A stretch of 48,658 nucleotides of DNA from Oscillospiraceae bacterium. GTDB lineage: Bacteria; Bacillota; Clostridia; Oscillospirales; CAG-272. The position numbers were made by a program, and so were the translations under genes. Each line of letters starts with the position of its first letter. Position 1 is the stretch's first letter. Location: positions 1 to 48,658 of the forward strand of contig SVSC01000004.1 of assembly GCA_015064525.1 (NCBI GenBank). Reading direction: 5' to 3'. Shown piece by piece: positions 1 to 48,658 of the stretch. Below the pieces are notes generated by a model, which saw only the letters and a program-made list of their open reading frames with translations, had not been told where the DNA came from and did not search any database.

Positions 1-494
1 TTCTCATAAAGAGATATTGCTTCTTTCCATTCGGAGTAGGTACGATGTTTTTCAATATCCAAAACATCATAGCCTTCAACATCCGATAAATGAAATTCAC
101 CATAACGAACATATCCTGCATTGTACAGTACCGAAGCAAGGCACAGCATAATTTTTTCATTACCCGGAAATTCGATTAGCGCATTTCTTGCAAGACAAAT
201 ACATTCATCGATGTTAATATCTACTCCGTTGTTTTGAAAATTCATTTGATCGATCTTTGCAGCTAACTCGTCAATCTTTTTTGAACGCTCATTGTTGTAG
301 CCAAAGAGTTCGTCAATTGAAATGCCAAAATAATTAGCAATAGACGGAATCATTTCCATGTCGGGGTAACCACCATTGGCTTCCCAGCGAGAAACCGCTT
401 GAGAAGTCACTCCGATAGCCTCGGCAAGCGCTTCTTGTGTGCGTCCATCTTGCCGACGCAGTTCGCGTATTTTTTGTCCTAAATCAAGTTGCAT
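1..494 (-). CDS. XRE-family helix-turn-helix transcriptional regulator (partial, runs off the window start)
   Basis: Own reverse translation, not in ORF track: MQLDLGQKIRELRRQDGRTQEALAEAIGVTSQAVSRWEANGGYPDMEMIPSIANYFGISIDELFGY...; classic HTH_XRE. RBS (RC ggaggtg) at about 500-506. Confidence 0.9.
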   Translation of the reverse strand, partial: MQLDLGQKIRELRRQDGRTQEALAEAIGVTSQAVSRWEANGGYPDMEMIPSIANYFGISIDELFGYNNERSKKIDELAAKIDQMNFQNNGVDINIDECICLARNALIEFPGNEKIMLCLASVLYNAGYVRYGEFHLSDVEGYDVLDIEKHRTYSEWKEAISLYE

Positions 495-512
495 AAAAGC
501 ACCTCCAAAATT

Positions 513-560
513 CATTTCACCGGTGTAATTATATTATAGCACATATTTATGAAAAAACAA
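513..560 (-). promoter_or_regulatory. Promoter of the XRE regulator with possible palindromic operator
   Basis: On the minus strand TTGTTT (555-560), 16-nt spacer, TATAAT (533-538); palindrome caccggtg at about 518-525 between -10 and RBS. Confidence 0.6.
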
Positions 561-815
561 TTATCAATTCATTGTTTCAAATCCAAGCAATCCTTGGATT
601 TGCTCATCAAAAAAGACATAGCCTAAAAAATAAGCTATGCCTTTTGATTTGACCTGCTTTATCGCAGGTACACCAAGGCTCGACCTTTTGTCGGCTTTCC
701 CGGTCTTTTTTTCGTTTGCGCGGGGGATTTTTCCAATCATCGCGGTTTGTTGATATTCAGTTCATAATTGCGTGGTAAACTACTCTGTGGAGAATCAAAC
801 ACAGGAGGCAAGCAG

Positions 816-1490
816 ATGTTTCAGATTTTGGTTGTAGAGGACGATAAGAATACCAGGCGCCTGATGGAGACCGTGCTGACCCGTTACGGATATGAGCCCA
901 TTCCCGCCTGCAACGGGCTGGAGGCATTGGAGATTCTGGATCGGCGGCATGTGGATCTCATCCTGTTGGACGTGATGATGCCCAAAATGGACGGCTATGA
1001 GTTCACCAACACCCTGCGAACGGGGGGCTGTGAGATCCCCATTCTTATGGTAACGGCAAGGGAGACGATGGCGGATAAAAAGCGGGGCTTTATCGTTGGC
1101 GTGGACGACTATATGGTGAAGCCCGTGGACGAGGAGGAAATGGTTTTGCGCATTGCCGCTTTGCTGCGTCGGTCACAGATTGCCGGAGAGCGGAAGCTCA
1201 CCGTTGGAAAGACCACCTTGTTCTACGATTCCTTCACGGTGAAGGACGCCGAGCAGATTCAGGAGCTGCCCCAAAAGGAATTCATGCTACTCTTTAAGCT
1301 GCTGTCGTATCCCAACAAGATCTTCACCCGCCGTCAGCTGATGGATGAGATTTGGGATATGGACACCGAAAGCGAGGAGAGAACGGTAGACGTTCACGTG
1401 AGCCGCGTGCGGGAGCGGTTCCGCCACAATACCGATTTTCAGATCGTTACGGTGAGAGGCCTGGGCTATAAGGCGGTGCCGAACCGATGA
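816..1490 (+). CDS. OmpR/PhoB-family response regulator
   Basis: MFQILVVEDDKNTRRLM...LILLDVMMPKMDGYEF receiver plus C-terminal winged helix (VDVHVSRVRERF...VRGLGYKA). Start moved from 768 to ATG 816, preceded by aggaggc. Confidence 0.93.
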   Translation: MFQILVVEDDKNTRRLMETVLTRYGYEPIPACNGLEALEILDRRHVDLILLDVMMPKMDGYEFTNTLRTGGCEIPILMVTARETMADKKRGFIVGVDDYMVKPVDEEEMVLRIAALLRRSQIAGERKLTVGKTTLFYDSFTVKDAEQIQELPQKEFMLLFKLLSYPNKIFTRRQLMDEIWDMDTESEERTVDVHVSRVRERFRHNTDFQIVTVRGLGYKAVPNR

Positions 1491-2587
1491 GGAAGAAAAA
1501 GCAAAAAAGAGGGAAGAATGTCTCTCCCCGTGAGGTACGCCTGCAGAGACATCGCTCTCTGCGGCTCAAGCTCACCCTCTTTGCCTTTTTGGTTATGGTC
1601 ACGGCGGGGCTTTTAACGGTTGTAATCTACTATCTGATCCTCCGCCTGCTGGGGCAGACCCCCGTGATGGTGGCGCTCACGGTGAATCCCGTGTTCGCGG
1701 GCGTGGTGGTGCTGTGCGCCTGCGGTCTGATCGCCACCGTACTGTTTGCCTGGCTCAGTAAGGTCTATCTTCGCCCTATGAAGCAATTGATCCACGCTAC
1801 CAAGGAGGTGCGAAGGGGAAACTTCAAGATCCGCGTGCAGCACAAGGAGCTGCATCCCATCACCGAAATGCAGGAGCTGATGGAGAATTTCAATGAAATG
1901 ACCCGAGAACTGGATGGGATTGAGCTGTTTCGGAACAATTTTATCAACAGCTTTTCTCATGAGTTCAAGACTCCCATCGTTTCCATTCGAGGGTTTGCGA
2001 GGGAGATGCAGGTGGAGGGCGTTTCGGAGGAGCAGAAATTGGAGTATGCTCGCATCATTGAAGCGGAGTCCGACCGTCTCGCAAGGCTGGCAAGCAGTAT
2101 TCTGGAGCTTTCCAAGCTGGAAAATCAGCAGATTATCACCAACCAAACCGAGTTTTATTTGGACGAGCAGATCAGAGGCTCGATCCTGCTTTTTGAAAAG
2201 GAGTGGATGGAAAAGGAGCTGGAGATCCTGCCTGAGCTGGTGGAATTGAAGTACACCTGCAACGAGGAAATGCTGGCGCTGGTGTGGAATAATCTCATTG
2301 GCAACGCCATCAAATTCACCGAGGCGGGTGGCACGGTTCGGGTTTCCATGACAGCGGACGACAAGGAGATTGCCGTCACCGTTTCGGATACGGGCATCGG
2401 CATGAGCGGGGAGGTGGCATCCCACGTCTTTGAAAAATTCTATCAGGGCGACCGCTCCCACAGCAATAAGGGCTACGGCGTGGGTCTTGCCATTGTGCAG
2501 CGGGTGGTGAACCTGTGCGGCGGAAGGATCGAGGTTGCCTCCAAGGAAGGGCAGGGCAGCAGCTTCTGCGTGAGGCTGCCGAGGTAG
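1487..2587 (+). CDS. Sensor histidine kinase (HAMP, HisKA, HATPase)
   Basis: Two TM segments, HAMP-like region, SFSHEFKTPIVSIRGFA H-box, GNAIKFTEAGG N-box, DTGIGM and GYGVGLAIV motifs; ATGA overlap with the response regulator. Confidence 0.94.
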   Translation: MRKKKQKRGKNVSPREVRLQRHRSLRLKLTLFAFLVMVTAGLLTVVIYYLILRLLGQTPVMVALTVNPVFAGVVVLCACGLIATVLFAWLSKVYLRPMKQLIHATKEVRRGNFKIRVQHKELHPITEMQELMENFNEMTRELDGIELFRNNFINSFSHEFKTPIVSIRGFAREMQVEGVSEEQKLEYARIIEAESDRLARLASSILELSKLENQQIITNQTEFYLDEQIRGSILLFEKEWMEKELEILPELVELKYTCNEEMLALVWNNLIGNAIKFTEAGGTVRVSMTADDKEIAVTVSDTGIGMSGEVASHVFEKFYQGDRSHSNKGYGVGLAIVQRVVNLCGGRIEVASKEGQGSSFCVRLPR

Positions 2588-2636
2588 CCTCCGATGCTTA
2601 CGTGCCGTTCTACGAAAAAATATTTCAGAGGGTACT

Positions 2637-2972
2637 ATGCGAAAATATAAATATTTGGAGCTTACCATCGAATACGTATTCAAAGCAAATTTTAATGATT
2701 CTTATTATTTGGAGACGCTGTATCTTGATTTGGATGATTTGATAAAAGACGAATTCGTATGGATTGATCCTTATCACAAAAGAAGCAAGCTGAATGACAC
2801 ATTGATCGCTGTCAAATACGTTTCCGATGAAGAATACGTCATTTTACAGAAGCAAGGAGAGAGCATCCAAGAATTCAGATCCCCCATTGATTCCGTATTT
2901 ATCTGCAGTGAGGATTTTGATCAATCGGGGTTATTGGCGTCTCATATTCGATTCAGAAAAGAAAAAGGATGA
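2637..2972 (+). CDS. Hypothetical protein, 111 aa, AT-rich
   Basis: ORF MRKYKYLELTIEYVFKANFNDSYYLETLYL...; RBS-like cagaggg upstream; no family recognised. Confidence 0.55.
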   Translation: MRKYKYLELTIEYVFKANFNDSYYLETLYLDLDDLIKDEFVWIDPYHKRSKLNDTLIAVKYVSDEEYVILQKQGESIQEFRSPIDSVFICSEDFDQSGLLASHIRFRKEKG

Positions 2973-3066
2973 AATCGGAGACGTGTTATGAGAGAAAGGT
3001 TTTAGGAAGAATTCGATAGCGATGTGCTTGGAAATAGAAGGCTGAAGCTCCATTGATCGAACAAAG

Positions 3067-3111
3067 CGCCCCCCAACAGATTGAAAATTTTTTACAATCT
3101 GTTGGGGGGCG
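3067..3111. terminator. Bidirectional intrinsic terminator, perfect 17-bp stem
   Basis: cgccccccaacagattg / caatctgttggggggcg, 11-nt AT loop, T-rich flank (gtgttttta). Confidence 0.9.
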
Positions 3112-3121
3112 TGTTTTTATT

Positions 3122-4558
3122 TTACTGTGCCAGATCCACCAGGAGCTTCATCTGCTCCACCAGCTGGTCGGCGCCCTCGCGGGTGCTGTCCTCGGCGAAG
3201 ATCCGAAGCAGGGGCTCGGTGCCGGAGAAGCGGCAGATCACAAAGGAACCGTCGGTAAAGTAGACCTTGCAGCCGTCCTCGTAGCCCACTTTCTGAATTT
3301 CCTTGCCGTTGAAGACGGGCAGTCGCTTTTCCACCATGATCAGATGCTCAATGGCGGACTTTCGGTGGAGCGCGAAGCGGAAATTGCCCTCGGACATCAC
3401 GTAGGTGCCGTATTTCTCCTCCAGCTCTTGCCAGATCTCGTGGGGGGGCTTGCCCAGCGAGCAAACCATTTCCACGAACAGAGAGGCGGCGTAGATCGAG
3501 TCCTTGCCGTAGATATGTCCTCTTACGGTAAGTCCGCCCGAGGATTCGCCGCCGAGAACCGCGTCGGTTTCGTCCAGCTTTGCGGAAATGTACTTGAAGC
3601 CAACGGGAACCTCATGGCATTTTTCTCCAAAGGATTCCGCCACTCGATCCAGCATGTGGGTGGTGGCAAGGTTTCGCACCACGGGCCCCTTCCAGCCTCT
3701 GTACTCATGGAGGTAGTAGTAGAGCATCACAAGGATCTGATTGGCGGAAATGTAGGTGCCGTTGGAGCCAATGATGCCCAAGCGGTCACCGTCGCCGTCC
3801 ACGGCAATGCCAAGATCGTAGCCCTCGGATACCACTCGCTCGGTCAGATCTCCCAGCTGGCGGAGCCCCGGCGCGGGCATTTTGCCCCCAAAGTAGGCAT
3901 CCTTGTTGGAATTGGTGAGATCCACCGTGCAACGGGCGGTGTACAACACCGTCATCAGGGGGTAGGTTCCCGAGCCGTGCATGGGGTCGAAGAGGATTCG
4001 CATTCCCGCCCGCTTGATCACGTTCAGATCCAAGCGGCTGAGAATGGAATCCAGAAAATCATTGAAGGGAGTTTTCAGAATGGTTATCAGCCCCTCCCCC
4101 TCGGCATCCGCGAAGGGCATGAAGCGCGGCTCGGCGGTTTCGATCAGCTTCTCTAAGCGGTTGGTGCATTCCACCGAGGAATCGCGCCCTTCCTCAACGA
4201 TCAGCTTCACGCCGTTGTATTCCGACGGATTGTGACTTGCCGTCACCTCAATGCCGTAGTGAAGCTCTTTATGCTTCACGGTGAACATCACCAGGGGCGT
4301 GGGGGCGCTTCGGCGCATGAACCACACGTGGATTCCGTTGGCGCACAGCACCTGCGCGATCCACTCGGCGGCGGAGGAGGAGAGAAAACGGCGATCGTAG
4401 CCGATCATCACGGGTTTGTCGGTTTTTTCTTCCTCGCGCATCAGGTCGCAAATTCCCTGTGCCACCCGCATCACGTTCTCGCGGGTAAAATCCTCACCGA
4501 TCACGGCTCTCCAGCCGCCCGTTCCAAATTGAATTGCTTGGCGTTCCGCAGTTTTCAT
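3122..4558 (-). CDS. Phosphoglucomutase/phosphomannomutase family protein
   Basis: GTGGWRAVIGEDF, TASHNPSEYNGVKL (active-site Ser), DGDGDRLG metal loop, SGTEPLLRIFAE. Start moved to ATG at 4558 (MKTAERQ) with upstream aggag. Confidence 0.93.
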   Translation of the reverse strand: MKTAERQAIQFGTGGWRAVIGEDFTRENVMRVAQGICDLMREEEKTDKPVMIGYDRRFLSSSAAEWIAQVLCANGIHVWFMRRSAPTPLVMFTVKHKELHYGIEVTASHNPSEYNGVKLIVEEGRDSSVECTNRLEKLIETAEPRFMPFADAEGEGLITILKTPFNDFLDSILSRLDLNVIKRAGMRILFDPMHGSGTYPLMTVLYTARCTVDLTNSNKDAYFGGKMPAPGLRQLGDLTERVVSEGYDLGIAVDGDGDRLGIIGSNGTYISANQILVMLYYYLHEYRGWKGPVVRNLATTHMLDRVAESFGEKCHEVPVGFKYISAKLDETDAVLGGESSGGLTVRGHIYGKDSIYAASLFVEMVCSLGKPPHEIWQELEEKYGTYVMSEGNFRFALHRKSAIEHLIMVEKRLPVFNGKEIQKVGYEDGCKVYFTDGSFVICRFSGTEPLLRIFAEDSTREGADQLVEQMKLLVDLAQ

Positions 4559-4680
4559 GACGTAAGCTCCTTTTTTGTGGACTGTTAGCTTCATTATAAA
4601 ATATCCGAACCGGAATGAAAATAGGAAAAAGGCTATAAAATCTTTCATAACGGACATTTTTTGTGAATTTGGAAAAAATG

Positions 4681-4709
4681 TTGACAAAAAGACGAAGATA
4701 TGATAAAAT
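4681..4709 (+). promoter_or_regulatory. Sigma-A-type promoter for lysyl-tRNA synthetase
   Basis: TTGACA 4681-4686, 17-nt spacer, TAAAAT 4704-4709. Confidence 0.55.
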
Positions 4710-4757
4710 ATAATGGATAATGCAATGCTATAATTAGATAAAGTGAGGACTGTTTTT

Positions 4758-6809
4758 ATGCACTGGTCAGAAGAGATCGCTCAAAGAATCATCGACCGCA
4801 ACCCCGAAAAGGAGGAGTACGTTTGCGCCGCAGGCGTGAGCCCCTCGGGTTCGGTTCACATCGGAAATTTCCGCGATATTGCCACCCCTCTGTTTGTTGT
4901 CAAGTCCCTGCAGAAGAAGGGCAAAAAGGCAAGACTGCTCATCTCTTGGGACGAGTTCGACCGTTGCCGTAAGATTCCCGCCAACGTGCAGGCTGTGGTT
5001 GGCGACAGCTACGATAAGTATATCGGTTGCCCCTACGTGGATATTCCCGACCCTTGGGGCTGCCATGAGAACTACGCGCAGCACTTTGAGGAAGAGTTTC
5101 TCAAGGGAATTGAGCCCTTTGGAATTCAATTGGATTGCCGCTATCAGGCAGAGATGTATCGCTCGGGCAAGTACACCGACCGCGTGATCACCGCCATTCA
5201 GAAGAGGGGCGAGATTTTTGAGATTCTCGATTCCTTCAAGACCAAGGATCTTTCCAAATCCGAGGAGCAGAGAAGAGCGGAGCATGACGCCGAAAAGGCT
5301 GTCTACTCTCCCGTTAGCATTTTCTGCCCCGAATGTCACACCGATTTCACCACCGTTACCGCCTTCTCCGAGGATGGAACCGAGGCGGATTACACCTGCC
5401 GCTGCGGCCACAGCGGACATTTTAACTTCCGCGAGAACTTCAATTGCAAGCTGGGCTGGAAGGTGGACTGGGCAATGCGCTGGGGCTATGAGGGCGTTGA
5501 CTTTGAGCCCGGCGGAAAGGATCACTCCGCGCCCACCGGCTCCTACAACAACTCCAAGCTCATTGCCAAGAGAATCTACGGTTATGAGGCGCCCATCTAT
5601 CAGGGCTATGAGTTCATCGGAATCAAGGGTATGACGGGCAAGATGTCCAGCTCCTCCGGCTTGAACCTTACTCCCGAAACCCTTTTGAAGCTCTATCAGC
5701 CCGAGGTTCTGCTCTGGCTCTACGCCAAGACCGACCCCATCAAGGCGTTTGATATCTGCTTCGACGACGGCATTCTCCGTCAGTATTTTGAATTTGACAA
5801 GCTGCTCACCGATTGCCGCGAGGGCAAGGCATCCGACCTGATGCAGGACATTGCCTACCTTTGCCGCGTGGAGGGCAGAGAAGTGGAAACCGTTCCCATG
5901 TCGCTTTTGGTACAGCTGGGCTCTATTGTGAATTTCAACGTTCCCATGCTGGAAACCGTGTTTGAAAAAATCGGCACACCCTATAAGGCAGAGCAGTTTG
6001 CCGACCGTTTGGATCGCGCCAAGTTCTGGCTGGAGCAGTGCGCTCCCGATCAGGTAAACCGTTTGCGCGCCACCCGCAACTGGGAGGTTTACGAGTCTCT
6101 CAGCGAGCAGGAAAAGCAGGAGATTGCGCTTCTGCACGATTATATTGCCAAGGGCGGCTACACCCTGGACGAGCTGAATTCTCAGCTTTATGCCATTCCG
6201 AAGGCGGTATTTGGCGCTGATTTGGGCGATAAGGAGTTGAAGGGCGCGCAGGGAGCCTTCTTCCGTGCCGTCTATAAGCTCTTGATTGATAAGGAGAGAG
6301 GTCCCCGTCTCTATCTTTTCCTCTATGCCATTGAGGCCGAAAAGTACGTTGGGCTGTTGGATTTCTCTTATCCCAAAACCGAGGCGGAGCAAACGGCAGA
6401 TGCCGCGGCAAATGCCGAGGCTTGTCCCGTTGTGGAGGAGAGTGCGGCTCACGGCGAGCCCGATCCCGTTGCTCCCATCAAGGAGCAGGTGGTGATGGAC
6501 GACTTCGACCGTTTGGATCTCCGCGTTTGTAAGATTCTGAAGGCTGAGCCCGTTCGGAAGTCTCACTCCTGCTTGAAGCTGACGCTGAACGACGGGCTGG
6601 GCGAGCGGGTGATCATGTCCTCCATCAAGGCGGAATACACACCCGAGATGCTGGTGGGCAAGAAGATCATTGTGATCGCCAACCTGAAGCCCAACCGTAT
6701 TTGCAACGTCAACTCCAACGGGATGCTGCTGGCGGCAACCAACAATGCCTGCGGCTGCAAGGTGATCTTTGTGGACGATTCGGTTCCCGAAGGCACCGCC
6801 ATTCATTGA
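4758..6809 (+). CDS. lysK: Class I lysyl-tRNA synthetase with C-terminal Trbp111/MetG-beta-like tRNA-binding domain
   Basis: MHWSEEIAQRI..., HIGN and GKMSSSSG motifs in the class I LysRS context (SWDEFDRCRKIPANV; KDHSAPTGSYNNSKLIAKRIYG). C-terminal MDDFDRLDLRVCKILKAEPVRKSHSCLKLTLNDG...VGKKIIVIANLKP is a Trbp111-type OB fold. Confidence 0.9.
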   Translation: MHWSEEIAQRIIDRNPEKEEYVCAAGVSPSGSVHIGNFRDIATPLFVVKSLQKKGKKARLLISWDEFDRCRKIPANVQAVVGDSYDKYIGCPYVDIPDPWGCHENYAQHFEEEFLKGIEPFGIQLDCRYQAEMYRSGKYTDRVITAIQKRGEIFEILDSFKTKDLSKSEEQRRAEHDAEKAVYSPVSIFCPECHTDFTTVTAFSEDGTEADYTCRCGHSGHFNFRENFNCKLGWKVDWAMRWGYEGVDFEPGGKDHSAPTGSYNNSKLIAKRIYGYEAPIYQGYEFIGIKGMTGKMSSSSGLNLTPETLLKLYQPEVLLWLYAKTDPIKAFDICFDDGILRQYFEFDKLLTDCREGKASDLMQDIAYLCRVEGREVETVPMSLLVQLGSIVNFNVPMLETVFEKIGTPYKAEQFADRLDRAKFWLEQCAPDQVNRLRATRNWEVYESLSEQEKQEIALLHDYIAKGGYTLDELNSQLYAIPKAVFGADLGDKELKGAQGAFFRAVYKLLIDKERGPRLYLFLYAIEAEKYVGLLDFSYPKTEAEQTADAAANAEACPVVEESAAHGEPDPVAPIKEQVVMDDFDRLDLRVCKILKAEPVRKSHSCLKLTLNDGLGERVIMSSIKAEYTPEMLVGKKIIVIANLKPNRICNVNSNGMLLAATNNACGCKVIFVDDSVPEGTAIH

Positions 6810-6812
6810 CCT

Positions 6813-7259
6813 ATGGAATTGAAGGTGAAATTGAAGCTCTCCCGCGGCATGGAGCCTCCAACCTACGCCACCGAAAACGCGGCGGCGGTGGATCTCCGCG
6901 CGGCGCTGGAGGAGGGCGAAACGCTCACGCTGGCACCCGGTGAGCGGGTGCTGATCCCCACGGGGCTTTCGATCTCTCCCGAGGATCGCAGCACCGTTGC
7001 GGTGATCGCGGGAAGAAGCGGATTGGGCGTGAAGCATGGCGTTTCTCTTTCCAACGGCATTGGCGTGATCGACGCCGACTACCGCGGCGAGATTCACGTG
7101 TGCTTGATCAATCGGGGAAGCGAGCCGTTTTCCGTGAAGCGCGGCGACCGCATCGCGCAGATGATGTTTTTGCCGATCTATCACGCAAGCTTTCTGATCT
7201 GTGACGAGCTGGACGACACCGAAAGAGGCTGCGGCGGCTTCGGCTCCACGGGAATATAA
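6813..7259 (+). CDS. dut: dUTP diphosphatase
   Basis: ENAAAVDLRA, AGRSGLGVKHGVSLSNGIGVIDADYRGEI, RGDRIAQMMF and C-terminal GCGGFGSTG motifs. Confidence 0.95.
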   Translation: MELKVKLKLSRGMEPPTYATENAAAVDLRAALEEGETLTLAPGERVLIPTGLSISPEDRSTVAVIAGRSGLGVKHGVSLSNGIGVIDADYRGEIHVCLINRGSEPFSVKRGDRIAQMMFLPIYHASFLICDELDDTERGCGGFGSTGI

Positions 7260-7261
7260 AA

Positions 7262-7298
7262 GAGCGCGCCCGACAGCAATTCGCTGTCGGGCGCACTC
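7262..7298. terminator. Intrinsic terminator between convergent genes
   Basis: gcgcccgacagc (7266-7277) / gctgtcgggcgc (7283-7294), perfect 12 bp. Confidence 0.85.
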
Positions 7299-7303
7299 TG
7301 TTG

Positions 7304-8359
7304 TTATGAAAGCTCCAGGAAATCCCAGTCGGGAAGAGGCAGATAGCCTGCATCGGGGGTGTCGGAGTAGAAGTAGGCAACCGAGGAAATGTCATCCTGC
7401 AGGGGGCGGTAACGTCTGTCGAAGCGCCAGCCCAGTGCCTGAATGGTCACGCGCAGATCCTCCTTGAAGTAGATGGGATCGTTGATGTGCCAGCGGTACA
7501 TATCAAAATACCGTTGCGCGCGGTAGATCTGGTCGGTGGTGCCAACCTTGTAAAGACCCGTATAGGGGGTGGTAAACTCGGTGTACTGACCGTTTACGTC
7601 GAAATTGTAGGCGCCGCAGAAGTAGTCCTCGGTGCCGGTTCCGCAAATGGTGGGGAATTCCTGATCGCCGTCGATAAAGAATTTGATCTCGCCTTCACCC
7701 CACCAACCGTCGTTCTTCACGCCCCAGTGCATATAGGTGCCAACGAACTGTCCGCAGCCCTTCACACCGTCGAGAATGGTGTAGTTCTCCTTGTAGGGCA
7801 GGGGGTTCACGCGGCGGAACTGGGCATGGAAATAAAGACTGTTGGGATCAATGGCTTTTTCCTCGCAATCGATCTGATAGTAGATGTTGCAGGGCTTGAG
7901 ACCGCCAACATACTCCACCTCCACGCGGAAGCTCTTGAAATAGGGCATTTCAAAATAGCAATTCAAGCCGCGCTTGGGATTCACACACATGGCGAGGCTG
8001 CTCATCTGACGGTATTCGTAGGTGGCGTTGGCAAAGAAATCGGAAAGAGGAGCGCATACAGAGGGAACGTCGCAACCGTCAAAGTAGATGCGAAGAAGGA
8101 GCATACGGCCGGCGGCAGCGTTATCGGTGAGCCAAATGTGCTTGATCACACCTTGTCCCTTCACATCTGCGAGAACAGCAGTGGTGTTTGGTTGCATTAC
8201 AATGTAGGGATTTACCTTCCAGCCCTGTCCCAATCCCTCGGCGGCAGCGGACGCAGAGCCCTGAATGGCTTTTCCGCCTTCCCCTTTTTCACCGGTGAAG
8301 TTTTCGGGAGAAATGGAAAAGCTTTTGATGTCCTTTTTTAAGGCAAGATTGTTTAACAT
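7304..8359 (-). CDS. DUF2961 / glycoside hydrolase family 172-like protein
   Basis: GKGGKAIQGSAS...GQGWKVNPYI, GQGVIKHIWLTDN, FFIDGDQEFPTICGTGTEDYFCGAYNF, GLYKV...DMYRWHINDPIYFKEDLRVTIQALGW are DUF2961 hallmarks. RBS (RC aaaggagt) upstream. Confidence 0.9.
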   Translation of the reverse strand: MLNNLALKKDIKSFSISPENFTGEKGEGGKAIQGSASAAAEGLGQGWKVNPYIVMQPNTTAVLADVKGQGVIKHIWLTDNAAAGRMLLLRIYFDGCDVPSVCAPLSDFFANATYEYRQMSSLAMCVNPKRGLNCYFEMPYFKSFRVEVEYVGGLKPCNIYYQIDCEEKAIDPNSLYFHAQFRRVNPLPYKENYTILDGVKGCGQFVGTYMHWGVKNDGWWGEGEIKFFIDGDQEFPTICGTGTEDYFCGAYNFDVNGQYTEFTTPYTGLYKVGTTDQIYRAQRYFDMYRWHINDPIYFKEDLRVTIQALGWRFDRRYRPLQDDISSVAYFYSDTPDAGYLPLPDWDFLELS

Positions 8360-8383
8360 TTTTTACTCCTTTCGGTTTTTATA

Positions 8384-8417
8384 TTGCAATTATAGCAAAA
8401 ATATGCTATAATGTAAA
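8384..8417. promoter_or_regulatory. Overlapping divergent promoters (GH172 gene to the left, AraC gene to the right)
   Basis: Plus: TTGCAA 8384-8389, 17 nt, TATAAT 8407-8412. Minus: TTTACA (RC of 8412-8417), 17 nt, TATAAT (RC of 8389-8394). Palindrome attatagca-aaaata-tgctataat. Confidence 0.75.
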
Positions 8418-8463
8418 TGCCAAAGGTTGACTTTCGTTTAACATTTCTTGCGAGGAGGACGGT

Positions 8464-9309
8464 ATGAACCTTTCGGAGCTCAATCCTTATATTCGTTTGG
8501 CGATCCATTCGATCCTTTCACCCGACCACGTGCTTCACAGACGGGTGATCTTCGACTATGAATTGCTTTATGTGGAGCGCGGGTGCTTTCGGTTGCGATA
8601 TGGCAATGGCGTTTACCTATGTGAAAAGGGAACGGTGCTTTTGCTGCGCCCGGGCGTGCCACATTCCTTTCATTGCTTGGGGGAGGAGCTTTCCCAGCCC
8701 CACATTCATTTTGATTTGATCTACAATTTTGAAAGTGAGCAGATTCCCATTTCCTTTCGGGACGAACCGCAAATGACCCCCGTGGAGCGTTCCTACGTTC
8801 GGAAGGATCTCTTGGGGGGAGATCCCACGGATCCAATTTTGCGGGTGACCGATCTCAAGGCGTTTCTGCGGTGCTTTTACCGTGTGATCGACTGTCCCAA
8901 TACACCCGCAGGGCATTTGCTCCGCCGCTCCGCCATGCTGGAGCTGTTGGCGATTCTATTTGAGGAGCTGTTTGCCGATTGCGCGTCGCCCACGCCCATT
9001 CAGCAGGTGGAGGAGCAGATCAAGCATTTCATCGACGCGGGGCAGGGGATGCAAATGAGCCTGCGGGATTTTGAGCGTCAGTTTTCCTACGACCGTTTCT
9101 ATTTGGAGCGGCGCTTCAAGCAGGCATACGGAACGGGCTTGATCTCCTATCGGAATCAGCGCCGCATGGAGCTTGCCCGCCTTGCCCTGCAAAACGACTC
9201 TGTCACGGAGATCGCCAAGCGGATGGGATATAAATCAATCTACGCTTTCAGTCGCGCCTTTAAGCAATATTTCGGCTTCTGCCCCTCGGAGGTAGGGAAG
9301 AAAAAATAG
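8464..9309 (+). CDS. AraC-family transcriptional regulator
   Basis: N-terminal cupin-like domain (GTVLLLRPGVPHSFH) and C-terminal HTH_18 (SLRDFERQFSYDRFYLERRFKQAYGTGLISY...VTEIAKRMGYKSIYAFSRAFKQYFGFCPSEV). Confidence 0.93.
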   Translation: MNLSELNPYIRLAIHSILSPDHVLHRRVIFDYELLYVERGCFRLRYGNGVYLCEKGTVLLLRPGVPHSFHCLGEELSQPHIHFDLIYNFESEQIPISFRDEPQMTPVERSYVRKDLLGGDPTDPILRVTDLKAFLRCFYRVIDCPNTPAGHLLRRSAMLELLAILFEELFADCASPTPIQQVEEQIKHFIDAGQGMQMSLRDFERQFSYDRFYLERRFKQAYGTGLISYRNQRRMELARLALQNDSVTEIAKRMGYKSIYAFSRAFKQYFGFCPSEVGKKK

Positions 9310-9318
9310 CTTTTACGT

Positions 9319-9368
9319 AACAATGAGGCTGTTGCAGTTGGATGCAACAGCCTCATTGTTCTTTTTTA
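9319..9368. terminator. Intrinsic terminator, perfect 18-bp stem
   Basis: aacaatgaggctgttgca / tgcaacagcctcattgtt followed by ctttttt. Confidence 0.92.
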
Positions 9369-10688
9369 TCAGCCCTTCACAAATTCCGAGTAGATGGCGT
9401 TGAGCGCCTTTTCAATGTCATGCTCCTCCACGCCAACAATGATATTCAGCTCGCTGGAGCCCTGGTCGATCATGCGGATGTTTACGTCGGCATTGGAGAT
9501 GGCGTAGCACACGCGGGCGGCGGTACCCTTCGCCTTTACCATACCGCGACCAACCACCGCGATCAGCGCCAGACCGTCTTCGCAAACGATGCTGTCGGGG
9601 CGAACGCTCTTGTTGATGGAGGCGATCACGCGCTCCCGTTGATTGTCCAGAGAAGCGGTGGATACCACCACGCTCATGGTGTCAACTCCCGAGGGAAGAT
9701 GCTCAAAGGAAATATTGTGATCCTCCAGAACGTCCAGCACGCGGCGACCAAAGCCGATTTCGGCGTTCATCATATCCTTTTCAATGGTGATAACCGAAAG
9801 CCCCTTCTTGCCCGCGATTCCCGTGATCACGGTGTCGGCATCGTAGCTGCTTGAGGTGGAAACGATCATGGTGCCGGGAGCATCGGGCTCGTTGGTGTTC
9901 CGAATGTTGATGGGAATGCCCGCGTTGCGAACGGGGAAGATCGCCTCCTCATGAAGCACGGTGGCGCCCATGTAGGAAAGCTCGCGAAGCTCCCGATAGG
10001 TGACGGTGCGAATGGGACGGGGGTTCTTGACCACGCGGGGATCTGCCATCAGGAAGCCCGAAACGTCGGTCCAGTTCTCATAAAGCTCTGCCTCGGCGGC
10101 GGCGGCAACAATGGAGCCCGTAATGTCCGAGCCACCGCGGCTGAAGGTTTTGATGGTGCCGTTGGGCATCACGCCGTAGAAGCCGGGGATCACCGCGTAG
10201 GGGTGATTTTTCAGCTCCTCGCGCATCAGCGCGTCGGTTTTTTCCCCATCGTAGGTTCCGTTTTCTCTGAAGCAGACCACCGACTCGGCGTCGATGAAGG
10301 AAAAGCCCAGATACTTTGCGAGGATCAGGGAGTTGAGATACTCGCCTCGGCTGGCGGCAAAGTCGCGACCCGTGTGGTGCTGGATGCCGTTTTTGATATA
10401 TTCCAATTCGCCCGTAATGTCAAAATTCAAGCCAAGCTCGCGGATGATGCTGTTGTAGCGCTCGGCGATCTGCCGATAGTATTCGGAAATGTCCTCGCGG
10501 TTCCGTGCCAGCTCATAGCAACGGTAGAGCATATCGGTCACCTTCACGTCGTCGGAGTAGCGCTTACCGGGAGCGGACGCCACAACGTAGCGGCGGTTGG
10601 GGTCAGCCTTTACGATCTCGGCAACCTTGCGAAACTGTTCGGCATCGGCAAGCGAGGAGCCGCCGAACTTCACAACCTTGATTCCCAT
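9369..10688 (-). CDS. lysC: Aspartate kinase
   Basis: MGIKVVKFGGSSLADAEQFRKVAEIV, FSRGGSDITGSIVAAA, C-terminal ACT domains. Start at ATG 10688. Confidence 0.94.
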   Translation of the reverse strand: MGIKVVKFGGSSLADAEQFRKVAEIVKADPNRRYVVASAPGKRYSDDVKVTDMLYRCYELARNREDISEYYRQIAERYNSIIRELGLNFDITGELEYIKNGIQHHTGRDFAASRGEYLNSLILAKYLGFSFIDAESVVCFRENGTYDGEKTDALMREELKNHPYAVIPGFYGVMPNGTIKTFSRGGSDITGSIVAAAAEAELYENWTDVSGFLMADPRVVKNPRPIRTVTYRELRELSYMGATVLHEEAIFPVRNAGIPINIRNTNEPDAPGTMIVSTSSSYDADTVITGIAGKKGLSVITIEKDMMNAEIGFGRRVLDVLEDHNISFEHLPSGVDTMSVVVSTASLDNQRERVIASINKSVRPDSIVCEDGLALIAVVGRGMVKAKGTAARVCYAISNADVNIRMIDQGSSELNIIVGVEEHDIEKALNAIYSEFVKG

Positions 10689-10824
10689 GTGTTTCAAAAT
10701 CCTTTCCAATCGTATCTGTCGTTTTTACTAATAATTATATGAAAATTTCGGCATTTTGTCAAGGGGGTTTCGTAAAATAGAGGAGTACCCCTGCAATTTT
10801 TTTGTAAATTTACAAGAAAGAATT

Positions 10825-10855
10825 GCAAAAAGTCGCTTTTCGTGATAAAATAAGG
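10825..10855 (+). promoter_or_regulatory. Promoter of malQ (approximate coordinates)
   Basis: ttgcaa-17-taaaat within aattgcaaaaagtcgcttttcgtgataaaataagg. Confidence 0.5.
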
Positions 10856-10904
10856 GTAAGAAATAAAAGTCTTCCCGAGCGAGGGAAGAGAACAGGAGAG
10901 CTTT

Positions 10905-12335
10905 ATGGAACGCAAGAGCGGCGTGCTGATGCACGTTTCCTCCCTTTGGGGCGATTATTCCGAGGGATCCTTGGGCAGGGCAGCCAGGGAGTGGATTGAT
11001 TTTTTGGCGGAGGGGGGCTTCAAGGTGTGGCAGGTGCTACCCTTTTGCCTGCCAGACGAATGGAATTCCCCCTATAAATCCAACGGTGCCTTCAGCCTCA
11101 ATCCCAATTTTATTGATCTGCCAACGCTCCGCGAAATGGGGCTTCTCACCAACGGAGAGCTGGAGTCCGCGCGGCAGCTAACGCCCTACTCCTGCGAGTT
11201 CAAGCGCCTGCGAGAGGAGCGCTTTGCGCTTTTGCGGCGAGCGGCGGGCAGGGTGAAGGATTGGGCGCCCATTGAGCGCTTTCTGAACAATCATCCGCAG
11301 GTGGACGCTTTCTGCCGCTTTATGGCGCTCAAGGAGGCGAACGGAGGCGCGGAATGGGTGGATTGGACGGTGGACACTCCCAATGAGGAAACCTTGCGGG
11401 CATGGCAGTTCACGCAGTACGAATTTTTCTGTGAGTGGGCGGAGCTGAAGGCGTATGCCAACGCGAAAGGTGTGCAGATTATCGGAGATATCCCCATCTA
11501 CGTTGCCTACGACAGTTCCGACGTTTGGGCGAACCGAGAGCTGTTTTTGCTGGATGAAAGAGATCGCCCCACGGCGGTGGCGGGGGTTCCTCCCGATTAT
11601 TTCGCCAAGGACGGTCAGCTCTGGGGAAATCCGCTCTACAATTGGAGCAAAATGAAGGAGGACGGCTACGCTTGGTGGCGCGAGCGGATGGCGTTTATGC
11701 TGGAGCTGTTTGACGGCGTTCGCATCGACCATTTCCGTGGGCTGGAGTCCTATTTTTCGATCCCCGCAGGAGAAACGACCGCTCGCAACGGAAGGTGGGT
11801 GCAGGGACCGGGAATGGATCTGATCCGCGCCATTCAGCCCCTTTGCGAGGGCAAGCTGATCATCGCCGAGGATCTCGGTGTGATCACCCCCGAAGTGCGG
11901 GAGCTGGTGCGGGAAAGCGGATTCCCCGGAATGCGTGTTTTGCAATTCGGCTTTATCGACGAGGAGGATAACCCTCATTTGCCTCATAATTACGACAACC
12001 ATTGCGTGGCGTACACAGGAACGCACGATAATAACACGCTGTTGGGATACGTTTGGGAAATGAGCGACTATGATCGCCGCCGGTTGCTGGAGTATTGCGA
12101 CTACGACGGCGCCGATTGGGATAACTGCTATCCTGCGGTATTGCGAACCATGTTCCAGAGCCATGCGGGGCTTTTGATCATTCCCATTCAGGATTTGTTG
12201 CTCTACGGCTCGGATACGCGGATCAACACACCCGGCAACAGCGAGGGGAACTGGAGCTATCGGATTACCCGCGCCCAGCTTTACGAGATCGACCGCAAGC
12301 GCTTCCTCAACTGGAATCGCATTTATCGGAGATAA
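10905..12335 (+). CDS. malQ: 4-alpha-glucanotransferase
   Basis: RKSGVLMHVSSLWG...WQVLPF, IIGDIPIYVAYDSSDVWAN, GVRIDHFRGLESYFSIPAG, IIAEDLGVITPEVRELV, TGTHDNNTLLGY (GH77). Confidence 0.95.
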   Translation: MERKSGVLMHVSSLWGDYSEGSLGRAAREWIDFLAEGGFKVWQVLPFCLPDEWNSPYKSNGAFSLNPNFIDLPTLREMGLLTNGELESARQLTPYSCEFKRLREERFALLRRAAGRVKDWAPIERFLNNHPQVDAFCRFMALKEANGGAEWVDWTVDTPNEETLRAWQFTQYEFFCEWAELKAYANAKGVQIIGDIPIYVAYDSSDVWANRELFLLDERDRPTAVAGVPPDYFAKDGQLWGNPLYNWSKMKEDGYAWWRERMAFMLELFDGVRIDHFRGLESYFSIPAGETTARNGRWVQGPGMDLIRAIQPLCEGKLIIAEDLGVITPEVRELVRESGFPGMRVLQFGFIDEEDNPHLPHNYDNHCVAYTGTHDNNTLLGYVWEMSDYDRRRLLEYCDYDGADWDNCYPAVLRTMFQSHAGLLIIPIQDLLLYGSDTRINTPGNSEGNWSYRITRAQLYEIDRKRFLNWNRIYRR

Positions 12336-12340
12336 AAAAT

Positions 12341-12359
12341 CCCCGCCGAGAGGCGGGGG
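12341..12359. terminator. Terminator hairpin, copy 1 of a flanking direct repeat
   Basis: ccccgcc-gaga-ggcgggg; minus strand is followed by attttttatc. Confidence 0.7.
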
Positions 12360-12600
12360 TTGCAGGTTGTAGACCAAAGGTGCGCTAACCGTTGGATTGC
12401 ACAAATGCGTTAGCCGCTTTCTTTTGACACCGCAGGCGCAAAAGAAAGCTAGCAAAGAAAACGCCGTTTTGGGGAAATTTCGCCCGTTGCGACGGGCGAG
12501 GAGGGCTCCGCGCCCTCCACCGCGCCGCCTTTTGAAAAAGGCGGGCGAAAACTTTTCGTCAAAATGATAGTGCTAACCCCTTTGTCAGCAAGCTGAATCA
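12359..12600. repeat. Multi-hairpin intergenic element, family 1, copy 1
   Basis: Serial inverted repeats: ctttcttttg/caaaagaaag (12417-12448), cgcccgt-tgcg-acgggcg, ggagggc-tccgc-gccctcc, cctttt-gaaa-aagg. Core 12472-12540 resembles the reverse complement of 22735-22803. Flanked by ccgccgagaggcgggg on both sides. Confidence 0.75.
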
Positions 12601-12616
12601 CCGCCGAGAGGCGGGG
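12601..12616. repeat. Second copy of the 16-bp hairpin sequence flanking the element
   Basis: ccgccgagaggcgggg, identical to 12343-12358. Confidence 0.85.
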
Positions 12617-12623
12617 ATTGGAT

Positions 12624-12962
12624 TCATGCCATTTGATCGGGCAGCTTTTTGCCGCCGAGAATATGGAAATGCAAATGCTTCACGGTCTGACAGCCGTCCT
12701 CACCGCAGTTGTTGATGATGCGGTAGCCGTTTGTCAAGCCCTCGGCGGCGGCAATCTTGGGGATCGCTTCAAAAATACGCGCCACGTTGTGGCTGTTTTC
12801 GGCGTTGATGCCGTCGGCGCAGCAGATATGCTCCTTGGGAACCACCAGAACGTGAACGGGCGCCATGGGGGCAATGTCGCGGAAGGCGTACACCCATTCG
12901 TCCTCGTAAACCTTGGCGGAGGGAATTTCCCCCGCGATAATTTTGCAAAACAAACAATCCAT
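12624..12962 (-). CDS. HIT-family (HinT-like) protein
   Basis: MDCLFCKIIAGEIPSAKVYEDEWVYAFRDIAPMAPVHVLVVPKEH...GQTVKHLHFHILGG-type motif (TVKHLHFHILGG). Confidence 0.95.
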   Translation of the reverse strand: MDCLFCKIIAGEIPSAKVYEDEWVYAFRDIAPMAPVHVLVVPKEHICCADGINAENSHNVARIFEAIPKIAAAEGLTNGYRIINNCGEDGCQTVKHLHFHILGGKKLPDQMA

Positions 12963-13078
12963 TGCTTTTCATCCTTTCTGCCACTCTCTTGGCGGAGAGG
13001 GGACTATGGAAACAGTATATAACAAAAAACCGATTCTGTCAATCGTTTTTTGTAAATTTTCGGATAGGAGACAAAATC

Positions 13079-14200
13079 ATGGAATGGCAAGGAAAAGCGC
13101 TGACACCTCTTTGGGACTATCTTCGGGATGCCGACCGTACCGTGGTGCTGTACGGTATGGGAAACGGCGCCGATAAAATTCTGCGGGTGTGCGAGGAGAA
13201 GGGAATTCCCGTTGCGGGTTTTTTCGCCAGCGACGGCTTCGTTCGGGGACATTTCTTTCACGGCGAGCGTGTGATGACCTTTCATGAAGTGAAGGAGCGG
13301 TTCGGAACCGAGCGCCTCACGGTGCTTTTGTCCTTTGCCACCTCTTTGCCCGACGTGCTGGCGAATATTATGCGAATCAGCTCGGAGGTTGAGCTATTCG
13401 CTCCCGACGTTCCCGTGTTTGGCAACACGCTGTTCGACGGCGACTTTTTGGAGGCGCGCCGAGGAGAGCTGGAGGAGGCGCGCGCGCTTCTTTCGGATGC
13501 GGAGTCGAAAAGGATCTTCGACCTTGTGGTGGAATACAAGGTGACGGGAGACATTCGCCCTCTTCTGGAGGCAAGAAGCGACCTCAACGAAACGATGGAG
13601 CGCTTGGTTCGTCCACGGGAATTGCGAGCCGTGGCGGATCTTGGCGCCTACAACGGCGACACGGTGCGCCAGCTGCTTTCCTACGGCGCCGCGCCCGAAA
13701 AAATTTACGCCATGGAGCCCGATGCCCGCAATTTCCGTAAGCTCTCGGAATACGCCGAGGGCGAGAGCCGAACCAAGGTGATCCCCATTCGCGGGGCGGC
13801 GTGGAGCAGGGAGGAAACGCTGATCTTCGATGCCAGCGGCAACCGAAACGCCTCGGCGGGGCAGAACCGCTCTGCCGTGCTGGGGGATCGCCCTATGAAA
13901 ACCGCGGAGCTTCCCGCCATGCCCCTGGATTCCGTTCTGAACGGGGAGGCTGTGGACTACATCAAGTATGACGTGGAGGGCTCGGAGAGTGAGGCACTCA
14001 TGGGCTCATGCCGCACCATTGAAGCATATCTTCCCACTCTGATGGTGTCCCTCTACCACCGCTCGGAGGATCTCTACGCCCTGCCGCTTCACTTGAAGTC
14101 CGAGTTCCCCGCGTACAAGGGCTATTATCTCCGTCGGTTCGGCGGCGTTCCCGCGTGGGATTTGAATCTCTATGTCACAAAGGAGGAGCGAGATGTTTAA
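13079..14200 (+). CDS. FkbM-family SAM-dependent methyltransferase with an N-terminal nucleotide-binding-like domain
   Basis: AVADLGAYNGDTVRQLLSYGA...AMEPDARNFRKL...VDYIKYDVEGSESEALMG; N-terminal TVVLYGMGNGADKIL. Start ATG 13079 chosen over 12962. Confidence 0.8.
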   Translation: MEWQGKALTPLWDYLRDADRTVVLYGMGNGADKILRVCEEKGIPVAGFFASDGFVRGHFFHGERVMTFHEVKERFGTERLTVLLSFATSLPDVLANIMRISSEVELFAPDVPVFGNTLFDGDFLEARRGELEEARALLSDAESKRIFDLVVEYKVTGDIRPLLEARSDLNETMERLVRPRELRAVADLGAYNGDTVRQLLSYGAAPEKIYAMEPDARNFRKLSEYAEGESRTKVIPIRGAAWSREETLIFDASGNRNASAGQNRSAVLGDRPMKTAELPAMPLDSVLNGEAVDYIKYDVEGSESEALMGSCRTIEAYLPTLMVSLYHRSEDLYALPLHLKSEFPAYKGYYLRRFGGVPAWDLNLYVTKEERDV

Positions 14201-14675
14201 GCAGACCACTCTGTGCTATCTGGAGCGGGGCGAGGAGTACCTTCTTTTGCACCGCGTGAAGAAGAAAAACGACGAAAATCATGACAAATGGATCGGCGTT
14301 GGCGGTAAATTTGAGGAGGGGGAGAGCCCCGAGGACTGCGTTTTGCGAGAGGTGCGAGAGGAGACGGGGCTAACTCTCACCTCCTATCGCTATCGAGGAA
14401 TCGTCACCTTTGTGTCGGATATCTACCCCTGCGAATATATGCACCTGTTCACCGCCGACGGCTGGACGGGAGAGGAGCAGATCTGCGACGAGGGCGAGCT
14501 TGCCTGGATCTCTAAGCGAGCTTTCGCGAGCCTACCCATGTGGGAGGGCGATTACATTTTCCTTGATCTTTTAGAGCAAAACGCGCCCTTCTTTTCCTTG
14601 AAGCTGGTGTACCGAGGAGAAACGCTGGTTGATGCGGTTCTGAACGGAAAGCGAGTGCGGGGAGGGGAGAAATGA
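14193..14675 (+). CDS. NUDIX hydrolase (MutT-like)
   Basis: GVGGKFEEGESPEDCVLREVREETGL is a NUDIX box. RBS aaaggagg; overlaps the preceding gene by 8 nt. Confidence 0.93.
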   Translation: MFKQTTLCYLERGEEYLLLHRVKKKNDENHDKWIGVGGKFEEGESPEDCVLREVREETGLTLTSYRYRGIVTFVSDIYPCEYMHLFTADGWTGEEQICDEGELAWISKRAFASLPMWEGDYIFLDLLEQNAPFFSLKLVYRGETLVDAVLNGKRVRGGEK

Positions 14676-14678
14676 TTT

Positions 14679-14706
14679 GTGGAACCTTCTTGGAAGAAGG
14701 TTCCAC
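14679..14706. terminator. Terminator-like hairpin belonging to repeat family 2
   Basis: gtggaaccttct-tgga-agaaggttccac. Confidence 0.75.
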
Positions 14707-14945
14707 ACCTCCAAGAACTTTCCCGTAGGTGTTTTTTGAGAGTGTTGCGTTACATTGCGGCGCTCTTTTTCGTTTTGTGAATTTGTTTGTACGGTACGTT
14801 GGTCGAGCAGCAGCTCCCGCAAGCGCGCCGGTACCGCCACCCCGCGCGCTCCACGAAGTTAGCATATTTGAACTGTTTGGAAACAGACGGTATCTCATTT
14901 TCGGAGACGGTATGATCAAATTTTGATCAAACAAAGATCAAAAAA
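14679..14945 (-). repeat. Dispersed intergenic repeat family 2, copy A (inverted)
   Basis: Its reverse complement contains tgtttccaaacagttcaa...gctaac..cgtggagcg...ggggtggcgg...gcttgcgggagct and cacctacgggaaagttcttggaggtgtggaaccttcttccaagaaggttccacaa, matching the 29.9-30.4 kb copies. Confidence 0.8.
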
Positions 14946-14948
14946 ACA

Positions 14949-14992
14949 AAAGCTGCTTTTACCATCACCTTTATGACGGCAAAAGCAGCTTT
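14949..14992. terminator. Intrinsic terminator
   Basis: aaagctgctttt / aaaagcagcttt, perfect 12 bp. Confidence 0.8.
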
Positions 14993-15056
14993 CTTTGTTA
15001 TGATTTCTTTGGGCGTTTGGGTTCTTTATGAAACAAGACAGCTTTTTTGTCCGGAG

Positions 15057-16172
15057 TTATGATTCGTAGTCCACGTACACTCGTCCGGAGGTTGGGTGGA
15101 TCTTTTCACGAGCCAGATCCTCCAGCGCGGTGCGGAGATGATAGATTCCGTGGCGTGGGGAGGATCCCCACATTCCAATCAGGTGGGTATCGAAGTAGTC
15201 ATTTCCGCCTATGAGATATGTGGTCTCGCCGTCAAAGCCAAAGAGTTCTTCCGGATTCCAGGTTGGAATATTTGGAAAATCATAAGCTTGGAGCGCCGTT
15301 GTAAAGGCAATCAGCTCCTCGGCAGTCAAGGAGACGGTTGCTTCCTCGTCGAGCTCATATTCGTAGGCTGCCTTATCAATAAAATGACGATAGTGGAGGC
15401 TTCCCGTTCCGTCCTCGTAAAGGATCAGATCATAGCAATAAAATCCGTGCCACGCATAATTCCGAACGGGATCAATGACATCGAAGGAGCTGGATTGCAG
15501 GCATCTGTAAACAGACGCCTCGGTTTTTTCGCGCATCAGCTTCAATTGAATCGATTCCAAGGATGGGAGATTCAGAACAGCACAGTTATGCAGATAAAGC
15601 TGATGAATACGCTCATTGTTTTTTGCCAGCTCTTGGGGGGAATAGTAATCGAGATAGCAGGAGTCGGGCAAGCGATCTCCTAAAATGGCGGCGGGCTGAT
15701 CTTGCTCAAAGATCATATCATGGCGGATCGTATAGCGCGCATCCATTGAGTAACCAATGTATTCTTGAAATCGCAATACACCGTTTTCGTCGGGTTCAAG
15801 AAAAACATAGAGCAATTGATAATTTGCTTCGGTAAAAACGGTATAGTAGGACTCGGATTCACCGTTTTGGTAGTGACGCACAATTTTGTTTCCGTAGTAA
15901 CGAGTGAAGTCCGTATAAGCAGTCTCCCCAATTCTGCAGCAGTAGTTCATCATTGAATAGGCTGTTACGTTGTAGGTTTTTCCTTCCACTTCAACGGGAC
16001 GCGTATCATCCTCCAGCATACTTTCGTCGTACACAAAAGGAGTTATATTGTCAATCACTACAGCGGTTCCCGTTACGTAATCGGAGGGGCGTTGGGGCAC
16101 GAGGTGAACGCAAGAGGGCAGAAGGGAAATCAGACACGAAAGGATCAAGGCGAAAGACAAGAAGCGTTTCAT
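15057..16172 (-). CDS. Putative lipoprotein of unknown function
   Basis: Signal MKRFLSFALILSCLISLLPSC (lipobox-like LPSC); no recognised domain. Start moved to ATG 16172. Confidence 0.75.
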   Translation of the reverse strand: MKRFLSFALILSCLISLLPSCVHLVPQRPSDYVTGTAVVIDNITPFVYDESMLEDDTRPVEVEGKTYNVTAYSMMNYCCRIGETAYTDFTRYYGNKIVRHYQNGESESYYTVFTEANYQLLYVFLEPDENGVLRFQEYIGYSMDARYTIRHDMIFEQDQPAAILGDRLPDSCYLDYYSPQELAKNNERIHQLYLHNCAVLNLPSLESIQLKLMREKTEASVYRCLQSSSFDVIDPVRNYAWHGFYCYDLILYEDGTGSLHYRHFIDKAAYEYELDEEATVSLTAEELIAFTTALQAYDFPNIPTWNPEELFGFDGETTYLIGGNDYFDTHLIGMWGSSPRHGIYHLRTALEDLAREKIHPTSGRVYVDYES

Positions 16173-16230
16173 GGAGTACCTCCTATTCCGGTTTGTTGAA
16201 ATACAAATGCGTGCTCCCATGCTTGTGGGA

Positions 16231-18012
16231 TTACTTCAAAAGCTCCTCCAGCTGTGTCAGAGATCTGTCGAACTCCTTGAGTGCTTGGTTCACGGTGTCG
16301 GGCTTGGTGAGATCCACGCCGGCGATCTTCAGCTCCTCCAGCGGATAGTCGGAGCCGCCGGTGGAGAGGAATTTCAGGTAGCTCTCGGCGCCGCCCTCGT
16401 TGAGGATCTTATCGGCAATGGCAACGGCGGAGCAGAAGCCCGTGGCGTACTGGTAAACGTAGAAGGCGTTGTAGAAGTGGGGAATCCGCGCCCACTCAAT
16501 GTCCTGCAATTCGTCCACGGTGGCGCCCTCGTAGTAAAGCTCGTTGAGGCGACGGTAAATACCGTTCAGCACCTCCGCTGTGAGGGGCGTTCCGTTCATT
16601 TCCAGCTCATGCGCCTCCTTTTCAAATTCGGCAAACAGGGTTTGACGGAACACGGTGGTGCGGAAGCCCTCCAGGAAGTGGTTGAGAATATAGGCGCGTC
16701 TTTGGGGATCGGTTTCGGTGGAGAGGAGATACTTGGAGAGCAGCACCTCGTTCACGGTGGAGGCAACCTCCGCCACCATGATGCGGTAATCGTGATTTGC
16801 GTAGTCCTGGGTGGTGTCGGAAAGATAGGAGTGCATGGCGTGACCCAGCTCATGCGCCAGCGTGAAGGCATCGTCCAGCGTATTGGTGTAGTTCAGAAGC
16901 ACGTAGGGGTGAACGCCGTACACACCGCAGGAATAAGCGCCCGTGGTCTTGCCCTTGTTTTCGTAAACGTCGATCCAGCGCTCGCTGAAGGCGCGATCCA
17001 AAAGCTTTGCGTAGCCCTCGCCCAGGGGCTTGGTGGCAAGGCGAACCATCTCCTGCGCCTTTTCATAGGGAATCTCCATATCCACGCTCTGCACCATGGG
17101 GCAATAGAGGTCGTACATATGAAGCTCATCCAAGCCCAGCGCCCGACGGCGAAGCTCCAGGTAGCGACGCATGGTGGGAAGCCCTCCGTGAACCGACTTG
17201 ATCAGCTCCTCGTAAACGCTCACGGGCGCATTGTTGCCAAAGAGCGCGCGCTGGCAGGAGGACTCGTAGCCCTTCACGCGGGTGTGGAAATTATCGAATT
17301 TCACGTTGCCCGCGTACATTGCCGAAAAGGTGTTGATATATTTTTTGTACTCACCGAAGTAAGTCTCAAAAGACTCCTTCCGCACCCGTCTGTCACCGCT
17401 CTCGCGGAAGGCTCCGAAGCTGCCGTGGGTCAACGCAACGGGCTTACCGTCCTCCCCCGTGATCTCGGGGAAGGTCATATCCACCTCGGCAAGCATATCA
17501 TAGGAGTCGGAGGGGGTGTTGGCGGCGTCGGAGAGCATTGCCAGCATCCGCTCGGACTTTTCGTCCAGCGTGTGGGCGCGCATACGGTCGGTGTCCTCCA
17601 GCATATGGCGGTAGGTGGCAAGGATGGGGTTCTCCATCATTTCCGCCAGCTTTTCGGCTGGAATGGTGAGAATTTCGGGGCTCACGAATGCCGCGCAGGT
17701 GGAGAGCTTAACGATCAGATTCATGGATCTGCCCGCCAGCGCCTGATAGGTGGGATCTCCGTTGTCAACGTTCTTGCGGAGCATGGCGTAGAGGTACACC
17801 AGCGCCACCTGACGCTCGGTTTCGGTGATCACGTCCAGCGCGTGCTTCATACGCTCCGCCGATTCGCTCAGCGTTCCCTGAAGCGCGGGAATTTCGCCCA
17901 GCGCCTCCTCTGCCTTGGCATAGGCTGCTTCCCATGCCTCGTCGCTTTCAAAAATGTCCTTAAAATTCCAAGTGTAGCGCTCCTGCGCTTCGGATCTGTT
18001 TTGCAGTGCCAT
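16231..18012 (-). CDS. pepF: Oligoendopeptidase F (M3 metallopeptidase)
   Basis: TLAHELGHAMHSYLS (HEXXH), VAEVASTVNEVLL, RQTLFAEFE, GTFCSAVAIA-like tail. Start MALQNRSEAQERY at 18012. Confidence 0.94.
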   Translation of the reverse strand: MALQNRSEAQERYTWNFKDIFESDEAWEAAYAKAEEALGEIPALQGTLSESAERMKHALDVITETERQVALVYLYAMLRKNVDNGDPTYQALAGRSMNLIVKLSTCAAFVSPEILTIPAEKLAEMMENPILATYRHMLEDTDRMRAHTLDEKSERMLAMLSDAANTPSDSYDMLAEVDMTFPEITGEDGKPVALTHGSFGAFRESGDRRVRKESFETYFGEYKKYINTFSAMYAGNVKFDNFHTRVKGYESSCQRALFGNNAPVSVYEELIKSVHGGLPTMRRYLELRRRALGLDELHMYDLYCPMVQSVDMEIPYEKAQEMVRLATKPLGEGYAKLLDRAFSERWIDVYENKGKTTGAYSCGVYGVHPYVLLNYTNTLDDAFTLAHELGHAMHSYLSDTTQDYANHDYRIMVAEVASTVNEVLLSKYLLSTETDPQRRAYILNHFLEGFRTTVFRQTLFAEFEKEAHELEMNGTPLTAEVLNGIYRRLNELYYEGATVDELQDIEWARIPHFYNAFYVYQYATGFCSAVAIADKILNEGGAESYLKFLSTGGSDYPLEELKIAGVDLTKPDTVNQALKEFDRSLTQLEELLK

Positions 18013-18266
18013 TGGCTGATACCGCCTTTCTGTAATGTTTGTTACCTTTAGTTTACCACATTTTTCCCGCAAAGTAAAGAGAGAAGTGAAAAAAAGACGA
18101 AAAAACTCCGAGACTCTCACCCCTCGACTCCGATCGGCATAATCTGACAGCAGGAAGAAAGTTCCACACGGCATCTTTGGGCAGTGCTGTTTAGAGCGGG
18201 CAGGATGGCGGCAACAATAGGGTTGACGGCAAGAGCCGCCTAAAACCGAGAAAGGATCGAGAGTAT

Positions 18267-18716
18267 ATGAATTCCATTATCAGGCGCGGGGACATCTACT
18301 ATGCCGATCTCAGCCCCGTGGTTGGATCCGAGCAGGGAGGATTGCGCCCCGTTCTCATCATTCAAAACGACATTGGAAACCGATACAGCCCCACCGTGAT
18401 CGCCGCTGCCATTACTTCCAAAATGAGCAAGACCCATCTGCCCACCCACATCGACGTTTACGCCGAAAAGGTTGGGCTTGCCAAGGATTCGGTGATTCTT
18501 CTGGAGCAGATCAGAACGCTGGACAAACGGAGACTGCGGGAAAAGATGGGACATTTGGATGAGAGCATGATGTATCGCGTGAACACCGCCATCGCCATCA
18601 GCTTTGGATTGGGTGACCCGGAGGCGGATACCCGCGCGCGGGCGATGATGCAGGAAACCCACGAACGGTTCGTGGCGTCTCTGGAGAGCAGGGAGGAGGA
18701 GACGAGGTATCATTAA
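18267..18716 (+). CDS. PemK/MazF-family endoribonuclease toxin (no cognate antitoxin ORF adjacent)
   Basis: [47 protein letters not shown]...LPTHIDV...[17 protein letters not shown]. Confidence 0.92.
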
Positions 18717-18949
18717 GGCTCGCAGGCGGTTGCGCGGCAACGGCTTGCGCTCTTTTGAATACCGTGGACAAAAACGGCAGAGCTTCCTCGGTCGGAAAAA
18801 CGGCTTGGTGAACGCCCCCTTGGTTTACAGCTCGAAGGCTTTCATGTCGAAGGCCTTCTTTTTTGTCTAAAATGAGACAGATATGGATGTCTGCGGAGAA
18901 AAAGTTTAAAATTGTTAAAGAAAAAACAAGACTTTTTTGCGAAAAACTC

Positions 18950-18978
18950 TTTACATTTGAGCGCTTTTATGGTATGAT
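18950..18978 (+). promoter_or_regulatory. Promoter of the pyruvate:ferredoxin oxidoreductase gene
   Basis: TTTACA 18950-18955, 17 nt, TATGAT 18973-18978. Confidence 0.7.
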
Positions 18979-19028
18979 TAGGAGTGAGAAAAATTCTCTT
19001 CAAAAATATTCAGGAGGTTTATCCACTC

Positions 19029-22000
19029 ATGGCAATTGAAAGAAGAAAAATTTCCATGGATGGTAACACTGCCGCGGCGCACGTTTCCTATGCGTTCACC
19101 GAGGTTGCTGCCATCTACCCCATCACTCCTTCCTCCCCTATGGCGGAAGTGACCGACACCTGGGCTGCTACCGATAAGAACATTTTCGGTGAGCCCGCAA
19201 GAAACATCTTTGGCGACACCGTTAAGGTGATGGAGATGCAGTCTGAGGCAGGTGCCGCAGGCGCCGTTCACGGCTCTCTGGCGGCAGGTGCGCTGACCAC
19301 CACCTACACCGCATCTCAGGGTCTGCTTCTCATGATCCCCAATATGTACAAGATCGCGGGTGAGCTGCTTCCTTGCGTGATCCACGTATCCGCTCGTTGC
19401 GTAGCTTCTCATGCCCTGAACATTTTCGGTGACCACTCCGACGTTTACGCTTGCCGTCAGACCGGCTTCGCTATGATGGCTGAGTCTAACCAGCAGGAGA
19501 TCATGGACCTGGGCGCCGTTGCGCACCTGGCAACCATTAAGAGCCGCGTTCCCTTCCTGAACTTCTTCGATGGCTTCCGTACCTCCCACGAGGTTCAGAA
19601 GATTGAAACCTGGGACTACAAGGATCTGGCTGAGATGGTGGATATGGACGCTGTGAAGGGCTTCCGTTCCCGCGCTCTGAACCCCGAGCATCCCGTTCTT
19701 CGCGGCTCTGCTGAAAACGGCGACATCTTCTTCCAGCACAGAGAGTCCTGCAACCCCTACTACGATGCGCTTCCCGCAATCGTTGAGGAGTACATGGAAA
19801 AGGTAAATGCCAAGATCGGCACCAACTACCAGCTGTTTAACTACTACGGCGCTCCCGATGCTGAGAGAGTGATCGTTGCAATGGGCTCTGTTTGCGACGT
19901 TGCAGAAGAGGTAATCGACTATATGCTGGCAGCAGGCGAGAAGGTTGGCCTTGTGAAGGTTCGTCTGTACAGACCCTTCGTTGCTGAGAAGCTGGCTGCG
20001 GCTCTTCCCGCAACCGTCAAGAAGATCGCGGTTCTCGACAGAACCAAGGAGCCCGGCGCGCTGGGCGATCCTCTGTATCTGGACGTTGTGGCTGCTCTGG
20101 CTACCACCGGTGTGAACGCCAAGGTTGTTGGCGGTCGCTACGGTCTGGGCTCCAAGGACACCACTCCCGCATCCATTTTTGCCGTGTTCGCAAACCTTGC
20201 TAAGGACGAGCCCAAGAACGGCTTCACCATTGGTATCGTTGACGACGTGACCGGTCACTCCCTGGAAGAGACCGAGGCTCCCGACACCGCATCCGCAGGC
20301 ACCGTTTCCTGCAAGTTCTGGGGTCTGGGCGGCGACGGAACCGTTGGCGCGAACAAGAACTCCATCAAGATCATTGGTGACTACACCGATAAGTTTATTC
20401 AGGCTTACTATCAGTACGACTCCAAGAAGACCAACGGCGTTACCATTTCTCACCTGAGATTCGGTGACAAGGCCATTAAGTCTCCCTACTATATCACCAA
20501 GGCAGATTTCGTTGCCTGCCACGTTCCCGCTTATATCCTCAAGGGCTATAAGGTGGTTCAGGACGTGAAGCCCGGCGGTTCCTTCCTTCTGAACTGCCAG
20601 TGGACTCCCGAGGAGCTGGAGGAGCATCTTCCCAACTCCGTGAAGAGCTACATCGCAAAGAACAACATCAAGTTCTTCATTATCAACGCAATCGACAAGG
20701 CTCGTGAGATCGGTATGGGCAAGAGAACCAACACCATTCTCCAGTCCGCCTTCTTCAAGCTGGCGAACATCATGCCTATCGAAGAGGCTGTTGACCACAT
20801 GAAGTACATGGCTAAGAAGTCCTACCTGAAGAAGGGCGAGGCTGTGGTTGAAATGAACTACAAGGCAATCGACGCAGGCGTGGACGCCATTGTGGAGATC
20901 AACGTTCCCGCTGCTTGGGCAACTCTCGCCGATGAGGCTGCAGAGGCTCCCGCAACCGGCGCTCGCGCAGATCTGGTTGACTTCGTGAACAACATCGTTC
21001 GTCCCGTGAACGCAATGAAGGGCGATTCTCTCCCTGTTTCCGCGTTCGTAGGCCGTGCCGACGGTACCTTCCCCCAGGGCTCTGCCGCCTACGAGAAGAG
21101 AGGCGTGGCTGTGGACGTTCCCGTTTGGTATGCTGAGAACTGCATTCAGTGTAACAGCTGCGCGTTCGTATGTCCTCACGCCGCAATCCGTCCCTTCGCT
21201 ATGACCGAGGAGGAGGCAGCAAACGCTCCCGCTTCCACCAAGTTCACCGCGAAGCCCGTGATCAAGACCAACTACAAGTTCACCATGGCGATCAGTCCTC
21301 TGGACTGCATGGGCTGCACGCTCTGCGTGAAGGCTTGCCCTGTGACCGCAAAGAATCCCGAGAAGCCCGCGATCGCTATGACCTCTCAGGCAAGCCAGCT
21401 GGATCAGCAGGCTGCATTCGACTATGCTGTTGCCAACGTTTCCGAGAAGAAGGAGCTGATCAACGCAACCGTAAAGGGAAGCCAGTTCAAGCAGCCCCTG
21501 CTTGAGTTCTCCGGCTCCTGCGCAGGCTGTGCGGAAACCTCCTACGCTCGTCTCGTAACACAGCTGTTCGGTGAGAGAATGTATATCTCCAACGCAACTG
21601 GATGCTCCTCCATTTGGGGTGGCTCCGCGCCCGCAACTCCCTACACCGTGAACCGCGAGAGCGGCTGCGGACCCGCATGGGGCAACTCCCTGTTCGAGGA
21701 TAACGCTGAGCATGGAATGGGTATCGCTCTGGGTCAGAAGACCATCCGTGAGCGTCTCATGGGCAAGGTGAAGGAAATGGCAGCCTCCGAGAAGGCAAGC
21801 GACGAGTTCAAGGCAGCTGCAGAGGCATACTTTGCAACCGCTGAGGACGGCGAGAAGAACGCAGACGCCACCAAGGCTCTGATTGTTGAGCTGGAGAAGG
21901 CTGCGGCTGCAGGCTGTCCCGTGGCTCCCGCTATCCTGGACGAGAAGGAATACCTCGCTAAGAAGTCGGTTTGGATCTTCGGTGGCGACGGATGGGCATA

Positions 22001-22607
22001 CGACATCGGCTTCGGCGGTCTGGACCACGTTCTGGCTTCCGGTGAGGACGTTAACGTATTCGTATTCGATACCGAGGTGTACTCCAACACCGGTGGACAG
22101 GCTTCCAAGGCATCCAGCATTGGTCAGGTTGCTCAGTTCGCGGCAGCAGGTAAGGCAATCGGCAAGAAGAATCTGGCTGAGATCGCAATGTCCTACGGCT
22201 ACGTTTACGTTGCACAGGTTGCAATGGGCGCCGATATGAACCAGCTCCTGAAGGCTCTGAAGGAGGCTGAGGCATACCACGGTCCTTCCCTGATCATCGG
22301 TTACGCTCCTTGTGAGATGCACGGCTTGAAGGGCGGAATGCAGAACTGCCAGTTCGAAATGAAGAAGGCAGTTGAGGCAGGCTACTGGCAGATGTTCCGC
22401 TACAACCCCACGCTGGAGTCCAACAAGCTGACCATTGATTCCAAGGCTCCCTCCGCAGATTACGTTGAGTTCATTAAGACCGAAACTCGTTACGCTCGCT
22501 TGGCACAGTCCTTCCCCGAAAGAGCTGCAGAGCTCTTTGCAAAGGCAGACGCCAACGCAAAGGCGAAGTACGAGAGACTGGTTAAGATGGGTAAGCTCTA
22601 CGAATAA
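19029..22607 (+). CDS. nifJ: Pyruvate:ferredoxin (flavodoxin) oxidoreductase
   Basis: TAAAHVSYAFTEVAAIYPITPSSPMAE, two ferredoxin clusters (CIQCNSCAFVCPHAAIRPF; CMGCTLCVKACPVTAKNPE), GCAETSYARL, TPP site GDGWAYDIGFGGLDHV. Start at ATG 19029 (MAIERRK). Confidence 0.96.
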   Translation: MAIERRKISMDGNTAAAHVSYAFTEVAAIYPITPSSPMAEVTDTWAATDKNIFGEPARNIFGDTVKVMEMQSEAGAAGAVHGSLAAGALTTTYTASQGLLLMIPNMYKIAGELLPCVIHVSARCVASHALNIFGDHSDVYACRQTGFAMMAESNQQEIMDLGAVAHLATIKSRVPFLNFFDGFRTSHEVQKIETWDYKDLAEMVDMDAVKGFRSRALNPEHPVLRGSAENGDIFFQHRESCNPYYDALPAIVEEYMEKVNAKIGTNYQLFNYYGAPDAERVIVAMGSVCDVAEEVIDYMLAAGEKVGLVKVRLYRPFVAEKLAAALPATVKKIAVLDRTKEPGALGDPLYLDVVAALATTGVNAKVVGGRYGLGSKDTTPASIFAVFANLAKDEPKNGFTIGIVDDVTGHSLEETEAPDTASAGTVSCKFWGLGGDGTVGANKNSIKIIGDYTDKFIQAYYQYDSKKTNGVTISHLRFGDKAIKSPYYITKADFVACHVPAYILKGYKVVQDVKPGGSFLLNCQWTPEELEEHLPNSVKSYIAKNNIKFFIINAIDKAREIGMGKRTNTILQSAFFKLANIMPIEEAVDHMKYMAKKSYLKKGEAVVEMNYKAIDAGVDAIVEINVPAAWATLADEAAEAPATGARADLVDFVNNIVRPVNAMKGDSLPVSAFVGRADGTFPQGSAAYEKRGVAVDVPVWYAENCIQCNSCAFVCPHAAIRPFAMTEEEAANAPASTKFTAKPVIKTNYKFTMAISPLDCMGCTLCVKACPVTAKNPEKPAIAMTSQASQLDQQAAFDYAVANVSEKKELINATVKGSQFKQPLLEFSGSCAGCAETSYARLVTQLFGERMYISNATGCSSIWGGSAPATPYTVNRESGCGPAWGNSLFEDNAEHGMGIALGQKTIRERLMGKVKEMAASEKASDEFKAAAEAYFATAEDGEKNADATKALIVELEKAAAAGCPVAPAILDEKEYLAKKSVWIFGGDGWAYDIGFGGLDHVLASGEDVNVFVFDTEVYSNTGGQASKASSIGQVAQFAAAGKAIGKKNLAEIAMSYGYVYVAQVAMGADMNQLLKALKEAEAYHGPSLIIGYAPCEMHGLKGGMQNCQFEMKKAVEAGYWQMFRYNPTLESNKLTIDSKAPSADYVEFIKTETRYARLAQSFPERAAELFAKADANAKAKYERLVKMGKLYE

Positions 22608-22629
22608 TCTGATCTGACCATAGAAAACA

Positions 22630-22662
22630 AGCCCCCCAAGAGCATTTCGCTCTCGGGGGGCT
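22630..22662. terminator. Intrinsic terminator
   Basis: agccccccaagagc-atttc-gctctcggggggct. Confidence 0.88.
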
Positions 22663-22689
22663 CATACTGTAGACAAAACAAGCGAGTTT

Positions 22690-22803
22690 CGTTGGTTTGA
22701 TGAAAGTTTTGATCAACGTGCTTGCACGTTTCACTTTCTTCAAAAGTTTGCGGGGTGAAGGGGCGGAGCCCTTCTCGCCCTCCGCAGAGGGCGAAATTTC
22801 CCT
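22690..22803. repeat. Multi-hairpin intergenic element, family 1, copy 2 (opposite orientation)
   Basis: aacgtgcttgcacgtt, gaaggggcggagcccttc and cgccctccgcagagggcg hairpins; reverse complement aligns to 12472-12565 with compensatory changes. Confidence 0.75.
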
Positions 22804-22914
22804 AATCCACGTCTCTTTTTTTAGGGGAGAAGCCCGTATTCGCCCTTGGGAACCAAAGAATATATGGGATATGCTGAATACGGTAAAAGGAATCTTTTTT
22901 TAAGGGAGAGCTAT

Positions 22915-24405
22915 ATGGATATTTTAAAGCATTACGTTGATCTTTTTAACGAAAACGACGAGGAGGTCTACGTGAATACCGTGGATAACGCCCACGCATA
23001 TGAGTGGCTGAAAAATGAGATTCCTCTGCTGGAATGTCCCGATCGAGATATTGAGCGCACGTATTATTTTCGCTATTGGACATACCGAAAGCACGTATGC
23101 AGCACAGAGGACGGCTACGTTATTACGGAGTTTTTACCCAAGGTTTCGTGGAGCGGAAAGCATAACGTTATCAACGCGGCTATCGGTCATCATCTCTACG
23201 AGGGAAGATGGCTGAAGAATTCCCAAAAATATCTTTTGGAGTACGTGCGCTTTGTTTTGAACACGCCCGACCGTTCTCACCAGTACAGTGCATGGCTTTC
23301 GTATGCGGTTCTGAAGCTTTTGGAGGTTACGGGCCCGATCGAAGGTGAAAAAGAGCTGCTTTCGGCTTTGTGCGACTACTACGAAAAATGGGAGAATACC
23401 CACGGGCTCTCAAACGGAATGTTCTGGTCGGTGGATAATTACGACGCGATGGAATATTCTATCAGCGGAACTACCGTTGATAAAAAGGTCAGAAAGGGAA
23501 TCCGCCCAACCCTTAATTCCTATCTGTGCGCCGATGCGTATGCCATTTCCAGGCTCGCGAGGATGGTAGGTGACGAAGAAAACGAAAGGAAATACCGCGA
23601 AAAGCACGAAAAACTAAAACAACAGATCAATGACCTTCTCTTTGAGAACGGGTTTTATCGCGCGTACCATTTTGATGAAGGCGCGGACGTGAACTTGGTT
23701 ATGGAAAACGGCAGAGGAAGCGCTCCGCGGGAGGAGATTGGTTATATACCGTGGATGTTTAACATTCCGGAAAAGGGCAGGGAGGAGGCGTTTTTGCTTC
23801 TTGCTGATCGAGAGGCTTTTTATACCGATTACGGTATTGCCACAGCCGAGCGCAGCCACGCAAGATTTCTGTATGAGGCGAATCACGAATGCTTGTGGAA
23901 CGGCTACGTTTGGCCGTTCGCAACCTCGCAAACACTTACCGCGCTGATAAACGCAATTGACGGTTACGGGTGCGATGAACGCTATCAAAAGCTGTTCTTT
24001 GATTTGCTGAGGCAATACGCCGTAAGCCATCATAGGGTGCGACGGGACGGAAAAACCGTTCCGTGGATCGACGAGGTTAGGCACCCGCTCCAAAACGATT
24101 GGTCCAGTAGAACGATCCTTCGTGATTGGGGCTGGCTTGCGCGCAAGGGGGGATACGAACGGGGAAAGGATTACAACCATTCAACGTTTGCGGATCTTGT
24201 TATCACAGGTTTCATCGGCGTAAAAACCGACGGCGAGGCTCTTGAGGTGAGGCCGAATATTCCGAGCGATTGGGAGTGGTTTAAGCTTTCGAGCCTGCAT
24301 TTCAGAGGAGATCGCTATACGATTGTCTACGACAAGACGGGCGAAAAATACGGTCTTGGCAAAGGACTTCAGATCATTCAGGAATCAATCAAGACCACCG
24401 GCTGA
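22915..24405 (+). CDS. MGH1-like (alpha/alpha)6-barrel glycoside hydrolase
   Basis: EGRWLKN, NGYVWPFATSQTLTALINAI, trehalase/GH63-like fold signatures; no signal peptide. Start ATG 22915 with RBS aagggagag. Confidence 0.7.
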   Translation: MDILKHYVDLFNENDEEVYVNTVDNAHAYEWLKNEIPLLECPDRDIERTYYFRYWTYRKHVCSTEDGYVITEFLPKVSWSGKHNVINAAIGHHLYEGRWLKNSQKYLLEYVRFVLNTPDRSHQYSAWLSYAVLKLLEVTGPIEGEKELLSALCDYYEKWENTHGLSNGMFWSVDNYDAMEYSISGTTVDKKVRKGIRPTLNSYLCADAYAISRLARMVGDEENERKYREKHEKLKQQINDLLFENGFYRAYHFDEGADVNLVMENGRGSAPREEIGYIPWMFNIPEKGREEAFLLLADREAFYTDYGIATAERSHARFLYEANHECLWNGYVWPFATSQTLTALINAIDGYGCDERYQKLFFDLLRQYAVSHHRVRRDGKTVPWIDEVRHPLQNDWSSRTILRDWGWLARKGGYERGKDYNHSTFADLVITGFIGVKTDGEALEVRPNIPSDWEWFKLSSLHFRGDRYTIVYDKTGEKYGLGKGLQIIQESIKTTG

Positions 24406-24426
24406 ACCGGTGGTCTTGATTGATTC
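24382..24426. terminator. Perfect 20-bp stem hairpin spanning the stop codon
   Basis: gaatcaatcaagaccaccgg / ccggtggtcttgattgattc; stop TGA (24403-24405) lies in the loop. Confidence 0.85.
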
Positions 24427-24431
24427 TGCTT

Positions 24432-25481
24432 TTATTTCGGCAGGGTGGTGTACTGTGAGTTGGTGACAGTGTACGGATGCCGCAAGGCGTTTTCCACCGA
24501 TTCGCGAATCACAGCAAGATGGTTTTCCAAATGAGGCTTTTTGGGAGGAACCCAATCCACGGCGTCGAGGGAGCCGCCCGTTAGGTAGGCATACCAGGTC
24601 AGGGCAACCGTGTAGCGCCCGTAGTCATAGCTCATATGATATCCGTCGCGGGTAACGGTGTCTCCAACGTAGGAGGTTCGGATGTTCTGAATGGCGGTGC
24701 CCGCAGGGATCACGCCGTTGATCAGTCGATTGCTCAGCACAACGGCTTCAACGGTGTCAACGGTCATTTGATACATGGTCATCTGATCGTTGTTGTATTT
24801 TGGGAAGGAGGAATGGGTGCTGTCCTGCTGGTATGCCCAGGTCATGTGAAAAATCAATTGAGCGTTGGGATTGGTCTTGTTCAGATCCAGAATGTTCAGA
24901 ACGGTATTCATTCGGGAGTAGGAATCGGGAAGACCGCAGGTTTTGCTGGTTTGCTGAATGGTAATATAGTCCCAGTCCTCCTCTGTGAGCGCGTTGTAGG
25001 GCTTTACGTTTTTCTTTTCTGTCCACGCGCCGTTGGTATTTTTATAGTAGGTGTAGGCGCCGAGATTGTATTGGAAATTGCTCGCGTGGGTGTCCAGACT
25101 GCAGCCGCCAATGTAGAGATTTCCAAGAATTACCTCGGAAATACCGGCGTCCTTGCAGATGTCCCAAAGGTATTCCATGGCGTCGGTGCTGAAGCTGTTT
25201 CCAACGGCGAGAATTTTGATGCTGTTGGTTGCGGGCAGAATTTGCAGGTCGGTGGCGCCGCAAGCATCGCAAACGTAGGAAACGGAGCCATCTGCCAGCG
25301 CGCGGGCGTTGATCCTTTCCGCAACGTAATAGGCGTGGGTGGTGCAGGGAGCTTTTTCCTCGGAGGCGGAGGGGGTGATAGCCGGTGCGTTATTGGGGTC
25401 GGTTTTTGAGCAGCCCGTTGCGCCGAATACCAACAGCAGAGCAAGGAAGGGCAGGAATAAACGGAAAAAACGGTGAGTCAT
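24432..25481 (-). CDS. DUF4886 (SGNH-like) domain lipoprotein
   Basis: Signal MTHRFFRLFLPFLALLLVFGATGC; SIKILAVGNSFSTDAMEYLWDICKDAG, LGNLYIGGCSLDTH, WDYITIQQTSKTCG, DGYHMSYDYGRYTVALTWYAYLTG. Confidence 0.85.
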   Translation of the reverse strand: MTHRFFRLFLPFLALLLVFGATGCSKTDPNNAPAITPSASEEKAPCTTHAYYVAERINARALADGSVSYVCDACGATDLQILPATNSIKILAVGNSFSTDAMEYLWDICKDAGISEVILGNLYIGGCSLDTHASNFQYNLGAYTYYKNTNGAWTEKKNVKPYNALTEEDWDYITIQQTSKTCGLPDSYSRMNTVLNILDLNKTNPNAQLIFHMTWAYQQDSTHSSFPKYNNDQMTMYQMTVDTVEAVVLSNRLINGVIPAGTAIQNIRTSYVGDTVTRDGYHMSYDYGRYTVALTWYAYLTGGSLDAVDWVPPKKPHLENHLAVIRESVENALRHPYTVTNSQYTTLPK

Positions 25482-25677
25482 ATTTGCGCTCCTTTCGGTG
25501 TTTTCATCGCCTCAATTATAGCATGAATCTGCGCCTCTGTCAAGAGTCTTGGCTTTTTTGGGTATAGATTTGATATAATTGCGTATTCTATAGAGAACAG
25601 ATCGTTTTTTGATGACAAATTTGGAATGGAAGCGCTATAATGATTATCAGAAAAGATAAACCGAGGGGGTATGAAGC

Positions 25678-27045
25678 ATGGGAAAATATTTCGGAACCGA
25701 CGGCTTTCGGGGCGAGGCGGGCGTGGTGCTTACCGCAGAGCACGCCTTTCGTATCGGCAGGTTTTTGGGATGGTACTACGGCAGAGAGCGAGAGCGGGTG
25801 AGCGTGGTGATCGGAAAGGATACCAGGCGATCGGGCTATCTGTTTGAATATGCCATTGCGGCGGGCTTAACGGCGTCGGGCGCCGATGCGTATATGCTGC
25901 ACGTTACCACCACGCCGAGCGTTTCTCATGCCGTGGCGTTGGGGGAGTTCTCCTGCGGGGTCATGATTTCCGCCAGTCACAATCCCTTCTACGATAACGG
26001 TATCAAGCTGGTGAACGACAGAGGGGAAAAGCTTGGAGACGAGGTGACCGACGCGGTGGAGGCGTATCTGGAGCGGGCGTCTGACGGGCGCGCGGAGGAG
26101 CTTCCTCACGCCAAGGGCGAGGCGCTGGGGCGGATTATTGACTACGCCGAGGGACGGAACCGCTATATCGGGTATCTGATTTCGCTTTCGGGGTATTCCT
26201 TCCGTCCCTTCCGCGTGGGGCTGGATTGCGCCAACGGCAGCGCATGGATGATCGCCAAGGCTGTGTTTGAGGCGCTGGGAGCGCAGGTGTGCGTGATCAA
26301 CGCACAGCCCGACGGTCTCAACATCAATAAGGATGCGGGCTCTACTCACGTGGAGGGCTTGGCAGCGCTGGTGCGTGGGGAGGGGCTGGACGTGGGATTT
26401 GCCTTCGATGGGGATGCCGATCGTTGTATTGCCGTGGATGAGAGAGGCGAGGTGGTGAACGGCGATCATATTCTCTATTTGCTGGCAACCGAAATGAAGC
26501 GGCGGGGAGAGCTGGTGAACAACACCGTGGTCACAACCGTTATGTCCAATCTCGGTCTTTATCGCGCGCTGGAGGCGGAGGGGATCCGATGGGAGCAAAC
26601 GGCGGTGGGAGATCGGTTTGTGTATGAAAATATGCTTCAAACCGGCAATTGCATCGGGGGTGAGCAATCGGGCCACGTGATCCTTTCCAAGTACGCTACC
26701 ACAGGCGACGGGATTCTCACCGCCATTAAGGTGATGGAAACGATGATCCGCCGAAAACAGCCGCTCAGTCGATTGGCTGAGCCTGTGAGAATGTATCCCC
26801 AGGTGTTGATCAATCTGCGGGTGGAGGATCGGGACGCCGTGATGCGGGATACCGAGGTTTCAGCGCTTTTGAAACGAATTGAGGAGCGGCTGGGAAATCA
26901 GGGTCGCATTTTGCTTCGCCGCAGCGGAACCGAGCCCGTGGTTCGGGTGATGACCGAGGCGGAGAGCGAGACGCTCTGCCGCGAATGCGCGGAGGAGCTG
27001 GCGGAGCTGATCTGCCGTCGCTATGGCGGGGAGGTGGCAAAATGA
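25678..27045 (+). CDS. glmM: Phosphoglucosamine mutase
   Basis: MGKYFGTDGFRGEAG, MISASHNPFYDNGIKL, FDGDADRCIAVDERG, RRSGTEPVVRVMTE. Confidence 0.94.
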   Translation: MGKYFGTDGFRGEAGVVLTAEHAFRIGRFLGWYYGRERERVSVVIGKDTRRSGYLFEYAIAAGLTASGADAYMLHVTTTPSVSHAVALGEFSCGVMISASHNPFYDNGIKLVNDRGEKLGDEVTDAVEAYLERASDGRAEELPHAKGEALGRIIDYAEGRNRYIGYLISLSGYSFRPFRVGLDCANGSAWMIAKAVFEALGAQVCVINAQPDGLNINKDAGSTHVEGLAALVRGEGLDVGFAFDGDADRCIAVDERGEVVNGDHILYLLATEMKRRGELVNNTVVTTVMSNLGLYRALEAEGIRWEQTAVGDRFVYENMLQTGNCIGGEQSGHVILSKYATTGDGILTAIKVMETMIRRKQPLSRLAEPVRMYPQVLINLRVEDRDAVMRDTEVSALLKRIEERLGNQGRILLRRSGTEPVVRVMTEAESETLCRECAEELAELICRRYGGEVAK

Positions 27046-27722
27046 GCGAGGGCATTGGCGCGCTGACGGTGGAGGCTCTGTACCGTCACCCCGAGGGGAG
27101 CCTTGCGTGGAACTATTTGCGAGCCTTTCGCTATCCGTGGGAGGCGCTGGAGGGCTTGAGCGAGGAGCTTTATCGCTTGGGAAGGTCGCTTTCCCGGGAG
27201 GAATACCGTCAGGTGGAGGCGGGCGTCTGGGTGGCAAGGACTGCCCGTGTGGCGCCAACGGCGGTGATAACGGCGCCCGCCATCATCGGAGCGGAAACAG
27301 AGCTTCGCCCGGGGGCGTTTTTGAGAGGCTCCACTCTGGTGGGGCGGAGGTGCGTTGTGGGCAATTCCACCGAGCTGAAGGGCTGTATTCTCTTTGATGG
27401 CGTTCAGGTGCCCCATTACAACTACGTTGGAGACTCGGTGCTGGGCTACCAAGCCCACATGGGCGCGGGGGCGGTAACCTCCAACGTGAAGGGGGATAAA
27501 AGTCTTGTTGCGGTGCGCTCCCCTTGGGGCACCTTGGAAACGGGACGGAAAAAATGCGGTGCCATGCTGGGAGATTATGCCGAGATCGGATGCCATGCCG
27601 TTCTGAATCCGGGTAGCGTGGTGGGGGTGAGCAGTCGGGTGTATCCGCTTGTTTCGGTGCGGGGAACGGTTCCCGAAGGCTGTATTTGCAAGGGGGAGGG
27701 CGTGATCGTTCCGATAAAGTGA
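27042..27722 (+). CDS. GlmU C-terminal-like left-handed beta-helix protein without uridyltransferase domain
   Basis: Hexapeptide repeats; GNSTELKGCILFDGVQVPHYNYVGDSVLGYQAHMGAGAVTSNVKGDKSLV; ATGA overlap with glmM. Start corrected to 27042. Confidence 0.82.
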   Translation: MSEGIGALTVEALYRHPEGSLAWNYLRAFRYPWEALEGLSEELYRLGRSLSREEYRQVEAGVWVARTARVAPTAVITAPAIIGAETELRPGAFLRGSTLVGRRCVVGNSTELKGCILFDGVQVPHYNYVGDSVLGYQAHMGAGAVTSNVKGDKSLVAVRSPWGTLETGRKKCGAMLGDYAEIGCHAVLNPGSVVGVSSRVYPLVSVRGTVPEGCICKGEGVIVPIK

Positions 27723-27811
27723 TGAAAAATGTTTACACAATATCCATTGATTTTTTTGAGAAATGAGATATAATGTAAATAGTTTAGAGTCACCGAATCA
27801 GGAGGAAGACC

Positions 27812-28924
27812 ATGAAAACATTACTGAGAGGCGGACGGGTTTGGCGCCGTGACCGTAGCTTCCGCGAGAATTGCCCCGTTGTGCTCGAGAACGGCTTGAT
27901 CCGTTCCGTTGGCAATGAGGAGGACTGCGACGAGGTTCTGGATGCGCGGGGAATGACGGTGCTTCCCGGGCTTGTGGACGTTCACACCCATGGCAGAGCA
28001 GGCGGGGATTTCACCACCGCAGGTCTTGAAAAAATGAAGGAAATGCTGGCGGATTACCACCGTATGGGCGTAACCTCCGTGTTCGCCACCCTTGCCTCGG
28101 GAACCGAGCAGGAGTGGAACGACGCCATTCGGTTGGTGCAGGAGGCAGGCTTCGACGGTATCCATTTGGAGGGATGCTTTCTCAACGCCGCCAAGCGCGG
28201 CGCTCATCCCACCCATCTGCTCACGCCACTGAGCGCCGAGGCGTTGGAGGGCTTCCTTTCCCAAATTCAATTGCCCTGCCACCTCACCGCCGCCTTTGAA
28301 TTGGATGCCGACGGCTCCTTTGCCGCTTGCGCCCGCCGCCACGGCGTGACCATGGGCTTGGGACACACCATGGCAACCGCCGCCGAGGCGCGCCTTGCCA
28401 TGGAGCGGGGGGTTACATCCTTCTCCCATTTGTATAACGCAATGCCTCCTCTGCACCACAGAGAGGGAGGCGCCGTTAGCGTGGCGCTTACCTCAAACGC
28501 TTGGGCTGAGGTGATTGCCGACGGACTCCACATCTGCCCCGAAATGGTGGCGCTGGCGTGGAGGTGTAAGTTGCCCGATCGGATGGTGCTGATCACCGAT
28601 TCCATGGAGGCAACGGGATGCCCCGACGGTGAGTACGCCATTGCAGGGCAAAAGGTGATCGTGAAGAACGGCAGAGCCGAAACGATGGACGGCGCTTTGG
28701 CAGGCAGTACGCTGAACCTTTGGGACGGCGTGAAAAATTTGATGCGGTTTGCGGGAATCCCCCTGGAGGAAGCCATTGCGGCAGCAACGGTCAATCCTGC
28801 CGAAATGGTTGGAATCGGTGACCGCGTTGGAGCCGTTGAGGCAGAAATGAGAGCCGATTTGCTGTTGGTGGACGATGCCTTGGAAAGAAAGGCTGTGTTC
28901 GCCCGCGGCGAGAGGGTGCTGTAA
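27812..28924 (+). CDS. nagA: N-acetylglucosamine-6-phosphate deacetylase
   Basis: LPGLVDVHTHGRAGGDF, HLEGCFLN..KRGAH, GLGHTMATAAEA, FSHLYNAMPPLHHREGG, LITDSMEATGCPDGEY. Confidence 0.95.
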   Translation: MKTLLRGGRVWRRDRSFRENCPVVLENGLIRSVGNEEDCDEVLDARGMTVLPGLVDVHTHGRAGGDFTTAGLEKMKEMLADYHRMGVTSVFATLASGTEQEWNDAIRLVQEAGFDGIHLEGCFLNAAKRGAHPTHLLTPLSAEALEGFLSQIQLPCHLTAAFELDADGSFAACARRHGVTMGLGHTMATAAEARLAMERGVTSFSHLYNAMPPLHHREGGAVSVALTSNAWAEVIADGLHICPEMVALAWRCKLPDRMVLITDSMEATGCPDGEYAIAGQKVIVKNGRAETMDGALAGSTLNLWDGVKNLMRFAGIPLEEAIAAATVNPAEMVGIGDRVGAVEAEMRADLLLVDDALERKAVFARGERVL

Positions 28925-28936
28925 CGGAGGAAACAC

Positions 28937-29470
28937 GTGAATAAACGAAAGATCAAACAATTGATCCTCATAGTACTGTTGGGGATCGGGACACTTTTTT
29001 CGCTGGTTGTCTCTGTGCTTGCCATGATCCCCGTGAACACCGCGGTGGAGATTCGCGAGGAGATCAAGGCTTCCTCCTCGGCTGTCAGCGCTAACGAGGA
29101 AACCGCTTATATCACCGAGGTCAGCGGCGCGATCCGAAACACCACGGATCGGGATCTGGTGGTGGCAAAGCTGGAGGTTCCCACCGTATCGTTGGGAGGG
29201 GATAACGGTCCCGTTGTCGTTTTTGAAAATATCACCATCCCCGCCAGAGGAACGATTACCATCGCGAAAACCGAAACGGGAACCGTCTCCTGCGACCGCG
29301 TGGGGGACATCGTTGCCACGGTTGGCGAGGAGACCTTCTATCTCCGCAATCCCGCGGAGCAGGCGGCAACCGTTTCGCTGGTGCCGATTCTCTTTACTCT
29401 GGTGCTGGGCTACCTGCTGGTCTACGCTTGCAGGGTTTATTACTATATGATTTTGGAGGAACGAGTCTGA
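28937..29470 (+). CDS. Hypothetical membrane protein (two TM segments, extracytoplasmic beta-rich domain)
   Basis: TM helices at both termini, RBS cggagga upstream, short intergenic gap to nagA. Confidence 0.65.
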   Translation: MNKRKIKQLILIVLLGIGTLFSLVVSVLAMIPVNTAVEIREEIKASSSAVSANEETAYITEVSGAIRNTTDRDLVVAKLEVPTVSLGGDNGPVVVFENITIPARGTITIAKTETGTVSCDRVGDIVATVGEETFYLRNPAEQAATVSLVPILFTLVLGYLLVYACRVYYYMILEERV

Positions 29471-29515
29471 AATAAACTTTTTTACCGAATTTTTCAAGTT
29501 TTTTTCAAAAAGGTC

Positions 29516-29544
29516 TGTACATTTTGAAAAAAATATGGTATGAT
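29516..29544 (+). promoter_or_regulatory. Promoter of the 74-aa membrane protein gene
   Basis: TGTACA 29516-29521, 17 nt, TATGAT 29539-29544. Confidence 0.6.
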
Positions 29545-29576
29545 TAAATTACCACTTTGAAAAGGAGGAAAAAAGA

Positions 29577-29801
29577 ATGACTTGGTTTAACAAACAGAGC
29601 CGTTTGGTTCAGCTGATCCTGCTCCTGATCCCCGGTGTGAACTGGGTGACTGAGATCGTGGTTCGTTGGTCCACCTGGCTGAAAAAGGGCGGACTTATCC
29701 GTTTGATCATTTGCGTTCTCGTAACCATCCCCAGCGGAATCGTGTTCGGTTGGCTGGATCTGGTTTGGGTTCTGCTCTTTAAGAAGCTGTTCCTGCAGTA
29801 A
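29577..29801 (+). CDS. Small hydrophobic membrane protein (74 aa)
   Basis: Own promoter, strong RBS (aaaaggagg), terminator at 29827-29858; MTWFNKQSRLVQLILLLIPGVNWVTEIVVRWSTWLKKG... Confidence 0.75.
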   Translation: MTWFNKQSRLVQLILLLIPGVNWVTEIVVRWSTWLKKGGLIRLIICVLVTIPSGIVFGWLDLVWVLLFKKLFLQ

Positions 29802-29826
29802 TATCGCAAACAGCGAACATAAAAAT

Positions 29827-29858
29827 ACGCAGAGGTGTAAATGCCTCTGCGTTTTTTT
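29827..29858. terminator. Intrinsic terminator
   Basis: acgcagagg / cctctgcgt followed by a T tract. Confidence 0.9.
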
Positions 29859-29899
29859 CGGAATATAGAGCGGGGAGCTGTTGCGGGGTGGCGGGCAAG

Positions 29900-30197
29900 C
29901 CCGCTTTCCAAACTCGACTCTTGTTTGATTGTAATTCGGTCATGCTATCCCCGAGAATGAAATTTTATCTGTTTCCAAAACAGTTCAACCTCACTAACAT
30001 CATGGAGCGGATGGGGTGGCGGGACCCAGCCGCTTGCGGGAGCTATTGTTTGGTGAGCGTATCGCAGATGGGCGGTATAAAACTACAGACCGAGCCGCCA
30101 TGTATCACAAACTCCAAACCAACCCCTACGGGAAAGTTCTTGGAGGTGTGGAACCTTCTTTCAAGAAGGTTCCACAATCCACCCTTCCCTTCCAAAA
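29900..30197 (+). repeat. Dispersed intergenic repeat family 2, copy B
   Basis: tgtttccaaaacagttcaa...ctaacatcatggagcggatggggtggcgggacccagccgcttgcgggagct...ctacgggaaagttcttggaggtgtggaaccttctttcaagaaggttccac. Confidence 0.85.
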
Positions 30198-30420
30198 CTA
30201 ACATCGTGGAGCGGATGGGGTGGCGGGACCCAGCCGCTTGCGGGAGCTATTGTTTGGTGAGCGTACCGCAGATGAGCGACATGAAACTACCGACCGAGCC
30301 GCTATGTATCGCTACTTCCAAACGAACGACCAACCCGCTATGTATCACCAACTCCAAACCAACCCCCACGGGAAAGTTCTTGGAGGTGTGGAACCTTCTT
30401 TCAAGAAGGTTCCACAAATC
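30198..30420 (+). repeat. Dispersed intergenic repeat family 2, copy C (tandem to copy B, 204-nt offset)
   Basis: ctaacatcgtggagcggatggggtggcgggacccagccgcttgcgggagctattgtttggtgagcgta repeats copy B almost exactly; ends with the same hairpin (30388-30415). Contains an internal 36-39-nt duplication (ccgctatgtatc...tccaaac.aac). Confidence 0.88.
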
Positions 30421-30438
30421 GCGTCCTCTCCCCAATAA

Positions 30439-32070
30439 CTAACCCTGATCCAATTCCTTCAAATAGTCCTCCAGCTCGCTCTTGATCACAGAGACTTGGG
30501 GGCCGTAGACCACCTGAACACCGCCGCCGCGACGGAAGACACCGGCGGCACCGCTGGCGCGAAGAAGGTCATCCTTCACCAGATCGGGGTTGTTCACGCT
30601 TACGCGCAAACGGGTGGCGCAGCAGTCCAGCGACACAAGATTGTCGCGCCCTCCCAGTCCCTCAAGAATCTGCGCGGATTGATCGGTGTGCTTGCCGACG
30701 GACGTTCCCTCCTTGCGCTGATTGTAGTCGGCGCGGGTGTAGAGCTTCACCTCTCCGTCGCCAATCTCGCGACCGGGAGTGGCGTAGTTCTTTTTGAGAA
30801 TGAGGAAGCGGAACAGAAAGAAATAAACGAGAAAATAGAAGACACCCACCAGCGGCACCATCAGCCAGTTGGTTTTGGCATTGCCTTGCAGGATGCCAAA
30901 GAGGGTGAGGTCGATGATGCCTCCCGAAAAGGTCATGCCAACGCCTACCTTTAAAAGGTGCATGAGCATATAGGCGAGCCCCGCGAAGATCGAGTGAATC
31001 ACGTAGAGCAGGGGTGCCACAAAAAGGAAGGTGAATTCGATGGGCTCGGTGATACCCGTGAGCATGGCGGTCAGCGCGGCGGAGAGGAGAAGTCCTCCCG
31101 CTGCCTTTTTCTTTTTGGTGTCGGCGCAGGTGTACATTGCCAGCGCGGCGCCGGGAAGACCGAAGATCATCAGCGGGAATTTACCGCTCATGAAGCGGCA
31201 GGCATCCACCGAGAAGCGCAGGGTGGAGGGGGAAGCTAACTGGGCGAAAAAGATATTTTGGGCGCCGTAGACCATCACGCCGTCGATCAGCGCGGAGCCG
31301 CCCACACCAGTTTGCCAGAAGGGAAGATAGAATACGTGGTGAAGCCCGAAGGGGATGAGAATCCGTTCAATGAAGCCGTAAATAAAGGTGCCTGCGTAGC
31401 CCGATTTCAGAACCAGATCGCCAAGAGCGTAGATTCCGCTTTGAATATAGGGCCAAACGAAATACATCAGGATGCCAACGGGAATATACGCCGCGGTGGA
31501 AATGATGGGAATAAAGCGACTGCCACCAAAGAAGGAAATGACATTGGGCAGGCGGATCTTATAAAAGCGATTGGTGAGATACGCCACGCCAAGACCAACG
31601 ATGATGCCGCCGAACACGCCCATCTGCAGGGAGGGAATGCCCACCACGTCCGCAACCGTACCCTCGGGCATGGCACCCTCAGCCAGCTTTCCGCTGATCG
31701 CCAGCAGGGCGTTGATGGTTTTGTGCATCACGAAAAAGGCAATGGCGGCAGACAGCGTGGCGGTTGCTTTTTCGTTCTCTGCCATGCCGAGCGCAACGCC
31801 CATGGCAAAGAGCAGAGGCAGATTGTCGAAGATAACGGTTCCAACCGATGCGAGGAGCGAGAAGATGGAATAGAGAACGGTTCCCGGCCCCATGATCCCA
31901 ATCAGACCGTAGGTTTCCAGCATGGCGGCGTTGGTGAAGGATGCCCCCACGCCTAAAAGAAGCCCCGCAATGGGGAGAAGAGCGATGGGAAGCATAAAGG
32001 CGCGTCCCACCCGTTGCAGAACGCTGAACAGTCCCGCGCCGCGTTTTTGTTTCATGATAGCTTCAGACAT
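30439..32070 (-). CDS. PTS transporter subunit EIICB (glucose/N-acetylglucosamine family)
   Basis: FMLPIALLPIAGLLLGVGASFTN, TGITEPIEFTFLFVAPLLYVIHSIFAGLAYM, EIIB LDCCATRLRVSVNN. Confidence 0.93.
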   Translation of the reverse strand: MSEAIMKQKRGAGLFSVLQRVGRAFMLPIALLPIAGLLLGVGASFTNAAMLETYGLIGIMGPGTVLYSIFSLLASVGTVIFDNLPLLFAMGVALGMAENEKATATLSAAIAFFVMHKTINALLAISGKLAEGAMPEGTVADVVGIPSLQMGVFGGIIVGLGVAYLTNRFYKIRLPNVISFFGGSRFIPIISTAAYIPVGILMYFVWPYIQSGIYALGDLVLKSGYAGTFIYGFIERILIPFGLHHVFYLPFWQTGVGGSALIDGVMVYGAQNIFFAQLASPSTLRFSVDACRFMSGKFPLMIFGLPGAALAMYTCADTKKKKAAGGLLLSAALTAMLTGITEPIEFTFLFVAPLLYVIHSIFAGLAYMLMHLLKVGVGMTFSGGIIDLTLFGILQGNAKTNWLMVPLVGVFYFLVYFFLFRFLILKKNYATPGREIGDGEVKLYTRADYNQRKEGTSVGKHTDQSAQILEGLGGRDNLVSLDCCATRLRVSVNNPDLVKDDLLRASGAAGVFRRGGGVQVVYGPQVSVIKSELEDYLKELDQG

Positions 32071-32073
32071 GAA

Positions 32074-32556
32074 TTAACCTTTCCGACCGATCCGATAGAC
32101 CATGGCGGCGTCGCGTCCGCCCTCCAGCCTACCGTAGCGGTACTCTATTGTTTGTGTGATTTCGGGATTGCTGATCAGGAGCGCTGTGACGGTGGGAAGC
32201 CCACGGCTTTCGATCTCCTTCAGCTTTGCTTCTGCCAATGGCGCCCCGGCGAGAACGGCTTCTCCCGATTGAACCAGCGGGCGAAAGCCCTCGCCCTTGA
32301 GGGAAACGGTATCAACTCCGATATGGATCAACAGCTCCAGACCGTCCTCGGAACGAATGGTGTAGGCGTGCCCCTCCTCGGAAACGCCCTCCACAATCCC
32401 GTTGCAGGGAGAGAAAAAGCAGCCGTCCGTGGGTCGAATGGCAACGCCGTTGCCCAAAATTCCGGAGGAAAAGGCTTCGTCGGGCATTTCGGTCAGGGGG
32501 CAGCATTCCCCCGTGCAAACCGAGAGCAGGGTTTTTTCTTTTTTTGAAAACAGCAT
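32074..32556 (-). CDS. crr: PTS glucose-type EIIA component
   Basis: MPDEAFSSGILGNGVAIRPTDG, LLIHIGVDTVSLKGEGF. Confidence 0.93.
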   Translation of the reverse strand: MLFSKKEKTLLSVCTGECCPLTEMPDEAFSSGILGNGVAIRPTDGCFFSPCNGIVEGVSEEGHAYTIRSEDGLELLIHIGVDTVSLKGEGFRPLVQSGEAVLAGAPLAEAKLKEIESRGLPTVTALLISNPEITQTIEYRYGRLEGGRDAAMVYRIGRKG

Positions 32557-32568
32557 GATAGCCTCCGA

Positions 32569-34221
32569 TTATTTACATTCAATCACTTTTTCGCGGACCC
32601 CGAGCAGGTAGGGAACGGAAACGGAAAGCTCGTCGATCCGCATATCCGCAAACCGTTGGGTCAGGCGCAGATCCGCCGCCATCTCGCCGCAGATGCCGAT
32701 CCAGCCGCCCCGCCCGTGGATGGCGCGCGCCGATTCCTCAATGAGCCGCAGGACGGGCTCCCGATTTCTCTCGCACAGAGAGGCTAAATAAGGATTCTGA
32801 CGATCGGCGGCAAGAGTGTATTGGGTGAGATCGTTGGTGCCGATCGAAAAGAAGTTTACCTCCTCGGCAAGCTCGCGGCACATCACCGCCGCGGCGGGCG
32901 TTTCGATCATGATGCCGAATTCCATGCCGTTGTCGAAGGCTTTTCCCTCTTTTTGCAGCTCTGCCTTGCACTCCTCCAGAAGCCGCCTGCAGTTTCGCAC
33001 CTCCTCCACGGAAACGATCATGGGGATCATCAGGGAAACGGTTCCGTAGGCGGATGCCCGCAGAATGGCTCGCAGCTGCTCCTTGAACAGCTCTTCGCGG
33101 GCGAGGCAAAGCCGCACCGCGCGGAAGCCCAGCGCGGGGTTTTCCTCTCGCGGCAGGTTCAGGTAGGGGATTTGCTTGTCGGCGCCCGCATCCAGCGTGC
33201 GGAATACGATCCGCTTGCCGTTCATTGCCTCCACGGTTTTTCGGTAGGAGACGTACAGCTCCTCCTCGGTGGGGGCGTGGTCCATGGTAAGATAGAGAAG
33301 CTCGGTTCGCAGAAGTCCAACGCCGTCGGCGCCGCCCGCGCAGGCCGCGGCTGCCTCTCCGCTGTCTCCCACGTTGGCGTAGATCAGCATACGGTGTCCG
33401 CTTCTTGTAACGGCGGGCTTGTTGATCAGGCTTCGCAGATAGCGGTCATGCTCCCGCGCCAGCTCGTTTTCCTCCCTACGGCTCTGCTCAAAGGCGCGCA
33501 GCGTTTCCGCGTCGGGGGATAGGGTCAGCCGTCCCTCCGCGGCATCCAAAAGAGCAAAGCAACCATCCATGGAGGCGGGAAGCTCGCCCACGCCCACCAG
33601 CGCGGGAATTCCCATGGCGCGGGCGAGAATGGCGGTGTGAGAGCTTGGGGTTCCTCCAAAGGTGACAAAGCCGAGAATTCTGGACTTATCCAGCGTGACG
33701 GTTTGGGAGGGGGTGAGATCGGGTGCCACCAGAATATAGGATTCCTGCGGCTCCGCGACGGCGGGCTTTTCTGCTCCCGCCAATTGCTCTAACAGTTGCT
33801 CTCGCAGGTCGGCAATGTCATTGGCGCGCGCGGAAAGATAGGGATCGTCCATGCTCCGAAAGCGGGCGGCAAAGCGGTCGGTGGCGCTGATCACGGCATC
33901 CTCGGCAGTGGTGTTCGCGGTAAGCGCTTCAAACAGCGCTTCGGTAAAATCCTCGTCCTCCAGCACCATGGCGTGGATCTCGAAAATTTCGGCAAGCTCC
34001 TCGGAAAGCTCGGCAAGGGTACGTTCCCGTAGGAGCTTCAAGCGGCTTGCGGTTTCTCTTAAAGCAAGCTCTAAACGGCAACGCTCCTCCCGAGGATGGC
34101 GGTGGACTTTCGCGGGCTTTGGGGGTTGTTCGGAATGAAAAAAATGCAGACGTCCTGCGATTTTTCCCGTATTGATCCCAATTCCCGTTACAAAGCGACT
34201 GCTTTGAGGTGTGCTTGGCAT
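32569..34221 (-). CDS. ptsI: Phosphoenolpyruvate-protein phosphotransferase (PTS enzyme I)
   Basis: VTFGGTPSSHTAILARAMGIPALVG active site, GADGVGLLRTELLYL, EFGIMIETPAAAVM, NFFSIGTNDLTQYTLAADRQN, GICGEMAAD. Confidence 0.95.
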   Translation of the reverse strand: MPSTPQSSRFVTGIGINTGKIAGRLHFFHSEQPPKPAKVHRHPREERCRLELALRETASRLKLLRERTLAELSEELAEIFEIHAMVLEDEDFTEALFEALTANTTAEDAVISATDRFAARFRSMDDPYLSARANDIADLREQLLEQLAGAEKPAVAEPQESYILVAPDLTPSQTVTLDKSRILGFVTFGGTPSSHTAILARAMGIPALVGVGELPASMDGCFALLDAAEGRLTLSPDAETLRAFEQSRREENELAREHDRYLRSLINKPAVTRSGHRMLIYANVGDSGEAAAACAGGADGVGLLRTELLYLTMDHAPTEEELYVSYRKTVEAMNGKRIVFRTLDAGADKQIPYLNLPREENPALGFRAVRLCLAREELFKEQLRAILRASAYGTVSLMIPMIVSVEEVRNCRRLLEECKAELQKEGKAFDNGMEFGIMIETPAAAVMCRELAEEVNFFSIGTNDLTQYTLAADRQNPYLASLCERNREPVLRLIEESARAIHGRGGWIGICGEMAADLRLTQRFADMRIDELSVSVPYLLGVREKVIECK

Positions 34222-34222
34222 A

Positions 34223-34486
34223 TCAGCAGTCCCCCCAATCGGCGCAATGCTCCAAGAGCGCGTTGTATGCCGTTTCCTCGTCCTCTCCCGTGATGGTAAA
34301 GCGCAACGCCGTTCCGTAAACGGCTCCCAGCCCCATCACCGAGAGAAGCCGCTTGCAATCCGCCTCCTTGCCGTTTGCCGTTACGGTGACGGTTGCGGTG
34401 AAGCGCTTCGCAAGCGCCGCCAGCTTTCCTGCGGGACGGGCGTGCAGACCGTTGGGATCGGCAACGGTTTTTGTGAATGTCTTCAT
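34223..34486 (-). CDS. ptsH: HPr-like phosphocarrier protein with Arg at the Ser46 position
   Basis: PNGLHARPAGKLAALAKRF contains His15; NGKEADCKRLLSVMGLGAVYGT aligns with B. subtilis HPr [22 protein letters not shown]. Confidence 0.92.
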   Translation of the reverse strand: MKTFTKTVADPNGLHARPAGKLAALAKRFTATVTVTANGKEADCKRLLSVMGLGAVYGTALRFTITGEDEETAYNALLEHCADWGDC

Positions 34487-34577
34487 GCGGTACTCCTTTC
34501 TCCGCCAAAGGTCGGTTTGCTTTTATTGTGTCTGTTTCCCAAAATTTTATGCGGGGAAGATCAAAAAAATAAAAAAA

Positions 34578-34606
34578 GCCCGAGACCACCAAAGGGTGTT
34601 CTCGGG
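34578..34606. terminator. Intrinsic terminator between rpmF and the PTS operon
   Basis: gcccgagaccacc-aaa-gggtgttctcggg with A/T tracts on both sides. Confidence 0.8.
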
Positions 34607-34626
34607 TTTTTCGCATCAAGGTTAGA

Positions 34627-34827
34627 TTAAGCCTTCTTGTCGGCCTTCACTTCGATAACCTTTTTGCCATTGTAAAAGCCGCAAACCTTGCATACGCAGT
34701 GGGGCTTCACAATTGCGTCGCAAGCCGGATTCGAGCATTTCGACATGCCGGGCATAGAGAGCTTGCTGTTGTTGGAGCGTCTCTTATCTCTGCGCGCTTT
34801 CGATACTTTTTTCTTTGGTACTGCCAT
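34627..34827 (-). CDS. rpmF: 50S ribosomal protein L32
   Basis: MAVPKKKVSKARRDKRRSNNSKLSMPGMSKC...VCKVCGFYNGKKVIEVK. Start at 34827. Confidence 0.95.
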   Translation of the reverse strand: MAVPKKKVSKARRDKRRSNNSKLSMPGMSKCSNPACDAIVKPHCVCKVCGFYNGKKVIEVKADKKA

Positions 34828-34878
34828 ATCTACACCTCCTCTTGCGCACACGCCGATGGGGCACGCGCATAATTGTTT

Positions 34879-35403
34879 TTACTGATTTTCGGGATCCTCT
34901 TGAATGAGTAGCTTCTGAAGCACTGCGAGCCGAGGATCAAGCTCTTTGGTGGGGCAGCCGCAATCGCCCAAGCGGCGCGGCTTTCCGCATTTGGGGCAAA
35001 GCCCGGGACAATCGGGCTCGCAGAGGATTCGCATGGGGAAGGAGAGCAGAATTTCCTCTCGGATCAGCTCGTCCAAATCCAATTCGCCGTTTTCAATCAC
35101 GGCGTATTCGTCCACGTTTTCCTCCAGCTGTTTTTCGCTGAGACTGTCGCGCGCGGCAACGGTGCGCTCCAGGGTAACGGAGAAGCTTTGTTGCACGGGT
35201 TCTAAACAGCGGGCGCACTCGGCGCGATAGACAACGGTTGCCGTTAACGAAAGGCTCATGTAGCCTGCCTGATCGGTCACCTCGCCCAGAACGTGAGCAT
35301 CGCCTTCAAATTCAGCGCCATCCGTTGGCTCGGGAGAAAGGAAAAAATCCAGCATGATCCGATCGGTCTCGCCTCTCAGCATGGGACGCATATCCAGAGT
35401 CAT
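34879..35403 (-). CDS. DUF177 (YceD-like) protein
   Basis: CARCLEPVQQSFSVTLERTV...LDLDELIREEILLSFPMRILCEPDCPGLCPKCG; upstream of rpmF as usual. Confidence 0.92.
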   Translation of the reverse strand: MTLDMRPMLRGETDRIMLDFFLSPEPTDGAEFEGDAHVLGEVTDQAGYMSLSLTATVVYRAECARCLEPVQQSFSVTLERTVAARDSLSEKQLEENVDEYAVIENGELDLDELIREEILLSFPMRILCEPDCPGLCPKCGKPRRLGDCGCPTKELDPRLAVLQKLLIQEDPENQ

Positions 35404-35441
35404 GGAATCCCTCCTTCGGATGATCAAAATAGACATCCATT

Positions 35442-35470
35442 ATTATACCCCCAAAAAGCAAATTTGTCAA
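35442..35470 (-). promoter_or_regulatory. Consensus sigma-A promoter of the DUF177-rpmF operon
   Basis: Minus strand TTGACA (35465-35470), 17 nt, TATAAT (35442-35447). Confidence 0.85.
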
Positions 35471-35541
35471 TAGTTTTTTTGATTTTCTTCCTCATATCCC
35501 GAAAAAAAAACAAAAAGGAGACGTGAACCCGTGAGAATTGA

Positions 35542-35570
35542 TTGACAAAACCCGTAAAAAGGGGTATAAT
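35542..35570 (+). promoter_or_regulatory. Consensus sigma-A promoter of TmcAL gene
   Basis: TTGACA 35542-35547, 17 nt, TATAAT 35565-35570. Confidence 0.85.
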
Positions 35571-35610
35571 AACGGTAGAAAACGAAAACTGGGAAAGGAG
35601 GCGGAGCGAA

Positions 35611-36843
35611 ATGCCGAAGCAAGAAACGGAACGCCCCCGCAGCGTTGGGATTATTTGTGAGTGCAATCCCCCCCACGAAGGGCATTTTTATTTGATGCGG
35701 CAGGCAAGGGCGGCGGGAGCCGAGGCGGTGATTTGCGTGATGAGCGGATGCTTTACCCAAAGGGGTGAGGCAGCCGTGCTGGATCCCCGAACTCGCGCGG
35801 CGATCCTTTTGGATGGAGGCGCCGATGCTGTTTTTGAGCTGCCGTTTCCGCACTCCTCGGCAAGCGGAGAATTTTTTGCCGCCGCGGGAGTTTCCATGCT
35901 GGAGCGGCTGGGGGTAGAGGAGCTGTGGTTTGGAAGCGAGTGCGGCGACCTTTCCCTGCTTTGGAGGCAGGTGGAGCTGGTAGAGAGTGAAGCCTTTCTT
36001 TCGGCGTATCGGGAAGCCTGCCGCGAAAAAGGAGAGGGGACTGCCGAGGCATATTTCCGTGTTCTGACGCAAATGGGGGGAGCCGACGGCTTGCTTCCCA
36101 ACGACACGCTCGGAATTGCCTACTTGAAGGCGATCCGTCGAACGGGCGCCTCCATCAAGCCCCATACCGTTCAAAGAGTGGGAAGCGGCTTTGCGGAAGC
36201 CAGTCTGCGAGCGGGCGAAATTCCATCGGCGCGCGCCCTTCGATTGCTGTTGGAGGAGCGTGGCGTGGAGGCGTGGAGGCCTTATCTTTCCCCCGAGGGC
36301 TACCGCTTGGTGTCTCTGCAGACCGAGTTAGGACTGGCGCCCGCCGATCTCGCGCGGGCGGAGACAGCGGTGCTATCCTTCTTCCGTATGGCGCGCGGTG
36401 AGGACTTGGAGTGTGTTCCCGAGCTGAGTGGCGGTCTTGGACGGCGTATTTCCGAGGCGGCGCATCGGTCGGGCTCCCTGAAGGAGCTTACGCATCGGTC
36501 GGGTACCAAAAAGTATCCGGAGGCGAGAATTCGAAGGGGGATTCTGTTTGCCATGCTGGGGGTGACCGAGGAGGATCTGCGAACGCCCCCGTTCTACGCG
36601 GTTCTGCTGGGGGCAAATCGGGCGGGCTGTCGGTTCCTCGGGGCGGTGCGCAGGAGCACGCGAATTCCGATTGTTACCTGTTGGGGAGACCTTCCGCAAG
36701 AGGAGGGCGCGGAGCGTCAGCTTACTCTTTGCCAACGGGCGTGGTCGCTCTACACGCTCTGCCTGCCTTCGGCTGTGGCGGCGGATCGCTTTTTGCGCGT
36801 TTCCTCTTTGATCCTTCAAAAGGACGATCACGGAGCCGAGTGA
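35611..36843 (+). CDS. tmcAL: tRNA(Met) cytidine acetate ligase (TmcAL/YlbM family)
   Basis: GIICECNPPHEGHFYLMRQAR, MSGCFTQRGEAAVLDPRTRAAILLDGGADAVFELP, NDTLGIAYLKA. Start ATG 35611 with aaaggagg. Confidence 0.9.
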   Translation: MPKQETERPRSVGIICECNPPHEGHFYLMRQARAAGAEAVICVMSGCFTQRGEAAVLDPRTRAAILLDGGADAVFELPFPHSSASGEFFAAAGVSMLERLGVEELWFGSECGDLSLLWRQVELVESEAFLSAYREACREKGEGTAEAYFRVLTQMGGADGLLPNDTLGIAYLKAIRRTGASIKPHTVQRVGSGFAEASLRAGEIPSARALRLLLEERGVEAWRPYLSPEGYRLVSLQTELGLAPADLARAETAVLSFFRMARGEDLECVPELSGGLGRRISEAAHRSGSLKELTHRSGTKKYPEARIRRGILFAMLGVTEEDLRTPPFYAVLLGANRAGCRFLGAVRRSTRIPIVTCWGDLPQEEGAERQLTLCQRAWSLYTLCLPSAVAADRFLRVSSLILQKDDHGAE

Positions 36844-37011
36844 TCGGTTGCGCAGGGACTCCGCAAAAAAATAGAACGGCGGGGTTGACTTTTTGAGAAA
36901 ACTATGATATAATAATCTGTAAACGTGTACGCAATCGAAAGAACAGGACGTTTGTCCGATCCGATAGAGTGATCGAATATTACAGCGCAAGCAGGAAAGG
37001 AAGGGTACATT

Positions 37012-37302
37012 ATGGCACAGGAAACTCGCCCGTTGGCAGGCGGTAAGCATCTCGAATATATGGGGAAGCCGTTGGTGCGGCAGGATGATACCATATGCTA
37101 TGGAGACATGAGCGAAAAGTATATTCTCATTCTCGAAATTCTGAAGAGAGACAAGGAAACGGATCTGCCCAGCAAGATTCTGATTCAGGTTGTGGAGTCC
37201 CAAAACCCCACCAATATCATCAAGCAGGGCGATAAGAACAGCCTGCACGATGCCTTTAGCTTGGGAACCGTTTGGTTGGAGCAGGCGTTGAAAAAGGGCT
37301 GA
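37012..37302 (+). CDS. Hypothetical protein, 96 aa
   Basis: Promoter TTGACT-17-TATAAT at about 36888-36916, RBS aaaggaagg, terminator at 37331-37370: a self-contained transcription unit. Confidence 0.8.
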   Translation: MAQETRPLAGGKHLEYMGKPLVRQDDTICYGDMSEKYILILEILKRDKETDLPSKILIQVVESQNPTNIIKQGDKNSLHDAFSLGTVWLEQALKKG

Positions 37303-37330
37303 TGCGTAAGGGCACAATGCCGAATCACCG

Positions 37331-37370
37331 AGGAAGCGGAGAACGCGGAGCGTTCTCCGCTTCCTTTTTT
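37331..37370. terminator. Intrinsic terminator, perfect 15-bp stem
   Basis: aggaagcggagaacg / cgttctccgcttcct then ttttt. Confidence 0.92.
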
Positions 37371-37491
37371 GCTTAAAAACCGTAAAAAGGGTAAAAAAAT
37401 TGTTAAATATATATGGAAGTGTTTACAAATCAAAAAAAATATGATATACTGTTATAATGGTACAGTAGTGTGATCTTGTCCGAGAGGAGGA

Positions 37492-38790
37492 ATGGATTTG
37501 AACGACCGGCTCGACGAACGTGAATGGAATATCGAAAATCCTTGGACGCAAGCATCCTCGCTTCCGCGCCCCAAGGAGGGATCAACCGCCCTTGCCGTTG
37601 TCCTGTTTGGCGTGGCGTGCGCCGCGATTCCGCTGAGCCTTTATCATAGCGTCGTTGCCTTGCTCCTTGGGGTGGCTTTGGTTTTGGGAAGCGCTTTCCT
37701 TTTGAAGAATAAGAGGATGACGCTGCTTTTGGCGGCAAGCGCTCTTTTGGCGGCGTTGGCTCCGGGAATGATTCTCCCCGTGAGCGGTAGCTTTTATCCT
37801 GTTTTCGGCGCTGTTGCCGCCGCGCTTTGCGTTAGCGTGGCTGCCGGAGCCTATTATCAAACCGTCACGCGGCTGGCAGTGGTTCCGATTCTATTATCGG
37901 TGATCATCGCGGGTGCTGTGTATGCCCTGAAGGGAGACCTTTTATGGGCTACCCTGGCGATCGTTCCCCTGCCGTCGATGCTCTTGGTTTCGATCTCCAC
38001 GCGCAAGGGCATGGGCGCAACCACCGTGATCTGCTTCGGTGTGGGCGGTCTGCTTCTGACGGGGGCGATCTTGGCTGCCGTTTGGCTGAAAAGAACGCTG
38101 GGAGCTATCAGTACGGAAGCGATCAACGGTTTGCTGGATCAATGGAAGGAGGGTTTTGCCCTGAGCCAGATTCAAGCCCGCGACCAATTGATGGCGGAAA
38201 TTGACGAAATGAAGGGGATGGCGAGCATGACCGCCGAAACCCTGAAGCGCTTGGACGAAATGAAGGAGATGCTATGGGAACGGATGAGCGACAGCGTGAT
38301 TCGCGCATCGCTCAATCAAACCTTTCTGCTGATCCCCGCGGCGGCGGTGGTGATCGCGGTGGTTGCATCGTTTCTGTCTCAAAGATTGCTCAACGGATAC
38401 TACGCCGCAAACGGGCTTTCCGAGGTGGTCACACCCGAGGCTGAATTCGTAACGGTCAGTGTTCCCGCTGCTGCGCTCTACGTTCTTTGCGTGGTGGTGG
38501 TTGCGGCGGCGCCCTCCTTTTCCGTGGTTGGAGTTGCGGCGAGCAACCTTTGCCTCATCCTGGTGCCTGCCATGCTGTATCTGGCGCTCGGAGCCCTTCG
38601 CCCGTTGCTTCGTCGGCTGATGCGGATCCGCCGCGTATTTCCCATTATTCTTTTGGCGTTGATCTGCTATTCCACGTCGGGAATTCTCCTGGTGGCGGCA
38701 ACGGTGGGCGCCTGCGATCGACTGTTCCGCGCACTTCGCAGAGCCGTGGATCGGAAATTCTCGAACGGAGACGGCAATCCGCCCGATTGA
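37492..38790 (+). CDS. DUF2232 / YybS-like multi-pass membrane protein
   Basis: Multiple TM segments; located directly upstream of gdpP-rplI-dnaB as in Bacillus yybS. Confidence 0.82.
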   Translation: MDLNDRLDEREWNIENPWTQASSLPRPKEGSTALAVVLFGVACAAIPLSLYHSVVALLLGVALVLGSAFLLKNKRMTLLLAASALLAALAPGMILPVSGSFYPVFGAVAAALCVSVAAGAYYQTVTRLAVVPILLSVIIAGAVYALKGDLLWATLAIVPLPSMLLVSISTRKGMGATTVICFGVGGLLLTGAILAAVWLKRTLGAISTEAINGLLDQWKEGFALSQIQARDQLMAEIDEMKGMASMTAETLKRLDEMKEMLWERMSDSVIRASLNQTFLLIPAAAVVIAVVASFLSQRLLNGYYAANGLSEVVTPEAEFVTVSVPAAALYVLCVVVVAAAPSFSVVGVAASNLCLILVPAMLYLALGALRPLLRRLMRIRRVFPIILLALICYSTSGILLVAATVGACDRLFRALRRAVDRKFSNGDGNPPD

Positions 38791-38823
38791 TCCTTTGAAG
38801 TTTTATGGAAGGAGCCTCGTAAG

Positions 38824-40956
38824 ATGCTGAAAAAGAAAAAGAACGCGTTCCGCACGGATTTGCGACCGCCCCTGCTGATCTGCGCGGTGCTTGGAGCCGT
38901 GATGCTTGCCATGCTGGCGATCCTCACGGTGCTATGCCGCAACGGCGTGATCCCCATTGAGCAGCTGCCCTATTATGCGTTGGCGCTTCTGGCGGTAGAG
39001 GTGCTGACCGCGAGCGTAATTTTGGCGGCGTACCTCAGCCGCTATCGTAAGGTCTGTGCCGCCAATGAGGCGGCGGATCTGATGACCACGGAGATCAGCG
39101 ATATGTTCCGCTACGTGGTGGACGTACCCTATGCCATTATCAGTCAGGACGGCACCGTGAAGATCGTCAGCGGCGCTCTGCAGGATATTCTGCAGTTCCG
39201 CTCTCCCATCTGCAACGTGCCTTTGAGTAGCTTTTGCAGCGTTCCCATGAAGGAGATCATCGGCTACGCGCAAACCGGCAATCAGATCCGTGACGTTACC
39301 TACAACGAGGACGGCGTTCCCATTGACAACACCGTTCCCATGCAGGCGGAAATCGAGGGGAGACAGTACGGTTTACGGTGCTATACCATGCGCTCCAGGG
39401 GAAAGGACTACTATTTCGTGGTTTTTGACGACGTCACCGAGCTGCTGGCGTTGAAGAAGCGGCACTATGATGAGGAGCCCGTTGTGGCGTATATCGTGGT
39501 GGACAGCCTGCAGGAGCTGGCGCAGTACGTGCGGGTCAGCTACCGAACGGCGGTTAGCGAGATCGAGAACATTCTCAAGGATTGGGTGGCGTCCATGGGC
39601 GGTATGCTGCGGGAATATGAGCGGGAGAAATACCTGCTTCTCATGAACCGCGCCGCGCTGGACGAGTGCATTGCCAATAAATTTCACATTCTGGAGGCGG
39701 TTCGGAACGTGAAGCTGGGCGACAACAGCTATCCCGTCACCATTTCCATGGGTGTGGGTGCTGTGGACGGCACCATTGAGGACAAGGAGCGCGCCGCCAG
39801 CGACGCTCTGGATATTGCTTTGCAAAAGGGCGGCGACCAGGTGGCGGTGAACGACGGCAAGAGCGTGACTCCCTACGGTGGCCGTGTGAATACCATGTAC
39901 GGCTCCACCACCATCACCTCCCGCGTCAACTCCCAGCACCTCTGCCGCCTGATGGAGGAGGCGGGGAATATTCTCATCATGGGACACCGAGCCCCCGACT
40001 ACGATTCCATCGGCTCCTGCGTTGGTCTGGCGCGTCTCGCTATCAGCGCGCGGAAGGGAGATTACTCCCATATTCGCATCGTGATCAACCGCGATCATGC
40101 CAATTTCCGCAACTGCTATGATATTCTGGCGTCTCTGCCCGAGTACCGTTCTTTGTTCATCAGCGGAGAAACGGGACTGGATGCGGTGCGGTCGGATACT
40201 CTGTTGATTATGAGCGACGTGAGCAACGTCTTTAACACCGAGTGCCCCAAGTTGCTCAAGTGCGTGCAGAACGTGGTGATCATCGACCACCACCGCCGTC
40301 CCGATCAGCTTTATGAATTCAAGCCCTTGATGACCTACATCCGTCCGGGTGTGGCGGCGGCAAGCGAATTGGTGAGCGAAATGCTCCAATTGAGCCCCTA
40401 TCGCGATGCGCTCCTCAAGGAGGAGGCAACGCTGATGCTTTCGGGCTTGATGCTGGATACCAAGAACTTTACGCAGGGCGCCGAGACCCAAACCTTCTCG
40501 GCGGTGCAGTACCTCTATGAGAGAGGCGCTCACACCAACATCGCGCGGCGGCTCTTCACCGAGTCGATGACCAATCTGTTCACGGCTTGCGATATTGACA
40601 GCCGCACCAGAACCTACCGCGAAAAGATTGCGCTGACGTGGCTCAGCGTGGATCATGCCGCCACAGAGGCGGATACCATTGCCGTGGCAAGAGCGGCGGA
40701 CAAGCTGATGACCATTGATGGTATTGAGGCGTCCTTTGCCCTCCTGCACGCGGATAACACGGTCACCATTTCCGCTCGCTCCCACGATAAGATCAACGTG
40801 CAGATGATCATGCAACGCTTGGGCGGCGGCGGACACTACAATATGGCAGGCGCCGCGCTGACACACACCTCGCTGGAGGCGGCGTCCCAGCAGCTCAAAA
40901 CCGTGATCGACGATTATTTGGATCACGAATACACCGTGGGAACGGGTAAGGCCTGA
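38824..40956 (+). CDS. gdpP: Cyclic-di-AMP phosphodiesterase GdpP (degenerate GGDEF plus DHH-DHHA1)
   Basis: Two TM, PAS-like region, MGHRAPDYDSIGSCVGLARLA, VVIIDHHRRPDQ, LSGLMLDTKNFT, GGGGHYNMAGAAL. Confidence 0.93.
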   Translation: MLKKKKNAFRTDLRPPLLICAVLGAVMLAMLAILTVLCRNGVIPIEQLPYYALALLAVEVLTASVILAAYLSRYRKVCAANEAADLMTTEISDMFRYVVDVPYAIISQDGTVKIVSGALQDILQFRSPICNVPLSSFCSVPMKEIIGYAQTGNQIRDVTYNEDGVPIDNTVPMQAEIEGRQYGLRCYTMRSRGKDYYFVVFDDVTELLALKKRHYDEEPVVAYIVVDSLQELAQYVRVSYRTAVSEIENILKDWVASMGGMLREYEREKYLLLMNRAALDECIANKFHILEAVRNVKLGDNSYPVTISMGVGAVDGTIEDKERAASDALDIALQKGGDQVAVNDGKSVTPYGGRVNTMYGSTTITSRVNSQHLCRLMEEAGNILIMGHRAPDYDSIGSCVGLARLAISARKGDYSHIRIVINRDHANFRNCYDILASLPEYRSLFISGETGLDAVRSDTLLIMSDVSNVFNTECPKLLKCVQNVVIIDHHRRPDQLYEFKPLMTYIRPGVAAASELVSEMLQLSPYRDALLKEEATLMLSGLMLDTKNFTQGAETQTFSAVQYLYERGAHTNIARRLFTESMTNLFTACDIDSRTRTYREKIALTWLSVDHAATEADTIAVARAADKLMTIDGIEASFALLHADNTVTISARSHDKINVQMIMQRLGGGGHYNMAGAALTHTSLEAASQQLKTVIDDYLDHEYTVGTGKA

Positions 40957-40996
40957 TCTCACGCAACGCTTCAAACAAGAAAGGACAGATACAGTT

Positions 40997-41443
40997 ATGA
41001 AGGTTATTTTATTGGCAGACGTGAAGGGACAGGGCAAAAAGAACGATGTGATCGAGGTTTCCGACGGCTACGGCAAGAACTTCCTCATTCCCCGCAAGCT
41101 GGCGAAGCCCGCCGATGCCCAATCGCTCAACGACATTAAGGTGAAGGAGGAGTCCAGACTTCACCGCATTCAGGTGGAAAAGCAGGAGGCGCAGGCTTTG
41201 GCAGAGCGTCTCAAGGGGATTCTTGTTAAGATTCCCGCCTCTCATGGCGCCGACGGCAGACTTTACGGCTCGGTGACGGCAAAGGACGTTTCCGAACGCT
41301 TGCAGGCGGATTTCGGCATTGCCATTGATAAGAGAAAAATCACCGTCAGCGATCCCATCAAGGCATACGGCAAGTACGAGCTGGAGGTCAAGCTCTACAC
41401 CGAGGTAACGGGAAAGATCAATCTGCTGGTTTGTGAGGGCTGA
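40997..41443 (+). CDS. rplI: 50S ribosomal protein L9
   Basis: MKVILLADVKGQGKKNDVIEVSDGYGKNFLIPRKLA. Confidence 0.96.
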   Translation: MKVILLADVKGQGKKNDVIEVSDGYGKNFLIPRKLAKPADAQSLNDIKVKEESRLHRIQVEKQEAQALAERLKGILVKIPASHGADGRLYGSVTAKDVSERLQADFGIAIDKRKITVSDPIKAYGKYELEVKLYTEVTGKINLLVCEG

Positions 41444-41478
41444 TCGTTCCTCCAATCCACGGAGAAAGGAGAACAGAC

Positions 41479-42822
41479 ATGGATGAAGAATTGATCCGAA
41501 GGCTACCGTTTTCCATGATTGCGGAGCAATCGCTCCTGGGGGCGGTTCTCATTGATCCCGCGGCGCTCAACGAGGTGGCGGCGCTGATGAACGGCGACGA
41601 TTTCTATTTGGGCGAGCATAAGCAGATCTACCTTGCCATGCAGGAGCTGTTTCTGGCAAATCGGGAGATCGACGTGGTCACCCTCATTGATATGCTGGTT
41701 ACCAAGGGCGTTTACGATAAATCGGGAGGCGAGGACTACATTCGCACCCTGGTGGAGGCGGTTCCCGACGCTCTGAATATCAAGGACTACGCCCGCATCG
41801 TGAAGGAAAAGAGCGTGCTTCGCCAGCTGATTGCCGCAAGCGCGGAGATCTCCGAGAGTGCCTACTCCGAGCAGGAGGAGGTTGCCTCGATTCTGGATCA
41901 CGCCGAATCAATGATCTTCAACATCGCGCAGGGAAGAGACACCAAAAATTTCCGTCACATTCGTGACGTGTTGCAGGACGTTTACGCTCATTTGCAGGAT
42001 CTTCGCACGAATGCCGAGGCAACCCAGGGAACCAAAACAGGCTTCTCCGCTCTGGACCGCGTGCTGGCGGGCATGGGAAAGAGCGACCTTGTGCTGGTTG
42101 GCGCCCGCCCCGGTATGGGTAAGACCTCCTTTGCTCTCAACATTGCCACCAACGTGGCAAAGCAAACGGGGAAAGCGGTTTGCATTTTCTCCTTGGAAAT
42201 GTCTGCCGAGCAGCTGGTGAACCGTGTGCTTGCCAGCGAGGCGCTTGTGAACAGCTATGCCCTCCGAACAGGAGAGTTGACCTCCGAGGATTGGGAGCAT
42301 TTGGCGGTGGCGTCCGGTGAGCTTTCGGGTTGTGATATTCTCATCGACGATACCTCGGGAATGACGGTGACAGCCATGAAGGCAAAGCTCCGCCGTGTGC
42401 AGAATCTTGGCATGGTGGTGATCGACTATCTGGGCTTGATGACGGGTGATAAGCATACCGACAACCGCGTGCAGGAGGTTTCCGAGATCTCCCGCTCGCT
42501 GAAGATTATGGCAAAGGAGCTGATGGTTCCCGTGGTTTGCTGCGCGCAGCTTTCCCGTGGACCTGAGTCCAGAACCGACAAAAAGCCCATGCTTTCCGAT
42601 CTTCGTGATTCGGGAGCCATTGAGCAGGATGCCGATACGGTTATTTTCCTTTACCGCAGCGAATACTATAAAACGGGAGAAAGCACCGATCAGAACACCA
42701 GCATTGCGGAGATCATTATTGCCAAGAACCGTCACGGCTCCACGGGAACCGTGCAAATGGGCTGGAACGGTCAGTTTACCAAGTTCCTGACCATTGAGGA
42801 CGATCGGGGAGAGCAGGGATGA
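41479..42822 (+). CDS. dnaB: Replicative DNA helicase DnaB
   Basis: AEQSLLGAVLIDP, GARPGMGKTSFALNIA, FSLEMSAEQL, VVIDYLGLM, CCAQLSRGPESRTDKKPMLSDLRDSGAIEQDADTVIFLYR; no intein. Confidence 0.96.
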   Translation: MDEELIRRLPFSMIAEQSLLGAVLIDPAALNEVAALMNGDDFYLGEHKQIYLAMQELFLANREIDVVTLIDMLVTKGVYDKSGGEDYIRTLVEAVPDALNIKDYARIVKEKSVLRQLIAASAEISESAYSEQEEVASILDHAESMIFNIAQGRDTKNFRHIRDVLQDVYAHLQDLRTNAEATQGTKTGFSALDRVLAGMGKSDLVLVGARPGMGKTSFALNIATNVAKQTGKAVCIFSLEMSAEQLVNRVLASEALVNSYALRTGELTSEDWEHLAVASGELSGCDILIDDTSGMTVTAMKAKLRRVQNLGMVVIDYLGLMTGDKHTDNRVQEVSEISRSLKIMAKELMVPVVCCAQLSRGPESRTDKKPMLSDLRDSGAIEQDADTVIFLYRSEYYKTGESTDQNTSIAEIIIAKNRHGSTGTVQMGWNGQFTKFLTIEDDRGEQG

Positions 42823-44246
42823 CTCGTTTGTCTGCCGACACCCTTTCAACGCCGCAGGCGCTGGCGGGAGTGGATACGAAAACACCGATTTTGCTGGCGC
42901 TTTCGGGTGGCATGGATTCGGCGGCGCTTCTGGATCTGTTGGCTGATCAAGCCCGTCGGGAGGGCTTTCCCATCACGGTGGCGCATTTCCACCACGGGAT
43001 CCGTGGGGAGGAGGCAGACCGTGACGCGGCGTTTTGCGAAGGCTTGGCAAAGCGCTATGGCGCCTCGTTTGCAACCGAACGAGCCAACGTGCCGCAATTG
43101 GCGCGGGAGTGGGGCGTCAGCACGGAAACGGCGGCAAGAAAAGCGCGCTACGCCTTTTTGGAGCGCGTGATGGAGGAGAGGCAGATTCCCTTGCTGATTA
43201 CCGCCCATCACGGGAATGATAATCTGGAAACCGTTCTTTTTCGCCTCTGTCGCGGAACGGGACTCACGGGGCTCTGCGGGATCCCCTCGGTTCGGTCTTT
43301 TGGAATCGGTTTGGTGGTGCGCCCGCTGTTGCCTTATTCGAGAGAGGAGCTGGCGGCGTACTGTGCGGCGCGCGGGCTGAGCTACGTTACGGACAGCACC
43401 AATCTGATGCCCGATTGCAGTCGTAATCGACTTCGCCTGCAGGTTATTCCGCAGCTGGAGGGATTGGGTGGTGATCTCAGTCGAAGCGTGTGGCGCATGA
43501 CGCGCGGTCTGGAGCGTGATCGTGACCTTTTGGAGACACTTACCAACGATCTTGTGCGAGCGTGCAGAACGGCGAACGGCTTGAACACGGAGGCTCTGCG
43601 AAATGCCCATCCGTCCCTTCGGATCCGCGCCATGGCAAGGATCTTCCCAACCTCCGCCGAGGCTGTGCATTTTGAGGCGGCGGAGCGGTTGCTTTTGGAA
43701 GGGAAGTGGGGGGCTTCCGTGGCGTTGCCGGGTGGACTTTCCGCGGTGATCGGCAGCGAGGAGCTAACGGTGATCCCCGATATTCGGGAGTCCGACCCCG
43801 CGCTTCCGCGCGCCTTCTCGGAGGGAGCCTTTTCCTTATGTGACGGCAGGCTGACGGTTTCGGTAAGAAAATCCGAAAAATGCGAGGGGCGGCAAAAAAT
43901 TCACAATTTATCAACAGCCCCATGTATAAATTTCAACGGAATATCTGATATAATGATAGAACAGCTTCAATGGAGAGCCCGCAAGGCAGAGGATCGGATC
44001 CTTTGGCAGGGGCGCACTCGCTCCATTCGCAGGCTCTACCGCTTGGCGGGCGTTCCCGAGGGGCTCCGACAGGCGCTTCCCGTGCTGTGCGCGGGGGAGG
44101 AGCTGTTGTGGATTCCCTACGTTGGGGTGAGCGACCGTTTGTTGCCCTTTCTGTCTGAAAACGAGAACAACAATGGATATGAATGTGAGGTCGTGGTGCA
44201 TGGCTGGAGCCGAAGCGCCAACGATCCGCAAGGAAAGGAAGATTGA
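42819..44246 (+). CDS. tilS: tRNA(Ile)-lysidine synthase
   Basis: ILLALSGGMDSAALLDLL PP-loop, AHFHHGIRGEEADRD, TAHHGNDNLETVLFRLCRGTGLTGL; ATGA overlap with dnaB; followed by hpt-ftsH. Confidence 0.93.
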   Translation: MTRLSADTLSTPQALAGVDTKTPILLALSGGMDSAALLDLLADQARREGFPITVAHFHHGIRGEEADRDAAFCEGLAKRYGASFATERANVPQLAREWGVSTETAARKARYAFLERVMEERQIPLLITAHHGNDNLETVLFRLCRGTGLTGLCGIPSVRSFGIGLVVRPLLPYSREELAAYCAARGLSYVTDSTNLMPDCSRNRLRLQVIPQLEGLGGDLSRSVWRMTRGLERDRDLLETLTNDLVRACRTANGLNTEALRNAHPSLRIRAMARIFPTSAEAVHFEAAERLLLEGKWGASVALPGGLSAVIGSEELTVIPDIRESDPALPRAFSEGAFSLCDGRLTVSVRKSEKCEGRQKIHNLSTAPCINFNGISDIMIEQLQWRARKAEDRILWQGRTRSIRRLYRLAGVPEGLRQALPVLCAGEELLWIPYVGVSDRLLPFLSENENNNGYECEVVVHGWSRSANDPQGKED

Positions 44247-44247
44247 T

Positions 44248-44802
44248 ATGTGCGATATGCGTCAGGACGTGGAATCCGTGCTGGTTTCCGAGGAGGAGCT
44301 GGGAGCGCTTTGCGACCGTTTGGCAGCGCAGATCACCGAGGATTTTCGTGATTCGGGAAGAGATTTGGTGTTTGTAACGGTGCTGAAGGGCTCTATCATG
44401 TTTGCGGCGGATCTGATCCGCAGAATCCCGATCCCCTGCACACTGGAGTTTATGAAGGTTTCCTCCTATGGATCCCTCACCCAAAGCTCGGGATTTATTC
44501 AAGTACATCTGGATCTAAAGCGCGACGTTAAGGATTGCGACGTGATCATCGTTGAGGATATCATCGACAGCGGCAGAACCCTTCAGCGTCTCTCCGAGCT
44601 TTTGGAGAACCGAGGCGCTCACACCGTTCGCTGTTGCACCCTTTTGGATAAGCCCGACCGCAGAAAGGTAAACTACAAGGCGCATTATGTTGGAACCGTG
44701 ATTCCCGATGCCTTTGTGGTGGGCTATGGCTTGGATTATGATGAAAAATACCGCAACCTTCCCTACGTGGGAGTGCTTGCGCCTAAGGTATATAACAAAT
44801 AA
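44248..44802 (+). CDS. hpt: Hypoxanthine phosphoribosyltransferase
   Basis: VLKGSIMFAADLIRRI, VIIVEDIIDSGRTLQRL, DAFVVGYGLDYDEKYRNLPYVGVL. Start at ATG 44248. Confidence 0.95.
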   Translation: MCDMRQDVESVLVSEEELGALCDRLAAQITEDFRDSGRDLVFVTVLKGSIMFAADLIRRIPIPCTLEFMKVSSYGSLTQSSGFIQVHLDLKRDVKDCDVIIVEDIIDSGRTLQRLSELLENRGAHTVRCCTLLDKPDRRKVNYKAHYVGTVIPDAFVVGYGLDYDEKYRNLPYVGVLAPKVYNK

Positions 44803-44824
44803 GTAACATCACACGGAGGACTCG

Positions 44825-46864
44825 ATGAAGAAAAACAATGCTGTTGGTCAGCTTCTGTTTTACCTGATTGTGATCGTGGCGATCACCGTATTCGGTTGGA
44901 TGCTCCTGAAGGGCAACACCGTTGTGGATGAGCCTACCTACGATGACATTCTGAATTATTTCTATCATCAGCAGGTAACAGAGGTTGAGATTACCCCCAA
45001 GAACGTTCTGAAGCTGACGATTACGGTGGAGGGCAAGGAGCAAAAGCTCTCCTATAAACTCAGGGATTACGGTCAGTTCTACTATGATCTGGGCGAAACC
45101 ATTCAAGCGCAGGTGAATGCGGGCGTTATCAAGAAATATGAGCCCCAGCCCATTCCCGAAACGTCGGCACTCCTTTCCTTCCTGCCCTTGATCATTGTGT
45201 TTGTGGGGTTGGTGGTTCTTTGGATTGTCTTTGCCAAATCGGCAGGCGGCAAGAGCGGCGGAGGAAAGTTCAATTCCTTTGGAAAAGCAAAGGTAAAAAC
45301 CCCCCCTGCAAACGCCTCCAAGGTTCTCTTCCGCGACGTGGCGGGAGCCGACGAGGAAAAGGAGGAGCTGGTGGAGGTGGTGGAATTTTTGAAGGATCCC
45401 GCCAAATTCACAAAGCTGGGTGCCAGAATTCCCCACGGCGTGCTGTTGGTGGGCCCTCCCGGAACTGGTAAAACCCTCCTGGCAAAGGCGGTTGCGGGAG
45501 AAGCGGGCGTTCCCTTCTATTCGATCTCGGGATCGGATTTTGTGGAAATGTACGTTGGTGTGGGTGCGTCCCGTGTGCGCGATCTCTTTGAGAACGCCAG
45601 AAAGTCTCCCGCGGCGATCATCTTTATCGACGAAATCGACGCTGTGGGACGCCACAGAGGCGCGGGTCTCGGCGGCGGACACGACGAGCGCGAGCAGACC
45701 CTGAACCAGCTGCTGGTGGAAATGGACGGCTTCGGCTCCCATGAGGGTATCATTGTGATGGCGGCAACCAACCGCCCCGATATCCTCGATCCCGCGTTGC
45801 TCCGTCCCGGACGCTTTGACCGTCAGATCACCGTCAACTATCCCGATATCAAGGGCAGAGAGGAGATCCTCAAGGTTCATTCCAGAAATAAGCCGCTGGA
45901 GGCAGGCGTGGATTTCCGCAAGGTGGCGCAATCCACCGTTGGCTTCACGGGTGCCGACCTGGCAAATCTGCTCAATGAGGCGGCGCTTCATGCCGCAAAG
46001 CAGGGCAAGAGCCTGATCGGGATGGACGATATTGAGGCATCCTATATGAAGATTTTGCTGGGACCCCAAAAGAAGTCCCGTATGCGAAACGAAAAGGAAA
46101 ACAAATGCACCGCTTATCACGAGGCAGGTCATGCCGTGGTATCCTACTATTGCAAGACCACGGATCCCGTTAAATTCATCACCATCGTTCCCTCGGGCAA
46201 TGCGCTGGGGGTTACCGTCAGTATGCCGCTGGAGGATCAGTACGGTCGTACCAGAGGACGAATGGTGGACGATATTCGCATGACGCTGGGCGGACGGATC
46301 GCGGAGGAGCTGATTATGGAGGATATTTCCACGGGCGCCTCGGGTGATATCCAGCACGCAACCCGTGTTGCCAAGAATATGGTCACCCGCTACGGTATGA
46401 GCGCCAAGCTGGGAACCGTGCTGTACGGATCTGAGCATAGTAGCTCCGAGGTCTTCCTGGGCAGAGATTTCAGCGCGGGCAAGGACTACTCCGAGGAAAC
46501 CGCCGCTGCCATCGACGAGGAGGTTCGCACCATCATCGCGGGAGCATACGAGGATGCCAAGCAGATTTTGCTGGCACATATGGATCGTTTGCATTTTGTG
46601 GCACAGTATCTGCTCACTCACGAAAGCATGGATGGGGATCAGTTTGCCGCAGCCATGAAGGAGGATGCCACCGTGGAGGAGCTGGAAGCGATTGCGGAGG
46701 CAAAGGCGGAGGCAAGCCGCAAGGATAACGAGGAAGCCGCCGAGAAAGCCCGCCTGGAGGCAGAGGAACGGGCGAAGGCAGAAGCGGAAGCAACCGAGAA
46801 TGCCGAAAACGTGGATCTCTCCGAAATTTTTGGTGACAGCGAGAATCACAACGACCAAGAATAA
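44825..46864 (+). CDS. ftsH: ATP-dependent zinc metalloprotease FtsH
   Basis: [87 protein letters not shown]. Confidence 0.97.
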
Positions 46865-46889
46865 AATTCGATTTTATACGTGGCTTTCA

Positions 46890-46951
46890 GCCGCGATCTC
46901 GGTCTCTGTCGTGCTTTTTGCACGGCAATGAGGTTGGGGTCGCGGCTTTTT
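46890..46951. terminator. Branched terminator-like hairpin downstream of ftsH
   Basis: gccgcga (46890-46896) / tcgcggc (46940-46946) then ttttt; nested cgtgc-tttt-gcacg. Confidence 0.65.
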
Positions 46952-47088
46952 GCGGCCGATCTCATCATCCCCTCAAACGTATATTTGATATCAAGCCCCT
47001 CATTGCTTTCATAAATTCTTCAGCGCCCGTCTATTTCCGCGGCCTTCCGCATAGAATGTAGCAAATTCTTTTGAAAAGGGGAAGACGT

Positions 47089-48627
47089 ATGAACAAATAT
47101 GAAAAGCAGGGGGCGCGAATCCAAGCGCCGATCGGTGAAAAGGTGATTATGACCGAGATGACCGAGGAATTCAGCCTGCCCGACTATCAGCCGGAAATGA
47201 AGCGGCTGTTGCGGGTGAGCGCCACGGTGATGCCGGCAGACAGCTACGTTGGCGCGGGAAGCGCTGAGTGCGCGGGGGCGGTGGACTATACCATTCTTTA
47301 CGCGGGCAACGACGGCTTGATCTATTGTGCCAACCAGAGCGGAGAATACCGCTTTTCCACGCCCGTGGAGATTGGGGTGGAGCTGGAGGCAGGGGAGGGG
47401 ATCCTTTGCGACGTGGAGCCCTTGGTTGAGCAGGTGACGGGCAGAGTGGTGGCGCCGCGCAGGCTGTTGGTGAAATGCAAGCTCAAGGGAACGGTGAAGC
47501 TGTACGGTCAGCGGTTGATCGGAGACGCCTTGGAGGGAGAGGACTCGGTGGAGCGGCTGTGCGGCGAGAGCGAGTCTGCCGTTCTGTTTCTCGGAATGGG
47601 AGAGGAGCTTGCGCTGGCGGATGAGATCCTTTGCGATGGCGAGACGGCGGATATGCGCGTGATCTGCGGTGAGGGACGGGTGTTTGTTACCGACGCGGTT
47701 GCGGGAAGCGGTTGCGTGAATTGCAGGGGAGAGCTGGTGCTGAAGCTGCTGGGCGCCAAGGGGGATGGTGCGGGAGGCGAAAAGCCCGTGCGCCTGATCC
47801 GTCGGATTCCCTTTTCCCAAAGCGTTCCCGTGGATGGCGCGGAGGTAAATTGCGAGGCGTGCGCCGATGGGGTGTGCCGTACTCTGCAGGTAACGGTGGA
47901 GGAGGGGAGAATTCTCTGCGATGCAACGGTCTGCTTGCAGGCGAGAGCCGTTCGCAATCAGCGGGTTTCCTACGTGCGGGACGCTTATTCCACCGTGAGA
48001 AGCTGTGAGACGGTGTACAAAAAATTAAAGCTTCCCTACGTAATTCGCGCGCTGAACGGAAATCTTTCGTTGAATACGGCAATGCCGCTTGAGGAGGCGG
48101 GAGTACGCCCGGGCGCTGAGGCAGTGGATGTGACGGGCTGGGCAACGGTGGAGTCGCCGGAGGTTGAACGGGGAAAATATCGGATCGGTGGAAAATGTCG
48201 CTTCCACGTGATTCTTTCGGATGGAGAGGAGTTCCATTCCCGTGAAATAGAGATCCCCTTCCGATTTGAAACCGAGGGAGGCAGAGAGCTTCCCGCCATG
48301 TGGGATCTGCGGGCGGAGGTGATTTCCTGCCGTGTGCGGCTGGACGGCGAGCGATTGGGTGTGGATGCCGAGCTTGCCATTATGGCGTGCCTGCGGGGAG
48401 AGCGGGAGATTGAAATGCTCACCGAGGCAAGCTTTGGCGGCGAGTGGAAGCAAGAGGAGGCGGTTTGCAGGATCTGCTATCCCGAACGGGGGGATACTCT
48501 TTGGAGTGTTGCAAAGCGCTATCATTGCGGCGTGAATGATCTTTCTGAGCGCAACCGATTGGCAAACGCTCCCGCTGCCGATGCTGTGGAGTCGCTGGCG
48601 GGTGTGAATTATTTGATGATCTCATAG
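47089..48627 (+). CDS. DUF3794 (SPOCS) domain protein with C-terminal LysM
   Basis: N-terminal YEKQGARIQAPIGEKVIMTEMTEEFSLPDYQPEMKRLLRVSATV; internal repeat of the same domain; C-terminal YPERGDTLWSVAKRYHCGVNDLSERNRL LysM. RBS aaaagggga. Confidence 0.85.
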   Translation: MNKYEKQGARIQAPIGEKVIMTEMTEEFSLPDYQPEMKRLLRVSATVMPADSYVGAGSAECAGAVDYTILYAGNDGLIYCANQSGEYRFSTPVEIGVELEAGEGILCDVEPLVEQVTGRVVAPRRLLVKCKLKGTVKLYGQRLIGDALEGEDSVERLCGESESAVLFLGMGEELALADEILCDGETADMRVICGEGRVFVTDAVAGSGCVNCRGELVLKLLGAKGDGAGGEKPVRLIRRIPFSQSVPVDGAEVNCEACADGVCRTLQVTVEEGRILCDATVCLQARAVRNQRVSYVRDAYSTVRSCETVYKKLKLPYVIRALNGNLSLNTAMPLEEAGVRPGAEAVDVTGWATVESPEVERGKYRIGGKCRFHVILSDGEEFHSREIEIPFRFETEGGRELPAMWDLRAEVISCRVRLDGERLGVDAELAIMACLRGEREIEMLTEASFGGEWKQEEAVCRICYPERGDTLWSVAKRYHCGVNDLSERNRLANAPAADAVESLAGVNYLMIS

Positions 48628-48658
48628 TCATAAAATAATTCACACCCGCCAGCGACTC
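48589..48658. repeat. Perfect 26-bp inverted repeat ending at the last base of the window
   Basis: gagtcgctggcgggtgtgaattattt (48589-48614) / aaataattcacacccgccagcgactc (48633-48658), 18-nt loop containing the stop codon. Confidence 0.97.

Follow-up and report, generated by a model that had tools for sequence, protein, structure and literature searches.

A dispersed multi-hairpin repeat of an uncultured Clostridia-type gut bacterium is a non-autonomous transposon, probably moved by an IS1182-family transposase that duplicates whole terminator hairpins

What is the multi-hairpin sequence that lies between two convergent genes of this contig, and why does it recur in reverse complement further along? 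The window, i.e. the whole 48,658-nucleotide stretch that was analysed, is contig C35 of genome G000 (2.18 Mb in 149 contigs). The initial annotation had described a dispersed element at 12472-12565, whose paired substitutions were taken to reflect selection on a folded RNA or DNA form. The two copies are present where it placed them (84% complementary over 49 nt), and the element is indeed dispersed, since a BLAST search with positions 12400-12590 gave 43 matches at E <= 1 in its own genome, many of them at contig ends. However, 12472-12565 is only the core of a unit that spans 12363-12595 (233 bp). We conclude that the repeat is a non-autonomous transposon (IS-type MITE). The features that define it in the window are the following:

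10905-12335, plus strand: 4-alpha-glucanotransferase (GH77), flanking gene (Pfam PF02446, 485 bits)
12363-12595, plus strand: complete MITE copy 1, 233 bp, with ends CAGGTTGTAGACCAA ... TTTGTCAGCAAGCTG
12363-12377, plus strand: left terminal inverted repeat (TIR), CAGNNTGNNGACNAA
12581-12595, plus strand: right TIR
12624-12962, minus strand: HIT-domain protein, flanking convergent gene (Pfam PF01230, 87.5 bits)
22630-22662, unstranded: stem-loop AGCCCCCCAAGAGCATTTCGCTCTCGGGGGGCT adjoining the intact end of copy 2, downstream of the pyruvate:ferredoxin oxidoreductase gene (18984-22607)
22663-22805 (inner limit about 22805), minus strand: copy 2, decayed, with CATACTGTAGACAAAA (22663-22678) as its sole intact terminus

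Each complete copy opens with CAGNNTGNNGACNAA and closes with the reverse complement of this sequence, so that both termini carry the TIR. The two are mostly 231-245 bp apart, and the sequence between them holds no transposase gene; the element is thus short, non-coding and multicopy. The congeners G001, G004 and G012 gave 48, 38 and 38 matches, and several others few or none. No match to the exact TIR pattern was found in 58 other genera of the family, and this end variant therefore looks restricted to the genus. TIR pairs spaced by 1-3 kb were not seen in the own genome, hence no assembled autonomous copy there. Between 22607 and 22663, the stem-loop 3' of the pyruvate:ferredoxin oxidoreductase gene runs straight into MITE sequence and has no T-run, because the other half of this insertion has decayed.

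We then considered the sequences that border the element. At copy 1, these are two stem-loops:

12338-12361, unstranded: left copy of the duplicated terminator stem-loop, AATCCCCGCCGAGAGGCGGGGGTT, with a minus-strand T-run (TTTTATCTC) on its outer side
12596-12619, unstranded: right copy, AATCACCGCCGAGAGGCGGGGATT, 92% identical to the left one

The terminator of the HIT gene, read on the minus strand, thus retains its T-run on the far stem-loop. It had been noted earlier that each copy follows a terminator. The elements do sit at terminators, but the terminator is the target site itself, and it is duplicated at copy 1. Among the 22 complete copies of the genus that are flanked by 50 nt or more, a stem-loop touches both ends in 19, and in 16 it is the same stem-loop (at least 85% identity, direct or inverted), as expected of the target-site duplication of a MITE; any stem-loop on both sides was found in 2 of 600 random placements. 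The duplicated segment is the terminator stem-loop, 19-37 nt long, its length following that of the stem-loop and its sequence differing from locus to locus. Some pairs are exact direct repeats, such as AACGCCCCAACGGAGCAATCCGTTGAGGCGTT (L059), AGCGCGGCTGTGCATTTGCACTGCCGCGCT (L003) and AATCCGCCGATTTTTTCGGCGGATT (L017). Most copies leave 0-1 nt between stem and element, and the outer sides of the stem-loops are T-rich.

Several copies count against a duplication model. In three of the 22, at least one side has no stem-loop, and in L024 the left and right stem-loops differ. Moreover, the loop is inverted between the two stem-loops of the MITE pairs L002, L077, L078 and the first L093 copy, as well as of the IS1182 element L199, which simple gap repair does not predict. 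Flipped loops of this kind, i.e. flanking stem-loops that are inverted copies of each other, were seen at L034, L044, L002, L093 (L035) and L199, in some MITE insertions and one IS1182 insertion; template switching, in the course of repair or later, may account for them.

Three other arrangements were observed at these borders. At L093 (contig C22 of G005), stem-loops and MITEs form a tandem array (stem-loop/MITE/stem-loop/MITE/stem-loop), either by renewed insertion into a hairpin that had been duplicated before or by tandem duplication. The left stem-loop of L024, GGGGCTGTCTCAAATGC..GCATTTGAGACAGCCCC, resembles the termini of an IS1272-like IS1182 subgroup (compare L189) and the right one does not, as if one element had targeted the palindromic remnant of another. 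Finally, contigs C34 and C104 of G000 (L165, L170) end inside MITE copies with the same duplicated stem-loop, GAAACGCCCCCTCGGAGC.., so that matching target duplications could serve to pair contigs of this fragmented assembly.

Unoccupied sites in related species speak for a duplication of the target. The murA/uvrA intergenic site is occupied in G000 (L002), and in G006 this gene pair comes with a single hairpin (gene names were read from the flanks and not from a family search). One hairpin is likewise found at the L014 locus in each of G009, G007 and G003. These sites belong to related species with different terminator sequences and thus give the position and number of hairpins, not the exact sequence before insertion; at the HIT locus, the orthologous sites are too rearranged for a clean comparison. 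The ends of the element, the stem-loop-sized duplication, its locus specificity and the single-hairpin empty sites can all be read from the sequences themselves.

The interior of the element raises a second question, namely why its hairpins co-vary. Four stems were delineated in copy 1:

12417-12448, plus strand: stem A, CTTTCTTTTG/CAAAAGAAAG, co-varying among copies (TTTTCTCTTG/CAAGAGAAAA, TTTTTCTTTG/CAAAGAAAAA)
12481-12498, plus strand: stem B, CGCCCGT-TGCG-ACGGGCG, with five fully complementary variants
12500-12518, plus strand: stem C, GGAGGGC-TCCGC-GCCCTCC, wholly replaced by CCAACGC/GCGTTGG in some copies
12523-12547, plus strand: stem D around CTTTTGAAAAAG, with variable outer pairs 97% complementary

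Both copies of the window fold better than their shuffled versions (z-scores of -5.3 for copy 1 and -3.8 for copy 2). The paired changes reported between them are real. In stem B, CGCCCGT/ACGGGCG becomes CGCCCTC/GAGGGCG, two double changes with the TGCG loop kept, and in stem C, GGAGGGC/GCCCTCC becomes GAAGGG/CCCTTC; the third hairpin that had been proposed is paired in copy 1, whereas in copy 2 it has decayed. Stem arms were compared copy by copy, because loop lengths vary between copies and shift the alignment columns. Across 37 distinct cores of the genus, stem B occurs as CGCCCTC, CGCTCTC, CGCCCGT, CGCGCTC and CGCCGTC, all of them with an exactly complementary second arm; the loop is TGCG in all cores but one (TGCA). 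Stem B is perfectly paired in 92% of these cores against a mean of 23% (maximum 49%) when 3' arms are shuffled, a procedure that ignores the shared ancestry of the copies; for the variable part of stem D, the figures are 97%, 32% and 54%. For stem C, 22 variants were found, almost all of them complementary. If each distinct arm pair is counted once, few remain for stems B and D, and the highest shuffled value equals or exceeds the observed one, so that the evidence for covariation lies in the number of different perfect stems and not in the percentage alone.

The initial annotation was therefore right that substitutions are paired, and they are so over four stems, but a reading as a functional RNA is not supported, and template switching within quasi-palindromes can also yield paired changes without any selection. 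This latter explanation, in which the internal changes result from mutation bias through quasi-palindrome correction, concerns the selection on hairpins and leaves the identity of the MITE untouched. The arms are near-perfect palindromes in a non-coding repeat, and the loop inversions of the flanking stem-loops are the kind of event that template switching produces. On the other hand, almost every complete copy, in several species, has these four stems in the same positions, and stem C has been exchanged for unrelated and yet complementary sequences. Mutation bias by itself seems possible, though rather doubtful. We slightly favour selection on folded DNA or RNA, and give a little better than an even chance to the view that the hairpins are kept for the sake of their folded form, which would serve the element or its transcript. 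This is the weakest step of our interpretation. With so many stem variants, the family lends itself well to testing whether selection or template switching causes the paired changes of mobile palindromes.

One could also suppose that the sequence is a conserved structured RNA, a 3' UTR module or a small RNA under host selection, whose mobility is incidental. The strong covariation in four stems, the essentially constant TGCG loop and CTTTTGAAAAAG core, and the location of the elements at gene ends would fit such an RNA. Nevertheless, copy number is erratic over the genus, from 48 to none, orthologous sites are often empty, and TIRs and a target duplication are present. In addition, Rfam gave no match at gathering thresholds, and with relaxed thresholds the top scores below gathering were 13-17 bits. 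We thus regard a host RNA as unlikely.

If the repeat is a transposon, which enzyme could move it? Searches of the genus with PF01609 and PF13751 returned almost nothing. Through a weak fragment in G005 we reached an IS1182 subgroup that ends in GGGGCTGTC, a candidate that we rejected as these ends do not fit the MITE. In the same order, the element L117 (G013) has CAGACTGTC ends, both adjoining a stem-loop, around a decayed IS1182 transposase, and an order-wide search yielded 17 loci. The IS1182 transposons of this order have CAG...CTG ends. Stem-loop targeting is common among them: in an automatic test, 10 of the 11 elements whose ends could be set have a stem-loop adjoining both ends, and in seven the stem-loop is duplicated, six times as an exact direct repeat and once inverted (L199). 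In the other four, the hairpins are different or undetected on the two sides; the left and right stem-loops of L203, L207 and L117 differ, which counts against the model.

The transposases of L203 and L207 score 469 and 457 bits against the IS1182 model NF033551 (cut-off 270). The ends of L203, an element of the same bacterial family, are CAGACTGAAGACAAAG and compare with CAGACTGTAGACAAAA in the MITE, and the right end of L207, CAGACCACTGACAAACCC, matches the MITE end variant CAGACCACTGACAAACCG. A profile built from L203 and L207 detected IS1182-like fragments in G012, G095 and G000. The G012 fragment (L211) is a C-terminal one at a contig end; its end, TTTTCGTCTACAGTCTG, has 16 terminal bases in common with the G012 MITEs and adjoins the stem-loop AACCAGACCGCTCC...GGAGCGGTCTGGTT. 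In the own genome, an IS1182 N-terminus lies at a contig end (L212), and its end, of the CAGTCTGTCGAAAAAG type, adjoins a stem-loop too. The behaviour of IS1182 elements in the order and the termini common to the MITE and a same-genus IS1182 fragment are, again, features of the sequences as they stand. The genus yielded no intact IS1182 gene bounded by exactly the MITE ends; its matches are fragments, several of them at contig ends of incomplete MAGs. The MITE is probably moved by an IS1182-family transposase, a point that we strongly infer rather than demonstrate, because no intact copy with MITE ends was found in the same genus. Altogether, the data are very probably explained by a family of 233-245-bp MITEs, probably mobilised in trans by IS1182, with the terminator hairpin as target duplication. 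The novelty of the element, which had been proposed unless it proved to be IS-derived, does not survive the TIRs, the target-site duplication and the likely IS1182 mobiliser.

Long or variable target duplications are known in the IS1634 and IS1202 groups, and mobilisation by another family (IS1634, ISNCY/IS1202-like, IS200/IS605 or RAYT-like) could accordingly be envisaged. This is very improbable, as the termini and the stem-loop duplication of IS1182 match directly and single-strand transposases are not known to produce a target duplication. That the two stem-loops would be the element's own terminator ends or pre-existing tandem terminators, as the three copies with a stem-loop on one side only or on neither and some IS1182 elements with different hairpins left and right might suggest, can practically be dismissed, since the stem-loop differs at every locus, is matched within each locus and is single at orthologous sites in relatives.

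How would IS1182-mediated insertion proceed? An IS1182-family DDE transposase, acting in trans, would recognise the CAG...GACNAA ends, and the target would be chosen by its structure, the palindrome of an intrinsic terminator, presumably extruded as a cruciform in which the feet of the palindrome are adjacent. This would place the element in a 3' UTR or between convergent genes, and as the outer stem-loop copies keep their T-runs, termination should persist for the flanking genes. We infer the catalytic steps, the cruciform extrusion and the retained termination. Quite tentatively, we propose a structure-templated pathway in which an IS1182-type enzyme cuts at the 5' feet of both cruciform arms. 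The hairpin would thereby be duplicated, with its loop sometimes flipped and the outer terminators left in place, and the internal hairpins would be selected since the pathway, or the 3' UTR arising from it, depends on their folding. Such insertion would explain how a genome can hold dozens of copies without obvious loss of termination, as well as why the G000 assembly breaks at the elements and how contig ends could be paired through matching duplicated hairpins. The targeting rule of an IS1182 transposase would also become testable.

Two other repeats were noticed in the window. A second dispersed family, at 14661-14950 and 29921-30420 in opposite orientation, contains the hairpin TGTGGAACCTTCTT..AAGAAGGTTCCACA; it has tandem copies near 30 kb, with a 184-aa ORF without Pfam match, and is possibly another MITE family. 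Exactly at the contig end, 48589-48658 contains a 31-nt inverted repeat (97% complementary) that probably arose as an artefact, by fold-back during assembly.

MITEs, IS1182 elements and hairpin targeting are each already known, and the comparison with other systems shows what this family combines. Group IIC introns also insert at terminator hairpins, but they are retroelements without TIRs or target duplication, and the MITE has no Rfam match. REP/REPIN sequences with their RAYT are likewise dispersed extragenic palindromes at gene ends; here, however, the palindromes on either side are part of the target and vary from locus to locus, and the element has true TIRs and a target duplication. BOX, RUP, ERIC, bcr1, Correia and QMITE elements are short, dispersed and intergenic, with stable folds and, for many, TIRs, and compensatory changes have been described for some of them. 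Where known, the target duplications of these elements are short, whereas the one described here is a stem-loop of variable length. For IS1182, ISfinder/TnPedia record direct repeats of 0-60 bp, so that part of the hairpin duplication may already be recorded. The IS1182 elements of the order (L194-L199, L203, L206, L207, L211) resemble the MITE by their CAG...CTG ends adjoining stem-loops, with the whole stem-loop duplicated in seven of 11, but carry a transposase gene (about 1.5 kb), in place of which the MITE has four hairpins in a conserved array. Bacterial MITEs with stable transcript structure have been reviewed (PMC10969869), and a MITE with duplication of a whole terminator was not found in the open-access PMC literature.

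The closest parallel is with IS1272 and TnSha1, IS1182-family elements of Staphylococcus that recognise a hairpin by structure and not by sequence, often a transcription terminator, and that delete or replace it, leaving no duplication (PMC4923244, PMC5678879). Furi et al. (2016) described this targeting with partial deletion of the hairpin (PMC4923244). The MITE similarly inserts at hairpin-structured targets and probably uses an IS1182-type transposase, but the complete hairpin is kept and duplicated instead of replaced. Wan et al. (2017) drew hairpin duplication as a hypothetical pathway b, beside the replacement pathway observed for IS1272 (PMC5678879). The MITE and the order's IS1182 elements would illustrate this pathway in nature, giving to whole-hairpin target duplication, earlier only a branch of a model in the open-access literature, examples in both a MITE and full IS1182 elements.
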